64,000 bases of DNA from Deltaproteobacteria bacterium (lineage in GTDB: Bacteria > Desulfobacterota > Desulfuromonadia > Desulfuromonadales > BM103), in NCBI GenBank assembly GCA_024636215.1, contig JAGXHL010000007.1:14140-78139 (forward strand), in the 5' to 3' direction. A program made the position numbers and the translations under genes. The notes beneath the pieces are model-generated. The model saw only the letters and a list, made by a program, of their open reading frames with translations, was not told the DNA's origin and did not search any database. This document shows positions 1 to 64,000 of the stretch, one piece after another. How positions within the stretch are numbered: the stretch's first letter is position 1; each line of letters begins with the position of its first letter.

Positions 1-1588
1 GATTCCAGGTGCCGGTGGGGTCGCCATTGGCGGTGTCGAGGCCGAGACTGACCAGCAGGAATCGCGGGCCGAAGGCCTTGATCTGGCGCAACGCCTTGCC
101 GAGGGTCTTGTGATACTGCTCGGTAGTGCAATCTTCCGGTAATGGGTGGTTGTGGTTGAAGCCGAGCCCTTCGCCTTCGCCGGTCTCATCTTTGAAGCCG
201 CTGAAATAGGGGTAAGCAAAACTTGGATGACCATGCAAGGAGACGGTGAGGACGTCGCGGCGGCCGTAAAAGATCGTCTGCTGACCGTTGCCGTGATGGT
301 AGTCGACATCGAGGATGGCGACCTTGCCGAATTTGCTGAGATAGTGAGCGGCGACGCCGGCGTTGCAGAAGTAGCAGAAGCCGCCGAAGGCGCGTACCTC
401 GGCGTGATGACCGGGCGGGCGGACCAGGGCGTAGGCCAGCCGGTGGCCTTCGAGCAGCTTGTCGGCGCAGCTCAGGGTGCAGTCAACGGCGCGCTTGGCG
501 GCATTCCAGGCATTCTGGTTGAGCGGCGTGAAGGTGTCGATGCAATAGTAGCCGGCGCGCACCGCCAACTCCTTGGGCGGGCGGGCGGCGTTGCGGATCG
601 GGAAAACGTAAGGATAAACCGATTTGCCCGGCGGCAGGGTCTGACACATGCGCTTGAAGTAGTCGATGTAGTCGGCGTCGTGGATGGCGCGGATGTGTTT
701 TTCGGGATAATCTGTGACTTCGATGTGCTCGAAGATCGGCAGCTTGTCGAGCTCCTTGAGGATCGAGCGGATGCGCACCGGAGCTTCGACATAGCCGCGC
801 TCGCGCACGTGGTGGATGTCGTGCCGATCATTGACGACGAGGGCGATGCGCTTAAGCTTGCCGGTGACCTGCAGCAGACCGTTCAGCTCGTCCGGCTTGA
901 GGTAGCGCAGCGGCCGCAGGCGCACCGGATCTTCCTCGATCGAGTCGACCACCATGGTCACGTAGGAAGCGGGACAAAGGTGGCCGTAGCGGCGTTCAAG
1001 GATGGCGCGCACGATCTCGCGCAGGTCGGCGGCCGACAGTGGCGCATCCTGGCCGAGGAGATCGCAGACCAGATACGGCGGGTTGTCGTCGCCCGGCTTG
1101 ACCGGGGTTTCGTAGGCGGTATTGATGATTGGTGAGGCGCCGTACTTCTCGTAAAACTTCAAACGCGCCTTGTTCTGCTTCAGGATCTCCGGGTCGGCAC
1201 AGAGGGCTGGATCGTCGGGTAGACATTCGAAGAAGATGCCGAGCGCTCCCCGCGCCAGGCTTTCCTCACGCAGATGCTCGTAGAGGGCACTGCCGATACC
1301 GCCGCCAGTCACATGCTTCGCCGCCGAGATGTAGTCGAGGTAACAGAACTTGAGGTTCGGTTCGTAGGAGATCAGCGCAAAACCGAGGACGCGCTGTTTC
1401 TGGTCCTCGGCAACAGAGAGCAGCGACCGGAAGCGATGCTTGAGGGGATTGTTCAAAAGGTCCGGAATCTTGTCGATGTCGGTCTGGTCGAGGTCAGGGA
1501 ACTGCTCGCCCAGGATCGTACGGACCTGGTCGAGCGCATCACGGTTGCTCGACAGGACATCGTCAAAAATACGGCGGATGCGAAACAT
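1..1588 (-). CDS. GNAT-HDAC fusion protein (histone deacetylase / acetylpolyamine amidohydrolase family), 3' end cut by window edge
   Basis: The frame is open from an ATG at 1588 to the window edge, giving 529 residues without the C-terminus. A GGGAGAAG Shine-Dalgarno lies just upstream. Residues about 1-165 look like a GNAT acetyltransferase, with the acetyl-CoA loop GGGIGSAL near 95-102 and a late FYEKYGA segment. Residues from about 247 are an arginase-fold zinc deacetylase: the His dyad RPPGHH is at 390-395, the zinc-binding DVDYHHGNG at 427-435, and the third-ligand region GLDTANGDPTG near 516-526. The family removes acetyl groups from lysines or polyamines. It is the last visible gene of an operon with KamA-like, GNAT and two ATP-grasp genes, so the substrate is more likely a small metabolite than a histone-like protein (inference). 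The fusion is clear from the sequence; activity of the GNAT half is less certain. Confidence 0.88.
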   Translation of the reverse strand, partial: MFRIRRIFDDVLSSNRDALDQVRTILGEQFPDLDQTDIDKIPDLLNNPLKHRFRSLLSVAEDQKQRVLGFALISYEPNLKFCYLDYISAAKHVTGGGIGSALYEHLREESLARGALGIFFECLPDDPALCADPEILKQNKARLKFYEKYGASPIINTAYETPVKPGDDNPPYLVCDLLGQDAPLSAADLREIVRAILERRYGHLCPASYVTMVVDSIEEDPVRLRPLRYLKPDELNGLLQVTGKLKRIALVVNDRHDIHHVRERGYVEAPVRIRSILKELDKLPIFEHIEVTDYPEKHIRAIHDADYIDYFKRMCQTLPPGKSVYPYVFPIRNAARPPKELAVRAGYYCIDTFTPLNQNAWNAAKRAVDCTLSCADKLLEGHRLAYALVRPPGHHAEVRAFGGFCYFCNAGVAAHYLSKFGKVAILDVDYHHGNGQQTIFYGRRDVLTVSLHGHPSFAYPYFSGFKDETGEGEGLGFNHNHPLPEDCTTEQYHKTLGKALRQIKAFGPRFLLVSLGLDTANGDPTGTWN

Positions 1589-1625
1589 CTGCTTCTCCCG
1601 CCCGCCGCGGGGCGGCAGGCATTGT

Positions 1626-2705
1626 TCACTCGTTGATGGTACGGGCTTTCTTCTCTTCGACCTTCGTCGCCGGGTTCGGGTAGCGATAGGTGTCGCCCAG
1701 GTAGTTCTTCAGCACCACCTCGGTGCCAAGTGACTGCAGGTAGTCGGGGAGTAGCGGGATCTTGCCGCCACCACCGGGGGCGTCGATGACGTAGGCCGGC
1801 ACCGCCATCCCTGAGGTGTGGCCGCGTAATCCCTGCACCACAGCGAGGCCTTCCTCGACGCTGGTGCGGAAATGGTCGGTGCCCTGCACCATGTCGGCCT
1901 GGTAGATGTAGTAGGGACGCACGCGGATCGAGAGCAGCTTCTGCATCAGGCGGCGCATCACCAGCGGGTCGTCGTTGACACCGCGCATCAGCACCGTCTG
2001 GTTGCCCAGGGGGATGCCGGCGTCGGCCAGCCGGGCACAGGCCTGGGTGCTCTCCACGGTGATCTCGTGCGGGTGGTTGAAGTGGGTGTTGAGGTAGAGC
2101 GGGTGGTACTTGCGCAGCACCCGTACCAGGTTGTGGGTAATCCTCTGCGGCAGCACCACCGGGATACGGCTGCCGATGCGGATGATCTCGACGTGCGGAA
2201 TGGAACGCAGGGCGCTTAAGATGCTGTCGAGCTTCTCATCGCTGAGCAGCAGCGGGTCGCCGCCCGAGAGGATAACGTCACGGATCTCGCTGTGCTTGCT
2301 GATGTAGTCGATACCGGCGGCGATGGTGTCACCGGTGATCGCCATCTCCTCGCAGCCGACTTTGCGCTTGCGGGTGCAGAAGCGACAGTACATGGCGCAG
2401 GTTGAACTGACCAGGAAGAGGACCCGATCCGGGTAGCGGTGCACCAGATTCGGCACAGGGCTCTGGTTCTCTTCCTCGAGGGGATCGGCGCAGCAGGCGC
2501 TGTCGCGCAACTCGTCGGAGTCCGGCACGGCCTGCCGCCAGATCGGGTCGCCGACCTCCTTGATCAGGCGCAGGTAATAGGGGGTGATGCGCATTGGATA
2601 GCGCTCAACCACCTCTTCGAGCGGGGCCGGGTCGATGCCGAACCGGGCGGTTACATCAGCGGGCCGCGTGATGCTTGCCTGCAGTATTTTTTGCCAGCTT
2701 TCCAT
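1626..2705 (-). CDS. KamA/EpmB-family radical SAM lysine 2,3-aminomutase-like protein
   Basis: Family members interconvert alpha- and beta-lysine using S-adenosylmethionine, a 4Fe-4S cluster and PLP. With the start at 2705 (AAGGAGG six bases upstream, inside the GNAT gene's end) the protein has 359 residues. The radical SAM motif is CAMYCRFC (Cys103, Cys107, Cys110). The PLP lysine sits in PGGGGKIP (Lys315), and two aspartates matching the lysine-binding pair lie in QADMVQGTDHFR (Asp271) and VIDAPGG (Asp308). The length is nearer EpmB (about 340) than clostridial KamA (about 416). No EF-P gene is nearby. Retention of the lysine-binding aspartates and the ATP-grasp neighbours favour a free-lysine or small-metabolite role over EF-P modification, but EpmB function is not excluded. 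Confidence 0.88.
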   Translation of the reverse strand: MESWQKILQASITRPADVTARFGIDPAPLEEVVERYPMRITPYYLRLIKEVGDPIWRQAVPDSDELRDSACCADPLEEENQSPVPNLVHRYPDRVLFLVSSTCAMYCRFCTRKRKVGCEEMAITGDTIAAGIDYISKHSEIRDVILSGGDPLLLSDEKLDSILSALRSIPHVEIIRIGSRIPVVLPQRITHNLVRVLRKYHPLYLNTHFNHPHEITVESTQACARLADAGIPLGNQTVLMRGVNDDPLVMRRLMQKLLSIRVRPYYIYQADMVQGTDHFRTSVEEGLAVVQGLRGHTSGMAVPAYVIDAPGGGGKIPLLPDYLQSLGTEVVLKNYLGDTYRYPNPATKVEEKKARTINE

Positions 2706-2706
2706 G

Positions 2707-3195
2707 TCATGCCTCCTTGGGGGCAAAACGTTTGACGTAAGTAACGCGATCGTCGCCAAGCTTGTAAAAATCCTTGATCACGGATTCGACCAGGTAGCCG
2801 GCATTGTCATAAAAACGCCGGGTGCGGTCGTAGTTCCCCAGAGAAGATGTCTCAAGACCGATCATACGCGCGCCGCGGCAGAGCATGTCCTGTTCGGCAT
2901 GTTCCATCAACAGTCGGCCGTAGCCTCGGCCGTGCGCGGAGGGGTCGGTGGCAATCCAGTAGACATCGAAGTTCCCCTCGGTGAGCGGTACCGGACCGTA
3001 GAGGATGTAGCCGACCACCCCGGCCTCGGTCTCGGCCACGACGACGATATAGTCGGTCTGCTGCGGCTGGTCAATGACGATGTGCAGGAGCTCCATGGCA
3101 CAATCCACCTCGGCAGCGGAGAAATTGCCGGCTGCGCACAGGCTGCGCAGAATCCGCTCCAGGGACGGCAGGTCACTTCTTTGCAGAGTCCGCAT
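2707..3195 (-). CDS. GNAT-family N-acetyltransferase
   Basis: This is a 162-residue single-domain GNAT protein that would transfer an acyl group from acyl-CoA to an amine. The acetyl-CoA loop is HGRGYGRLL near 88-96, followed by the typical late segment RRFYDNAGY. The start at 3195 is chosen for its GGAAGGAG site; a longer frame reaches 3228 but adds residues unlike the family. The start lies inside the end of the upstream ATP-grasp gene (23-base overlap), and the stop lies one base from the KamA-like start, so translation is probably coupled. By analogy with the N-epsilon-acetyl-beta-lysine pathway, where a GNAT follows a lysine aminomutase, it could acetylate beta-lysine or a conjugate. That assignment is inference. 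Confidence 0.85.
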   Translation of the reverse strand: MRTLQRSDLPSLERILRSLCAAGNFSAAEVDCAMELLHIVIDQPQQTDYIVVVAETEAGVVGYILYGPVPLTEGNFDVYWIATDPSAHGRGYGRLLMEHAEQDMLCRGARMIGLETSSLGNYDRTRRFYDNAGYLVESVIKDFYKLGDDRVTYVKRFAPKEA

Positions 3196-4201
3196 TTTGC
3201 AGCTCCTTCCGTTGCAGGGCCATGGCAAGTATGCGCTCGATCAGCTTGGTGTAGCTGATACCGGCCACCTTGGCGGCGCGTGCCAGACCGGCATCCGGTG
3301 AGATGTCCGGGTTGGCGTTGATCTCGAGGATGTACGGCTTGCCGTCGCGCAGACGCATATCGACCCGGGCGTAGTCGCGGCATTCGAGGAGTTTGAAGGC
3401 ACGCAGGGCGACATCACGCACCAGCAGGTCCTGCTTGGCGGTCAGCTTGGCCGGACAAACAGGCATGGTCCCCTGATAGGCAGCGCTGTCGGTGTGCCAT
3501 TTGCCGTCGAAGCAGACGATCGGCCGGGTCAGCTCTTTGGCGAACTGGATTTCTGCTACCGGCAGGACGGTCAGTTGTTTGTCACCGAGAATGGCGACAT
3601 TCAGCTCACGCCCTTCGATAAACTCCTCAACCAGCGCCCCCTGACGATAAACTTCGTGGACGTAGCGGATCCGTTCCATGACGGCAGCGGCGTCGTCAAC
3701 GACGCTGGCCGCATCGATCCCCTGGGAGGCATCTTCGAAGCGCGGCTTGATAATCAGCGGAAAGGTCAGGTTATTCAGGCGCGGGTAATGTTCGCCGGGG
3801 CGCACCAGCAGATATTTAGGGCTGGAAATCCCCTTCTGCAGCAGCAGGTCCTTGGTGCGGGCTTTATCTTGAGTCAGACCGAGGCAGAGCGGTCGCGATC
3901 CGGTAAAAGGGATGTGCAGCATCTCCAGCAGACCGGCAACGTTCATCTCCTGACGGGCATCGCCCCAGAAACCTTCGCAGAGGTTGAAGGCTACAACCGG
4001 CTTGTAGTTGCCGAGCTTACGGGCAAAAGCCAGAGGGTCGCTGCCCAGAGGAATCATTTCAGCCTGATGCTTGAGGCTGGTGAGCGCTTTGCAGACCGCG
4101 CGGGCCTCGCTGGACGACCCCTGCTCGGCAGCCAGATCGCGGGCTTCACCCCGCTGGACCTTGGGGGGTGCCTCGTTAAAGCAGACAGCGACGCGCATCA
4201 T
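3173..4201 (-). CDS. ATP-grasp ligase, D-Ala-D-Ala ligase-like (second of two)
   Basis: A 342-residue ATP-grasp enzyme. Such enzymes join a carboxylate to an amine through an acyl phosphate. The ATP-binding strand is LIIKPRFEDASQGID, a central segment is EEFIEGRELNVAILG, and the Mg-binding end is YILEINANPDISPDAGLA near 290-307. CGGAGGTGA precedes the start, and an ATG one codon later is equally possible. It overlaps the preceding ATP-grasp gene by 26 bases and the following GNAT by 23. It is clearly paralogous to its neighbour but diverged, and it lies in no peptidoglycan cluster, so it is probably not the housekeeping Ddl. The substrate is unknown. Confidence 0.85.
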   Translation of the reverse strand: MMRVAVCFNEAPPKVQRGEARDLAAEQGSSSEARAVCKALTSLKHQAEMIPLGSDPLAFARKLGNYKPVVAFNLCEGFWGDARQEMNVAGLLEMLHIPFTGSRPLCLGLTQDKARTKDLLLQKGISSPKYLLVRPGEHYPRLNNLTFPLIIKPRFEDASQGIDAASVVDDAAAVMERIRYVHEVYRQGALVEEFIEGRELNVAILGDKQLTVLPVAEIQFAKELTRPIVCFDGKWHTDSAAYQGTMPVCPAKLTAKQDLLVRDVALRAFKLLECRDYARVDMRLRDGKPYILEINANPDISPDAGLARAAKVAGISYTKLIERILAMALQRKELQNADSAKK

Positions 4202-5255
4202 TCACCTCCGACTGGACGCCGAGCCGCTGGCAGGCGGCGTCAACCACACGCAGGATCATCTGCTGGTAGGAGAGGCCGGCAGCCCGTGCCGCTTTCGGAA
4301 AACAGCTGTTCTGTTCCGGCCGGGGGAGGACACCGGGAAGAGGGTTGGCTTCGATGATGTGCGGCTGGCCGTCAGCATCAAGACGAACATCGATGCGACA
4401 CCAGTCGCGGCAGCCGAGGTGATAGTAAGCTGAGCGGCAGACGGTCTCGATCACCCGCTTGAGCATCGGCTCGAGTGGGGCCGGGCACTGAAAGATCTGC
4501 AGCGGGGCGTCCTCGGTGTCCCAGAGCCATTTGGCCTCGTAGGAGTAGATCGGGTTGGCGCCTTGCGGCAGGGTGGCAAAATCGATCTCGACGATCGGCA
4601 GGATTTCAACCTGATCGCCGTTACCGATCATGGCGACGGTGAACTCGCGACCGGGCAGAAATTCTTCAACCAACGCGGGCTGACGGTAGTTGTTCCAGAC
4701 CCAGTCGAGTTGAAGCTGGAGAGCCGCTGCATCCGACACCAGCGCCTTGTCGGGCACCCCCTTGCTCGAGCCTTCGAGGATCGGCTTGACCATCAGCGGG
4801 AAACGCATGCCGGACGGCAGCTCACTGGCCTTGCGGATGCATGCGAATTGCGGGTTTGGCACCTTGTTGCAGGTGAGGATTTGCTTGGTGCGCTGCTTGT
4901 CGAGACAGAGGCCGAGGGTCACCGGGTCGCTGCCGGTGTAGGGGATTTGCAGCATCTCCAGCATCGCCGGAATTTGCGCTTCACGGCTGGCGCCGTAAAG
5001 CCCTTCGGCGATGTTGAAAACCAGATCAGGCTGAAGGCGACGAAAGGTCTCGAAGGCGTTCAGGTCGGCGTTGACCAGAGTAACCTGGTGCTGCGACGCG
5101 AGCGCAGCGGCAACGGCTTGAATGGTGGCAACATCGTCCCACTCGGCGTAGCGATCGTCGGTATGCCCAGGAGGCTCGTCGATGGTAGGCGAGGGAGGCT
5201 GGTCGTCGTCGACAACCAACTCCTCACGCACATTGAAGGCGAGAGCAATATGCAT
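4176..5255 (-). CDS. ATP-grasp ligase, D-Ala-D-Ala ligase-like (first of two)
   Basis: A 359-residue ATP-grasp protein and the first gene of the five-gene operon. It has FPLMVKPILEGSSKGV for ATP binding, EEFLPGREFTVAMIG in the middle, and HIIEANPLPGVLPRPEQ for metal binding near 299-315. The N-terminal ALAFNVREEL strand resembles the Ddl N-domain. AAAAGGGG precedes the ATG at 5255. The NPLPG form of the metal motif is closer to authentic D-Ala-D-Ala ligases than the NANPD form in the next gene, so the two probably use different acceptors. A two-step amide-bond assembly is a reasonable inference; the real substrates cannot be read from the sequence. Confidence 0.85.
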   Translation of the reverse strand: MHIALAFNVREELVVDDDQPPSPTIDEPPGHTDDRYAEWDDVATIQAVAAALASQHQVTLVNADLNAFETFRRLQPDLVFNIAEGLYGASREAQIPAMLEMLQIPYTGSDPVTLGLCLDKQRTKQILTCNKVPNPQFACIRKASELPSGMRFPLMVKPILEGSSKGVPDKALVSDAAALQLQLDWVWNNYRQPALVEEFLPGREFTVAMIGNGDQVEILPIVEIDFATLPQGANPIYSYEAKWLWDTEDAPLQIFQCPAPLEPMLKRVIETVCRSAYYHLGCRDWCRIDVRLDADGQPHIIEANPLPGVLPRPEQNSCFPKAARAAGLSYQQMILRVVDAACQRLGVQSEVNDARRCLL

Positions 5256-5847
5256 TTTTAACCCCTTTTATAGTAGCCACTTTGAAGCCTAACTGCCTCA
5301 GCGTCCACTTGCGTGGACGAGACGTTCCATCGATCCGGGGTGCCTGGCGGCGGGGGCTCAAAAAAGGGGTTTCTTTTTATCGCGAGTCGTTGCGCGTCCC
5401 GGACATGAACGCCATATATTGCCGATATACTCCTATCTTTTTCACATGTCAAACAAAAAAAAACGCGACCTTTTGCAGGGTTTACAACTTACTGATATTG
5501 TGAGCTTTCCTCTGAAAAATGCGCACCCTTTCAGGCCTAAGTTTATTCATGTTTATTGATCATAACAGATATCGCGGGTAAAGCGACCTGTTGGGACACG
5601 ATCTGGCGAATCGGTCCGCACCGGATCCTATCGACGAACAGCTCGGGATTACAGCTGCGCTTTCGCAAAGGTGTTCGCGCAGTTGTTCGCGAAACGATAA
5701 TGTCTAGCGAAGGTGTCTAGCGAAGGAGCGAAGGCATCTGTCTTGAATGGTGGGTCTTCTGAGGGTGTTTTCCGCTGTGGCTCGAAACCACGAATTCATT
5801 AGAAAGGAGATGTCTATCGTGTAAAGCTGCTCGAAAACCTCGTTCCT
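5256..5847. other. 592-base non-coding spacer upstream of the ATP-grasp operon
   Basis: No convincing gene is seen; short frames here lack ribosome sites and family features. Reading on the minus strand, toward the operon, a perfect 7-bp hairpin lies at 5302-5319, with stem CGTCCAC and a GCAA (GNRA-type) loop. It sits about 50 bases before the first start codon. At 5701-5726 there are two exact tandem copies of TGTCTAGCGAAGG, followed by a partial copy AGCGAAGG to 5734. The stretch near 5650-5700 is rich in TTCGCG. A structured leader for the operon is possible, but no known riboswitch class was recognised. Confidence 0.45.
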
Positions 5848-6501
5848 TTACTTCTGCCGTCCAACGCCAACCTGCTGACAACGAGCCACCACCGGACACT
5901 GTGAGCACCAGGCGATCTGTGCCCGGCAGCACTGCCGACCGTGAAAAATCAGTACATGGGCGGCCTGGGTCCAGCGTTCTTCAGGCAGCAACCTGCAGAG
6001 TTGTTCCTCGATATCTTCGGCAGTGCGAGCCTTCGACCAACCCAGACGTCCGGCAATGCGACCGACATGCGTATCTACCACCATGCCCGGTTTGGCAAAA
6101 GCATTGCCCAAAACCACATTAGCGGTTTTACGCCCCACCCCCGGCAGCGCAACCAGAGCGGACATCTCCTGCGGAACCCGCCCATGATATTGCTCGACCA
6201 GCGCTTTAGAGCAACCGATCAGACTTTTTGCCTTGTTGCGAAAGAACCCGGTTGAACGGATCAATTCTTCAACCTCGGAGACCTGCGCCTGCGCCAGACT
6301 CAAGGGATCGGGAAAACGTTTAAAAAGAACCGGCGTCACCATGTTAACCCGCACATCGGTGCATTGCGCGGAGAGGATCGTCGCAACCAGAAGTTGCCAG
6401 GGATTATCGTGCAGAAGAGCGCAATGCGCGTCCGGATAGCTCGCCTGGAGCTGGTCCAGGGTTTGCAGCGCGTGCGCTTTGCTTAGGCGTATTTTTTTCA
6501 T
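5848..6501 (-). CDS. nth: Endonuclease III
   Basis: This base-excision repair glycosylase/AP lyase removes oxidised pyrimidines. At 217 residues it has the usual family length. The helix-hairpin-helix is ALPGVGRKTANVV with catalytic Lys125, followed by VDTHVGR with Asp143. The C-terminal 4Fe-4S cluster has the classic spacing C-x6-C-x2-C-x5-C (Cys192, 199, 202, 208). All key residues are present. It stands alone on the minus strand with non-coding DNA on both sides. Confidence 0.96.
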   Translation of the reverse strand: MKKIRLSKAHALQTLDQLQASYPDAHCALLHDNPWQLLVATILSAQCTDVRVNMVTPVLFKRFPDPLSLAQAQVSEVEELIRSTGFFRNKAKSLIGCSKALVEQYHGRVPQEMSALVALPGVGRKTANVVLGNAFAKPGMVVDTHVGRIAGRLGWSKARTAEDIEEQLCRLLPEERWTQAAHVLIFHGRQCCRAQIAWCSQCPVVARCQQVGVGRQK

Positions 6502-6543
6502 TTTTGGTAAGAATTATTCAGGATCAAACCGGAGTTTTCAACC

Positions 6544-6564
6544 TTGTCCACAGAGTTTTCCACA
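6544..6564 (+). promoter_or_regulatory. Two degenerate DnaA boxes upstream of nth
   Basis: TTGTCCACA (6544-6552) and TTTTCCACA (6556-6564) each differ by one base from the DnaA box TTATCCACA and lie 12 bases apart in the same orientation. They sit in the 79-base spacer between the EEP gene and nth, about 11 kb from the origin. Binding by DnaA is inference. Confidence 0.35.
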
Positions 6565-6580
6565 GACTTGTTGGTTTCTG

Positions 6581-7315
6581 TTAACCTGGCGCGGCCTCCA
6601 TGCGACCACCGGCCAAGGGCTTTAAACGCAAGGCACGCCGGGTATCGGTGATCTGTACCGTCAGAGTCAGCGGCAAATGGCTGGATGCCTGGCGGGCGAG
6701 GAAGCTGCGATTGATTGAAGCATCAAGAATTCTTACCCCGCCACGCAGGTAAGCCCGGTCGCGGCCAAAAATCGGGCATCGCGAGGGATAGGTACCGCGC
6801 CAGACCGGTCTGCGGCCACGGCGAAGAATCGAAGCGAGCTCCAGATTGCCGGCCCCCCAGAGATAATCAGCGAAGTCACCAACTATCAAAGTTGGGCAGG
6901 CCAGGGAGGGATTGCCGAGCAGTTCGGAGCCAAGCAACTGCCCTACCTGGTGGCTGCGAAAGCGCGGAAAGCTATCCAGGCTGACGTTGAGCAGGTGCAT
7001 ACGTTTGCCGCCCAACTCGACGTCGGCGCGCAAGCACTGGCCGCCATAGCCAAGATCAAATCTCTGCACGCCCCTGAGGGGGAAAAAGGAGAGGTAGGCA
7101 AGGGAGCCGCCGGTCACATCCCGAAAGACTTCCAAACCGAGCCGCTCAGAGAGATAGGGAAGAATGTCGGCATGGTGCACCGGTCCCAGTTCCTGCAGGA
7201 CGACTATATCGGGAGCAGAATCGGCGATGACATTCAGAATCCGATCAGGATTGACCAGACCATCAGCCCCACGGCAAGCCTGAATGTTATAAGTCATGAT
7301 GCGAGCGGTGCTCAT
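6581..7315 (-). CDS. Endonuclease/exonuclease/phosphatase (EEP) family protein
   Basis: A 244-residue metal-dependent phosphodiesterase-fold protein. The opening IMTYNIQACRG supplies the family's first Asn motif. VVLQELG supplies the metal-binding Glu, IVGDFAD the central Asp, and SSHLPLTL near the end the catalytic His region. No signal peptide or membrane segment is seen, so it is probably cytoplasmic. The substrate cannot be assigned; family members act on DNA, phospholipids or phosphoinositides. It lies between ppi and nth without tight coupling. Confidence 0.8.
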   Translation of the reverse strand: MSTARIMTYNIQACRGADGLVNPDRILNVIADSAPDIVVLQELGPVHHADILPYLSERLGLEVFRDVTGGSLAYLSFFPLRGVQRFDLGYGGQCLRADVELGGKRMHLLNVSLDSFPRFRSHQVGQLLGSELLGNPSLACPTLIVGDFADYLWGAGNLELASILRRGRRPVWRGTYPSRCPIFGRDRAYLRGGVRILDASINRSFLARQASSHLPLTLTVQITDTRRALRLKPLAGGRMEAAPG

Positions 7316-7409
7316 ACCTGCCTCGCCAGCGTCATTACCTTGCGGATAATGACTTCTGTTGGTGTTTAGGGAAAAATCAATAAACTCCGTCTCCAGCAGT
7401 CTGTCGAGC

Positions 7410-7997
7410 TTAGTCTGTTACACGCTTGACGCTCTTGATAACAACCGGTTCTGCGGGAACGTCGCGGAAACGATTAAAGGTGTGCGTCGGACTGCTGCCG
7501 ATCTTGTCAACCACCTCCATGCCCTCAACGACTTTGCCGAAGACAGCATAACCGAACCCCCGCACCGTGTTGTCCTTGTGATCGAGGAAAGCATTATCCT
7601 TGAGGTTAATGAAGAATTGACTGGTGGCGCTGTCGACGACACCGGTGCGGGCCATGGCAAGCGTGCCACGCAGGTTGCGCAGCCCGTTGTCGGCTTCGTT
7701 CTTGATCGGACCGAGAGTCTGTTTGGGCGACATGTCAGGGGTGAAGTTTCCCCCCTGAATCATAAAGTCCTTAATCACCCGGTGAAAAATTGTGCCGTTG
7801 TAATGATTACTATCCGCGTAGGTCAGGAAGTTTGCCACCGAAAGCGGTGCTTTTTCCTTGTCCAATTCAACCCTGATGTCACCATAATTGGTTTCAATCA
7901 CGACCTGATTGGTTTCAATCACAACCCGCTCTGCAGCAAGCACGGGCGCAGCAAACCAGAAACTGGCGGTCAACAACAGCAAGAGCATATTTTTCAT
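7410..7997 (-). CDS. Exported cyclophilin-type peptidyl-prolyl isomerase
   Basis: A 195-residue protein with a signal peptide (about 1-22, ending PVLAA), so a periplasmic proline isomerase. The cyclophilin domain covers about 37-190: [14 protein letters not shown] is the active-site segment, followed by LAMARTG and [12 protein letters not shown], the usual catalytic and substrate-binding strands. The start at 7997 has AAGGGGA upstream. Just after the signal peptide the heptapeptide VVIETNQ is followed by VVIETNY, from a 21-base tandem duplication in the DNA. The gene lies downstream of gpsA with a short gap. Confidence 0.93.
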
Positions 7998-8022
7998 CAG
8001 CTTAATCCCCTTAGATTTGGTC

Positions 8023-9027
8023 TTATTGGTCTTCCGAGGTCAACTCCCTGGTCATCAGGGCGGCAACCGCCTGCTTCGGATCCTTCCCCTGGTAAAGAAC
8101 CTGGTACATCTGCTCTGTTATCGGCATGGCGACCCCCAGCTTGGCCGCCAGCTGGTAGGCGGACAGGGTGGTTTTGACCCCCTCGGCAACCATGTTCATC
8201 TTGTTGAGAATTTCATCGAGCTTGCGTCCCTTGCCCAACTCAATGCCGACAGAACGGTTACGGGACAGGTCTCCGGTACAGGTCAGAACCAGGTCACCCA
8301 TTCCGGCCAGGCCGTAAAAGGTTGTTGCCTGGGCGCCTTTGGCGTCACCGAGACGGGCAATCTCCACCAGGCCCCGGGTAATCAGAGCGGCTCGGGCATT
8401 GTGATTGAAGCCGAGACCGTCACCAACGCCGGCAGCCAGGGCAATCACGTTCTTCATTGCCCCGCCGATTTCCACGCCAACCACATCCTGATTGGTGTAA
8501 ACACGGAAATAATCCGTGCTGAAAATCTCCTGAACACGACGCGCAACCGCGCGATTCTCGGCGGCAACCGACACCGCCGTTGGTTGTTCTACGGCCACTT
8601 CGCGGGCAAAGGATGGGCCCGATAAAAAAGCGCTGCGTTTTGCAACCTGCGCGCCAAGGACTTCCTGCAAGACCTCGGACATGGTCATCAGGGTCTGGTT
8701 TTCTATCCCTTTGGCAGCGGAAACCAGCAGACAATCCTCACTGAGATGGGCTTTAAGGTCCTTGAGGACATGCCGCATGACCTGCGACGGCGACACCAGT
8801 AACATCAGCTGGCTGTCCTGTGCGGCTTCTGCCAGATCGCTGGTGTAGCTCAGCTTGGCGTCAAGGCTTATGCCCTCCAGATAGAGATCGTTGATTCCGG
8901 TTGCCTGCAGACGTTTGACCAGATCTGCTTCGTAAACCCAGAGGGTAACATGGTGACCTTTTTTCGCCAGCAGATTGGCAAGGGTGGTTCCCCAGCTACC
9001 GGCACCGATGACTCCGATTTTTATCAT
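8023..9027 (-). CDS. gpsA: Glycerol-3-phosphate dehydrogenase [NAD(P)+]
   Basis: It reduces dihydroxyacetone phosphate to sn-glycerol 3-phosphate for phospholipid synthesis in the cytoplasm. At 334 residues it has the standard length. The Rossmann motif [10 protein letters not shown] is at residues 7-16. [11 protein letters not shown] and [13 protein letters not shown] contain the conserved catalytic lysines. [12 protein letters not shown] and [15 protein letters not shown] complete the C-terminal helical domain. AAAGG precedes the ATG. Confidence 0.97.
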
Positions 9028-9071
9028 GTCAGAACCTTTCGCAGTTGACCCTTTAAACAGCCGACCAGGCG

Positions 9072-9956
9072 CTAAATAGCCTTCTTTTTCTTTTCGATCC
9101 GCTCACGAACCTGTTCCGTCTTGCGCGCCAGGACATCCTGTTTGGGGTAAATGCCCTCAAGGTCTTCAAGAATCTTCAGGGCTTCAACAAGCTCTTCCTG
9201 CTCTTCCAGAACCGTCGCCAGACCAAAACTTGCCTCCACAGCATACGGGCTTTCCGACCAACGTTCAATAACGACCCGATAGGCCCCGGCCGCTTCCGGC
9301 AGCTGACCCTCAAGGGCGTAGGTCATGGCAATCCGGTACTGTACCTCGGCAAAAAAATCGCTTTGCGGATAATTCTTCAGCAGGGTTTCGAACTCAATGC
9401 GGGCCTGGGCAAAGTTATTCAGGCGGAAATAACAGTCCGCCACCTCGTACTGCAGCTGATCGTTGCCTCGATCAGCTTCGTCGAGAACCTTCTGGTAGAC
9501 TGCGATGGCCTGGCTGCAGTCGTTGAGCCGATACTTGTAAAGCACGGCAACCTGGGTTCTGGCTTCGGACACCTCCGGCGCATGCGGATAATCACGCTCC
9601 AGCTTCAGGTAGGTCAGCAAAGCATCGGAATAGCGACCGAGGTAGAGGTCCTGCATTTCAGCAATCTGAAAGAGAGCCTGAGGTATGCGCGAAAAACTCG
9701 GCTGTTCATCATGCAGCTTTTCAAACAGCTCAACCGCTTCGCCATACCTGGCTTGCTGCCTGAGAGTGAGGCCCTCCTGGAAGCGTTCTTCAAGTCGCGT
9801 TTGCAGATTCGCCTGGTACCAATAAGCTGCAACGCCGACCAGCGCCACCATAAACAGACCAAGAAAAACCCAGAGCCGCTGTTTAGGCGCCTTCCCCTGG
9901 CGTTTCAACTCCTCCAGAAGGAGTTGTTTCTTCAATTTCTGGATTTCCTTCGTCAT
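9072..9956 (-). CDS. Membrane-anchored TPR-repeat protein
   Basis: A 294-residue protein with a short basic, coiled-coil-prone N-terminus, one transmembrane segment (about 28-47, [20 protein letters not shown]), then a helical TPR-like domain. The repeats contain signatures such as [27 protein letters not shown] and [16 protein letters not shown]. The topology resembles YfgM/BamD-like assembly factors, but no specific role is assigned. The first 74 bases overlap the end of gyrA in another frame. GAGAAAGAAG precedes the ATG, and no better internal start was found. Confidence 0.75.
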
Positions 9957-12387
9957 CTTCTTTCTCTGCCAGCGTGGCGACCGCGACTATTCGCTCTTCA
10001 ACCTCCAGCACCATCAAGCGGACGCCCATGGTGTTGCGGCCAATGATAGAGAGAGCGCTGACCCGCGTACGCAGCACCTTGCCCCGGTCGGTTATAAACA
10101 TCAGGTCTGATTCATTGTCTACCAGTTTAACATCGACCACCTGGCCATTGCGACCACCGGTTTTGATGGTAATAATGCCTTTGCCTCCGCGACTCTGTAC
10201 GCGGTATTCAGAAAGGCTGGTGCGCTTGCCGTAACCGGTTTCGGTAACGCTGACCAGGGTCGCGGCTGTGGCATCGGAGACGACCTCCATACCGATAATT
10301 TCATCGTCTGCTTCGAGCATCATACCACGGACCCCACGAGCCGTACGTCCCATGGGGCGGGCGTCATTTTCGTTGAAGCGTATCGATTTGCCATTGTGGC
10401 TGGCAAGCAGGATGTCCATGGAGCCATCGGTCAAACGCGCGGCGATCAAGCTGTCGCCCTCGTCGATGGTCAGGGCTATGATACCGCCCTGGCGAGGATT
10501 CGAGTACGCCAGCAGGTCGGTTTTCTTGACCGTTCCCTGCCTGGTCGCCGTAATGATGAAACGGCCTTCTTCAAATTCCTTGACCGGCAGGATCGTCATG
10601 ACCTTCTCGTCTGCTTCCAGGTTCAGCAGGTTGACAATCGCCTTACCGCGGGCAGCGCGGCCGCCCTGCGGAATTTCATGGACTTTGAGCCAGTACACCT
10701 TGCCCCTGCTGGTAAAGATCAGAATATAGCTGTGGGTCGAAGCGATAAAGAGTTTTTCGACAAAATCCTCATCTTTCGGCCGCATGCCGGTTGCGCCTTT
10801 GCCTCCGCGACGCTGGGCCCGGTAGAGGGACACGGCATTTCGCTTGATGTAACCGGAATGTGACACAGTGACCACCATGTCTTCTTCGACGATCATGTCC
10901 TCGATGGAGAGGTCGGCTGCTACGGCGAGGATTTCGGTACGGCGGGGATTGTCGAAGCGCTCCTTGATGTCCAGCAGCTCTGTCTTGATAATCGTGAGGA
11001 TCTCCACCTCGCTGGCAAGGATCTCCTTGAGACGCTGGATCAGCGCCATGACCTGGTTGTACTCCTCAACAATCTTGTCGCGCTCCAGCCCGGTCAGGCG
11101 GTGCAAACGCATCTCGAGAATCGCCTGGGCCTGGATATCACTCAACTCGAAACGCAGGATCAGTCTTTCCTTGGCTTCGGCCGGGTTGGCGCTGGTCTTG
11201 ATGACCTGGATGACCTCATCGAGGTTATCCAGGGCGATCTTGAGACCTTCGAGGATATGGGCGCGGGCTTCGGCTTTCTTCAGCTCGAACATGGTGCGCC
11301 GGGTTACGATCTCCTTGCGGTGGTCGATGAAGTGGTCGAGCACCTCGCGCAGGGTCAGAACCCGCGGCTGGCCATTGACGATTGCCAGCATGATGATGCC
11401 GAAGGATGAATGCATCGGCGTCATCTTGTAAAGCTGGTTGAGCACCACCTGGGGAATGCTGTCGCGTTTCAGTTCGATGACAATCCGCATGCCGTCGCGG
11501 TCCGACTCGTCGCGCAGGTCCGAAATGCCTTCGATTTTCTTGTCCCGTACCAGGTCCGCGATCTTTTCAATCAAACGTGCTTTGTTCACCTGGAAGGGAA
11601 TTTCGGTGACGATAATGCTTTCGCGACTGGTGCGGCTGTTCTGCTCGACCATCGCCTTGGCGCGCATCGGGATAATACCGCGACCGGTCCGGTAGGCCTG
11701 ATGGATGTTGTCACGACCCATAATGAAGCCGCCGGTGGGGAAATCAGGACCAGGGACCAGTTTAAGCAGTTCGTCGACTTCAAGCTTCGGATTATCAATG
11801 ACCGCGATCAGGCCATCAATGATCTCGCCCAGGTTGTGTGGCGGGATCTTGGTCGCCATACCGACCGCAATCCCCTCCGAACCGTTGACCAGCAGGTTGG
11901 GATATTTGCAGGGCAGGACCAGAGGTTCTTCGAGGGAATCATCGTAGTTGGGTCCGAATTCGACTGTCTCTTTGTCGATGTCGCTGAGCAGCTCATGGGC
12001 TAGCCGGTCCATGCGTACTTCGGTATAACGCATGGCCGCCGCCGAGTCGCCGTCTACCGAACCGAAGTTGCCCTGGCCGTCGACCAGCGGGTGGCGCATG
12101 GAGAAGTCCTGGGCCATACGCACGATGGTGTCATAAACGGCTGAATCGCCATGGGGATGGTACTTACCGATGACATCACCGACCACGCGAGCCGACTTCT
12201 TGTAAGGCTTGTTGTAATCGTTGTTCAGTTCGTTCATGGCGAACAGGACCCGCCGGTGAACCGGTTTAAGACCGTCGCGTACATCTGGCAGTGCGCGTCC
12301 GACAATGACACTCATGGCGTAGTCCATGTAGGACTTGCGCATTTCGTCTTCAATATTGACGCTGACTTTGTTCTGTTCTGAAAGCAT
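9883..12387 (-). CDS. gyrA: DNA gyrase subunit A
   Basis: An 834-residue breakage-reunion subunit of gyrase. The catalytic tyrosine is Tyr121 in [10 protein letters not shown]. The quinolone-resistance region reads [11 protein letters not shown] with Ser82 and Asp86, the usual sensitive residues. The GyrA box QRRGGKG lies at the start of the C-terminal beta-pinwheel, followed by repeated strand motifs including a second QSRGGKG. The tail is acidic. GGAGG lies upstream of the ATG. It follows gyrB, separated by a 95-base spacer filled with heptamer repeats, and overlaps the TPR gene at its 3' end. Confidence 0.98.
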
Positions 12388-12411
12388 TCTCGATTTTCCT
12401 CCGGAAAATCA

Positions 12412-12477
12412 GTGGCGCGTGGCGCGTGGCGTGTGGCGTACTTTTTCTCCCGCTACCCGCTACCCGCTACCCGCTAC
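12412..12477. repeat. Paired heptamer arrays between gyrB and gyrA
   Basis: Four tandem heptamers GTGGCGC/GTGGCGT occupy 12412-12439. After a 10-base T-rich spacer, four exact copies of CCGCTAC occupy 12450-12477. The reverse complement of CCGCTAC is GTAGCGG, so the two arrays form an imperfect inverted repeat that could fold into a hairpin with one mismatch or wobble per heptamer core. The array lies just upstream of the gyrA ribosome site. Confidence 0.85.
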
Positions 12478-12482
12478 ATCGT

Positions 12483-15975
<3,493 letters not shown>

Positions 15976-16028
15976 ATATCCTTCAAGAAAAAACCCCTCA
16001 ATTATTAAAGACTTTATTCACGTCTTCT

Positions 16029-16196
16029 CTAGCAGCCCGTCGGACTATACGGGCCGAAGCGACAATTTGATGTTTGAGAACAGTTTTTAGCTCAATTGCA
16101 GGTTCATAGCCGTAGCTATGGGCCAAAAAGGAGCTGAAATATGGGCCAAACAGCCGGATTTGCAGCCGGCTCATGGATAGTCCGACAGCCTGCTAG
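16029..16196. repeat. MITE-like element, complete copy
   Basis: A 168-base element with both ends reading CTAGCAG..., forming imperfect inverted termini (CTAGCAGCCCGTCGGACTAT on the left, the complement of CTAGCAGGCTGTCGGACTAT on the right). It is about 95% identical by eye to the reverse complement of 63851-64000. It contains no reading frame and no transposase. Its right-hand CTAG overlaps the dnaN stop codon. Confidence 0.85.
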
Positions 16197-17305
16197 AGAC
16201 GCATCGGCATAATGACCGCCAGATAGCCATCTTCATCAATGGGTTTAATCAACCCGGGTGAAAGGTTGTCCTTCAGGATCATATTGATCCGGTCCTGGTC
16301 CTGTACCTGCAAAATGTCGAGCAAGTAACGGGCGTTAAAACCAACCGTTATGTCCGGTCCTTTATACTCTATGTCCATTTCCTCTCGAGCATCCCCTAAC
16401 TCGGGGTTGGATGACGAAACTTCAAGCAGGTTGTTTTTGAAGTTCATCTTCACGCCACGAGATTTTTCACTGGAAAGGATAATCATACGGCGTAAAGCGT
16501 GCAGAAAAGGATCAACCGCAATGGCTGCAATTTGTTCATTATTTTTAGGTATGACGCGGCCGTAATCAGGAAATTCACCATCCACCAGACGCATGATAAT
16601 GACTGTCTGATCCTTGCTGACGACAGCATTATTGTCCATAAAACCTAATTGCAGATTGCCTTCACCTTCATCGGCGAGTTTTTTCAACTCCAGAATCCCT
16701 TTACGCGGCAGGATGACTCCGCGAGTCAGTTCTGAACTCTCCGATAACGCGATTTCTTTATCGATCATCGACAATCTATGGCCATCTGTGGCGACCAGAC
16801 GCAAACGGTTGGTGCCTTCCTGGACCTGGCAGAAAATGCCATTTAAGTTGTATTTGCTTTCATCCTGAGAAACCGCGAAAAAGGTTTTTTCTATCATCTC
16901 TTTGCAGAGCGAACTACTCAGGGAAAGAAAATTAGCGCTTTCCGGTTGAGGAAAATTAGGAAACTCATCAGCAGATAGACCGACTATATTGAATTGTGCT
17001 TTGCCGCATTCAACTTCGATCCAACAGTTGTCTTTGGCGTTGAAACTTATTTCATTGTCCGGAAGTTCCTTGATGATTTCAAAGAGCTTCTTTGCTGAAA
17101 CGGTGATTTTCCCAGGTTTACGAATATTCGCCGGATAAGACGATTGCATGCCGACTTCGAGATCTGTGGCTGTCAGATGTAGTTCACCATCTACGCCTTC
17201 CAGAAGTACATTGGAGAGTACTGGTATGGTGTTGCGCTTTTCGACAATCCCCTGAACTCTGGCCAAACCTTTCAGAAAAACATCTTTTTCAATGGTAAAA
17301 TTCAT
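16193..17305 (-). CDS. dnaN: DNA polymerase III beta subunit (sliding clamp)
   Basis: A 370-residue protein with the three-fold clamp architecture. FPQPESANFLSL and ATDGHRLSM are typical segments of domains 1-2. The end reads YLAVIMPMRL, matching the conserved MPMR C-terminus of clamps, so the protein is complete. The TAG stop falls within the terminal CTAG of the adjacent repeat element. The spacer to dnaA is a candidate origin. Confidence 0.97.
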   Translation of the reverse strand: MNFTIEKDVFLKGLARVQGIVEKRNTIPVLSNVLLEGVDGELHLTATDLEVGMQSSYPANIRKPGKITVSAKKLFEIIKELPDNEISFNAKDNCWIEVECGKAQFNIVGLSADEFPNFPQPESANFLSLSSSLCKEMIEKTFFAVSQDESKYNLNGIFCQVQEGTNRLRLVATDGHRLSMIDKEIALSESSELTRGVILPRKGILELKKLADEGEGNLQLGFMDNNAVVSKDQTVIIMRLVDGEFPDYGRVIPKNNEQIAAIAVDPFLHALRRMIILSSEKSRGVKMNFKNNLLEVSSSNPELGDAREEMDIEYKGPDITVGFNARYLLDILQVQDQDRINMILKDNLSPGLIKPIDEDGYLAVIMPMRL

Positions 17306-17559
17306 CGTTGCCTCCTCAATCCACAGTGCATACTTATTCTTTAAATACTAATAATATTAAAAACTAGTAGTAGTAATAGTGCCTGTTAATAGCTCAATAA
17401 ATCCATATTTACTATTAGTATCAGTTACTTGAAAGCTTTATAATTTAAGGTATAAGTTGTTGACCAAATGGGGATAAGAAAAGTTTTTAAAATAAAGGTT
17501 TCTTATCCCCAGCCTGTGCCCCCTGTTTTGCACAGGTTATCATTATCTAGTTAGAGTCA
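17306..17559. other. Candidate oriC part 1: dnaN-dnaA spacer
   Basis: A 254-base non-coding spacer. The dnaN-proximal half is strongly AT-rich. It contains TAGTAGTAGTAATAG (17365-17379), which fits five successive DnaA-trio units (TAG/TAA). Two inverted variant DnaA boxes, TGGGGATAA (17469-17477) and TTATCCCCA (17503-17511), lie on the dnaA side. Box cluster plus AT-rich unwinding region plus trios is the expected layout of a bacterial origin. Whether this or the dnaA-rpmH spacer is the unwinding site cannot be decided by reading. Confidence 0.6.
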
Positions 17560-18912
17560 TTAATTGGTCAGTTCTTTCTTCAGATTTTCTATAGTCGTTT
17601 TTAGTTGAAAGTCTTCTTCTATTAATTTTTCAATTTTGCGAATGGCATGAATGATTGTCGAGTGATCCTTGCCACCGAAGCGCTCCCCTATTTCCGGATA
17701 AGAAGAAGACGTCAGCTGGCGTGAAATATACATGGCAATCTGTCTCGGTAATACCACCGCTTTGAGTCTTTTGGCTGATTTTATATCTGAAACTTTTATA
17801 TTGAAATGGAGACTGACCTTCTTCAGTATTTCTTCTACCGTGAGTTCACGGTTTTTCTCTATCAGGATATCCTTAAGGACATCACGGGCCATTTCCAGAG
17901 AAATCGGGATGGATGTCAAACTTGCGTAAGCACCAATTCTGATCAGATAACCTTCCAGTTCGCGGACGTTGTTGCAGATTGAATTGGCCAGGAATAATGC
18001 TACGTCTTCAGGCAGTTTTATACTGTTCTGCTCTGCTTTCATTTTCAGAATGGCCAATTTGGTTTCTACATCAGGGGCCTGGATATCGGCGATCAATCCC
18101 CATTCAAAGCGCGATCTCAAACGTTCCTCAAGCCCTGGAATGTCTTTTGGAAATTTATCCGAGGTCACAATGATCTGCTTGTGGGATTCGTAAAGGGCAT
18201 TGAAGGTATGGAAGAACTCTTCCTGGGTGCGCTCTTTTCCAGCTATAAACTGGATATCATCGATAAGAAGAATATCCATGGAACGAAACTTGTTTCTGAA
18301 CTCATCCATACGGTTGTAACGCAGGGAATTTATCAATTCGTTCATGAACTTTTCAGAAGTGTAGTAGCAGATCCTCATTTGTGGAGTTTTTTTGAGGATG
18401 GCATTGCCAATCGCATTGACCAGATGTGTTTTACCCAGTCCGACCCCACCGTAAATAAACAGGGGATTATAGGTTGTTGCTGGATTATTGGCGACCGCCA
18501 TGGCAGCAGCATAGGCAAACTGGTTCGAAGAGCCTGAGACAAATTCTTCGAAAGTATATTTTCTATTCAGATTGAGGTCTGCTGAATGGGGGTTTTTCAC
18601 GATGTTTTGTTTGGTTTCAACAGGTGTTGGTATTACGCCAATCTGGCTTGTCCTGGGTAAATCTTCTCTGGGCTGATTGGATACGTCGAAATGTAATCTG
18701 TAACTGATCGCGGATAGATCCGAAAGATTTTTTTGAATGAGTTTACTGTAGTTCTCCTTTACCCAGTCGAGAACAAAACGATTTGGAACTTCCAGATAAA
18801 CCATGTCCTGCTCGATCTTGACGAGCTTCAAAGGTTTTATCCAGGTAGAGAAGTGCTGAGGACTGAGATTCAGTTCCAGATGTGCGAGGGTGTCATCCCA
18901 GAGTTTACTCAT
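17560..18912 (-). CDS. dnaA: Chromosomal replication initiator DnaA
   Basis: A 450-residue initiator. The N-terminal domain I is about 1-80. The AAA+ domain has Walker A GGVGLGKTHLVNAIG, Walker B ILLIDDIQFIAGKE and ERLRSRFEWGL. The C-terminal DNA-binding helix-turn-helix carries GGKDHSTIIHAIRKI, the DnaA signature. It is flanked by candidate origin DNA on both sides, with perfect DnaA boxes about 53-84 bases upstream of its start that may mediate autoregulation. Confidence 0.98.
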   Translation of the reverse strand: MSKLWDDTLAHLELNLSPQHFSTWIKPLKLVKIEQDMVYLEVPNRFVLDWVKENYSKLIQKNLSDLSAISYRLHFDVSNQPREDLPRTSQIGVIPTPVETKQNIVKNPHSADLNLNRKYTFEEFVSGSSNQFAYAAAMAVANNPATTYNPLFIYGGVGLGKTHLVNAIGNAILKKTPQMRICYYTSEKFMNELINSLRYNRMDEFRNKFRSMDILLIDDIQFIAGKERTQEEFFHTFNALYESHKQIIVTSDKFPKDIPGLEERLRSRFEWGLIADIQAPDVETKLAILKMKAEQNSIKLPEDVALFLANSICNNVRELEGYLIRIGAYASLTSIPISLEMARDVLKDILIEKNRELTVEEILKKVSLHFNIKVSDIKSAKRLKAVVLPRQIAMYISRQLTSSSYPEIGERFGGKDHSTIIHAIRKIEKLIEEDFQLKTTIENLKKELTN

Positions 18913-18964
18913 ACCGATAGCTTATTCATTTTAAGCCTTCAGGAAAAAGACTTTGAAAACAGAT

Positions 18965-18996
18965 TTATCCACAAACTTTTAAACAACTGTGGATAA
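18965..18996. promoter_or_regulatory. Candidate oriC part 2: inverted pair of perfect DnaA boxes
   Basis: TTATCCACA (18965-18973) and its exact complement TGTGGATAA (18988-18996) lie in the 309-base spacer between the divergent dnaA and rpmH genes. The remainder of the spacer (18913-19221) is AT-rich and non-coding and includes the rpmH promoter. The boxes may serve origin function, dnaA autoregulation, or both. Confidence 0.8.
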
Positions 18997-19140
18997 CTTA
19001 AAAAGAACCTGATTACAAGTATTTAACTAATTTAAAAAAGGAGTAAAACTTGACGGCAAAGATTATCAGATGAGTTTTTTTATTGCAAGGGAAAACTGTT
19101 TATCAAAGCAAGGGTGAAAACAGATAAAGCTTTTTCGTTC

Positions 19141-19169
19141 TTGACTTTATTTTGTATCCATGCTTAAAA
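19141..19169 (+). promoter_or_regulatory. Promoter of rpmH-rnpA-yidD-yidC
   Basis: A -35 TTGACT at 19141-19146 is followed after 17 bases by TTAAAA (19164-19169), preceded by TGC, giving an extended -10 form. It points toward rpmH, 53 bases downstream. Confidence 0.5.
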
Positions 19170-19221
19170 CTTCCTTTTACTAAAATCACATCTTGACGAT
19201 GAACGAGGAGATTATAAAGTT

Positions 19222-19371
19222 ATGAAGCGTACTTATCAACCCAGCAAAGTCAGCCGCAAACGTACTCACGGTTTTCGCAAGCGCATGCGTTCTAAAGGTG
19301 GCGCCAATGTTATCAAGCGTCGTCGTGCCAGAGGCCGTAAAATTTTGGCTGCAACCATCCCGACCAAGTAA
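19222..19371 (+). CDS. rpmH: 50S ribosomal protein L34
   Basis: A 49-residue basic protein, [18 protein letters not shown] at the start and AATIPTK at the end, matching L34 in length and in the conserved RTHGFRKRM core. GAGGAG lies upstream. It begins the conserved rpmH-rnpA-yidD-yidC-jag-mnmE run. Confidence 0.98.
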
Positions 19372-19385
19372 TTTTAAGTTAGCGG

Positions 19386-19742
19386 GTGAAAGGTGAATAT
19401 ACCCTCGATAAATCCCGCCGTATTTTGCGTTCAGGTGAGTATGAACGCATTTGGCGCGAGGGACGACGTTATCACACAACCCATTTTGTTGTGATTGTAA
19501 ACCCTGGCGGAGTTCACTCTCGCCTGGGCTTGACTGTAAGCCGCAAGGTCGGTAATGCAGTTTGTCGCAATCAACTCAAACGATGGCTGCGTGAGTTATT
19601 CAGACACAATTATAAGATGTTCGGTCAGAGCATAGATGTATCGATCATAGCCAAGAGAAACGCCGGATATCTTACCCACCTGCAACTGGATCGGGAACTT
19701 TCAACTGTATTTGTCCGCCTGGAGACCGATGATCATGTTTAA
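19386..19742 (+). CDS. rnpA: Ribonuclease P protein component
   Basis: A 118-residue basic subunit that helps the RNase P RNA cut 5' leaders from pre-tRNAs. It begins with a GTG codon ([18 protein letters not shown]). It has the conserved [27 protein letters not shown]-like region with the family's RNase P signature. The spacer after rpmH is only 14 bases. The end overlaps the yidD start. Confidence 0.96.
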
Positions 19743-19947
19743 ACGGTTAGCCATAGCGGGCATTCGTTTTTATAGAACTTTTCTCTCTCCGCTAAAGCCT
19801 CCAACCTGTCGTTTTTACCCCTCCTGCTCCATGTACACTCTGGATGCTGTTAACAGGTTTGGTGTTTTTAGCGGTCTGTGGTTGGGTTTGAAACGCCTTA
19901 GCCGTTGTCATCCCTGGCACCCTGGTGGCTATGATCCTCTTGATTAA
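19735..19947 (+). CDS. yidD: Membrane protein insertion efficiency factor YidD
   Basis: A 70-residue small membrane-associated protein that assists YidC-dependent insertion. The conserved core [12 protein letters not shown] and [15 protein letters not shown] is complete. The start at 19735 overlaps the rnpA stop by eight bases; upstream in-frame ATGs exist, but the family begins at MFKRL. Confidence 0.95.
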
Positions 19948-20002
19948 AACACTATCAAAATATGAATTAAGTCACTGTTAAAACAGGAGTTTTTCTTTAA
20001 TT

Positions 20003-21661
20003 ATGAATTCATCTGAAAATAAAAACCTGGTTCTGGCCATGGTGCTTATGCTTGCTGTCTGGTTGGGTTTTTCCTTTTTCTTCCCGGCACAGAAAGATCA
20101 ACAAAAAGTGGGCAATGTTCAGTCAACTCCTGTCGTCACTACTCAGATCAAAGAAGAGCCCGTTCCTGCTGTGAAAGGCGCAAAGCTGGAAAAGGTCGCT
20201 GCGGTTGAAGAGATACCTTCCGCGGTACAGACATCTGCACCTGCGCGTGAAATAACCGTTGAAACGGACAAATACCAGGCGATCTTTACCACAGAGGGAG
20301 CGCGGCTGATTTCTTTCAAGTTGAAAGATTACAAGGCTACGGCTGCAAAGGACTCTGCTCTGGTGCAAATGTATGGCAGCGCGCCTTTGCGCTATGCAAC
20401 CTTGCGTACGACCGGCTCAGAGGGCTTCGGTTTAAGTGAAGACGCTCGTTTTGAAAGCTCAGCGGCTTCTGTTGTTAATGTCAATAATCAGGACCCGTTC
20501 GAGCTTTCCTTCAAGCATGTCGCTGCCAACGGTATGCAGTATGTCAAGTCTTTTAGACTACGCGCTGATGAGTATGCGATTGATCTGACGCTTGAACTCA
20601 GTAACGCCGGTCCCAATCCGCTGCGTGGTACCGTCGATCTTGCGATGATCCAGCGTTGGGATCTGTCAACCGATGCCGACGGTTCCTCTTTTTTAGATTC
20701 TGACAGTTACTCTTTTACTGGTCCTGCGACACTGGTTAAAGATGAAATAGAAGAAGTGGATGTTGACGATCTGCAAGAAGCGCCGGTTTCTTACGGCAGT
20801 GATTTTTCGTGGACCTCCTTTCAGACCAAATATTTCCTCTCGGTTGTCGTACCCGCTGCCAATACTACTGAGAGAATTCTGTTGCAACGCAAGGATGATG
20901 CGATCGAGAATATTCTTGAAACCTCTTACTTTACCCTTCAGCCCGGTGAAAAACGCAGTCTTGATTACCTGGTCTTTATCGGCCCGAAAGATCCGCAAGA
21001 GTTGAAAACTGCGGGACATCAACTCGAAAAAATTGCCGATTTCGGTTTTTTTAATCTTCTTGCGCAACCACTGTTCATGGTTCTGACCTTCTTCTACGGA
21101 TTTTTCAAGAATTATGGGGTTGCCATTATCCTTCTGACCACAATGATCAAGATCATTTTCTGGCCGCTGACACACAAAAGCTACTCATCGATGAAGTCGA
21201 TGCAGAAGCTGCAACCGGAAATGCAGAAATTGCGTGACAAGTTCAAGAACGACAAGGAGCGATTGAACAAGGAAATGATGCAGTTGTACAAGACACACAG
21301 CGTTAACCCGCTGGGTGGCTGTCTACCGATGATCGTACAGATCCCGGTCTTCTTTGCTCTTTATCAGGTTTTGCTCAATTCCATCGCGCTGCGCCACGCA
21401 CCTTTTGCCTTCTGGCTGACAGATCTCGCGGCTAAAGACCCCTACTACATCACACCTGTTCTCATGGGTGCGAGTATGTTTGTTCAACAGAAAATGACAC
21501 CGACAACAGCTGATCCGATGCAGGCTAAAATCTTTATGATGATGCCGATCGTTTTCACTTTCATGTTCCTTAACTTCCCTTCAGGATTGGTTATTTACTG
21601 GTTGGTTAACAACCTTCTGACCATTCTGCAACAATATTTCATACACCGTAAGGCCACCTGA
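20003..21661 (+). CDS. yidC: Membrane protein insertase YidC
   Basis: A 552-residue inner-membrane insertase of the long Gram-negative type. It has an N-terminal transmembrane segment (about 8-27), a periplasmic beta domain (about 60-330), then the five-helix core. The core carries FFKNYGVAIILLTTMIK, WPLTHKSYSSMKSM, the Arg/Lys-rich coiled cytoplasmic loop, and NPLGGCLPMIVQIPVF. The C-terminus LTILQQYFIHRKAT is typical. AGGAG lies upstream of the ATG. Confidence 0.97.
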   Translation: MNSSENKNLVLAMVLMLAVWLGFSFFFPAQKDQQKVGNVQSTPVVTTQIKEEPVPAVKGAKLEKVAAVEEIPSAVQTSAPAREITVETDKYQAIFTTEGARLISFKLKDYKATAAKDSALVQMYGSAPLRYATLRTTGSEGFGLSEDARFESSAASVVNVNNQDPFELSFKHVAANGMQYVKSFRLRADEYAIDLTLELSNAGPNPLRGTVDLAMIQRWDLSTDADGSSFLDSDSYSFTGPATLVKDEIEEVDVDDLQEAPVSYGSDFSWTSFQTKYFLSVVVPAANTTERILLQRKDDAIENILETSYFTLQPGEKRSLDYLVFIGPKDPQELKTAGHQLEKIADFGFFNLLAQPLFMVLTFFYGFFKNYGVAIILLTTMIKIIFWPLTHKSYSSMKSMQKLQPEMQKLRDKFKNDKERLNKEMMQLYKTHSVNPLGGCLPMIVQIPVFFALYQVLLNSIALRHAPFAFWLTDLAAKDPYYITPVLMGASMFVQQKMTPTTADPMQAKIFMMMPIVFTFMFLNFPSGLVIYWLVNNLLTILQQYFIHRKAT

Positions 21662-21670
21662 TTTCTGATT

Positions 21671-22309
21671 ATGATGCAAAAACCACTGCACTTTGAGGCT
21701 GCAGCTGAAAACCTTGACGCTGCCGTTGAGAAAGCCTTGGCGTATTTAAAGTGTACCCGAGCCGAGGCAGATGTTGAAGTGTTACAGACGTCTTCATCAG
21801 GTTTTCTTGGCCTGTTTGGCAAGCGTCTGGCCAGGGTGAGGGTTAAACTTCATGATCGTGGAATGATTGCTCGCCAGTTTACAGACCAGTTACTTTGCTT
21901 AATGGGCCTGGATGTTGAACTCGAGGTTGTCCCTTCAACAAAACAGATTCAAATTCTGCTTAACTCGAATGATGCCAGTCTGCTTATAGGTCGTCATGGC
22001 CAGATGTTGGATTCTTTACAGTGTCTGGTCAGCACAATGACTGATCGTCTGACCACTGACCGTACCCCTGTTGTCCTGGATGTCAATGATTACCGAGCCC
22101 GTAGACATGATGTTCTTGCCCAGTTGGCTGCAAGACTATCCACAAGGGTTCGAGCAACCGGCAAGGCAGTAAAAACACCTCCTCTGGCTCTTTCTGAACG
22201 ACGCATTCTGTATGAAATTTTTAAACAGCACCCTGATCTTGAAGCCCGTTCCAGGAAGCATCATGGCGACCGCAAAATCATCTTTCTGCAAAAAAGGATC
22301 AGCGGATGA
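21671..22309 (+). CDS. jag: Jag/KhpB-family RNA-binding protein (KH and R3H domains)
   Basis: A 212-residue cytoplasmic RNA-binding protein. The Jag-N region (about 8-55) has EKALAYLKCTRAEADVEV and SSGFLGLFGK. The KH domain follows, with NDASLLIGRHGQMLDSLQCL for the GxxG loop. The C-terminal R3H region contains DYRARRHDVL and ALSERRILYEIFKQHPDL. It lies between yidC and mnmE as in many bacteria, and its end overlaps the mnmE start by four bases. Confidence 0.92.
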   Translation: MMQKPLHFEAAAENLDAAVEKALAYLKCTRAEADVEVLQTSSSGFLGLFGKRLARVRVKLHDRGMIARQFTDQLLCLMGLDVELEVVPSTKQIQILLNSNDASLLIGRHGQMLDSLQCLVSTMTDRLTTDRTPVVLDVNDYRARRHDVLAQLAARLSTRVRATGKAVKTPPLALSERRILYEIFKQHPDLEARSRKHHGDRKIIFLQKRISG

Positions 22310-23676
22310 TGACTCTTGATACCATTGTTGCTCCAGCGACGCCTCCTGGAGAAGGAGGCGTCGGTATAGTCCGCCTCTCCGGGCCCCGGGCAGTCACTTA
22401 TCTGAAAAACACTTTTCGCTGCAAAACCGTTGATCAGGAGTACCAATCGCACCGCTTGTATTACGGTCAGCTGTTTAATCCTGACAATATCCGCCTTGAT
22501 GAAGTACTCGCCGTGGTGATGCGTTCGCCGCGATCCTACACCGGCGAGGACGTTGTGGAAGTTCATTGTCACGGAGGTCTGCAGATTATGCGATCTGTTC
22601 TAGACCTTTATCTCAATGCAGGCGCCAGGATGGCTGCACCTGGTGAGTTCACACAACGGGCTTTTTTAAACGGACGCCTTGATTTGTCACAGGCCGAGGC
22701 GGTTGTTGCTGTGATCAAGGCACGCTCTGAAAGAGCTGGACAGGTTGCCCTGGATCAACTTGAGGGCCATCTCTCCCGTAGGATCTATTGCTACTCCGAG
22801 CAACTCAAATCGGCCCTGGCTCTTTTGGAGGCTCATATTGATTTTCCGGATGACGAGGTTGGTTCCCTGGATCTGCCGTTACTGGTTGAGCCGATCCGTG
22901 TCCAGGCTGAGGAAATGGTTGCTCTTGCCGAGAGTTACTCTGTCGGCCGTGTTTTGCGGGAGGGCGCCAGTATTTTGATTTTGGGGCGCCCCAATGTCGG
23001 CAAGAGCTCCTTGATGAATGCTTTACTCGGAGAAGCCAGGGCTATTGTCACATCTGTGGCCGGAACGACCCGTGACACCCTTGAAGAGTCTCTTGTTTTG
23101 GGCGGTTTTCCAGTTCGAATTATCGATGCAGCTGGAGTCAGGGAGACAGATGACCCCGTTGAGAAGGAGGGGGTGAAACGGGCCAGCAGTAAGGCCCGCA
23201 GTGCTGATTTAATCCTTTTGGTTGTTGATGGTTCAACTCTTTTGACGGATGAAGACCTTTTGGCTATGGATCAGTGTCGAGTTGATAAAACGATCGTTGT
23301 GATTAACAAAAGTGATCAAACTCAAAAGATAAACCTTGATCCGTTAAGTCGCTTCTCAAACCTTGTCACAGTTTCAGCCAAGCAGTTAACCGGCCTGGAC
23401 GCCCTGCGCGAACTTGTTGCCGAGCGTGTCGGCCGCGATAGCCTTACGGCGGCCGGCGAGGGACTTGTTGTCACAGAAAATAGACATAAAGATGCTTTAC
23501 TTAAGGCGATAGCTGCTCTTAATGGTTTTTTTGCGGGGGCCAAGGGATCAGCACCTTTAGAGTGTTTGGCGATGGATTTGCGTGAGGGGTTGAGTGCCCT
23601 GGGTATGATTACCGGTGAAACAACACCAGACGAAATTCTTGATCAGATATTCAGTCGTTTTTGTATCGGCAAATAA
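22306..23676 (+). CDS. mnmE: tRNA modification GTPase MnmE (TrmE)
   Basis: A 456-residue GTPase that with MnmG modifies U34 of tRNAs. The N-terminal folate-binding domain contains RSYTGEDVVEVHCHGG. The G domain has GRPNVGKSSLMNALLG (G1), AGTTRDT (G2), DAAGVRETDD (G3) and INKSDQ (G4). The C-terminus FCIGK carries the catalytic Cys motif. All motifs are intact. The ATG overlaps the jag stop. Confidence 0.98.
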   Translation: MMTLDTIVAPATPPGEGGVGIVRLSGPRAVTYLKNTFRCKTVDQEYQSHRLYYGQLFNPDNIRLDEVLAVVMRSPRSYTGEDVVEVHCHGGLQIMRSVLDLYLNAGARMAAPGEFTQRAFLNGRLDLSQAEAVVAVIKARSERAGQVALDQLEGHLSRRIYCYSEQLKSALALLEAHIDFPDDEVGSLDLPLLVEPIRVQAEEMVALAESYSVGRVLREGASILILGRPNVGKSSLMNALLGEARAIVTSVAGTTRDTLEESLVLGGFPVRIIDAAGVRETDDPVEKEGVKRASSKARSADLILLVVDGSTLLTDEDLLAMDQCRVDKTIVVINKSDQTQKINLDPLSRFSNLVTVSAKQLTGLDALRELVAERVGRDSLTAAGEGLVVTENRHKDALLKAIAALNGFFAGAKGSAPLECLAMDLREGLSALGMITGETTPDEILDQIFSRFCIGK

Positions 23677-23677
23677 A

Positions 23678-23693
23678 TGTTCCACGTGAAACT
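23678..23693. promoter_or_regulatory. parS-like ParB-binding site 1
   Basis: TGTTCCACGTGAAACT matches the parS consensus TGTTNCACGTGAAACA in all but the last base. It begins just after the mnmE stop codon, 22 bases before a second, perfect site. Confidence 0.88.
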
Positions 23694-23714
23694 TTTGTTT
23701 TAGGGTTGTTTCTT

Positions 23715-23730
23715 TGTTCCACGTGAAACA
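23715..23730. promoter_or_regulatory. parS ParB-binding site 2
   Basis: TGTTCCACGTGAAACA is a full match to the parS consensus and a 16-base near-palindrome. It lies in the mnmE-mnmG spacer about 3.4 kb from parB, consistent with origin-proximal centromere sites. Confidence 0.95.
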
Positions 23731-23758
23731 TTCGCCTTGAAGGTGTACGAGTGTTGCT

Positions 23759-25606
23759 ATGAGTGAAAAGTACGATGTGATTGTGGTTGGCGCCGGGCAT
23801 GCCGGCTGCGAAGCCGCTTTGGCTGCCGCCCGTATGGGATGTCGAGCCTTGCTGTTGACACTCAACCTCGATGCAGTGGCGCAGATGTCCTGTAATCCGG
23901 CGATTGGTGGTTTAGCCAAAGGCCACCTGGTGCGGGAAATCGATGCCCTTGGTGGAGAGATGGCCAGGAATATCGATGCAACAGGTATCCAGTTTCGGTT
24001 GCTTAACACCAAGAAAGGGCCTGCTGTCAGGGCTTCCAGAGCACAGGCGGACCGGGATCTGTATCGCTCACGCATGAAGCAGGTCATCGAAGCCCAATCA
24101 GGACTTGATCTCAAGCAGGCTCAGGTGGTTCGATTACTGATCGCGAATGGGCGCGTGACCGGTGTTGAGACCCGAGACGGTTTGCATTTTGAAGCGGCAT
24201 GTGTCGTCATAACGACTGGTACCTTCATGCGCGGCTTAATCCATGTGGGTCTGGTGAACTATCCCGGGGGACGAGCAGGAGAACCGCCTTCGGAGGGGCT
24301 TTCCGATCATTTGCGTGAACTGGGTTTTAATGTTGGTCGCTTGAAAACCGGGACCCCGCCGCGGCTTGCTGCAGCAACCATCGACTTTTCGGTGCTGCAG
24401 GCACAGCCAGGCGATGAGTTGCCGCAGCCTTTCTCCGCCGACACAGTGTCTCTGGACTGCAACCAGGTGCCTTGCTATATCACTTACACCAACGAGAGGA
24501 CTCACGAGGTTATCCGTGGCGGTTTGGGCCGTTCGCCTCTTTACTCTGGTGTTATTGAAGGTGTTGGCCCGCGCTATTGTCCTTCCATAGAAGACAAGGT
24601 GGTGCGTTTTCCGGAAAAACAGCAACATCAGATTTTCCTCGAACCGGAGGGTTTGACGAGTGGGGAAATTTATCCCAACGGAGTTTCAACCTCGCTGCCC
24701 GTTGATGTCCAGTTAGCTTACCTGAGAACAATGCAAGGCCTTGAACAGGTTGAGATAATGCGCCCTGGGTATGCCATCGAGTACGACTATGTCGACCCGA
24801 TCCAGTTGCATGCAACCCTGGAGACGAAGCTGTTAAAGGGTCTCTACCATGCCGGACAGATCAATGGCACCTCGGGTTACGAAGAGGCGGCCGGGCAAGG
24901 ATTGATGGCCGGTATCAACGCCGCTCTGCAGGTCCAGGGACGTGAGCCCGTTGTGATCGGACGAGACCAGGGTTATCTCGGGGTTTTGATTGATGATCTT
25001 GTTAATCTAGGCGCTAAAGAACCCTACCGGATGTTTACCTCACGGGCTGAATACCGGCTCCTTTTGCGTGAGGATAATGCGGATCAGCGACTCAGCCCAT
25101 TGGGTTATGAAGTGGGTTTGTTGACATTGGATCGCTGGCAGCGTTTTTCTGCAAAATTACTCGCTCTTGAAGATGGACGGCAACGTTTGCGCGCAACGCG
25201 CGTCTCACCGGGCAACCGGCACGCCATTGCGCGTCTGGGCTTGCCCGACCTGAAGAATGGAGCTTCGCTCGAAGAGTTACTGCGCAGACCAGAGGTAAAG
25301 CTCTCTGACCTTGATTTTCTCGACCCCTGCCTGACTGATATGCCGAACGACGTTCGTAATGAGTTGGAAACCGAAGTTAAATACGCAGGCTACATACGAC
25401 GTCAATACGAACAGGTAGAACGCTTCCGACGCCTGGAGGACCTCGCTATCCCTCGCGATTTTGATTATGACGCCGTGGGCGGTTTCTCTGCTGAGGTGCG
25501 CGAGAAGCTGAAGAGGGTCGCTCCTCGAACCCTCGGTCAGGCCGGAAGAATTCCCGGTGTGACACCCGCAGCAATCGCAATTCTATCCGTAATCTTAAAA
25601 CGTTAG
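23759..25606 (+). CDS. mnmG: tRNA uridine-5-carboxymethylaminomethyl modification enzyme MnmG (GidA)
   Basis: A 615-residue FAD protein that partners with MnmE. The dinucleotide fold [17 protein letters not shown] is at about 11-27. [24 protein letters not shown] and [11 protein letters not shown] are family signatures. The C-terminal helical domain ends with the [15 protein letters not shown] segment. MnmG also needs NADH and methylene-tetrahydrofolate with MnmE (family knowledge). It follows the two parS sites and precedes rsmG by eight bases. Confidence 0.98.
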
Positions 25607-25614
25607 GAAATCTT

Positions 25615-26247
25615 GTGCTGTTTAGCCAACTGCAAAAACTTGAGCTTGAGATTCCGCAGAACAGGCTGGTGCTACTGGAGCAATTGGTGGATGAATTGCT
25701 GCGCTGGACCAAGCGTAGAAACCTGACGGCTATCACCGATCGCGATGAGGTACTGGAGAAACACCTGGTTGATTCCCTGACCCTTCTGCCTTTTGCAGCG
25801 CAGGCGGAGCGACTCCTGGATATGGGCTCCGGCGCAGGTTTTCCTGCTTTACCCGTCAAGATAGTCTGCTCTGATCTCGAGGTTGTCTCGGTGGACGCAG
25901 TCGGCAAAAAAATAGATTTTCAGAAACACATGTCCAGAAAGCTCGCTTTAAGCAGCTTTTTCCCTGTGCATGCAAGGATCGAGGATTTGCAGAACACTGA
26001 CAACTACCGGGCCGGTTTCGATCTTGTAACCGCCAGGGCGTTGACTTCTCTGTCTGAACTGGTGGCCATGGCTGAACCTTTTCTGCTGCCCGGGGGTCGA
26101 CTGGTCGCTATGAAAGGACCGGAAGGTAAAGAGGAATACACGGCATGCCGCGAGCGACTTGTTAATGCAGGCTGGCAAGCTCTCCTACATCCTCTGGTTC
26201 TGCCCCGTTCAGGGGCACAACGCTGCTTGATTGAGTTGGTCCGTTAG
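25615..26247 (+). CDS. rsmG: 16S rRNA (guanine527-N7)-methyltransferase RsmG (GidB)
   Basis: A 210-residue SAM-dependent methyltransferase. The SAM motif is LDMGSGAGFPALPVKIV near 65-81. RRNLTAITDRDEVLEKHLVDSL is the family N-terminal helix. DLVTARALTSLSELVAMAEP is the conserved RAL segment. It begins with a GTG codon after a TAGGAAA site and closes the mnmE-mnmG-rsmG run. Confidence 0.95.
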   Translation: MLFSQLQKLELEIPQNRLVLLEQLVDELLRWTKRRNLTAITDRDEVLEKHLVDSLTLLPFAAQAERLLDMGSGAGFPALPVKIVCSDLEVVSVDAVGKKIDFQKHMSRKLALSSFFPVHARIEDLQNTDNYRAGFDLVTARALTSLSELVAMAEPFLLPGGRLVAMKGPEGKEEYTACRERLVNAGWQALLHPLVLPRSGAQRCLIELVR

Positions 26248-26398
26248 AGAAGTTTTGCACCATATATTGTGGTTTTGTTCAACCCTTTCTCAATATCTGG
26301 TGTTTGTTGGCAGTCAAGCAAATTTCCTTTGCAGATCCAAATGCTTATGTTAGTCTGAGCGACTCAAAAAATATCAACATCCAAGGAGAAATTCAGGC

Positions 26399-27166
26399 AT
26401 GGCTCAAGTCATTGCCATTGCCAACCAGAAGGGTGGCGTCGGTAAAACCACAACGTCCGTGAATCTGGCGGCGTCGTTGGCTGCTGCCGAAAAACGCACC
26501 TTGCTGGTTGATCTCGATCCTCAGGCCAATGCGACCAGTGGCGTTGGTGTTGATCCCAACAGTATAGAGCAGACGGTTTATCATGCCCTGCTTGGTTCCG
26601 TGCCGGTGAGTGAATTGCTTAAAACCACTGACCTCGATACTCTGCATCTGCTGCCTGCCAATCCGGACCTGATCGGAGCTGAAGTCGAGTTGATCTCTGC
26701 TCTGGCACGCGAGGGTAAGTTGAAGACCGCCTTGTCTGAAGTCTCCAAAGAGTATGACTATATCCTCATTGACTGTCCGCCTTCCCTGGGTTTACTGACC
26801 ATTAATGCCCTGACCGCCGCCAACAGTGTGCTGATTCCCCTGCAGTGTGAATACTATGCCATGGAAGGCTTAAGTCAGTTGATCAACACGGTACGCTTGA
26901 TTCAGCGGGAGCTGAACCAGAGCCTGGTCATTCATGGCATCCTTCTGACCATGTTTGACGCCCGTAACAATCTGTCACATCAGGTCAGTGAAGGGATTCG
27001 GGAACATTTTGCCAGCCAGGTTTTTGAAACCATGATTCCGCGCAACGTGCGTCTTTCGGAGGCGCCTAGTCACGGTCTGCCGGCCCTGCTTTATGATATT
27101 TCTTCGCGGGGAGCTACGGCGTATCTGGATCTGGCGCGAGAAATTATTCGCAGGGAGAAGTCATAA
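26399..27166 (+). CDS. parA: Chromosome-partitioning ATPase ParA (Soj)
   Basis: A 255-residue deviant Walker ATPase. KGGVGKTTTSVNLAASLA is the P-loop with the signature lysine near the N-terminus. DLDPQANAT and LIDCPPSLGLLTINAL are Walker A' and B. There is no N-terminal helix-turn-helix, so it is the chromosomal type. It is separated from rsmG by 151 non-coding bases that likely hold its promoter, and followed by parB two bases later. Confidence 0.97.
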   Translation: MAQVIAIANQKGGVGKTTTSVNLAASLAAAEKRTLLVDLDPQANATSGVGVDPNSIEQTVYHALLGSVPVSELLKTTDLDTLHLLPANPDLIGAEVELISALAREGKLKTALSEVSKEYDYILIDCPPSLGLLTINALTAANSVLIPLQCEYYAMEGLSQLINTVRLIQRELNQSLVIHGILLTMFDARNNLSHQVSEGIREHFASQVFETMIPRNVRLSEAPSHGLPALLYDISSRGATAYLDLAREIIRREKS

Positions 27167-27168
27167 GT

Positions 27169-28026
27169 ATGGCCAAGCGTCCCGCACTCGGCAAGGGTAT
27201 CGGTGCCCTGCTCACGTCCGCTTCACAGGATGGTCGGCACAAATATTTCCTTTGCCCTGTCGAAGAGCTCAAACCGCACCATCAGCAACCTCGTAAAACC
27301 TTTAATGACGCCAAGATGGCGGAACTGGTCGCATCAATCCGCGAAAAGGGCGTAATCCAGCCTCTGGTTGTCCGTCACGCAGGTGATCATTATCAGATCA
27401 TCGCCGGAGAACGTCGCTGGCGGGCCTCGCAGAAAGCAGGTCTTAAGGAAGTTCCGGTCGTCATCCAGGATGTCTCGGAAGACTGGGCGATGGAGATGGC
27501 CCTGATTGAGAATATTCAACGTGAAGACCTCAACCCGATCGAGGAAGCCGAAGCCTACCGCTATCTGATGAGCACCTTCGATCTGTCTCAGGAAGAAGTG
27601 GCTCGGAGGGTCGGTCGGGAACGGCCAACCGTCGCTAATTCATTGCGACTTCTGCGGTTGCCGGAGATGATCCAGCAGGATGTTGTCGCAGGCCAGTTGT
27701 CCATGGGGCACGCCCGGGCCATGCTGGCGCTGGAAAATACTGCCCGCATCAAGGAAGTCCGCGACCAGGTCGTCAAGAAGCAGTTTTCGGTCCGTCAGAC
27801 TGAAGCTCTGGTTAAAAGGCTCAAAGGTGGCTCCACCAATGTAGTTGCCCGCAAAAATAAGCTTGATCCTGAGATCGTGGATTTGGCGGCACGCTTGCAG
27901 CGAAGCCTCGGCACCAAGGTGAACATTCTGCCCCAGGCTCGTGGCGGCAAGGGCGGCAAGATAGAGATCAGCTATTATTCACCGGAAGAACTCGAACGGT
28001 TACTTGATATTTTCGAGGGTCGATAA
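27169..28026 (+). CDS. parB: Chromosome-partitioning CTPase/DNA-binding protein ParB (Spo0J)
   Basis: A 285-residue protein. It has the N-terminal basic GKGIGALL segment, then the CTP-binding ParB/Srx domain with QPLVVRHAGDHYQIIAGERRW and the arginine-rich box. The helix-turn-helix for parS is SQEEVARRVGRERPTVANSLRLL. The C-terminal dimerisation domain ends YSPEELERLLDIF. Its sites are the two parS sequences near 23.7 kb. GGGAGAAG overlaps the parA end. Confidence 0.97.
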   Translation: MAKRPALGKGIGALLTSASQDGRHKYFLCPVEELKPHHQQPRKTFNDAKMAELVASIREKGVIQPLVVRHAGDHYQIIAGERRWRASQKAGLKEVPVVIQDVSEDWAMEMALIENIQREDLNPIEEAEAYRYLMSTFDLSQEEVARRVGRERPTVANSLRLLRLPEMIQQDVVAGQLSMGHARAMLALENTARIKEVRDQVVKKQFSVRQTEALVKRLKGGSTNVVARKNKLDPEIVDLAARLQRSLGTKVNILPQARGGKGGKIEISYYSPEELERLLDIFEGR

Positions 28027-28072
28027 GAGCCTTTCCGATATTTAAATAAAAAAACTTTAGGAAAATTAAGCG

Positions 28073-28492
28073 ATGTTCAACAAGAAGGATAAAGAGCCCA
28101 TGCGCAAGGAAACCCCGATTGAAAAAAGTGATATCAAGGCCTTTTTAGGACCAGGCAGCCAGTTCGAAGGCAAGCTGGTGTTTAACGAAATTGTCCGACT
28201 GGATGGTGGCTTCCGTGGTGAAGTGACCTCCCATGACACCCTGATTGTGGGTGAAAGCGCAGAGATCCAGGCGGACGTCCAGGTTGGAACGCTGATTCTG
28301 AGCGGTTGCTTCAAAGGCAACATTAAAGCCAAAACACGGGTTGAACTTCGCTCCCCGGCAAAGGTGGACGGTACCATCGAGACCCCGGCAATCTCGGTTG
28401 AGGATGGCGTCTTGCTGAACGGTACGGTTACCATGAGCCTGGGTGAAAATGCAGCAAGTGGCAAGACTGTTGAGGTTGGTGCCAAGAAATAA
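28073..28492 (+). CDS. Bactofilin
   Basis: A 139-residue beta-helical cytoskeletal protein. A short charged N-terminal tail is followed by the bactofilin domain (about 24-125) with the repeated pattern FLGPGSQFEGKL, DGGFRGEV, LILSGCFKGNI and VDGTIETPAISVEDGVLLNG. Bactofilins polymerise without nucleotide and often act in cell shape or chromosome positioning; the ParAB neighbourhood fits such a role (inference). Confidence 0.93.
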   Translation: MFNKKDKEPMRKETPIEKSDIKAFLGPGSQFEGKLVFNEIVRLDGGFRGEVTSHDTLIVGESAEIQADVQVGTLILSGCFKGNIKAKTRVELRSPAKVDGTIETPAISVEDGVLLNGTVTMSLGENAASGKTVEVGAKK

Positions 28493-28561
28493 CCTTTCGC
28501 AGACTGTGGAGTCATGGCAAGTAAAGTGTCTTTAATCTGACAAGGTTTTGCGAAAAGAATC

Positions 28562-28655
28562 TTGACAAGGCATAGGTGCTATGATAGACATCCCCTGCTT
28601 TAAGCCCCGACCGTGGACCATTTTAAACACTCTTAATTTTGTATACAGTATACCG
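28562..28655. promoter_or_regulatory. atp operon upstream region with GntR-type operator
   Basis: The 206-base spacer between bactofilin and the atp operon holds TTGACA (28562-28567) with a weak -10 TAGACA 17 bases later. It also holds GTATACAGTATAC (28641-28653). On the minus strand the site reads CGGTATACTGTATACAAAAT, closely matching the sites before the GntR gene and the sfr-like operon. The promoter call is weak; the operator call rests on three-fold recurrence. Confidence 0.6.
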
Positions 28656-28698
28656 ATGTACCTTGTTAATGAGGTGCGAACTTAAATGAGGTAAGACA

Positions 28699-29124
28699 GT
28701 GATCAAGCTAGACTGGACACTGCTCCTGCAGTTTGTCAATTTCATGATTCTTATGGCTGTGCTGAATGCACTGCTCTTCAAACCCTTGCGCGCCGCACTT
28801 CAGGCTCGCAAGGAGACTATTGAGAGGGCGAAAGCCAAGGTTCAGGATATTGATGAGCAGGTACAGGCACAGATTGCCCGCTACGAGGCGCAGCTTCAGG
28901 ACGCTCGTCAACAAGGCGGCCAGGAACGCTCTGCTCTGCGCAAGACAGGTCAGGAAGAAGAAGCCAGAATTCTTGGTGATGCTAATCGTAATGCAGCTGA
29001 AAAGCTGCAGACGATCACAGCACAGATCCAGGAGGAAGCTGGTTCTGCCCGTCAAGCACTGCGTAAGGAAACCGAAGCTCTGGCTAAAGAGATTGCCGGC
29101 AAGGTTCTCGGGAGGGCTGTTTGA
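28699..29124 (+). CDS. atpF': ATP synthase F0 subunit b'
   Basis: A 141-residue stator subunit with one N-terminal membrane segment (LLLQFVNFMILMAVLNALLF, about 9-28) and a long charged coiled coil to the end. It begins with GTG. It is paired with a second b-type gene immediately downstream; many Deltaproteobacteria have such b/b' pairs. The atpB, atpE and atpI genes are absent from this operon and presumably lie elsewhere. Confidence 0.92.
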   Translation: MIKLDWTLLLQFVNFMILMAVLNALLFKPLRAALQARKETIERAKAKVQDIDEQVQAQIARYEAQLQDARQQGGQERSALRKTGQEEEARILGDANRNAAEKLQTITAQIQEEAGSARQALRKETEALAKEIAGKVLGRAV

Positions 29125-29723
29125 TGAAAGAATCTAACGCAAAGCCTGTGCCCATCCTGATCAAGTTGACATTTCTGACAGGTTTGCTCCTGCTGCCAGC
29201 CGTCGTGTGTGCCAGCACTGCCGGTGGTCACGCAGACAGCGCTGTTATCCTTAAAGATTTTGCCTACCGCTGCTTCAATTTCGCTTTGATGGTCGGTCTG
29301 CTTGCCTATTTTGTGACAAAGCCTGTACGGAAGGGTCTTAAGAACCGCACCGCTGAGATCGAGAAAACTCTTGCCGATGCCCAGATAGCCAAAGAAGCCG
29401 CTGAAGCCAAACATCGCGAGTACAGTGAGAAGCTGGCCAGGGCCACCGAAGAGATTGCCGGTATCGCCGCCTCCATTCGTCGTGAAGGTGAACTGGAACG
29501 TGACAAGATTATTTCTGCCGCCAAAGAGTTGGCCGTCAAGATTGAATATGAAGCAGAAAACAAGGCCTCCAGCGTGGTTGCCAAGGCTCGTGCTGAGTTG
29601 CGTGAAGAAGCAGCAAGCCTGGCTGTGGAACTTGCAGAAGACATGCTGAAAAAACAGGTTTCTGCAGATGACCAGAAGCGGCTGGTCGATGAATATATGC
29701 AAAAAGTGGGAGAACTCCATTGA
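29124..29723 (+). CDS. atpF: ATP synthase F0 subunit b
   Basis: A 199-residue b subunit. A hydrophobic N-terminal segment (LTFLTGLLLLPAVVC) resembling a signal peptide precedes a second one (FNFALMVGLLAYFVTKPV), followed by a long coiled coil. The start at 29124 overlaps the b' stop by one base and has GGGAGGG upstream. The extra N-terminal hydrophobic stretch is typical of b subunits in this lineage. Confidence 0.9.
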   Translation: MKESNAKPVPILIKLTFLTGLLLLPAVVCASTAGGHADSAVILKDFAYRCFNFALMVGLLAYFVTKPVRKGLKNRTAEIEKTLADAQIAKEAAEAKHREYSEKLARATEEIAGIAASIRREGELERDKIISAAKELAVKIEYEAENKASSVVAKARAELREEAASLAVELAEDMLKKQVSADDQKRLVDEYMQKVGELH

Positions 29724-30262
29724 GTGTCAGTGCCCTTAGCAGACGGTATGCCAAAGCTTTGGTAGAGATCGGCGTTGAAGAAAAGGCCGTTGAGGCCTAT
29801 GCCGATGAATTGGCCAAAGTTAAGCAGATCCTGTCTCAAGAAGAGTTGTTGCGCCAGTTGCTCGACAACCCCACCCTGGCGCAGGAAAAGAAAGAAAAAA
29901 TGCTGGCCGAACTTTGTAAAGCTCTTGAGCTTTCGGATGGAATGGTCAGATTTCTGGGCCTGGTTCTGAGTAAAGGCCGTCTCTGCTACCTGAGCCAGAT
30001 CGAAGAAAGTTATCGACGCCAGGCGGACGAGCTGTCCGGTATCCTGAGCGCTAAAATCACAGCAGCCATTGAACTGGACGATGTTCAGCAGCAGGCGATT
30101 GCAGCCGGTCTGGAGAAACAGACCGGAAAGCAAATTGCCTTGACGGTTGAGGTGAACGCTGACCTGATCGGTGGCTTGCAAGCCGAGATAGGTGGTCGTC
30201 TTTTTGATGGCAGTGTCAAAACTCAACTTAAACGCATCGAAGAATCCTTGAAGAATCCTTAA
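29720..30262 (+). CDS. atpH: ATP synthase F1 subunit delta
   Basis: A 180-residue subunit joining F1 to the stator. [13 protein letters not shown] at the N-terminus and [25 protein letters not shown] at the C-terminus are family hallmarks. The only in-frame start at the right place is TTG at 29720, overlapping the atpF stop by four bases with GGAGAA upstream, so translation is probably coupled and the codon is unusual. Confidence 0.93.
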
Positions 30263-30287
30263 CGAACAGGGTGATGAGGTCGTAATA

Positions 30288-31796
30288 ATGCAAATCAAAG
30301 CAGAAGAAATCAGCGCAATTATCAAGAAGCAGATCGAAGACTTCGGACGTGAAGTCGAGGTCAGCGAAACAGGAACGGTTATTTCCGCCAGCGACGGTAT
30401 CGCCCGTGTTCATGGCCTGGACAAAGCTATGGCCGGTGAATTGCTGGAGTTCCCCGGCAACACCATGGCCATGGTACTGAACCTCGAGGAAGACAACGTT
30501 GGCGCTGCGATCCTCGGTGATGCCGAGCACATCAAGGAAGGCGACATCGTCAAGCGGACCAAACGTATCGTCCAGGTTCCGGTCGGCGAAGCGTTGATTG
30601 GCCGAGTTGTTAATGGTATCGGTATCCCGATTGATGGCCAGGGCCCGATCGAAACCGACACATACAGTCAGGTTGAAATCAAGGCACCGGGCATCGTGGC
30701 ACGTAAGTCGGTGCACGAGCCGATGCAGACCGGCCTCAAGGCAATCGACTCCATGGTACCAATCGGCCGTGGCCAGCGTGAGCTGATCATTGGTGACCGG
30801 CAGACCGGTAAGACAGCGGTCGCGGTTGATGCCATTATCAACCAAAAGGGTCAGAACATGATCTGCATCTATGTCGCCATCGGCCAGAAGCGCTCGACGG
30901 TGGCACAGGTTGTCGACAGGCTCAAGAAAACCGGCGCCATGGATTACACCATCGTCGTTTCCGCGTCTGCTTCCGAGCCTGCACCGATGCAGTTCATCTC
31001 ACCTTATACCGGCGTAACCATGGGCGAATACTTCCGCGACAGCGGTCGGCATGCCCTGATCATTTATGATGATCTTTCCAAACAGGCCGTTGCTTATCGT
31101 CAACTCTCGCTGCTGCTGCGTCGGCCGCCAGGCCGCGAAGCTTATCCCGGTGACGTTTTCTATCTCCACAGCCGTCTGCTTGAGCGGGCTTGCAAGCTCA
31201 ATGACGCAGAAGGTGCCGGGTCATTGACTGCTTTGCCTATCATCGAGACCCAGGCGGGTGACGTTTCTGCTTATATCCCGACCAACGTTATCTCGATTAC
31301 CGACGGTCAGATCTTTCTGGAAACCGACCTCTTCTTCTCCGGTGTCCGTCCCGCCATCAACGTCGGCCTGTCGGTTTCCCGTGTCGGTGGTTCCGCCCAG
31401 GTCAAAGCGATGAAGCAGGTTGCAGGGACGCTTCGTCTCGCTCTGGCTTCTTATCGTGAGATGGCAGCCTTTGCCCAGTTCGGCTCTGATCTTGATGCTG
31501 CGACCCAGCGGCAGTTGAATCGTGGAGCCCGACTGGTTGAAATCCTCAAGCAGGGTCAATATGTGCCACTGCCGGTTGAGAAGCAGGTTCTGGCGATCTT
31601 TGCTGTTAATAACGGTTATGTCGATGAGTATCCTGCGACGGACGTGCAGCGTTATGAAAGTGAAATGATTACCTTCATGGAAAGCAGCTACGCTGACTTA
31701 CTTTCCACGCTTGCCGAGAAGAAAGCCATCGATAATGAGCTGGAAGGCAAGATTAAGGCCGCTCTCGATGAATTCAAGGGCCAGTTTGTCGCTTAA
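30288..31796 (+). CDS. atpA: ATP synthase F1 subunit alpha
   Basis: A 502-residue nucleotide-binding, largely non-catalytic subunit. The Walker A is [13 protein letters not shown] near 169-181. [12 protein letters not shown] is Walker [18 protein letters not shown] is the alpha/beta signature region. The length is standard and the sequence is highly conserved throughout. Confidence 0.99.
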
Positions 31797-31821
31797 TAAC
31801 GCAACGATCGGGTAAGAAGAG

Positions 31822-32697
31822 ATGGCAAGTCTTAAAGACATAAAAAAACGAATAAGCACGGTCAAAAACACCCAGCAGATCACCAAGGCCATGAAAATGG
31901 TCTCGGCGGCCAAACTGCGGCGTGCTCAGGATGCCGTTACTGCGGCCCGTCCCTATGCGGACAAGATGGCTGACGTCCTTTCCAGCCTGGCGCTGCGTCA
32001 AGATGCTGAGAGTCACCCTCTGCTGGCCGAGCGAGGCAAGGGCAAGGCTCTGGTTGTGCTGATCACTGGAGACCGTGGTCTCTGTGGCGGCTTCAACACC
32101 AATATCTCCAAGGCCGCTGAACGCTTCATCCGTGAAAAAAGAGAAGGCTTCGAGAGCTATGAGTTGATGATCGTCGGTCGCAAGGGGAATGATTACCTCA
32201 AGCGCCGTGCCGGTATGGAAATCACCAAGGTTTATGAGAATCTTGTTGGCACCGGTCAGGTCAGCTACCCTGTTGGTGCCCTGTTAGGTCAGCAGGTTAT
32301 TGAGCTCTATCGTAGTGGTGATTACGACAGCGTTTTCCTGGTATACAATGCCTTTCAGAGTGCCATGACCCAGGTGCAGACGGTCACGCAGCTGTTACCG
32401 ATCGTACCGAAAGAAATCGAAGAGGGCACCCAGGTTACCGATTACCTCTATGAACCGAATGCCGCAGAGGTCCTGAACGAACTTCTGCCCAAACATATTG
32501 AGGTGCAAATCTTTCGCTCTCTGCTTGAATCAGCGGCTTCCGAACACGGTGCTCGGATGACTGCCATGGATAGTGCCAGCAAGAATGCTGCGGAAATGAT
32601 CGGCAAGCTGACTCTGCAGTATAACCGTGCTCGTCAGGCCGCAATTACCAAGGAATTGCTGGAGATCATCTCCGGCGCCGAGTCAATCAAAGCTTAA
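31822..32697 (+). CDS. atpG: ATP synthase F1 subunit gamma
   Basis: A 291-residue central rotor shaft. The conserved N-terminal coil is [20 protein letters not shown], the middle has [13 protein letters not shown], and the C-terminal coil ends [19 protein letters not shown] and [15 protein letters not shown]. All are hallmark segments. Confidence 0.98.
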
Positions 32698-32748
32698 GTT
32701 TCCAACGAAATATATAAGAACACCCCACAGGTAATCCGAGTGGGCTGA

Positions 32749-34173
<1,425 letters not shown>

Positions 34174-34206
34174 TCAGACGATTCCGGGATAAAGGAACGA
34201 ATAGGC

Positions 34207-34620
34207 ATGGCAGAAAAGCTTAAATTGGAAATGGTTACACCCTACAAACGCGTGTTATCGGAAGAGGTCGACGAAGTCACCGCTCCCGGCGCTGTGGGTG
34301 AGTTCGGTGTGCTACCCGACCATACCTCCCTGCTGACTACCTTGAAAGTTGGTGATCTCACTTACAAACAGGGTGGTGAGACGTTTCACGTTGCGGTCAA
34401 CTGGGGTTACGTGGAAGTTGAAGACAATGTTATGACCGTGCTGGTGGAAACAGCTGAGCCAGCCGACCAGATTGACCTGGAACGCGCCAAGGCGGCCCTC
34501 AGCCGCGCTGAAGAAGCTCTGAAAACACTGTCGAGCGAAGACAAGGAGTTCAAGGTCATGGAAGCTGCTCTTGAGCGTGCCATGATCCGAGTCCAGGTCG
34601 CAGGCAAGAAACTGCATTGA
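34207..34620 (+). CDS. atpC: ATP synthase F1 subunit epsilon
   Basis: A 137-residue subunit with the N-terminal beta sandwich (VTAPGAVGEFGVLPDHTSLL) and the two-helix C-terminal arm (LERAKAALSRAEEAL to the end) that regulates hydrolysis. It is the last gene of the operon and is followed by a strong terminator. Confidence 0.97.
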   Translation: MAEKLKLEMVTPYKRVLSEEVDEVTAPGAVGEFGVLPDHTSLLTTLKVGDLTYKQGGETFHVAVNWGYVEVEDNVMTVLVETAEPADQIDLERAKAALSRAEEALKTLSSEDKEFKVMEAALERAMIRVQVAGKKLH

Positions 34621-34643
34621 GTGCAGGTAACATTCACGACGCA

Positions 34644-34672
34644 AAGGCGACTCATCAGAGTCGCCTTTTTTT
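34644..34672 (+). terminator. Rho-independent terminator of the atp operon
   Basis: GGCGACTC and GAGTCGCC form a perfect 8-bp stem around ATCA, with further A:T pairs and a seven-T run. Confidence 0.93.
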
Positions 34673-34823
34673 CTGCAGTGCAATTTCCTTTTGGCAGGCC
34701 CTCGCAGTAGAAAGCCTTAGCTTGCCCCAGAATAAACCGAAGCCTCAGAACCTGCCCTTGCCCTGTAGATCAAAATATAATCCAATAGAAGCGAAACCTG
34801 AAGGCCGTTTTTTCCGGTACGGC

Positions 34824-35603
34824 TCAAACAGCGTTGAATAATATCTTTACCTGCTGCAATGATTGCTTGAGGTGCGCTACCGTGTGCGCCTCCAGTGTCA
34901 TACTCGGCAGTGGCGTCATCTGTTGAATGCTGCTCAGCAGTGGCTGGAAGTCAATAGCACCTTCGCCGACGGGCAGGTGGTCATCGGCGCGACCATGATT
35001 ATCGTGCAAGTGCAGATGATAAAGATGGGGCGTAATCGCTTCAAGCCACTCGCTTATGCAAGCTTTGCCAAACAAGTGCCAATGGCCAACATCAAAACAG
35101 AGCCCGAACCATTCTGAATTGATTTCTTCGACAAGCTGCACCAGTAAGCCAGGAGTTTCTTCGTAAATGTTCTCAATCGCAAGACGACATCGGGCTGAAG
35201 CGGCCTGCTCGGTCAATGACTGGAAAGACGTTTTTGCATTACTTAACCAGGCTTGAGCGAGATTCGGGTAGCGCCACTTGTCGACACCGGGGTGAACAAC
35301 CATCACGCCAGCATTCAGCCGGCGGGCAAAGGTCAGAGTTTGAAAGAGCCTTTGTTGGCTGACTTGACGAATTACGGGATCGAGTGCGCCGACATTGAGA
35401 TCGAAGAAGGGCGCATGAACATAGGGTCTTAGGTTTTGTGCGGCGAGAGTTTGTGCGATCCTCTCAAGCAGGCTTTGGTCGAGGGCGTCAAGTTCCGGGC
35501 CCTTGATCGCGATCTCTGGAATCAAGCCCAGTTCCAGAACCAGGTCCAGGCTGGTCTCTATCTGCGACCATGGCAGGTGCGCACCGAAATGGAAGGGATT
35601 CAC
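34824..35603 (-). CDS. TIM-barrel sugar phosphate isomerase/epimerase (AP endonuclease family 2-like)
   Basis: The 259-residue reading begins at GTG 35603, which has GGAGACA upstream; the open frame extends to 35678. Family segments include YVHAPFFDLN, VMVVHPGVDKW, RLAIENIYEETPG, FGLCFDVGHWHLFG and LYHLHLHDNHGRADDH, with His, Glu and Asp residues placed to bind metal as in xylose isomerase-like barrels. The fold is clear; the substrate is unknown. The sequence converges on the atp operon end and faces away from the GntR gene. Confidence 0.82.
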   Translation of the reverse strand: MNPFHFGAHLPWSQIETSLDLVLELGLIPEIAIKGPELDALDQSLLERIAQTLAAQNLRPYVHAPFFDLNVGALDPVIRQVSQQRLFQTLTFARRLNAGVMVVHPGVDKWRYPNLAQAWLSNAKTSFQSLTEQAASARCRLAIENIYEETPGLLVQLVEEINSEWFGLCFDVGHWHLFGKACISEWLEAITPHLYHLHLHDNHGRADDHLPVGEGAIDFQPLLSSIQQMTPLPSMTLEAHTVAHLKQSLQQVKILFNAV

Positions 35604-35957
35604 AGGCTGTCTCCACCGGCAATCTTCTCGAGATGACTGATGGCCGGACGATTCAGGTGCCCGATGCGTCCGAAACAACAGATGATGGAATGATCTCTGA
35701 GCTTGCTGATACGACTTTCCAATTTTTCCTCCCAGGTATTATACGCAGCTGGGCTTCATGGGCGAACTGCATCAGGCTGCTAAGAGTGTAGGCAATCATG
35801 CCTGTGCCGCTCTGGAAAACTTAAAGAATAATAATCATGGGCAGTGTAAAAGGCAAGCAGTTAAGTGGCTTAGCATAGCTCAGCAAAAGAGAAAGGGCTT
35901 GACATTGAGTGTATACTGTATACAATTTGTCGTAGCCTGATAGAACGGAGTTTCCCT
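35604..35957. promoter_or_regulatory. Non-coding spacer with promoter and operator of the GntR gene
   Basis: No gene is seen in 354 bases. The right end holds TTGACA (35899-35904), 16 bases, then TACAAT (35921-35926). Between and overlapping the -10 lies GTATACTGTATAC (35911-35923), the same operator core found before the atp and sfr-like operons. Binding there would block RNA polymerase, so the downstream GntR protein is likely autoregulated. The first 250 bases show nothing recognisable. Confidence 0.78.
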
Positions 35958-36650
35958 GTGCGCAAAAAACAGATTGAAAGACATCAGACCTTACGAGAGA
36001 AAATTCTGGAGATGATCCGGGATGCTATCCTCAAGGGAACCATGAAGCCGGGTGAACGCGTCTCAGAACCGGAACTGGCAGAGCGTTTCGGCATCAGTCG
36101 TACACCGATCCGGGAGGCTTTTCGGCAACTTGAGTCTGAGGGCTACCTTGAGGTGGTTCCGCGCAAAGGAGCCATTGTTGCGTCCTTGTCAGAGCGGGAT
36201 ATTGAAGAGTTCTATGCTATCAAGATCATCCTCGAAGGCTTTGCCGCGAAGATGGCAGCAGAGAACCTGACCGAGAAAGACATCGAACGACTCGAAGCAA
36301 TCAACGAACGCTTGCAGAAGATCGCCGAAGAAGGAGACGTCAAAAACTTCTTCCGCGTGCATAATGAGTTTCATGACTTGTTTATCAAGGCGGCAGGTAA
36401 CGATAAGCTCTTTGAAATGATCAATCAACTGGTGATGAGGTTCAAGCGTCTGCGTCTGGCGTCCCTTTCTCATCCCGGGCGGATGGAAATATCGGTCGAA
36501 GAGCATCGCAATATGATCGAAGCCTTTAAGAAGCACGATGGCGAACGCGCAGACAGCCTGGTCCGCCACGCTGCCACCATCGGCGCCGGTGTGCTGATCG
36601 AGAGTATGAACGAAGCGGAAAACGCAGCGCAAAAGTCGGAGTCCGTATAG
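35958..36650 (+). CDS. GntR-family transcriptional regulator, FCD (FadR) subfamily
   Basis: A 230-residue regulator starting with GTG after ACGGAG. The N-terminal winged helix-turn-helix (about 10-78) contains MKPGERVSEPELAERFGISR and TPIREAFRQLESEGYLEV. The C-terminal FCD ligand domain has DIEEFYAIKIILEG, NFFRVHNEFHDLFIKAAGN and EEHRNMIEAFKKHD, with Asp and His residues typical of metal-assisted small-carboxylate sensing. It probably recognises the GTATAC-N-GTATAC site in its own promoter (inference from position and family). A regulator of biosynthesis and energy genes named HgtR is known in Geobacter; orthology cannot be shown here. Confidence 0.92.
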   Translation: MRKKQIERHQTLREKILEMIRDAILKGTMKPGERVSEPELAERFGISRTPIREAFRQLESEGYLEVVPRKGAIVASLSERDIEEFYAIKIILEGFAAKMAAENLTEKDIERLEAINERLQKIAEEGDVKNFFRVHNEFHDLFIKAAGNDKLFEMINQLVMRFKRLRLASLSHPGRMEISVEEHRNMIEAFKKHDGERADSLVRHAATIGAGVLIESMNEAENAAQKSESV

Positions 36651-36683
36651 GCGCGCTGGCAGCCGAAAAATTATGCTCGAGTC

Positions 36684-36723
36684 AATATAAATGGCCCATC
36701 CGACTGGACGGGCCATTTATATT
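36684..36723. terminator. Bidirectional terminator between GntR and ABC genes
   Basis: AATATAAATGGCCC (36684-36697) pairs with GGGCCATTTATATT (36710-36723). The A/T-rich stem ends allow function in both directions between convergent genes. Confidence 0.8.
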
Positions 36724-36762
36724 CTGTAGCAAGCTGGTTGGTAAAAACGCTACAGGAAGAGT

Positions 36763-37551
36763 TTAATTGCGCAAACGATAGCTGCGCCCAATCAAAATGG
36801 CAGCCCAGATGAAAAGACCGAGGGCCATCGCAGTCACTGTGCAGAAAGAGACCAGGAAAGAAAGGTCACCGACTCCGAGAATGGCATAGCGAAAGCCGTC
36901 AATCAGGTAGAAGAGCGGGTTGAGGTGGGAGACTTTGGCCCAGAGCGGCGGCAATATGGAGATCGGGTAAAAAACGCCGCCGAGATAGATAAGAGGCAGA
37001 ATGATGAAGTTGGTGTACATCGACAATGAGTCAAAATTGTCTGCATGAATCGCGGCGATAATACCGAACTGGGCGAAGAGAAAACTGGCGAGACAGGCCA
37101 TGGCAACGGCTGCAAAAGGGTGGGCCCAGGGCAGTGTGGCAAACAGACAGGAGATCAGCCAGACCACAAGGCCAACGGCCAGTCCACGCAACATGGCGGC
37201 TAAAGTGTAGGCCATGATGAACTGGGTCGGAGAGACCGGTGTGACCAGCAGATCAACGATGTTACCGAGATAGCGCGACATGAAGAGCGATGAGGCGACA
37301 TTGGAGAAGGAATTGTTGATGACGCCCATCAGGATCAGCCCCGGTATGACGAATTGGGCATAACTGAACCCTTCGATGACGCTGATGCGTTCACCGAGAG
37401 TCGCTCCGAAGATAAACAGATAGAGCGAAGCGGTGATCACCGGTGTGACCAGGGTCTGCGAGGCAACGCGCAGGAAGCGGCGGATCTCCTTTTTCAGCAA
37501 TGTGAAAAAAGGCAGCCAGGCAAAGTAAGTCCCGTCTTGTTCTGGATTCAT
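36763..37551 (-). CDS. ABC-2 type transporter permease
   Basis: A 262-residue inner-membrane protein with about six hydrophobic segments, including FAQFGIIAAIHADNF and FIILPLIYLGGVFYPISILP, characteristic of the ABC-2/YadH-NodJ family. It overlaps the upstream ATP-binding gene by four bases, so the two form one exporter. The substrate is unknown; relatives export polysaccharides, drugs or lipids. Confidence 0.92.
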   Translation of the reverse strand: MNPEQDGTYFAWLPFFTLLKKEIRRFLRVASQTLVTPVITASLYLFIFGATLGERISVIEGFSYAQFVIPGLILMGVINNSFSNVASSLFMSRYLGNIVDLLVTPVSPTQFIMAYTLAAMLRGLAVGLVVWLISCLFATLPWAHPFAAVAMACLASFLFAQFGIIAAIHADNFDSLSMYTNFIILPLIYLGGVFYPISILPPLWAKVSHLNPLFYLIDGFRYAILGVGDLSFLVSFCTVTAMALGLFIWAAILIGRSYRLRN

Positions 37552-38474
37552 GTTTCTACCCTGCCCGCTTTGGTCATCTGCAGAAAAATTTCTTCAAGAC
37601 CGGCCGCTCTGGTTTCAATGTCGGCAATCGACAGGCCGATTGCACAGAGATTTTGCAGCAAATCACCGGTCGGTTGACTGGCTGACAAGGTTAACTGCAG
37701 CAGAGTGCCGGATTCATCAAGCTCTGTCGCCTGACAACAGAGATTGTCCGGGATCTGCGTAATCGGTTCCTGCAGGTGAACCATGATGGTACGGGTGCCG
37801 AGTTCCTGCAGCAGGGTCTCGGTTGATTCAAGCGCGATGACCTTGCCGTGGTTCATGATGGCGAGACGATCGCACATTTGCTCAGCTTCTTCCAGGTAAT
37901 GGGTGGTCAGCAGGATGGTCGTGCCCTGAGCGTTGATTTCCCGTACAAAATCCCAGAGTGTGTGTCGCAATTCCACGTCGACACCTGCGGTCGGTTCATC
38001 GAGGATCAGCAGCCGAGGCTTGTGAATCAGTGCTTTGGCGATCATGAAACGGCGCTTCATCCCACCTGAGAGTTTGATCATCACTTTATGCAGGTGCGGT
38101 TTGAGGCCTAAACGGTCGATCAGGCGGAGCCGCCAGGCTTCATCATCACGAACCCCGTAATAGCCGGCGTGCAATTTCAGGGCCTGGTCGATGGTAAAGA
38201 AATTATCAATGACAATTTCCTGATGCATGACACCGACCATGCGCCGGGTGGTGCGATAGTCCTTCTGGTTGTCAGCACCAAAAATCTCGATGGAGCCGCT
38301 GCCGATGCGTGAGACACCACCGATCATGTTGATCGTGGTGCTTTTCCCCGCGCCGTTAGGACCGAGCAGGCCGAAGATTTCTCCGGGTTCGATGGTAAAG
38401 GAGATATCGTTGACGGCAATGGCACCATCGTAGCTTTTTGACAGATTATATATGGCCAGGGCTGGAGTCGACAT
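37548..38474 (-). CDS. ABC transporter ATP-binding protein
   Basis: A 308-residue ATPase. Walker A is GPNGAGKSTTINMIGG near 38-53, the Q-loop region is VGVMHQEIVIDN, the signature is KLSGGMKRRFMIAKALIH, and Walker B is LLILDEPTAGVD. A C-terminal extension of about 80 residues resembles NodI/CcmA-like exporters. It is paired with the overlapping permease downstream. Confidence 0.95.
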   Translation of the reverse strand: MSTPALAIYNLSKSYDGAIAVNDISFTIEPGEIFGLLGPNGAGKSTTINMIGGVSRIGSGSIEIFGADNQKDYRTTRRMVGVMHQEIVIDNFFTIDQALKLHAGYYGVRDDEAWRLRLIDRLGLKPHLHKVMIKLSGGMKRRFMIAKALIHKPRLLILDEPTAGVDVELRHTLWDFVREINAQGTTILLTTHYLEEAEQMCDRLAIMNHGKVIALESTETLLQELGTRTIMVHLQEPITQIPDNLCCQATELDESGTLLQLTLSASQPTGDLLQNLCAIGLSIADIETRAAGLEEIFLQMTKAGRVET

Positions 38475-38638
38475 AGGCTTCCAAATTATGCTTCTACACT
38501 GACGATTGTCAAGGCTTGTCCTGAGCTGTGATTGACATCGGCCGCTGCTGGGGGTAATTTTAGGGAGAACTTAACGTTTATGCAACGCACGGCCTGATGT
38601 CGTGTCATCTGAAAGTCTAAAAGGAGAAGGTACTACTC

Positions 38639-39484
38639 ATGTCAGCTGTCAGTCGTATTATGATTTTGATGCTCGGTCTGCTGCTAAGCGCCGGCTCGGT
38701 TTGTGCGGAACTCGAAAAGAATTTGGTAAAAAGTCATGCCTTGAGCAAGCAACCGCTCGCTGTTGCCCAGAGCGTTAGTGACGGTCGCCTTTTTGTGCTG
38801 CTGGAGGGCGGTGAAGTCCAGATCTTCTCCGCTGCCGGCCAGGCGCAGGAGCTTTTCAAGGTCGACGCGGGTGTTACCAGCCTCGACGTTTCTCCGGACG
38901 GCCAGATGCTTTACCTCGGCAACAGCAGCAGCAATGAACTGCAGATCCTCGCCCTTTCTTATGTACAGCAGTTGCCGGTGGGGCCCTCAGCTGTCAAAGG
39001 CGATGTGAATGCACCTGTGACCATTACCCTGTTTGATGATTTCCAGTGTCCCTATTGCGCAAAGCTGTTGCCGACGCTGGAACAGGTGATGGCTGCTTAT
39101 CCCAAGCAGGTCAAGTTGGTGTTCAAGCATTTTCCTCTCAGTATGCACAAATTTGCCAGGCAGGCAGCCGTTGCCAGCATTGCCGCACGCAATCAGGGCA
39201 AGTTCTGGCCCTTGCATGATCAGCTGTTTGCCAATTACAACAAGCTGAACGATGTCAAAATCCGGGAGCTCGCAGAAGGGGTAGGCCTCGATATGGCGCG
39301 CTTTGACCAGGACCTGGCAAACCCTGCCCTGCTGCAGGAAGTGAACAACGATATGCAATTGGGTTCAAAAGCAGGCGTACGTGGCACGCCTGCTGCCTAC
39401 ATCAACGGCCGACAGTTGCAAGATCGCAGTTTTAAGGGTTTTAAGGCCATGATCGATGCGGAGCTGAAAAAAGCCGGTAAATAA
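38639..39484 (+). CDS. Exported DsbA-like thiol oxidoreductase with N-terminal beta-propeller-like segment
   Basis: A 281-residue protein with a signal peptide (about 1-23). Residues 40-112 look like blades of a beta-propeller (GRLFVLLEGGEVQIFSAAG, VTSLDVSPDGQMLYLG). Residues 118-278 are a DsbA/thioredoxin fold with active site FQCPYCAK (Cys137, Cys140), TPAAYING for the cis-proline, and the KHFPLSMHKFARQAA helix. It probably makes or rearranges disulfides in the periplasm. GGAGAAGG lies upstream. The combination of propeller and DsbA parts is unusual. Confidence 0.88.
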   Translation: MSAVSRIMILMLGLLLSAGSVCAELEKNLVKSHALSKQPLAVAQSVSDGRLFVLLEGGEVQIFSAAGQAQELFKVDAGVTSLDVSPDGQMLYLGNSSSNELQILALSYVQQLPVGPSAVKGDVNAPVTITLFDDFQCPYCAKLLPTLEQVMAAYPKQVKLVFKHFPLSMHKFARQAAVASIAARNQGKFWPLHDQLFANYNKLNDVKIRELAEGVGLDMARFDQDLANPALLQEVNNDMQLGSKAGVRGTPAAYINGRQLQDRSFKGFKAMIDAELKKAGK

Positions 39485-39506
39485 GGCACCGAAGCAACGT
39501 ACAATC

Positions 39507-39543
39507 AAGGCGGGTTCCGGGGTTATTACCGGGCCCGCCTTTT
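39507..39543 (+). terminator. Terminator of the DsbA-like gene
   Basis: AAGGCGGG pairs with CCCGCCTT around an inner CCGG/CCGG hairpin, with a T-rich tail. It lies between convergent genes. Confidence 0.85.
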
Positions 39544-39550
39544 ATTTAGA

Positions 39551-40330
39551 TCAGCAGCGTTCCATGCTGTCGGATTTGCAGTTTTTCCTCGTCTTTTTCT
39601 GTAAGATCAGCAACTCAAGGGTGCCGAAATAGAACGGCCTGGAATGACTGACGGCAAAACCGCTTTCTGCCAAGAGCATCCTTAGCTGCATACGGTCGGG
39701 AAACGTTTTCAGGCTGGCCGCAATATAGGCGTGGACTTCGGCATTACCGTGCAGCAGAAAACCCCACAGGCCACACCAGTATTTCAGGACCAGGCACTGT
39801 ATTCTCTGAATCCGGGGGTTGGCTGGCTTGGAGAAGTCGAGCAGGGCGACGAAGCCACCCGGCCTGAGAATGCGGTAGATTTCGGCAAACGTCCGTTGCA
39901 GGTCGGCCGCATTGCGCACGGCGTAACCGCAGGTCACAATATCCACTGAGGCGTCCGCAAAACAGGTTGCGCCCATATCCTGGCGGATGAATTCGACCTG
40001 CTCTGAATTATTACGCCGACGAGCTTGTTGCAGCATCGGTTCGGTCAGGTCGACACCGAGGATCGCTCCGGCCGGGTATTTTTCGGCGAGGAGGAAGCTG
40101 ATGTCCCCTGTTCCACAGGCGAGGTCGACGCAGATCGGAGCCGGAAGGTGAGGCAGGGCAGCAACCAACTGCCGTTTCCAGGCGGCATCACGTCCGAGTG
40201 ACATGGCCCGGGTGGCAAAATCGTAGTGCCTGGCAGCTTCGCTGAAATGTTGCTCGTTATACTCCCGCTTGCGCTCCGGGCAATCAATATAATCTTTGAT
40301 TTTCAGGTTGAATTTATGGCTTGGCGACAT
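39551..40330 (-). CDS. UbiE/COQ5-like SAM methyltransferase
   Basis: A 259-residue methyltransferase of the UbiE/MenG type, which C-methylates quinone rings. The SAM site is VDLACGTGDISFLLAEKYP, then VDLTEPMLQQA, CGYAVRNAADLQRTFAE and RILRPGGFVALLDFSKP, all UbiE signatures. The start at 40330 has GGAGAG upstream and lies inside the end of the U32 gene; the open frame upstream is not family-like. It is the last gene of the PKS-U32-methyltransferase cluster, so it may methylate that pathway's aromatic product rather than menaquinone (inference). A menaquinone role is not excluded. Confidence 0.88.
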   Translation of the reverse strand: MSPSHKFNLKIKDYIDCPERKREYNEQHFSEAARHYDFATRAMSLGRDAAWKRQLVAALPHLPAPICVDLACGTGDISFLLAEKYPAGAILGVDLTEPMLQQARRRNNSEQVEFIRQDMGATCFADASVDIVTCGYAVRNAADLQRTFAEIYRILRPGGFVALLDFSKPANPRIQRIQCLVLKYWCGLWGFLLHGNAEVHAYIAASLKTFPDRMQLRMLLAESGFAVSHSRPFYFGTLELLILQKKTRKNCKSDSMERC

Positions 40331-41627
40331 GCTTCTCTCCGGATTCAGGTAGTGAGCTGTGCCGCTTAAGCTGCGCTTGCGCCGGTTTATTGCTGTTATC
40401 CGGTCGATAAGACCACATGTTGCCGCCATGCAGGGAATTGAATAATTCCTCGTAGGCCTCGAGAGCGGCGGCGCGGTTGCTCTCATCGATGCTGATCGCC
40501 CGGTCCGCAAAATCGTGACACCAGCGACATTCTTCGCAATCGAGATCCCTGCAACTGGCCGTACGGAAGCGTTCCATGAAGCCGTCGAGCGCCCGGTTAT
40601 CGATATAGACCGGCGCCCGCCCTTCAAGCGGACGGGTCATGCCACGCAGTTCGGCCAGTCGTTTCAGCGGCAGCATACGCAGCGGGTTGGCCAGTGCCGG
40701 TCTGAGAATAAAACGCAGCAGCCAGCCGAGGCTGTGGTTGTAATAGCGGTGGTTCTCTTTAACGCCCTTGAAGCCATAGGCCTGGATCAAATCGAGCAGG
40801 TTGCCGTCGTAACGGCGGCCGGCATAGGCCTTGACCCGGGTCATCATCATTGCGGTGGGAATGTCGCGTTCGGCGATCTTGAACAGGTCGTAACCGATTT
40901 CTTCATAGAGATGCAGATCCTCGGGGCGGATCCATTCGGAACGAATGTAGTGCACCGGGTTGCGCAGCTTCATCTCGGTGCATTTCAAAAAACACCAGTC
41001 GATGAAGAACCCTTTGTTTTCATGCCAGGATTGGCCGGTGTGGGCCAGGGCGTTCATATGCATGGGCGACATGGCGCAACCGGTCAGACAGTTGTTGTTG
41101 GCCATCAGTTCAAGATCGCATTTGACCGCTTTGCGGATTTCCGCCAGGGTCTCCAGTTCACGATTGACCAGGATGCTATCAAGAACGATGCAATCGGCAC
41201 CGAGTTCCTCCCACATCTGTGCTTTGCGCACCCGGTCAACGCCGCCGAATACCGAGATGCGCACCTTGAGGTGCGGCTGACGGGCCTTGATCAGCTGCAG
41301 CATGAAGGGTGAAGCAACGGTCACCGCCGTGACGCCGATATCGCTAATCCAGTCGAGCAGTGCGTAGATCTCCTTTTGCCCCTTACGGGTGATTTCACGA
41401 TTGCCCATGCAGGATGCGTTCAACAGGTAGTTGAAGGCTATCCCGGAATGACGGGCATGCTTGACGTGCTCGGCCAGCTGGCGTCGCGACACTTTGGCCA
41501 ATTGATAGGGAGCCCGTCCTCCGCCGACCGCATCGGTCTGCAGTTTGCCGAACAACTCGGTGACCGGGTAGTCGCGGCACTGTTCGATCAGCTCATGATC
41601 AAAATTGGTTGCGATGCTTAATCTCAT
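40314..41627 (-). CDS. Peptidase U32-family protein with two cysteine clusters
   Basis: A 437-residue U32-family protein. Several non-protease members of the family (UbiU/UbiV, TrhP, RlhA) are 4Fe-4S proteins or partners in oxygen-independent hydroxylation. Here Cys180 and Cys184 (ANNNCLTGC) and Cys212 and Cys216 (DWCFLKC) form one set of four. Cys359, 364, 367 and 370 (SCRDLDCEECRWC) form a second. AGGAAG precedes the ATG. It lies between a type III PKS and a UbiE-like methyltransferase, overlapping the latter. A role as hydroxylase of the polyketide product is inference. Confidence 0.82.
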   Translation of the reverse strand: MRLSIATNFDHELIEQCRDYPVTELFGKLQTDAVGGGRAPYQLAKVSRRQLAEHVKHARHSGIAFNYLLNASCMGNREITRKGQKEIYALLDWISDIGVTAVTVASPFMLQLIKARQPHLKVRISVFGGVDRVRKAQMWEELGADCIVLDSILVNRELETLAEIRKAVKCDLELMANNNCLTGCAMSPMHMNALAHTGQSWHENKGFFIDWCFLKCTEMKLRNPVHYIRSEWIRPEDLHLYEEIGYDLFKIAERDIPTAMMMTRVKAYAGRRYDGNLLDLIQAYGFKGVKENHRYYNHSLGWLLRFILRPALANPLRMLPLKRLAELRGMTRPLEGRAPVYIDNRALDGFMERFRTASCRDLDCEECRWCHDFADRAISIDESNRAAALEAYEELFNSLHGGNMWSYRPDNSNKPAQAQLKRHSSLPESGEKHVAKP

Positions 41628-41643
41628 TGATTAACTTCCTGGC

Positions 41644-41676
41644 AGCCGGCTCATGAATAGTCCGACAAGCTGCTGG
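41644..41676. repeat. Fragment of the MITE-like element
   Basis: The 33 bases from GCCGGCTCATGAATAGTCCG to GCTGCTGGAC match one terminus of the complete element, with a few changes and a degraded CTAG end. They lie in the spacer between the PKS stop and the U32 start. Confidence 0.75.
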
Positions 41677-41704
41677 ACTTCAACTTCAACGCCCTGCTGC
41701 CGGT

Positions 41705-42862
41705 TCAGGCCTGGGCCAGAAGGGTTTCAGCAGTGGCTTCTGCCTGCTTCGGCTGGTGAGACCGCTGTACCTGCAATAACCCCATCTCGACCGTCAAGCC
41801 GGGGCCGAAAGCCATGGCACAGACATCTTCCTGGAGGGGTCCGTCCTGCTGCATAATGTCCTGCAAGACAAACAGCACAGTTGCGCTGCTCATGTTGCCG
41901 TATTGGCGCAAAATCTTGCGGGAGGCCGCGACCTGGTGCTCTTCAAGGCCGAGGCTTTCCGCAACCTTGTCAACGATCGCCTTGCCGCCCGGATGGACCG
42001 CCCAGCGTGAAATGTCCTGCAGCTCGAGTTGGCCGGAAACCAGGAGCGGTTGCACGGCGTCCCGAATCTTTGCACCGATGATTTTAGGCACGTAGCTTGA
42101 CAGGGCAATATCGAAGCCCAAATCGCCGATCGTCCAAGCCATGGCGTCTTTACCACTCGGAATCAGGCTCGAATGAAATTCACCGAGCTGATAACAGCTC
42201 TGATCTTCTCCCGGTGTGCGGGCGCTGACGATGGCAGCGGCCGCCCCGTCAGCGAAGAGTGAGTTGGCCAGCATTGAATCTTCTCCGCCGTGGATCTGCA
42301 AATGCAGGGTGCAGAGTTCCAGGCAAATGACCAGAACCACGGCTTCAGGGTCTGCTTCGCAGAATTGTTTGGCCATGCGCAAGCCGGGAAAAGCCGCATA
42401 GCAACCCATAAAACCGAGACTGTAGCGCTGGGTGGCATGGGACAGGCCGAGCTCATTAACGATGTGGTAGTCGGGGCCGGGATTGCAGAAGCCGGTGCAG
42501 GAAACGGTGATCACGTGCGTGACCTCGGATGGCTCGAGCCCGGGACAGTTGTTGATGGTCTGCCGGGCCAGCTTGACCGAGAGGTGTTGAGATTCACGGC
42601 TGTAAATCTTGTTGCGTTCGGCCGTGGACAACTCGCGACGTTTACCATCCGAACCGAGGGGGAAAAAGTCACCGGGCAGATTGTTGTCGAAAGAGCTGAT
42701 CACGCTGTGCCGCTTGTCAATCGCCGATTTCCGGTAAAGAGCCCGAACCATACGGCGCTGCCGTTCGTCATCGGTCCATTCCTGCATTTTTTTGCTGGCA
42801 TATTCCTGAGAATAGACCTTCTCGGGTGTCATGGTTTCAAGATGCTGGATCCATATGGACAT
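41705..42862 (-). CDS. Type III polyketide synthase (chalcone/stilbene synthase-like)
   Basis: A 385-residue thiolase-fold enzyme that condenses an acyl-CoA with malonyl-CoA units without an acyl carrier protein. The catalytic triad is readable: Cys154 in GFMGCYAAFPG, His290 in AVHPGGKA, and Asn323 in YGNMSSATV. The FGPGLTVEMGLL loop near the C-terminus is the family GFGPG-type signature. AAGGAGAC precedes the ATG. Bacterial members often make alkylresorcinols, alkylpyrones or phloroglucinol. It heads a minus-strand cluster with a U32 protein and a UbiE-like methyltransferase, pointing to a modified phenolic lipid or quinone; the product is inference. Confidence 0.95.
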   Translation of the reverse strand: MSIWIQHLETMTPEKVYSQEYASKKMQEWTDDERQRRMVRALYRKSAIDKRHSVISSFDNNLPGDFFPLGSDGKRRELSTAERNKIYSRESQHLSVKLARQTINNCPGLEPSEVTHVITVSCTGFCNPGPDYHIVNELGLSHATQRYSLGFMGCYAAFPGLRMAKQFCEADPEAVVLVICLELCTLHLQIHGGEDSMLANSLFADGAAAAIVSARTPGEDQSCYQLGEFHSSLIPSGKDAMAWTIGDLGFDIALSSYVPKIIGAKIRDAVQPLLVSGQLELQDISRWAVHPGGKAIVDKVAESLGLEEHQVAASRKILRQYGNMSSATVLFVLQDIMQQDGPLQEDVCAMAFGPGLTVEMGLLQVQRSHQPKQAEATAETLLAQA

Positions 42863-43242
42863 GGATGTCTCCTTAACTTTTCAGTCGGGCCTAGCGACCG
42901 GACCGTTATTACTGCCGCAAGAGGATCTCAACTTCAACCTGCGCCAAGTCATCAACCTTGATGAAACCCAGCACGCTGGGGGGGCTTCAACTGAAAGCTT
43001 GTCAAGGAAAGAGGACAGTCCCTCACAGTATAAACGGAATCCTGCCAATGTCTTGTGAAACACGGCAACATAATTGCAGCTTGTTGGTTTGCGGCAGGGG
43101 GTTGCTGTGCTTTGAGGGGAGGGGTCGAGCAGCCACGGTTTCGGTTTTTTGCAAGGGTTCAGGCAGCTGTTCAGGCAGGGGTTGTTCGCAACGGTAGAAG
43201 AGCAGACCGCGTTCAAAGTCCTTCTGCAGTAATGGCGGAGTC
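42863..43242. other. 380-base non-coding spacer upstream of the type III PKS
   Basis: Open frames cross this stretch on both strands, but none has a ribosome site, family motif or conserved-looking start. A -35-like TTGACA on the minus strand near 43000-43010 lacks a good -10 partner. Nothing firm is recognised. Confidence 0.4.
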
Positions 43243-44016
43243 TCAGTCGCCGCCGGACGACTGTTCTTCGGAGTCTTCGTCTTCAACGGCTGCGCGGTGT
43301 TTGCCGAAAAGGCGCGCAATGATGATGCCGATTTCATAGAGCACGATGAAAGGCAGGGCCAGGGCTGTTTGTGAAAAGACATCGGGTGGCGTCAGTATGG
43401 CACCGATCAGGAACGCGGCAAGAAGAGCGAATTTGCGATTGCGTGCCAGCATTTTGTGATCAACAATGCCCATGCGAGCCAGGAAGAAGATGACCACGGG
43501 CAACTCGAAGACCAAACCAAAGGCGAGCAGCAGTTTGCTTGACAAGGAGAGATAAGAGCCCATGGAGAGCATGGCGTTGATGCCACCCGCGGCTGTGCCG
43601 AACTCGATAAGCACCTTGAAGGCCATGGGAAAGACGAAGGTGAAGCCGAAAAAAGCGCCGCTGGCAAAACAGAAAGAGCTAGCCAGGACAAAGGGGAAAA
43701 CGTAGCGCTTCTCGTTTGTATAGAGACCCGGCGCGATAAATGACCAGATCTGCCAGAAGATGATCGGCATGGAGACCAAAAGGCCGGCCAGCGCACCAAT
43801 TTTCAGGTAGGTAAAGAAGGGTTCGGTTGCCGTGATAAAGACCAGCGACGTCCCCTCGGGCAAGGCCTGGCGAACCGGGTCGGCGATCAGGTTGAAGAGT
43901 TGTTCGGAAAAAGAATAGCAGGCCAAAAAGGCCACCAGCCAGGAAATTCCCGAGATAATCAGCTTGCGGCGCAACTCTTCCAGATGAGTGGTCAACGGCA
44001 TCTGTTGATCACTCAT
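43243..44016 (-). CDS. tatC: Sec-independent protein translocase TatC
   Basis: A 257-residue six-helix membrane protein that recognises twin-arginine signal peptides. [13 protein letters not shown] at the N-terminus, [20 protein letters not shown] and the family Glu in the second periplasmic segment are present. The end is acidic ([13 protein letters not shown]). The start at 44016 has GAGGAGT, inside the tatB end. It forms a two-gene tat operon. Confidence 0.96.
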
Positions 44017-44371
44017 TGCGTGACTCCTCGGTCTTTTCTTCGGCATTGAGCGGTGCTGATCCCTGGTCTGCCTTGTCGGGGCCAGGCTCCGATGTGGCCT
44101 TGGTTTGCGAATCGGCAGCGTTGGCTTCGTCGGGATAAGGGTTCGGCATGGCGCCTGGAGGGGTCAGCTTGACCGGTGGTGGCGTGGTCTTGTCTGTCTC
44201 CTGGCTGCGAACTTCGGCTTCGAAGGTCTGCTTCAGTTCATCGGAGGCACGTTTGAATTCGGCCAGACCGCGGCCGAGAGCTTTGGCGATATCGGGAAGC
44301 CGTTTCGGTCCAAGCACGACCAGGGCGATGACCATGATCATGAGGAGTTCTGGAAAACCTATACCAAACAT
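44009..44371 (-). CDS. tatB: Twin-arginine translocase subunit TatB (TatA/B family)
   Basis: A 120-residue protein with one N-terminal membrane helix ([21 protein letters not shown]), an amphipathic helix ([17 protein letters not shown]) and a proline- and acid-rich tail. The E in GFPEL and the GPKRLP turn match TatB; a combined TatA role is possible. It overlaps tatC by eight bases. The start at 44371 follows a weak ribosome site. Confidence 0.88.
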
Positions 44372-44459
44372 ATACAATCACCATAAGCGGGTTTGAACGT
44401 GCGCTGAGAATACCGGCAAACGGAGGTCCTGTCAAGGCTGCTGAGACAGCTATAAGCGT

Positions 44460-44488
44460 TTGACATATCAAGGTTTTTACACTAGTAT
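44460..44488 (+). promoter_or_regulatory. nadA promoter
   Basis: A perfect TTGACA (44460-44465), a 17-base spacer and TAGTAT (44483-44488) lie 34 bases upstream of the nadA ATG. Confidence 0.7.
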
Positions 44489-44521
44489 ACGGCAATCTTT
44501 CAGCAAGGAAACGGTTGTAAC

Positions 44522-45436
44522 ATGAATCAGAACGATACCATAAAAGAAATCCTGCGTCTGGCAGACGAGCGCGATGCTCTGATCCTGGCCCATAATTACC
44601 AGCGCGATGAAATTCAGGAAATGGCCCATATTACAGGGGATTCCCTGGCTCTGTCGATGGAGGCCGCCCGCACCAACAAGTCGGTGATCGTTTTCTGTGG
44701 TGTCCACTTCATGGCAGAAAGCGCTGCCATCCTGGCTCCGGAAAAGACGGTTTTACTGCCGCGTCTAGATGCCGGCTGTCCGATGGCCGACATGATTACG
44801 GCAGAGGGTTTGCGAGAATTCAAAAAGCAGCATCCCGGGGTCCCCGTGGTGACCTATGTCAACTCGAGCGCTGCCGTCAAGGCCGAGAGTGATATCTGCT
44901 GCACAAGCTCCAATGCCGTCAATGTGGTTGCTTCACTCGCCGAGGAAGAAGTCATTCTTACTCCCGATCGTAATCTGGGGCGTTACATTGCCGCTCATGT
45001 GGATAAAACCTGTTACTTCTGGGATGGTTATTGTCCGACTCACGAACGGCTTAGCCTTGCGGATGTTGAGGCAATCAAGGCTGATTATCCTGACGCCCTG
45101 TTTATGGCACACCCGGAATGTCCACCAGAGGTGTTGGCGCAGGCCGATCATATCTGCTCAACCAGCGGTATGTACAGTTTCGCATCGGAAAATCCGGCCA
45201 AACAATTCATTGTCGGCACCGAAGCAGGCATCCTCTACCGCTTGCGCAAGGAGAATCCCGACAAAGAATTTATCCTGCCGACCACACGCTTGATCTGCCC
45301 GAATATGAAACTGACCTCACTTGAGGACATTCTCAAATCCTTGCAGACCATGAGCCCCCAGGTGACGGTTCCGGAAGAGGTCAGGGTTGCGGCCAGAATC
45401 ACCCTGGACCGGATGCTGGCCGTTCCACGTGACTGA
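44522..45436 (+). CDS. nadA: Quinolinate synthase A
   Basis: A 304-residue 4Fe-4S enzyme that condenses iminoaspartate with dihydroxyacetone phosphate in NAD synthesis. [15 protein letters not shown] at the N-terminus is conserved. The three cluster-binding cysteines lie in [19 protein letters not shown] and [12 protein letters not shown] segments of the three repeated domains, with C also in [16 protein letters not shown]. The length is standard. AAGGAAACGG precedes the ATG. Confidence 0.97.
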
Positions 45437-45522
45437 TTGATCTCGTCCTGTGCTTTGCTGTTTTGCTACGAATCCAGGTTTGATTGATGAAGGTGGAGTG
45501 ATGGTCTGCTGCGGGTATCGAT

Positions 45523-48500
45523 ATGTCAGAACCGACTGAAGCCCGTTTTCAGCAGAGCAGTCTCGCCGGCCTTCAACATCCTTTCGCTGCCGGTGTGTTC
45601 GGGCGCAGTGAAATTCTCGGCCTCAAAGGCAGCAGTGACGCCTGGTTTGCCGCGGGGCTGTTGGCTCGCAAGGAGAGTGCCGAAATTCTCCTGGTCGTTG
45701 CTCCCGATCAGGCTGAAGCTCAGCGATTTTACCGGGCTCTGAGTTTTTTCCACGGCCGTCAGGCCGATATCCTCTTCTTCCCGCACTGGGAAACCGAACC
45801 TTACACCCCCTTAAGCCCCCACCCAGAAATAGAGGCAACCCGATTATCGACCCTCGCTGCTCTTGTCAAAGGTCGCGGCAAAGCGGTGATCACAACAGTT
45901 AAAGCCTTGCAGCAGAAAATTCTGCCTCGTCAGGTTCTCGAATCCCTGAGTCTGCAGCTTGAGGTTGGTGGTGAGATGCCGCGTGACACCCTTCTGCAGG
46001 GGCTGGCTTCGCTCGGTTACCAGCGCGTCAGCCTGGTTGAAGATCGCGGCAGCTTTGCCGTGCGTGGCGATCTGGTGGATCTTTTCCCGCCCATGCTAGA
46101 ACAGCCGGTACGCCTGGCGTTCTTTGGTGACGAACTTGAAGAGCTCCGTAGCTTTGACCCCGTCAGCCAACGTTCCGGTGATCAGCATCTGGTGCGCCTG
46201 GAGCTGGCTCCGGCCCGGGAAATGATACTGGCCGGCAGCCATCTGGAAACCTTTACCCGTCGTTGCAAGGAGCGCTGTGACGATCTCGAAATTCCCCGTG
46301 CCCAGCGTGAAGCGATTCTTGATGACGTGCGCGAAGGCTTGCTTGGACCCGGGCGAGAGAACCTCCTGCCGCTTAATTACGAGTCCCTCGATAGCCTTTT
46401 TGACTATCTGGGATCTTATTGCTGGGTCATGCTTGATCCTGCTGCAATCACCACGGCTGCTGATGAATTTTGCGAGGCCATAAACAGTGGTGAAAAACGC
46501 GCGCAGAGCAACTCCGAACCGTTTGTGCCGGCGCAGGAATTTTATCTTTCCGCTCAGGAGCTGGATGCACGCTTTAATCAGGGGCCGCGTATCGATCTGG
46601 CCTCGCTGCAGGTCTATCAGCTCGAAGAAGAGCACCCTGTTTATCGGGTTCCGGTTCTCGGCAATACCGACCTGCGTCCCGACCATGCCACTCATGACGG
46701 CAGCCTGGCTCCCCTTGTCGAACGACTGCAGGACTGGCTGCATGAGGACTGGAGAGTTTTGATCGTTTGTCATCAGCGCGGTCAGGCGGAGCGACTGCTT
46801 GATCTGCTGGCGCCGAGGGAATTACCCCTGAACTGGGAGCCGGAACTGTTGTCCGGTCGCAGCTTTGCACAGGGGATCACCGTGACCACCGGCCTGCTGG
46901 ACAGTGGTTTCAGGCTGGTCGATGAAAAGCTCGTCGTCATCTGTGATGATGAAATCTTCGGACCGCGTTCGCATCGTAAAGTGCGCCCTCGGCAACGGCT
47001 GTTTGAATCCTCGCTGGCTGACTTGAAGGCTTCCGACCTGGTCGTGCATGCCGATTATGGCATCGGTCGCTATCTGGGTCTGGTCCATTTGCAGACCGGC
47101 GCGGTCGAGGGCGACTTTATCCATCTCGAATATGCCGGGGAGGATCGTCTCTACCTTCCTGTTGAGCGCATCGAAAAAGTGCAGAAGTATCTGTCGGAGG
47201 GTTCTACGCCGCGCCTGGATAAGATGGGCAGCGGCGCCTGGGAAAAAGCCAAACTGCGGGCCCGGGCGACGATCGAGGAGATGGCTCGTGACCTGCTGCA
47301 GATGCAGGCCCGCCGGCAGCTGGCTGAGGGCTTCAGCTACAGCCCTCCGGATCGGCTCTTTCGTGAGTTCGAAGCGGCCTTTCCCCACGAAGAAACCCCC
47401 GACCAGCTGGAGGCGATTGAAGCGGTCATCGAAGATATGGTTTCCGAGCGGCCGGTCGATCGCCTGATCTGTGGTGATGTCGGTTACGGCAAGACCGAGG
47501 TCGCGATCCGGGCGGCCTTCAAGGCGGTCCTCGACAGTCGCCAGGTGGCCATCCTGGTGCCGACCACGGTGCTGGCCCGTCAGCATCTGGAAACCTTCCG
47601 GCAGCGATTTGCCGATTATCCGGTGAGCGTTGACATGCTGTCACGCTTCCGGACTGCAGCCGAACAGAAACGAATCCTTCAACGCACAGCGGCCGGACAG
47701 GTTGATATCCTGATCGGTACGCACCGCCTGTTGCAGCGTGATGTGCATTTCAAAAACCTGGGCCTGATTGTCATCGATGAGGAACAGCGCTTCGGTGTGA
47801 CGCATAAGGAACGCCTTAAGAAGATGCGGGCCGAGGTCGATGTTCTGACCCTGACCGCGACGCCGATTCCGAGAACCTTGCATTTAAGCCTGGCCGGTTT
47901 GCGGGAGTTGTCGATCATCGACACCCCGCCGATTGATCGGCAGGCGATCCGTACCTATGTCACCCGCTTTGACGATGATCTGATTCGCGACGCCATTCTG
48001 CGCGAACTGCGTCGTGGTGGCCAGGTCTACTTTGTCCACAACCGGGTGCAGTCGATCGGTGCCATGGCTGATTTTCTACGCCAGCTGGTCCCCCAGGCCA
48101 AGGTCGGTGTCGGCCATGGGCAGATGCCGGAAAAACAGCTTGAGACAGTCATGCTCGATTTTATTGAAGGGCGAACCAATTTGCTGGTTTGCACAACGAT
48201 CATAGAAAACGGCATCGATATCTCTTCGGCGAATACCATGATCATCAACCGGGCGGACTGTTTCGGTTTGTCACAGCTCTACCAGTTGCGCGGTCGGGTC
48301 GGTCGTTCCCATCAACGTGCCTACGCCTACCTGATGATCCCCGGTGAAGGCTTGCTGACCAGAGATGCTCGCGAACGCCTCAAGGTGCTGCAGGAACAGG
48401 CGGAGCTGGGCGCTGGTTTTCGCATCGCCCGTCACGACCTTGAGTTGCGTGGAGCCGGCGACCTGCTTGGAGCCCGCCAGGCCGGTCAAGTCGCAGTGAT

Positions 48501-49011
48501 CGGTTTTGAAATGTATACGGAACTGCTCGAAGAAACTATCCAGGAGCTGCAGGGTCAAAGCCGCGAAGAGTCAGTTGATCCGGAAATCCGCCTGGGCCTT
48601 TCCGCTTTTCTGCCGGAGTCTTATGTCGCTGATCCCAATCAGCGTCTGGTTCTTTACCGCAAGCTTGCTTCCGCCAGCTCTGATGTCGAACTCTACCAGG
48701 CCGCCGATGAATTGCGCGACCGCTACGGTGAGCTGCCGCAGGCGGCAGAACTCCTGCTGGAGGTGATGAAACTGCGTGTCCTGATGAAACAGCTGCATGT
48801 CGAGCTGGCAGAGTTTGACGGCCACAACCTGGTGTTTGCCTTCCCGGGCCATACCAGAGTTGCTCCGGAACAGATCCTGGCCCTGCTCGAAGACGGCAAG
48901 AAGTATTCCTTCAGCCCTGATTACCGCTTGAGCATCCGTCTCGGCAGGGTCGCCAGGCAAGAGGTCCTGACAATCGCTAAAAAGGAATTGCAAGCTTTTT
49001 GTCGGCTATGA
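45523..49011 (+). CDS. mfd: Transcription-repair coupling factor Mfd
   Basis: An 1162-residue SF2 translocase that removes stalled RNA polymerase and recruits UvrA. The N-terminal UvrB-like part has FPHWETEPYTPLSPHPE. The RNA polymerase-interaction domain has VVHADYGIGRYLGL and GDFIHLEYAGEDRLYLPV. The motor has GDVGYGKTEVAIRAAFKA (motif I), VIDEEQRFGVTHKE (motif II) and LTATPIPRTLHLSL (motif III), with QLRGRVGRSHQRAYAYL (motif VI). The C-terminal TRCF domain is complete. It precedes two parvulin genes, and uvrA lies 4 kb further on. Confidence 0.98.
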   Translation: MSEPTEARFQQSSLAGLQHPFAAGVFGRSEILGLKGSSDAWFAAGLLARKESAEILLVVAPDQAEAQRFYRALSFFHGRQADILFFPHWETEPYTPLSPHPEIEATRLSTLAALVKGRGKAVITTVKALQQKILPRQVLESLSLQLEVGGEMPRDTLLQGLASLGYQRVSLVEDRGSFAVRGDLVDLFPPMLEQPVRLAFFGDELEELRSFDPVSQRSGDQHLVRLELAPAREMILAGSHLETFTRRCKERCDDLEIPRAQREAILDDVREGLLGPGRENLLPLNYESLDSLFDYLGSYCWVMLDPAAITTAADEFCEAINSGEKRAQSNSEPFVPAQEFYLSAQELDARFNQGPRIDLASLQVYQLEEEHPVYRVPVLGNTDLRPDHATHDGSLAPLVERLQDWLHEDWRVLIVCHQRGQAERLLDLLAPRELPLNWEPELLSGRSFAQGITVTTGLLDSGFRLVDEKLVVICDDEIFGPRSHRKVRPRQRLFESSLADLKASDLVVHADYGIGRYLGLVHLQTGAVEGDFIHLEYAGEDRLYLPVERIEKVQKYLSEGSTPRLDKMGSGAWEKAKLRARATIEEMARDLLQMQARRQLAEGFSYSPPDRLFREFEAAFPHEETPDQLEAIEAVIEDMVSERPVDRLICGDVGYGKTEVAIRAAFKAVLDSRQVAILVPTTVLARQHLETFRQRFADYPVSVDMLSRFRTAAEQKRILQRTAAGQVDILIGTHRLLQRDVHFKNLGLIVIDEEQRFGVTHKERLKKMRAEVDVLTLTATPIPRTLHLSLAGLRELSIIDTPPIDRQAIRTYVTRFDDDLIRDAILRELRRGGQVYFVHNRVQSIGAMADFLRQLVPQAKVGVGHGQMPEKQLETVMLDFIEGRTNLLVCTTIIENGIDISSANTMIINRADCFGLSQLYQLRGRVGRSHQRAYAYLMIPGEGLLTRDARERLKVLQEQAELGAGFRIARHDLELRGAGDLLGARQAGQVAVIGFEMYTELLEETIQELQGQSREESVDPEIRLGLSAFLPESYVADPNQRLVLYRKLASASSDVELYQAADELRDRYGELPQAAELLLEVMKLRVLMKQLHVELAEFDGHNLVFAFPGHTRVAPEQILALLEDGKKYSFSPDYRLSIRLGRVARQEVLTIAKKELQAFCRL

Positions 49012-49057
49012 TAGGTTGAACGCCTTCTCTTCGATGATTCGGAAACAATGAATAAGC

Positions 49058-50011
49058 ATGCATAGAACACACTTACGCATACCCATGCTTTTCCTCTGCC
49101 TGCTCGTTCTGGCCGTTGGCTGTAGCTCCGAGCCCGCCGTAGAAGCCATACCACCATTGATTGTGATCAATGATCAGGAGATCAGCAAGGCGGATTTTCT
49201 CGTCGAATTCGAACAAAGTCTGCAAAAAGACCAGCAGCTGAGCGGTATCGAGCGCGAGGAACTGCAGCGCTCCTTCCTGGTGCAGTTGATCGACCGGGAG
49301 CTGATTCATGGCGAAGCCAGGCGCCTTAACATCGCACTGACAGATGCTGATGTTGAAGCGGCCCTGCAGGGCTACCGCCGGGATTATCCCGGCAGCAGCT
49401 TCGAAGAGATGCTCGCGGAACGCGGCTTGACCCTGGAGGCCTGGCGGGAAGAACTGAAAGAGAGCCTGATCATGGAGAAACTCCTTGAACAGGCGGTTTA
49501 TCCGATGGTTTCGGTGACTGACCAAGAAGTTGCCGACTATTTCAGGGACAATCCTGCTCAGTTTGATCGTCCTGAGCAGGTCAGGGCCAGACAAATTGTC
49601 GTTGCGGAGGAAGCGCAGGGCCAGGAGCTTCTCGGCCTGTTGCGTCAGGGGCGTTCTTTTGCCGAGGTTGCCGAAGAGTACTCTTTGTCACCGGATGCAC
49701 TGCAGGGTGGTGATCTGGGCTTCTTTGGTCGTGGAGAGATGCCGCCGGAATTTGACGCGATTGTCTTTGACCTGCCGGTCAAGCGGTTGAGCGACCTGGT
49801 CAAAAGTGAATACGGCTATCATATTTTCCTGGTTGAGGAAAAACGCAAGGCAAAACGCCTCAATAAAAAAGAAGCCTCCGAGGAGATACGGACCATCCTT
49901 GAGGCAGCCAAAAAAGAAGAAGGTTACCTCTCCTGGCTTCAGGATATGCGCGCCCGTGCCGTGATTTCCGTGGATTGGGCTCAGCTGGAAAAAAACCGCA
50001 GAAAGCAGTAA
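49058..50011 (+). CDS. Parvulin-type peptidyl-prolyl isomerase lipoprotein
   Basis: A 317-residue SurA/PrsA-like chaperone. The N-terminus is a lipoprotein signal ending LAVGC (Cys22). A SurA-N-like helical region follows, then the parvulin domain (about 180-270) with RARQIVVAEEAQGQ, FAEVAEEYSLSPDALQGGDLG and FFGRGEMPPEFD. It probably assists folding at the outer face of the periplasm. It begins 46 bases after mfd and precedes a second parvulin. Confidence 0.92.
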   Translation: MHRTHLRIPMLFLCLLVLAVGCSSEPAVEAIPPLIVINDQEISKADFLVEFEQSLQKDQQLSGIEREELQRSFLVQLIDRELIHGEARRLNIALTDADVEAALQGYRRDYPGSSFEEMLAERGLTLEAWREELKESLIMEKLLEQAVYPMVSVTDQEVADYFRDNPAQFDRPEQVRARQIVVAEEAQGQELLGLLRQGRSFAEVAEEYSLSPDALQGGDLGFFGRGEMPPEFDAIVFDLPVKRLSDLVKSEYGYHIFLVEEKRKAKRLNKKEASEEIRTILEAAKKEEGYLSWLQDMRARAVISVDWAQLEKNRRKQ

Positions 50012-50091
50012 CCGCTTTTCTCTGCAGGTTAAAGAGATAAGAAGCTGGTGTCAGGTGTATGAGTTTATTTTTCTCTAAGGAAAAGGACGTC

Positions 50092-51039
50092 ATGAGATAT
50101 TTCGGGATTGCACTTCTATTGTTATGTACCATCGGTTTGTCTTCGGTCTCGGCGCAGGTTGTCAGTCGGGTTGCGGCCGTTGTCAACAAGGAGATCATTA
50201 CAACCCATCAGCTCGATCAGCGACTGCAGCAGCAGTTGGCTAAAACAGAGCGTCAGCCCTCTCCGGTACAGCTGGGGGCCCTGCGTCAGGAACTGCTTTC
50301 CCGGATGATAGAAGAGTCCCTGGTTCAGCAGCGTATCGCTGCGCTTAACCTGACTGTCTCAGGGGACGAGATCGAAACCGCGCTGCTGGATGTGCAGAAA
50401 AAGAATAAGTTAACCCGTGAAGAGCTTGAAGATGCCGTGCTGTCGCAGGGTCTGGATTTCGCTGTTTATCGTGACAATCTGCGCCAGCAGATTTTGCGCT
50501 ATAAGCTGATCAGTGAAGAAGTTCGCAGCCAGATCGATGTACCAGAGCGTGAGATCCTTGACTATTACAATGCTCACCTGGATGATTATCGCCTGGCTCC
50601 CGAAGTTCAGCTCAGCGCCATCTCCTTCCCTGTCTCTGAAAAGGCCTCCGAGCAGGAGCGTGCTCAGATTCGCAGGAAGGTTAATGAAGCTCTGGCCCGT
50701 TTACAGCAGGGAGAAGCTCTGCAAGAGGTTGCTGACAGCTACAATAGAACCTATGGGGCCAGCGGCATCGCAATGGGAAATTTTGAATATGGAGAATTAA
50801 CCCCTGACTTTATCGAGGCGATTGAAGGACTTGAAGACGGTGACTTCAGTGCGCCCGTAGAAACCGGCACGGCGGTCCTCCTGCTAAGAGTTGATGGCCG
50901 TATTTCGGGGGGCTACAGGCCGATCGATGCAGTCAAAAATGACATTCAGCAGATGCTTCTGGATCAAAAAACCGATGCTCGTATCAAGGAATGGACCAAG
51001 GCGCTGAAAAATAGAGCCTTCATTGATATTCGTCTTTAA
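50092..51039 (+). CDS. SurA-like periplasmic peptidyl-prolyl isomerase/chaperone
   Basis: A 315-residue protein with a signal peptide (about 1-20) and a SurA N-terminal helical domain that starts VVSRVAAVVNKEIITTHQLDQRL. One parvulin-like segment (about 165-270) contains LSAISFPVSEKASEQ and LEDGDFSAPVETGTAVLLLRVDG. The start at 50092 is chosen for AAGGACG and the signal peptide; the open frame begins at 50059. It pairs with the lipoprotein just upstream. Outer-membrane protein folding is the likely role. Confidence 0.9.
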   Translation: MRYFGIALLLLCTIGLSSVSAQVVSRVAAVVNKEIITTHQLDQRLQQQLAKTERQPSPVQLGALRQELLSRMIEESLVQQRIAALNLTVSGDEIETALLDVQKKNKLTREELEDAVLSQGLDFAVYRDNLRQQILRYKLISEEVRSQIDVPEREILDYYNAHLDDYRLAPEVQLSAISFPVSEKASEQERAQIRRKVNEALARLQQGEALQEVADSYNRTYGASGIAMGNFEYGELTPDFIEAIEGLEDGDFSAPVETGTAVLLLRVDGRISGGYRPIDAVKNDIQQMLLDQKTDARIKEWTKALKNRAFIDIRL

Positions 51040-51056
51040 TCACTTGTTCTGGTTAA

Positions 51057-51095
51057 AAAAAAAGGCCATCTGCTTCGAGCAGGTGGCCTTTTTTT
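51057..51095 (+). terminator. Terminator after the parvulin pair
   Basis: AAAGGCCATCTGC and GCAGGTGGCCTTT pair around TTCGA, with runs of A before and T after. It can serve both this operon and the convergent PilZ gene. Confidence 0.93.
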
Positions 51096-51115
51096 GATTC
51101 ATTTAAAGGTCGAAT

Positions 51116-51478
51116 TCATTCATCCAGCGCCTGCTTAAGTGCATCCAGATGCTGCTGGTAGGTTTGGCGGTCTGTTTCGTCGAACTCCAGAAACATGACG
51201 CCACTCGAGCAAAGCTCGTCGTTTTCAGGTTGAGAATTGATGACCCGGCCGTTAATCTGCACCAGGTCGTTGTCAAGGCCCAGGGTAATCCGTAATCTCT
51301 GCCCGGGTTCGAAGAATTGCCCGGTTTCGAGCCGCAGGCCGGTTGCGCTGACGTTGAGTGTTCGTGCCAGACCACGGCCGGTGACGTCACCTTGCGAGGA
51401 AAGAATCTCATAATTGAGAAATTTCAAGGCATAACGGCGCTCCGCCTGGCGGCGTTCGAACAGATCGTCATTCATCAC
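51116..51478 (-). CDS. PilZ-domain protein
   Basis: A 120-residue single-domain protein. The cyclic-di-GMP binding motifs are present: ERRQAERRYALKF near 8-20 (RxxxR) and NVSATGLRL near 44-52 ((D/N)xSxxG). It lies alone on the minus strand between the parvulins and pdxA. c-di-GMP binding is expected from the motifs; the output is unknown. Confidence 0.92.
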   Translation of the reverse strand: MMNDDLFERRQAERRYALKFLNYEILSSQGDVTGRGLARTLNVSATGLRLETGQFFEPGQRLRITLGLDNDLVQINGRVINSQPENDELCSSGVMFLEFDETDRQTYQQHLDALKQALDE

Positions 51479-51654
51479 TTTTTCTCCATAATTTGCATAA
51501 CGTAATGAAATTTATCAGAGTATAACCCTTTCCCCGAAGTTTGAAAACCGCTTTCCCGGTTTAGCAGAAGAATCCTTATTTTACAAATCAGGTTGAGGCT
51601 TTTTTCACGCCTGAGTTATAATGTAGATTCGTGCTTAATGAACAGGGGCCATCT

Positions 51655-52665
51655 ATGTCAAAACCACTTGTCATTACCATGGGCGATCCGGCCGGGGTCG
51701 GTCCGGAAATTATTATGCGGGCCTTTTGCTCAGGAGCATTTAGCGACCTTGCCCGCCCCTTGCTTGTCGCCGGAGACACAGGGGTGCTGCAGCGGGCTGC
51801 AAGTGTCTGTGGTTATGATGTCAGTTGTTGCTCGGGCGCCTTATTATCTCTGGCAAGTGATGAACTTGTTGTTGGCGAGCAGCGTTTGCCGGTCAAGGCT
51901 CTGTCGCAACTCGAACTCTCCCGGCAAGGTTTTGGCCGGCCGCTGATTTCTTCTGGGCGCGCCATGGCCGATTATATCGAGTGGGCCTGTAGTCGTTGTC
52001 TTGCCGGTGATGTGGCAGGGATGGTCACGGCACCGATCAACAAGGAGCTTCTACGCGCCGCCGGGGTGGCCTTTCCGGGCCATACCGAACTCCTGGCCGA
52101 TCGCTGCGAGGTTGATCAGGTCGTCATGATGTTGGCCGGGGAGACGCTGCGGGTCTGCCTGGTGACCACTCATTGCGCCCTGCGGGAGGTGCCGCAACGC
52201 CTGAATGCGGAACGGATTCTGACGACTCTGCGCATTGTCGCGTCGAGTCTGCAGCGGCAGTTCGGCATCGAAAAACCACGCCTGGCGGTCCTGGCGCTGA
52301 ATCCGCATGCCGGCGAGGGTGGATTGTTCGGGGATGAGGAAACTCGCCACATCGCCCCGGCGATTGCGGCCGCCCGTGCTGAGGGCCTGCTTGCCAGCGG
52401 TCCGCACAGCGCCGACACCCTCTTCTGGTTTGCGGCTCAGGGCGAATATGACGCGGTGATCTGCATGTACCATGATCAGGGTCTGATTCCTCTCAAGCTG
52501 CTGCATTTTGACGACGGCGTCAATGTCACCCTGGGGCTGCCGATTGTGCGGACTTCGGTTGATCACGGCACCGCCTATGACTTGGCCGGAACCGGTCAGG
52601 CCAGCCCCGCCAGCCTGATCGCCGCAGTCAGGATGGCGGCCGGGATGGCGAGAAACCAGCTGTAA
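51655..52665 (+). CDS. pdxA: 4-hydroxythreonine-4-phosphate dehydrogenase
   Basis: A 336-residue NAD-dependent enzyme of pyridoxal phosphate synthesis. TMGDPAGVGPEIIMRAF opens the protein. GMVTAPINKELLRAAG, PGHTELLADRC, AALNPHAGEGGLFGDEE-like and CMYHDQGLIPLKLLHFDDGVN are conserved catalytic and metal-binding segments, the last carrying the conserved His-Asp. The frame opens at 51631, but the start at 51655 fits the family. The stop lies within a heptamer repeat array. Confidence 0.97.
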   Translation: MSKPLVITMGDPAGVGPEIIMRAFCSGAFSDLARPLLVAGDTGVLQRAASVCGYDVSCCSGALLSLASDELVVGEQRLPVKALSQLELSRQGFGRPLISSGRAMADYIEWACSRCLAGDVAGMVTAPINKELLRAAGVAFPGHTELLADRCEVDQVVMMLAGETLRVCLVTTHCALREVPQRLNAERILTTLRIVASSLQRQFGIEKPRLAVLALNPHAGEGGLFGDEETRHIAPAIAAARAEGLLASGPHSADTLFWFAAQGEYDAVICMYHDQGLIPLKLLHFDDGVNVTLGLPIVRTSVDHGTAYDLAGTGQASPASLIAAVRMAAGMARNQL

Positions 52666-52789
52666 GCGGTAAGCTTTAAGCTGTCAGGGAAAACAAAGAA
52701 AAGCGCAAAGAAAGTTTTAAAAATTTTTTAGTCTCTAATCGCTTACAGCTTACAGCTTACAGCTTACAGCTTACAGCTTACAGCTTACA
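52661..52789. repeat. Paired heptamer arrays between pdxA and uvrA
   Basis: Seven exact tandem copies of GCTTACA occupy 52741-52789. On the left, TGTAAGC, GGTAAGC, TTTAAGC and TGTCAGG (52661-52688) are its exact or degenerate complements in series. The loop between is AT-rich (52689-52740). The arrays can pair as a long stem. The right array ends 12 bases before the uvrA ATG, which has no clear ribosome site. Confidence 0.9.
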
Positions 52790-52801
52790 GTATGGTGGCC
52801 C

Positions 52802-55615
52802 ATGGTCAATAAAATCATTATAAAAGGTGCCTGCGAGCACAACCTGAAGAATATCGATGTCGAGATCCCTCGCGATCAGCTGGTGGTGATCACCGGGGTT
52901 TCAGGCTCGGGCAAGAGCACCCTGGCCTTTGACACCATCTATGCCGAGGGCCAGCGTCGTTATGTTGAGAGTCTTTCCGCCTATGCCCGGCAATTTCTGG
53001 AGCAGATGGATAAGCCGGACGTCGAGAGCATCGAAGGGCTGAGCCCGGCGATTTCCATCGAGCAGAAATCCACCTCGAAGAATCCCCGCTCCACGGTGGG
53101 GACGGTCACGGAAATCTATGATTACCTGCGCCTGCTTTTTGCCAGGATCGGACGGGTGCATTGTCCGTCTTGCGGCAAGGAGATTGCTTCACAGACGGTG
53201 GAACAGATGGTGGAGCAGGTTCTGGCCCTGCCGGAACAAAGCAAGCTGCTCCTCATGGCGCCGCTGGTCAGAGGGCGCAAGGGCGAATACCGCAAGGAGT
53301 TGCGCCAGCTGCAGGCGGACGGCTTCGTTCGGGTGCGCATCGACGGCGAAATGTGCGAGCTGGGCGATGAGATTGTCCTCGACAAAAACAAAAAGCACAC
53401 CATTGAGGTGGTGGTTGACCGCCTGGTGGTCAAGAGCGACATCGTCAGCCGTCTGTCGGATTCCCTGGAGACCGCCCTGCGTCTCGGTGAGGGCCTGGTC
53501 AGGGTCGAAGTGGTGGGTGGCGAGAGTCATCTCTTCTCGGAGTGGCACGCCTGCGTGGAGTGCGGCATCTCGATCCCGGAGATGACCCCGCGCATGTTCT
53601 CCTTCAATAACCCTTACGGGGCTTGTCCCGACTGTTCCGGCCTGGGCACCCGCATGTATTTTGATCCGGAGCAGGTCATACCCAACCGCCAACTCTCCTT
53701 GCGCGAAGGGGCCATTGCGCCCTGGTCGACCCGGACCGGCTATTACTATTTGCAGGTTCTGGAAGCGCTGGCGGATTTTTATGATTTTGATATCCGCACG
53801 CCCTTCGCAGAACTTTCTGAACCTGTCCAGAAGGTTCTCCTGCATGGCTCAGGGAAACAAGAGGTTAAATTTTTCTACGACCAGGCCAGTCGCCGGCACT
53901 TTTACAACAAACCCTTCGAGGGTGTGATTCCGAACCTGGAACGGCGTCTGCGTGAAACCGATTCCGATGCAACCCGCGAGAAGCTTGAGCAGTTCATGAA
54001 CATCATGTCCTGCCCCAGCTGTGGTGGTGCCAGGCTGAAACCGGAAACGCTCTGTGTCAGGGTTGCCGGATTGAATATTCAGGAGATAACGGCGCTGAGC
54101 GTGAGCGACGCGGAAGCCTTTTTTGCTGACATCGAGCTGCCTGCCAAAGAAGCGGAGATTGCTCGCCGGGTGCTCAAGGAGGTGCGGGAACGCCTCTCCT
54201 TTCTGGTCAATGTCGGTCTCGATTATCTATCCCTTGATCGGACTTCTGGCACACTCTCCGGCGGCGAGAGCCAGCGCATTCGTCTGGCAACCCAGATCGG
54301 CTCCTCGCTGGTCGGGGTTCTCTACATTCTCGACGAACCTTCGATCGGTTTGCACCAGAGGGACAATCGGCGCTTGCTGGAGACCCTGAAGCGACTGCGT
54401 GATCTGGGCAATACCGTACTGGTGGTTGAGCATGATGAGGAAACCATCCTTGAAGCGGATCACGTCATTGACATGGGACCGCATGCCGGACGCCACGGCG
54501 GCGAGGTGGTCGCCCAGGGCACGCCCCATGAGATTCTCGAACACCCCGAGTCTTTAACCGCGGCTTATCTCTCGGGCCGTTTGACAATTCCCTTGCCGAG
54601 CCGGCGACGTAAGCCTTCGGGGCTGCTCAGCATCAAAGGGGCCAGCGCCAATAACCTCAAAAACCTTGATGTTGATATCCCGCTGGGGGTCATGACCTGT
54701 GTGACTGGCGTCTCCGGGTCCGGCAAGTCGTCACTGGTCCTTGATACCCTGCACAAGGCTCTGGCCCAGCGGCTTTATCGGGCCCGGGAACGTTCCGGAC
54801 CGGTTCGTGTCATCGAGGGACTGGAGCAGCTGGACAAGGTAATCGATATTGACCAGTCGCCGATCGGTCGTACACCACGCTCCAACCCGGCCACCTATAC
54901 CGGTATTTTTACCGACGTCCGCGACCTCTTTGCCCAGCTGCCCGAAGCGAAGATGCGCGGCTACAAGCCGGGCCGCTTCTCTTTCAATGTCAAAGGGGGA
55001 CGTTGCGAAGCCTGTCAGGGTGACGGTATCCTGCGCATCGAGATGCATTTCTTGCCCGATGTCTATATCCAGTGTGAAGCCTGCCAGGGAGCCCGCTACA
55101 ACCGGGAGACGCTGCAGGTCAAGTACAAGGGTAAGACCATTGCTGATGTGCTCGATATGACGGCCAACCAGGCGGTCGAGTTTTTGGCGAATATTCCACG
55201 CGTCAAGCGCAAGCTGCAAACCCTGCGGGATGTCGGTCTTGGCTATATCAAGTTGGGACAGAGTGCCACCACCCTGTCCGGTGGCGAAGCGCAGCGCGTC
55301 AAGCTGGCCAAGGAACTGGGCAAACGTTCGACCGGACGGACCATCTATATCCTCGATGAACCAACCACCGGACTGCATTTCGATGATATCAGCCGCCTGC
55401 TCAGTGTCCTGCAGCGGTTGGTTGAAACCGGCAACAGCGTGGTGATTATCGAACATAACCTGGATGTGATAAAAACCGCTGATCATATCATCGATCTCGG
55501 CCCCGAGGGAGGTAGCCGTGGTGGAGAAGTTCTGGTCTGTGGAACCCCGGAAGAGGTCGCGCGCTGCGCAAAGTCTTACACGGGTCGCTACCTGCGCTCC
55601 TACCTGGAGCTATGA
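52802..55615 (+). CDS. uvrA: Excinuclease ABC subunit A
   Basis: A 937-residue DNA damage-recognition ATPase. There are two ABC modules: Walker A in [15 protein letters not shown] and [15 protein letters not shown], with signatures [16 protein letters not shown] and [16 protein letters not shown]. Zinc modules contain [16 protein letters not shown] and [11 protein letters not shown] with [11 protein letters not shown]. The length is standard. It follows the heptamer arrays and is about 4 kb from mfd, with which it acts in repair. Confidence 0.98.
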
Positions 55616-55634
55616 CCTCCTGAGTAAACGAAAA

Positions 55635-55658
55635 CGGCCGGCAAGGTTTTGCCGGCCG
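55635..55658 (-). terminator. Terminator of the 152-residue gene (minus strand)
   Basis: CGGCCGGCAA and TTGCCGGCCG form a perfect 10-bp stem. On the minus strand the stem is followed by TTTT, so it mainly serves the minus-strand gene; uvrA converges on it from the other side. Confidence 0.75.
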
Positions 55659-55686
55659 GCTGTTGATCGTGTCTTTCTTTTGAGTG

Positions 55687-56145
55687 TCAGCGCTTCGGGC
55701 TGATATCGCGAACTTGAGAGACGTTGACCAGGTAGTGGGCTTCCTGGTTCTGGAGCAGGAAAAAGCCGTCCATGGCATTGATAAAATCAAACAGACGATT
55801 GCGCCCTTCCGGCATCTCTATGGTTACTGTGCCGCCCAGCTGTTCGCCACCGACGAACTTGATCTCCACCTCTTCGTGATCTCCGAGAGACTGAAACTCC
55901 TCCTCCTGAGCGGGGGGATCAAAACGGATGTGGGTGATGGTCTGCTTGTTGGTGATACAGAAGGCTCCGCTTTCACCGCGGAAGGGGAAGAAGTTTCCCG
56001 GTTCCTTGAGAAGATCGAGTAAAGTCTGTTGCCCCATGTGGTTATAGGCCGTGGCACTCAGGAACACGACGCCTTTCATGACCGAACCGTCAGCCTGAAA
56101 GACGACAACGGCCAGCTCAGATTTTTCAACACGATAAACAGACAT
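55687..56145 (-). CDS. Hypothetical protein, 152 residues
   Basis: Not recognised. The start at 56145 has GAGGAG eight bases upstream and lies just before the sequence MSVYRVEKSELAVVV. The open frame continues upstream to 56838, but that part is antisense to rubrerythrin. The protein is soluble-looking and rich in beta strands, with acidic patches (DPPAQEEEFQSL, DHEEVEIKFVGG). It is divergent from rubrerythrin across a 117-base spacer and ends at a strong terminator, both signs of a real gene. Confidence 0.75.
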   Translation of the reverse strand: MSVYRVEKSELAVVVFQADGSVMKGVVFLSATAYNHMGQQTLLDLLKEPGNFFPFRGESGAFCITNKQTITHIRFDPPAQEEEFQSLGDHEEVEIKFVGGEQLGGTVTIEMPEGRNRLFDFINAMDGFFLLQNQEAHYLVNVSQVRDISPKR

Positions 56146-56262
56146 CCCGGAACTCCTCGATAAACGGCAGAAAAAGTTGCAAGTCATTGACTTGTGCAGT
56201 GATATCGATAATATTGATCTGCTTTTATGTTTGTCAAACTTTATTATCGAAAGGAGAGAATA

Positions 56263-56772
56263 ATGGCTGAATTGAAAGGCAGTAAATCTGAAAGCAACCT
56301 CTATGAGGCCTTCGCTGGAGAGTCGCAGGCCAATCGCAAGTATCTGGCCTTTGCCGACAAGGCTGATGCCGAAGGGCAGAAGCAGGTCGCCAAACTCTTC
56401 CGCGCGGCGGCGGCTGCGGAGACGGTCCACGCCCACGCTCACCTGCGGGCTGCCGGTGGCATTAACGCCACGGCCGATAATCTCAAGGAAGCACTCGCCG
56501 GCGAGACAGAAGAGTTCACCAGCATGTATCCAAAGATGATCGAGGATGCGGTCAGCGAAGGCCAGGATGCTGCCCTGCGTAGCTTCAAGTTTGCCAACGA
56601 GGTTGAGAAGGTGCACGCCAGCCTTTACCAGAAGGCTCTGGATAACTTCGGCAGCAACCAAGAGGTTGATTATTACGTCTGCAAGGTCTGCGGCAACACC
56701 ATTGAGGGTGAACCTCACGGACCCTGTTGTGTTTGTCAGGCCGGACCGGTGGCTTTTTTCAAGGTCGATTGA
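56263..56772 (+). CDS. rbr: Rubrerythrin
   Basis: A 169-residue cytoplasmic peroxidase of anaerobes. The four-helix diiron domain (about 1-130) carries the ExxH-type ligands in AFAGESQANRKYLAFAD, AAAAETVHAHAHL, LKEALAGETEEFTSMYP and EVEKVHASLYQKAL. The C-terminal rubredoxin-like iron site is YYVCKVCGNTIEG with GPCCVCQAG. AAAGGAGAG precedes the start at 56263. It scavenges peroxide using electrons from NAD(P)H-linked donors (family knowledge). Confidence 0.96.
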   Translation: MAELKGSKSESNLYEAFAGESQANRKYLAFADKADAEGQKQVAKLFRAAAAAETVHAHAHLRAAGGINATADNLKEALAGETEEFTSMYPKMIEDAVSEGQDAALRSFKFANEVEKVHASLYQKALDNFGSNQEVDYYVCKVCGNTIEGEPHGPCCVCQAGPVAFFKVD

Positions 56773-56793
56773 TCTTGCTTCCCTTGCAAGCTG

Positions 56794-56825
56794 GAAAGCC
56801 GGGCCATGCAGGTCCGGCTTTTTTA
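56794..56825 (+). terminator. Terminator of rubrerythrin
   Basis: AAAGCCGGGCC pairs with GGTCCGGCTTT around a short loop and is followed by TTTT. Confidence 0.88.
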
Positions 56826-56947
56826 TTGCAGTGAGCAAGGTCGTGGCTGTTTACAGACTGGAAATTTAACCGATATGTGTTTATCCTTAACCCAGAAGGT
56901 GTCAAAAGAATTTTTATACCTGCTGTGAAATTTAATGAGGTGTCCTG

Positions 56948-57277
56948 ATGGAAAAGTGCCCGGTATGTAAAGAAATGACGCGTGGTAAGAACTGGTGTGA
57001 TGCATGTCACGCTGTGTTCGTTTGCCCGGCGCCACGCTGCGAGGCTCCCAACCACAGACGTGATGCGAAGCTGTGTGCGACGTGCGGCCTGATCTTTGAG
57101 GATTATATTAGCCACCGCAAGATGTATCGCAAGTGTCCCAAGTGCAAGAAAAAGCAGGGCCTCTCCGATCCCCAGTGCAAGTATTGCCGTTATTGGTTCA
57201 ACTGTCCAACTTGCGGTCACAAGGTTCCGTCAACCAGCATGTTTACCTGTCCGCGTTGTGCCACCAGCCTGCGCTGA
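56948..57277 (+). CDS. Four-zinc-ribbon protein, function unknown
   Basis: A 109-residue protein with 16 cysteines that fall into four successive sets: 4/7/17/20, 26/31/43/46, 63/66/77/80 and 86/89/101/104. Each set has the zinc-ribbon spacing (C-x2-C or C-x4-C, 9-11 residues, C-x2-C). The linkers are basic. The protein is not recognised as a named family. Such ribbons bind nucleic acid or protein partners; the role here is unknown. It lies downstream of the rubrerythrin terminator and ends before a strong bidirectional terminator. Confidence 0.82.
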   Translation: MEKCPVCKEMTRGKNWCDACHAVFVCPAPRCEAPNHRRDAKLCATCGLIFEDYISHRKMYRKCPKCKKKQGLSDPQCKYCRYWFNCPTCGHKVPSTSMFTCPRCATSLR

Positions 57278-57320
57278 TAGTGTAGCTGTTCGGCTGTGCC
57301 TCGGACGGCCATAGCTTTGA

Positions 57321-57363
57321 AAAATAGAAAGCCTCGTCACTGTCGACGAGGCTTTCTATTTTT
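57321..57363. terminator. Bidirectional terminator
   Basis: AAAATAGAAAGCCTCGTC and GACGAGGCTTTCTATTTT pair almost perfectly around ACTGTC. The convergent zinc-ribbon gene and small membrane ORF share it. Confidence 0.93.
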
Positions 57364-57415
57364 GCTCTTCGTTGTCTTTCTCCTCCCGCACGGGGAGTTC
57401 ACAGCTTCCAGACAG

Positions 57416-57505
57416 TCAGGTCTCTACCCCGAAGTGTGGCAGGATCCAGCGATTGAGAATATACCATGCGGCAAGAATGCCGACCAAGATGAAGATTGAT
57501 TTCAT
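57416..57505 (-). CDS. 29-residue hydrophobic membrane peptide
   Basis: An ATG at 57505 preceded by GAGAGGAC (spacing about five) opens a 29-residue frame ending TGA at 57416. The peptide starts MKSIFILVGILAAWYILNRW and ends ILPHFGVET, giving a single predicted transmembrane helix with a short polar tail. Good ribosome site, coherent hydrophobic segment and a terminator downstream support a real small gene. No family is recognised. Confidence 0.6.
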   Translation of the reverse strand: MKSIFILVGILAAWYILNRWILPHFGVET

Positions 57506-57631
57506 ATTGTCCTCTCTTATAAATGCTTATTCCAATATATAGAAAAGAACGGAAGTTATCAATCTTTCTAATGTTGTCTAATCTTGTCTGAAAGCAGTGG
57601 TCTTACTGATTACAAACTGCAAAAATACTCC

Positions 57632-57949
57632 TTATCCGGCCGAGATACTGACAAACACCAGTCCTGCGCTGCCGTTGTTCTCAACGCCGTGAGAAATCCC
57701 GGCAGGAGCAGAGAGAATGCTGCCTGGTGCGATGGTTTGTTTTGCTTGTCCTTCACTCAGAAACAACCCCTGGCCTTCCAGAACGATCCACACATGGTCG
57801 CCTGCATGGACGTGTGGATGGATATGTTGGCCGGGTTTCAAACACCAGAGCGTGGTGCGGGCATGAGCGCATTCAGTCAAAACGATTTTGCAGGCCTTTT
57901 CGTCGCAGTAGCTGACCTTGCCACGGTAATCGAAGGTTTCGATGGTCAT
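57632..57949 (-). CDS. Small cupin-domain protein
   Basis: A 105-residue protein forming one cupin barrel. Motif 1 is GQHIHPHVHAGDHVWIVLEG with three histidines placed to bind metal; motif 2 is PAGISHGVENNG. Function cannot be assigned; small cupins include isomerases, dioxygenases and sensors. It is followed by a copy of the MITE-like repeat upstream of its start. Confidence 0.88.
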   Translation of the reverse strand: MTIETFDYRGKVSYCDEKACKIVLTECAHARTTLWCLKPGQHIHPHVHAGDHVWIVLEGQGLFLSEGQAKQTIAPGSILSAPAGISHGVENNGSAGLVFVSISAG

Positions 57950-57983
57950 TGTATTCTCCAGTCGTCAGATAAAAACCCGTTTC

Positions 57984-58041
57984 CTGGCAGGCTGTCGGAC
58001 TATTCATGAGCCGTCTCATGGATAGTCCGACAGCCTGCTAG
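57984..58041. repeat. MITE-like element, termini-only copy
   Basis: Fifty-eight bases consisting of the two terminal sequences of the complete element in inverted orientation (CTGGCAGGCTGTCGGACTAT on the left, ATAGTCCGACAGCCTGCTAG on the right) with almost no interior. It would fold into a near-perfect hairpin. It lies between the cupin gene and sfrA. Confidence 0.85.
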
Positions 58042-58123
58042 CGAGACTGCGGTTAACTCATTGCAAACGAATTTAGCGCAAAGGCACAAAGAGAAGAAAG
58101 CAAAAAACAGACAAAAAATCAAA

Positions 58124-58152
58124 AAAAACGCCCCGCTACGCAGGGCGTTTTT
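58124..58152. terminator. Terminator of the sfr-like operon
   Basis: AAAAACGCCC and GGGCGTTTTT form a perfect 10-bp stem around CGCTACGCA, just beyond the 3' end of sfrA on the minus strand. Confidence 0.92.
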
Positions 58153-58170
58153 AAGGTTATGGCGTGGCTT

Positions 58171-60723
58171 TTATACTTTCGTGGCGGTCACGGCAACGCA
58201 GTTGCTGCCGCTCGGCATGATCTGCTGGATGTTCATGTCGGTGAAGTTCTCTGCCGCAGCAAGAAGTCCCGCTGGAACCATGCTGTGGACCATGACTTGA
58301 CCGCTTGCAGCCCCTGCAGGACCGGTAACTTTAATTTGACCGCCATCGCGAACACCCAACCTGGCTGCATCCTCGGGGTTGATGATGATCACACCGCTGG
58401 GAGCCAGTTCGTTGTTGGCGGGCGAATAGGTGGTCGTGGTGCCGAATTGAAAGGGACATTTTCCGACCAGGAGCTGCATCTCAGTTGCAGCAGGTTCCGA
58501 AAGCTCAGGTGTTGCTGCAATCAGGCTCTTGTCTGCCGGGGCATAAGCCTGCTTCCAGCAGAAGCTGTTCTGCTCGAGATTCTGGCAGACATCGGCGTAA
58601 AGACCGCTGAGAGAGATCATCTCCTGGCGGATGGCCTTTTCGCTCGGTTCCGGTTTGCCGGTTAAGCGGGCAAACAGCTCGCTGAAGATGGCCAGATCGG
58701 GGCGTGCTTCGCCGGGTGCAGCGACAGCAACCCGCAGCTTGTTGACCCGTTGGTCAAGCGAGGTCACGCTGCCGCGTTTCTCTGCACTCGCCGAACCGGG
58801 CAGAACCACTGTCGCGAGTCGGCTCAGATCGCTGGAGAGGATGTCCTGAACGACCAAGAGATCAAGCTTCTCAAGGGCCTTGCGCCAGCGACCGCTCTCA
58901 GGGAAATTGACCAGGGGGTTGGTTCCGGCCAGGAAAAGAGCCTTGATGGTACCCTGCTCGATCGCACTGAGGATTTGCACGGCATTTTTGCCATCCTCTG
59001 GAAGGCTGGCGTGCCATGCCGCGGCATATTTTTCCTTGCCGGCGCTGTAATCGAGCAGACCGGGTAAAAATTCGGGGGCAACGCCGGCATCGATAAGTCC
59101 CTGGGTGTTGCCTTTGCTGGCGATGGGAAAGAGCCCACCCTGGGTGCCGTGCAGGGCACCACTGACTATGGCCAGGTTGGCCAGCGCCGCCAGGGCGTTT
59201 TCAGCGTGTTCTGAAGCCATGACGTCCCGGCCGATGATGATGGCGACGGTCGAGGCTTGGCCGAGATAATCGGCGGCTTCTTCCAGTTGAGCCCGCTCGA
59301 GGCCCGTTGCGGCACAGGCGGCATCAAGGTCGAGTTTGCTCAAGTATTGCTCCAGCTCGTCGCGGTTGGCAACTAGGCGGTTGAGGAAATCGGTGTCTGC
59401 CATTCCCTTGTCCACCAGCAGCTTGGCAAGAGCTCCAGCCAGGTGGGCTTCACTGCCGGCACGGTATTGCAGGTAGCTTTCTGATTGCTTGACCAGCTTG
59501 ACCTGACGCTGGTTGGCAACGATCAAGCGGGTATCATTTTTACGTGCGGCCAATTGTACCTGCCAGTTGAGAGCGGGAGCTTCGGAACGCAGGTCTGCAC
59601 CGAAGACCAAGACGGCCTCTGCTGTGCCGATGCGATTGATTGGGTTGCTGGCACCGTTCAACTTGAGTTGTTTATTCAGCACCTTGGCGGCCCGCAGACT
59701 ACTGAAGCGGGCTTCGGAGTCAATGTTGTTGCTGTTCAGGGCGACCCGGAAGAGCTTCTGGAACAGGTAGTTCTCTTCGTTGGTGAGGTGTGGCGAAGCC
59801 AGACCGGCAATGGCTTGCCCGCCCTTCTGATCACGCAGGTTGGCAAGTTCGCCAGCGACCTTGTCGAGGGCGACCTGCCATGACGTCTCCTGCCCTGCAA
59901 CCAGAGGCGTCGTCAGACGTTGATCGCTGTTCAGGTAATCGTGACCGAAAAAACCACCGACGCAGAGGTTGCCGTCGTTGACTGTGACGCCATCTTCCGA
60001 GGTGACGCGCAAGACCTTGCCCTGCTTGCTGTGCATCTCCATCTGGCACTGGGACGAGCAGAGGGTGCAGACCGATCGGGTCTTGCGCAATTCCCAGGGA
60101 CGGGCCTTGAATTTGAATGGCTTGGAGATCATTGTGCCGGTGGGACAGACTTGTACGCAGTTGCCGCAGAACTCACACTTGTCGAGATCCTTGTCGATAA
60201 ACGCCTTGTCGCCCTTTTCATTGATGAAGAGAGCGCTGGAGCCGATGGTTTCGTGACAGGTCTTGACGCATTTCTCACACATGATGCAGCGGTTGGGAAC
60301 CTGCTGGATCAGCGGCCAGTTGTCGATGGTTGCGGCGTTGACGTCGTCGGCCCCGAAAGGCTGACGCACAACATCCTGCGAGTAGCAGATATCCTGCAGG
60401 TCGCATTCGCCGCCGGCATCGCAGACCGGGCAATCAAGGGGATGATTGACCAGTAGCAACTCAACCAGTTCCCGCCGGATTTTGCTGAGCTTCTCCGACT
60501 GGGTGGTCACGACCATGCCGTCCAGCGCGCGGGTGTTGCAGGCGGTCATGGTTTTGTCTGCGCCCTCGACTTCCACCGCGCAAACGCGGCAGGCGCCGGT
60601 CGGCGAGACTTTTTTCAGGTAACAGAGGGTCGGGATCTTGATGCCAACTGTTTCTGCGGCATCGAGAATGGTTGCCCCCGATGCGATCTGAATCTCTTTG
60701 CCGTCGATCTTGAGGTTGATCAT
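58171..60723 (-). CDS. sfrA: NuoG/SfrA-like iron-sulfur molybdopterin-family subunit
   Basis: An 850-residue cytoplasmic electron-transfer subunit. The N-terminal 2Fe-2S ferredoxin domain has LCYLKKVSPTGACRVCAVEV. A NuoG-type His-Cys3 cluster has HPLDCPVCDAGGECDLQD, followed by two 4Fe-4S motifs (RCIMCEKCVKTC, KCEFCGNCVQVCP) and a molybdopterin-oxidoreductase-like domain starting RSVCTLCSSQC. It follows a GltD-like gene rather than nuoEF, as for the Geobacter SfrAB NADPH oxidoreductase. The NuoG family is certain; the SfrA name is likely. Confidence 0.85.
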   Translation of the reverse strand: MINLKIDGKEIQIASGATILDAAETVGIKIPTLCYLKKVSPTGACRVCAVEVEGADKTMTACNTRALDGMVVTTQSEKLSKIRRELVELLLVNHPLDCPVCDAGGECDLQDICYSQDVVRQPFGADDVNAATIDNWPLIQQVPNRCIMCEKCVKTCHETIGSSALFINEKGDKAFIDKDLDKCEFCGNCVQVCPTGTMISKPFKFKARPWELRKTRSVCTLCSSQCQMEMHSKQGKVLRVTSEDGVTVNDGNLCVGGFFGHDYLNSDQRLTTPLVAGQETSWQVALDKVAGELANLRDQKGGQAIAGLASPHLTNEENYLFQKLFRVALNSNNIDSEARFSSLRAAKVLNKQLKLNGASNPINRIGTAEAVLVFGADLRSEAPALNWQVQLAARKNDTRLIVANQRQVKLVKQSESYLQYRAGSEAHLAGALAKLLVDKGMADTDFLNRLVANRDELEQYLSKLDLDAACAATGLERAQLEEAADYLGQASTVAIIIGRDVMASEHAENALAALANLAIVSGALHGTQGGLFPIASKGNTQGLIDAGVAPEFLPGLLDYSAGKEKYAAAWHASLPEDGKNAVQILSAIEQGTIKALFLAGTNPLVNFPESGRWRKALEKLDLLVVQDILSSDLSRLATVVLPGSASAEKRGSVTSLDQRVNKLRVAVAAPGEARPDLAIFSELFARLTGKPEPSEKAIRQEMISLSGLYADVCQNLEQNSFCWKQAYAPADKSLIAATPELSEPAATEMQLLVGKCPFQFGTTTTYSPANNELAPSGVIIINPEDAARLGVRDGGQIKVTGPAGAASGQVMVHSMVPAGLLAAAENFTDMNIQQIMPSGSNCVAVTATKV

Positions 60724-60767
60724 CGAATCTGCCTTTTAATCAATTTATCTGTAAGTAAAGGTCTGCG

Positions 60768-62717
60768 CTAGTTGACAGCCAGCATGGCCACGCGGTAACA
60801 GCGCAGGCAACGCTCGGCTTCCCTGACCGCCTGACTCTCAGGCATGGCCAGTTCAATCTCGTCATAATTGCTGGCGCGCTCAGCGCCGTCAATCTTGGGC
60901 TGATGCTCGCGATGCAGGCCACCGACGATGCCGAGGTTCTCTTCCTTGTCGAAGACGCCAAGGTTGTTGACGATATCCTCCATGGCATCTTCCTCGTCGA
61001 GGTAGGCCTTGCCTTCCATGAGGTAGCGATGCATGGCGCGCGCAGCGCGATGACCATGGCCGACCGCCAGGACAACGGTCATGGCGCCGTATTCACAGTC
61101 TCCACCGGCGAAGACACCCTCGTTGTCGGTCATCATGGTGCCGCCCTTGGTGACAATGCTGTTCCAGCGGGTCTGTTCGATGCCGTAATCACCGTCCTCA
61201 AGGTAGCTGAGATCGGGATCCTGGCCAATCGCCGGAATAACCATGTCGCAAGGAATCACGTATTCGCTGCCGGGGACTTCCTGCGGACGACGCCGACCGG
61301 AATCATCCGGTTCGCCGAGTTCCATCTTGATCACCTCGACCCCGACCACGGTGTTGTCTTCGACAATCAGCCTGGTGGGGTTACGCAGGAACTCAAACTG
61401 CACATTTTCTTCTTCGGCGTCATCAACCTCGTAGGATTCCGCCGGCATCTCTTTGCGGGTCCGGCGGTAGACCAGGATCGAATCCTCGGCACCTTCGCGC
61501 AGAGCGACCCGCACACAGTCGATGGCGGTGTTGCCGCCGCCGACGACGATGACACGTTTGGGAGTGACCATGCCTTCGCCCAGAGCGACAGCCCGCAGGT
61601 AGTGAATACCACCCTCGGAGAAGCCGTTATAGCCTTGATCTTCGCCTTCAACACCCATCGGCTTTGATTTAAAAGCGCCGGTGCCGAGAAAGACCGCATC
61701 GTAGTTCTCTTTCAGCTCGCGCAGAGAGACATCCCGGCCGAGCTTGACGCCGTACTCGATCTCAACGCCGAGGGCGGCGATGATGTCGGCTTCGCGCTGC
61801 AGTAGCGGACGTGGCATACGATAATCAGGAATACCGACGGCAACGGTACCGCCCGGCTCATTGAGCATGTCAATAATTTTGACCTTGTGCCCTTGCAACG
61901 CCAGGTAATAAGCACAGGTCAGTCCCGCCGGGCCGGCACCGACCACGATGACCTGCTTGCCGGTCGGTTGTTTGGCCCTATGCGGTGGTTCCTGCACATG
62001 CAGGAGTTCATGGTCGGAAGCCACCCGCTTAAGCACCATGATGCTGATCGGCTCATCGATCAGGGCACGGCGACATGCGGTCTCGCAGGGATGCGGGCAG
62101 ACCCGGCCACAGACGGCCGGGATCGGCATCCGGTTGCGGATGGTGCCGAGGGCCTCGTCGTGGCGATATTCCTTGATTTCCTCGATATAGCCCGGGATAT
62201 CAATGTGGGCCGGACAACGATCCATGCAGGGCGCTGTCAGCTTGTCGCGATAGCTCCTGGCCTGCCTGCTCTTGCGCTCACCGCGCAAAAACGCCAGGTA
62301 GTCATCACGGAAATACTTGACCGTATCGAGAATCGGCCTGGCTGCGGTCATGCAGAGCGTGCATTTGCAGTTGTCGAGCAGGTCGCTCAAGCCGGTCAAG
62401 GTGTCCAGGTCACTCTCTTCGCCGTGACCGGCAAGAATCCGCGCCAGGGTATCCATCATGACCCGCGTCCCACGTTTGCCGGGGGTGCACTTCGCACAAC
62501 AGTACTTTTCCTGAACACGCTTCATATACTCAGCGGCCATGGTGACAATGTCGACATCTTTGTCCAGAACGATGACTCCGTCCCAGCCCATGAAGGCCGC
62601 TACATTGCCTTCGTCAAGATAGTTGCCCGGCAGCTTGAAGGCCGCTGCTTCCGGCTCACCACCCTGCCGATTGTCGATCACCTTGCCGCCCCAGCTGGAA
62701 AAAACGACTTCAGCCAA
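60768..62717 (-). CDS. sfrB: SfrB-like NADPH oxidoreductase (NuoF-like Fe-S domain fused to GltD-like flavoprotein)
   Basis: A 649-residue protein. Residues about 70-125 resemble the NuoF iron-sulfur domain (YCCAKCTPGKRG, then LDNCKCTLC). A GltD-type Fe-S domain follows (CMDRCPAHIDIPGY, VCGRVCPHPCETAC). Two nucleotide-binding folds, VIVVGAGPAGLTCAYYLA and VIVVGGGNTAIDCVRVAL, bind FAD and NADPH. A TTG at 62717 has GGGAGG six bases upstream and is preferred over the ATG at 62753. It heads the operon with sfrA. SfrAB-type complexes oxidise or supply NADPH and are important in acetate growth of Geobacter (family knowledge). Confidence 0.85.
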   Translation of the reverse strand: MAEVVFSSWGGKVIDNRQGGEPEAAAFKLPGNYLDEGNVAAFMGWDGVIVLDKDVDIVTMAAEYMKRVQEKYCCAKCTPGKRGTRVMMDTLARILAGHGEESDLDTLTGLSDLLDNCKCTLCMTAARPILDTVKYFRDDYLAFLRGERKSRQARSYRDKLTAPCMDRCPAHIDIPGYIEEIKEYRHDEALGTIRNRMPIPAVCGRVCPHPCETACRRALIDEPISIMVLKRVASDHELLHVQEPPHRAKQPTGKQVIVVGAGPAGLTCAYYLALQGHKVKIIDMLNEPGGTVAVGIPDYRMPRPLLQREADIIAALGVEIEYGVKLGRDVSLRELKENYDAVFLGTGAFKSKPMGVEGEDQGYNGFSEGGIHYLRAVALGEGMVTPKRVIVVGGGNTAIDCVRVALREGAEDSILVYRRTRKEMPAESYEVDDAEEENVQFEFLRNPTRLIVEDNTVVGVEVIKMELGEPDDSGRRRPQEVPGSEYVIPCDMVIPAIGQDPDLSYLEDGDYGIEQTRWNSIVTKGGTMMTDNEGVFAGGDCEYGAMTVVLAVGHGHRAARAMHRYLMEGKAYLDEEDAMEDIVNNLGVFDKEENLGIVGGLHREHQPKIDGAERASNYDEIELAMPESQAVREAERCLRCYRVAMLAVN

Positions 62718-63054
62718 GTTGAACCTCCCATTTCGGTCAGTTTTTCGGCACACAAAAAGACGGCGAAAAAGCGGCTTGGCGCTTCTCAGGTCGTAGTGTG
62801 AGCCTTATTTTTATAAACTCATTTTGTATACAGTATGCAGGTAAATACCATAACGATGCTTGCAAAATCAAGGGAAATTTGAGTCTTGGCAGGACCCGCT
62901 GACGGGCTTTTTGCGGGGTTCTGAGAAGTCTTTCGTCGAGGTCATGGCCCGGACGGGAGAGAACCTTTTTTTAATCAGATAGATTCAGCCGGCAACGGCA
63001 ACCAGGCACTGCTTCTGCTGTGGTTTGGTGGGCCTTTATCGACTCGACCTAAAT
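62718..63054. promoter_or_regulatory. Upstream region of the sfr-like operon with GntR-type operator
   Basis: GTATACAGTATGC lies at 62826-62838; on the minus strand it reads GCATACTGTATACAAAAT, within one base of the operator core before the GntR gene and the atp operon. It is about 109 bases upstream of the TTG start. The rest of the roughly 340-base spacer shows no gene. A short hairpin with a T run near 62890-62910 is too weak to call. Confidence 0.65.
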
Positions 63055-63510
63055 TCAAGGAAAGTCGGGAAAGGAGGTGATGATCTGGAAACCTGTCTGC
63101 GGCGCGTCTTCAGCGCTAAAATAAACCCAGGTCTGATTAAACCTGAAGGTCTTCACAGAAACCGAGGGCAGCAGATAATAATCCATTTCCATCGATGTCT
63201 CAAAACGCCTGCCCGCAGCAGTCTCCTGAAGATCCAGAAGTCTGACATCGGTGATATGGATATCTTTGAGCTGGTTGAAGCTGGCTAGAAAATCCTTGCG
63301 ATTCTCCGGCAGCATGAACTCGGCGGCAACCTTGTACTGCTTCCAGCGCAAGGCATTCATGAAATCACCCCGACTCATTTCCCCAATCGTGCCGACCGAT
63401 ATATCAACATGACTGCTGCAAGCCAGCAGGGAGAAAAGAATGGCAAAGCAGCAAATAGTAACCCTGAAAAAATTCAAAATCACCGGAAATCCCTTTCTGT
63501 GAACTTGCAT
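63055..63510 (-). CDS. Hypothetical lipoprotein
   Basis: A 151-residue protein with an N-terminal signal and lipobox LLACSS (Cys near 31). The mature part has no recognised domain; it contains FMNALRWKQYKVAAEFMLPE and a beta-rich C-terminus ending IITSFPDFP. Two starts are possible: ATG at 63510, or GTG at 63483 with AAAGGGA upstream, which gives a more typical signal length. It is divergent from the glutaredoxin gene. Confidence 0.75.
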   Translation of the reverse strand: MQVHRKGFPVILNFFRVTICCFAILFSLLACSSHVDISVGTIGEMSRGDFMNALRWKQYKVAAEFMLPENRKDFLASFNQLKDIHITDVRLLDLQETAAGRRFETSMEMDYYLLPSVSVKTFRFNQTWVYFSAEDAPQTGFQIITSFPDFP

Positions 63511-63572
63511 CTTGCCCTGTCTCGGGTAGTCTTGAACTCTTAAAAAGAAGACAATTCTCAGGAACAGCGGCC

Positions 63573-63854
63573 ATGCATATCAAGATTGAAATCTATACCA
63601 AGCTTTATTGTGCTTATTGTGATCGCGCCAAAGAGCTGTTGCGGATCAAGGGTGTCAACTTCATCGAGTATGATATCACCGATGATCAGCTTAAGGCAGT
63701 AGAAATGCAGCAGCGTGCTCAAAGCCAGCAAGTCCCAAGCATTTTCATCAACGATACTCCGATCGGCGGTTGTCTGGAAATCTTTGACCTTAACGAAAAA
63801 GGTGAGCTGGACACTTTGCTCGGCTCTTCTTTGGTTTTTGGCACATCTTCCTAG
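63573..63854 (+). CDS. Glutaredoxin-like protein
   Basis: A 93-residue thioredoxin-fold protein. The active site is KLYCAYCDRA (Cys13, Cys16 in CAYC, the dithiol form near glutaredoxin CPYC). QVPSIFIND carries the cis-proline and IGGCLEIFDLNEKGEL the glutathione-binding end. The second motif's GGC with a cysteine is slightly unusual. The TAG stop lies in the CTAG end of the following repeat element. Confidence 0.92.
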   Translation: MHIKIEIYTKLYCAYCDRAKELLRIKGVNFIEYDITDDQLKAVEMQQRAQSQQVPSIFINDTPIGGCLEIFDLNEKGELDTLLGSSLVFGTSS

Positions 63855-64000
63855 CAGCTTGTCGGACTATCCATGAGCCGGCTGCAAATCCGGCTGTTTG
63901 GCCCATATTTCAGCTCCTTTTTGGTCCATAGCTACGGCTATGAACCTGCAAATGAGCTAAAATCTGTTCTCAAACATCCAAATTTTCGCTTCGGCCCGTA
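63851..64000. repeat. MITE-like element, near-complete copy cut by window edge
   Basis: The first 150 bases of the element, in the opposite orientation to the copy at 16029-16196 and about 95% identical to it by eye. It begins CTAGCAGCTTGTCGGACTAT. About 19 bases of the far terminus lie beyond the window. Confidence 0.9.

Follow-up and report, generated by a model that had tools for sequence, protein, structure and literature searches.

We propose that a type III polyketide synthase (PKS), a U32-family protein and a UbiE-like methyltransferase, encoded side by side in a 64,000-nucleotide stretch of a desulfuromonadal genome, together constitute an operon that makes a modified phenolic lipid. 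The PKS would supply the ring, the U32 protein would hydroxylate it without oxygen and the methyltransferase would then methylate it; judged from sequence and genomic context, we put the probability of this reading at roughly seven in ten.

The stretch analysed, hereafter the window, comes from a relative of Desulfuromonas, a sediment bacterium. Open reading frames and profile searches place three genes on its minus strand in the order PKS (385 aa, 41705..42862), U32-family protein (437 aa, 40314..41627) and UbiE/COQ5-like SAM methyltransferase (259 aa, 39551..40330). These are the adjacent, overlapping genes described in an earlier, sequence-only reading, and their arrangement is confirmed save for the start of the methyltransferase, which we revise to the ATG at 40330 as likelier than the longer mechanical ORF from 40627. 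With that start, the U32 and methyltransferase genes overlap by 17 bp, while 77 bp separate the PKS and U32 genes. Between tatC and the PKS lies a gap of 380 bp (42863..43242), which has an AAGGAG ahead of the PKS start on the minus strand and presumably holds the operon promoter. A sigma-54 promoter was considered and rejected, as matches to the pattern in the window (75, against 75.7 expected from shuffles) are at chance level. The same gap contains, also on the minus strand, a remnant of about the last 36 codons of a YceI-like gene (42918..43019), detected by tblastn with residues 155-190 of the YceI-like protein of locus L001 (58% identity, E 3e-6). The window has a cut-down version of a longer cluster, since close relatives add YceI-like, MMPL and 212-aa genes, of which the window retains the YceI-like remnant only. 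The 212-aa protein of these relatives has a signal-peptide-like start, and its AF2 model (pLDDT 82, from an alignment of 10 of the 13 listed sequences) gave no PDB match at E 0.001 in a fold search.

The sequence-only reading had named conservation of the three-gene set as a check on its proposal, and the set is indeed conserved. In a survey of 75 public U32 loci, in which neighbours within 5 kb were recorded, a PKS lies within that distance at 27 loci, and at 11 of the 13 where the U32 protein has at least 60% identity; PKS and methyltransferase are both near the U32 gene at 26 of the 75, and therefore the association is not due to chance. The linkage of U32 to PKS is present in three U32 clades, and the best 120 U32 matches listed include three U32-UbiE fusion proteins, which were aligned. 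Across the order, 13 of 136 genomes carry the U32 gene and all 13 fall within the 44 that have a type III PKS match (E 1e-10); the PKS of three U32-bearing genomes (G033, G102 and G104) is a distant one, at 113-156 bits. A FAD monooxygenase was found near the U32 gene at none of the 75 loci, where, as in our other scripted surveys, neighbouring genes were defined by a greedy choice of ORFs, a procedure that at first missed the monooxygenase of genome G029, later recovered.

This monooxygenase provides the principal argument for the role of the U32 protein. We compared 24 genomes of one order with a PKS of the same sub-family (at least 400 bits): ten have the U32 gene, in another ten a FAD monooxygenase immediately adjoins the PKS, no genome combines the two and four have neither. 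The monooxygenase belongs to PF01494 (FAD_binding_3) and has UbiH/COQ6/PHBH-like relatives, as checked on three of the ten. Most of the remaining parts of the cluster are common to the two types, and the best PKS tree contains two exchanges between them. Mutual exclusion within the 24 genomes has a P of 5e-4, a value that does not allow for kinship, and kinship does account for part of it; over all 136 genomes (13 with U32 against 11 with the monooxygenase, overlap 0) it is unremarkable (P 0.32). Our best explanation, taken as a whole, probably makes the U32 protein an oxygen-independent stand-in for the FAD monooxygenase of sister clusters, and it is because the U32 protein occupies the place of an oxygen-using hydroxylase there that we favour oxygen-free ring hydroxylation. 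A simple split in which anaerobes use U32 and aerobes the monooxygenase is not seen, as all 25 genomes tested, whatever their type, have COX1-type heme-copper oxidases. For the same reason, the description of the host as an anaerobe in the sequence-only reading is not borne out in a strict sense, given the heme-copper oxidases in related genomes of the order.

The Planctomycetota have comparable loci. Among 294 genomes, 17 have a PKS of the L037 type and 13 a U32 match, with no genome in common, which speaks against our proposal. At the 12 of these 17 PKS loci that were examined, the PKS is adjoined by the same kind of FAD monooxygenase in two cases, which speaks for it, by a further gene family in seven and by neither in three; the only scanned member of the further family (from L222) is a B12-radical SAM protein. 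U32-bearing planctomycetal relatives have the gene order U32-methyltransferase-PKS.

The window PKS has the chalcone/stilbene synthase domains of a type III enzyme (PF00195, 87 bits; PF02797, 94 bits; also PF08392) and the intact Cys-His-Asn triad that had been noticed from the sequence, which we locate at C154 (codon 42403-42401), H290 (41995-41993) and N323 (41896-41894), in alignment with the active-site blocks of PKS18. A search for viral copies of the PKS produced five pattern matches, none of them confirmed. Its best PDB sequence matches are 7cb3 and PKS18 (1ted). A pyrone product is possible because PKS18, an alkylpyrone synthase, is among the closest solved sequences; the PKS might then yield an ordinary alkylpyrone, with the U32 protein and methyltransferase altering the side chain or O-methylating the pyrone, and no quinone being formed. 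We consider this unlikely, since the FAD_binding_3 monooxygenase of sister clusters is related to UbiH/COQ6 and 4-hydroxybenzoate hydroxylase, which act on phenolic rings, and since the methyltransferase is UbiE-like.

The U32 protein exceeds the cut-off of PF01136 (41.7 bits against 22.4), and its predicted structure combines a Peptidase_U32 domain with a TIM barrel, the best PDB match being 5d88. Its conserved cysteines suggest two Fe-S sites. The candidate first site comprises C73 (41411-41409) together with the region of C180, C184, C212 and C216 (40980..41090, minus strand); the candidate second site is a C-terminal quartet, C359-X4-C364-X2-C367-X2-C370 (40518..40553, minus strand). In an alignment of 53 members, C73, C180, C184 and C216 are invariant, as are C364, C367 and C370, while C359 is conserved in at least 90% and C212 is absent from several. 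No counterpart of the C-terminal quartet was seen on alignment with E. coli UbiU, UbiV, TrhP and RlhA, to which identity is 14-18%, and the window protein belongs to a clade separate from them. The window protein also departs from the spacing CX6CX15CX3/4C, which is reported to recur in U32 families (PMC6747719). The alignment used as search query (A1) contains one row, P0120, twice.

At 7 of the 75 loci a chorismate mutase-DAHP synthase gene lies within 55 bp of the U32 gene (one of the seven was checked by Pfam and NCBIfam), and these neighbours are spread over two separate U32 clades. Chorismate mutase-DAHP synthase leads to prephenate, the published source of the hydroxyl in U32 hydroxylases: two reports describe a hydroxyl derived from prephenate in anaerobic ubiquinone synthesis (PMC11574389) and the prephenate dependence of TrhP (PMC6599085).

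TrhP and RlhA share with the window clade both the U32 superfamily and a link to prephenate, which in the window clade comes from gene neighbourhood alone, and they raise the question of whether the U32 protein acts elsewhere, on RNA as they do or as a peptidase, in an operon that is common to pathways that are separate. When the clade was compared by hhalign with three E. coli proteins, TrhP was the best match (probability 96), followed by UbiU (65), and UbiV gave no match. Furthermore, a PKS is missing from the 5-kb surroundings of 48 of the 75 U32 loci, and the clade is therefore not devoted to PKS products alone; in two genomes (G101 and a Geothermobacter genome, G008) the U32 gene and the PKS-methyltransferase cluster are on different contigs. 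We nevertheless regard a role elsewhere as improbable, given the U32-UbiE fusions, the recurrence of PKS linkage in three U32 clades and the presence of a monooxygenase instead of U32 in sister clusters. The window protein differs from TrhP and RlhA in its cysteine layout, its extra C-terminal quartet and its lipid-type neighbourhood.

The methyltransferase scores 125.6 bits against PF01209 and 166.1 bits against TIGR01934, for which the cut-off is 158.35. Nine of ten related genomes tested encode a separate UbiE scoring 236-259 bits, compared with 145-177 for the cluster copy, and because the latter is thus a second copy beside a better-scoring one, it is probably distinct from the menaquinone enzyme. 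It is highly improbable that the operon serves ordinary menaquinone or ubiquinone synthesis with this enzyme as MenG/UbiE, even with a score above the TIGR01934 cut-off and one genome (G009) in which the cluster copy is the sole UbiE above it, because of the separate UbiE in the other nine and because, to our knowledge, no menaquinone or ubiquinone route includes a type III PKS.

The proposed pathway would begin with condensation of an acyl-CoA starter with malonyl-CoA by the PKS to give, as its family suggests, an alkylresorcinol-type ring. The U32 protein would hydroxylate this ring without oxygen, as UbiU-UbiV does with ubiquinone precursors, the hydroxyl probably coming from prephenate and Fe-S clusters probably taking part, as family, gene neighbours and conserved cysteines suggest. 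The UbiE-like enzyme would then add a methyl group to the hydroxylated ring, and the product, an alkyl hydroxy-(hydro)quinone, would be a redox lipid of non-isoprenoid type. Where relatives have the fuller cluster, the MMPL transporter, YceI-like protein and 212-aa protein probably carry the lipid to the envelope. This order of condensation, hydroxylation and methylation was proposed in the sequence-only reading, and gains support from the conservation of the set, the U32-UbiE fusions, the monooxygenase swap and the prephenate-enzyme link; the host, for its part, may not be a strict anaerobe.

Two further comparisons can be made with known systems. The srsABC operon likewise consists of a type III PKS, a ring-oxidising enzyme and a methyltransferase, and yields modified alkylresorcinols. 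PMC10896814 describes hidABC and planctomycetal methyltransferase-oxidoreductase-type III PKS operons that give rise to modified alkylresorcinols, and its main text does not contain the terms 'U32' or 'peptidase'. These operons resemble the window in their three components, if the proposed ring-oxidising role of U32 is accepted, but they employ a flavoprotein where the window has a U32 protein; no flavoprotein is present among the window neighbours scanned, which do include the PKS and methyltransferase, and the window cluster may work like a hid/srs-type cluster even so. In the other system UbiUV replace UbiIHF (PMC10470549). UbiU-UbiV(-UbiT) and the window protein have in common the U32 family, conserved cysteines, a UbiE-type methyltransferase partner and the replacement of UbiH/COQ6-type FAD monooxygenases. 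However, UbiU-UbiV is a heterodimer of two U32 proteins encoded together, whereas the window cluster has one U32 gene, whose product is a single chain with two cysteine quartets; its substrate would be expected to come from the PKS rather than from 4-hydroxybenzoate and a polyprenyl group. No SCP2/UbiT-type gene occurs among the eight window neighbours scanned.

Characterised U32 hydroxylases act in ubiquinone synthesis and on RNA, as stated in PMC11574389, and titles and abstract openings revealed no pathway combining U32 with a type III PKS, in a search whose range excluded bioRxiv and most subscription papers. We consider it an evenly balanced proposition that there is a widespread further branch of U32 hydroxylases, each a single chain that has two Fe-S sites and draws on prephenate, that has been swapped with flavin monooxygenases more than once in polyketide lipid clusters to make non-isoprenoid alkylquinones without oxygen, as a membrane redox lipid. 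If true, oxygen-independent aromatic hydroxylation would reach polyketide lipids, and the exchange of an oxygen-dependent for an oxygen-independent hydroxylase, already documented in ubiquinone synthesis, would recur. It would also offer a single-chain enzyme for studying the U32 mechanism, in particular the roles of prephenate and the Fe-S clusters, and Desulfuromonas-type and other sediment bacteria might possess an extra redox lipid.

The sequence-only reading took a type III polyketide synthase (PKS), a U32-family protein and a UbiE-like methyltransferase, in that order and with overlap, as a possible anaerobic phenolic-lipid or quinone pathway; both the arrangement and the intact Cys-His-Asn triad are borne out. 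The PKS (42862-41705, minus strand; triad C154-H290-N323) is followed after 77 bp by the U32 gene (41627-40314, minus strand), which shares 17 bp with the methyltransferase gene (40330-39551, minus strand). The genes around the set belong to unrelated families: tatC, tatA and, farther out, nadA flank it at one end, and a DsbA/thioredoxin-like gene plus an ABC transporter at the opposite end. The named close relatives of the window proteins come from Desulfuromonadales, Desulfuromonadaceae, Desulfuromonas and Desulfuromusa.

The window set is a reduced version of a longer cluster of close relatives. The order in loci L001, L002, L012 and L023 is YceI-like gene, PKS, MMPL transporter, 212-aa protein, U32 and methyltransferase, with families assigned on L001 and a weak YceI match (under the Pfam cut-off in L001, over it in L021). 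Upstream of the window's PKS, a minus-strand remnant (42918-43019) matches the C-terminal end, about 36 residues, of the YceI-like protein; the relatives' MMPL and 212-aa proteins gave no tblastn match within the window at E 0.01, and genomes G011 and G003 carry a YceI-PKS-U32-methyltransferase cluster without MMPL. Sigma-54 response regulator and receiver-domain genes lie immediately upstream of the YceI-like gene in L001 (1078-3260), and L150 and L152 have members of these families upstream as well. In a Bdellovibrionales locus (L021:4094-7989) the U32-PKS-UbiE cluster is directly preceded by a gene of the molybdenum xanthine-dehydrogenase type and one for an amidohydrolase. Nine of ten genomes with this U32 encode a separate UbiE (236-259 bits) besides the cluster methyltransferase (145-177 bits; METHYLTRANSFERASE in the window, score 166); in G009 no copy other than that of the cluster (192 bits) exceeds the cut-off.

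Scanning genome contigs once with an alignment of U32 proteins yielded 75 loci, and a type III PKS lies within 5 kb of U32 in 27, with a methyltransferase also close in 26 (the exception is L034); the reference proteins for this count were partly drawn from the counted loci themselves (L035, L037, L004), and the PKS of L035 and L038 was checked by Pfam. In the other 48 loci, some of them on short contigs, no PKS was found within that distance. By U32 identity, the link occurs in 11/13 loci at 60% or above, 3/18 at 45-60%, 13/29 at 38-45% and 0/15 below 38%, the methyltransferase being UbiE-like in the two upper classes and of another SAM methyltransferase family at 38-45%. Three U32-UbiE fusion proteins stand among the best 120 protein matches listed. 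In a tree of 53 U32 proteins the PKS link is spread over three separate clades and well-supported branches force five changes, judged on 11 labelled rows, with 12 rows without known neighbours left out. U32 genes of Omnitrophota loci L044, L046, L049 and L051-L056, where no PKS was found nearby, lie among genes of a single family; its L049 member was scanned and is a B12-binding radical SAM protein (HpnJ/BchE-like).

Across 53 diverse U32 members seven cysteines (C73, C180, C184, C216, C364, C367 and C370) never vary and C359 rarely does, a pattern that suggests two metal sites within one chain. The AF2 model (pLDDT 91.5) has 5d88 as its nearest structure, and the profile matched E. coli TrhP (probability 96) and UbiU (65), with no match to UbiV. 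A fused chorismate mutase-DAHP synthase, an enzyme leading from chorismate to prephenate, adjoins U32 in 7/75 loci (L010, L026-L030 and L075; gaps -9 to 55 bp; domains scanned on the L027 protein). The L010 U32 is sister to the window's own clade and the remaining six form another. This neighbour could instead reflect aromatic building-block synthesis at those loci, near whose U32 no PKS was found. Published work reports that UbiU and UbiV each bind a [4Fe-4S] cluster (PMC6747719) and can stand in for UbiI, UbiH and UbiF without using O2 (PMC10470549), that the hydroxyl added when ubiquinone is made anaerobically derives from prephenate, possibly a hydroxyl source shared by U32 oxidases (PMC11574389), and that TrhP requires prephenate for hydroxylation (PMC6599085).

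Within one order (136 genomes, centred on G001), U32 is present in 13 genomes, all among the 44 with a PKS match at E 1e-10 (P 1e-7, kinship ignored), the PKS of U32-bearing G033, G102 and G104 being a distant one. A PKS score of at least 400 bits occurs in 24 genomes. Where these lacked U32 we examined the PKS surroundings, and nine share one gene beside the PKS, a FAD monooxygenase by Pfam and NCBIfam (PF01494) in the three members scanned, with relatives among UbiH/UbiF/COQ6, 4-hydroxybenzoate hydroxylases and polyketide hydroxylases. At E 1e-60 it is found in 11/136 genomes: these nine, G029, where it directly adjoins the PKS, and G111, in which 2.7 kb separate it from a more distant PKS. 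The 24 genomes thus divide into 10 with U32, which sits inside the cluster in 8 and on a different contig in 2, another 10 with the monooxygenase, none with both and four with neither (G016, G055, G064, G097); the chance of zero overlap is 5e-4 within the 24 and 0.32 over all 136, kinship ignored. YceI-like, MMPL, 212-aa protein and methyltransferase genes are mostly common to both cluster kinds, with gaps in single clusters, and both G021 and G025 (L153, L154) have a break in the reading frame of the monooxygenase. The best PKS tree needs two changes between the alternatives and groups the U32 pair G008/G101 with monooxygenase-bearing G099 (95/92), though several deep forks are unsettled and outgroup branches long.

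The same kind of monooxygenase adjoins the PKS in L216 and L217, two of 12 Planctomycetota PKS loci read. Published counterparts in Planctomycetota and Cyanobacteria, as described in PMC10896814, differ from the window cluster in having an oxidoreductase, FAD-dependent where named, instead of U32. At Planctomycetota loci L218 and L220-L225 the type III PKS gene has a neighbour from a single conserved family; the member scanned, from L222, is a B12-radical SAM protein. Our literature search, judged on the entries listed and on 15 of 183 in its largest result, found no paper on a pathway of U32 with type III PKS.

The genes and their order, the conservation, the fusions, the swap and the neighbours are observed directly and lend support to an O2-independent phenolic-lipid pathway. 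Its simple form is opposed by COX1-family oxidases in 25/25 genomes of all kinds, by the frequency of U32 without PKS, and by the zero overlap between U32 carriers and L037-type PKS carriers in 294 sampled Planctomycetota. We infer every reaction and its substrate as well as the Fe-S sites and an export to the envelope, and the best account is that the cluster would make an alkylresorcinol-type lipid, which would be hydroxylated without O2 and then methylated.
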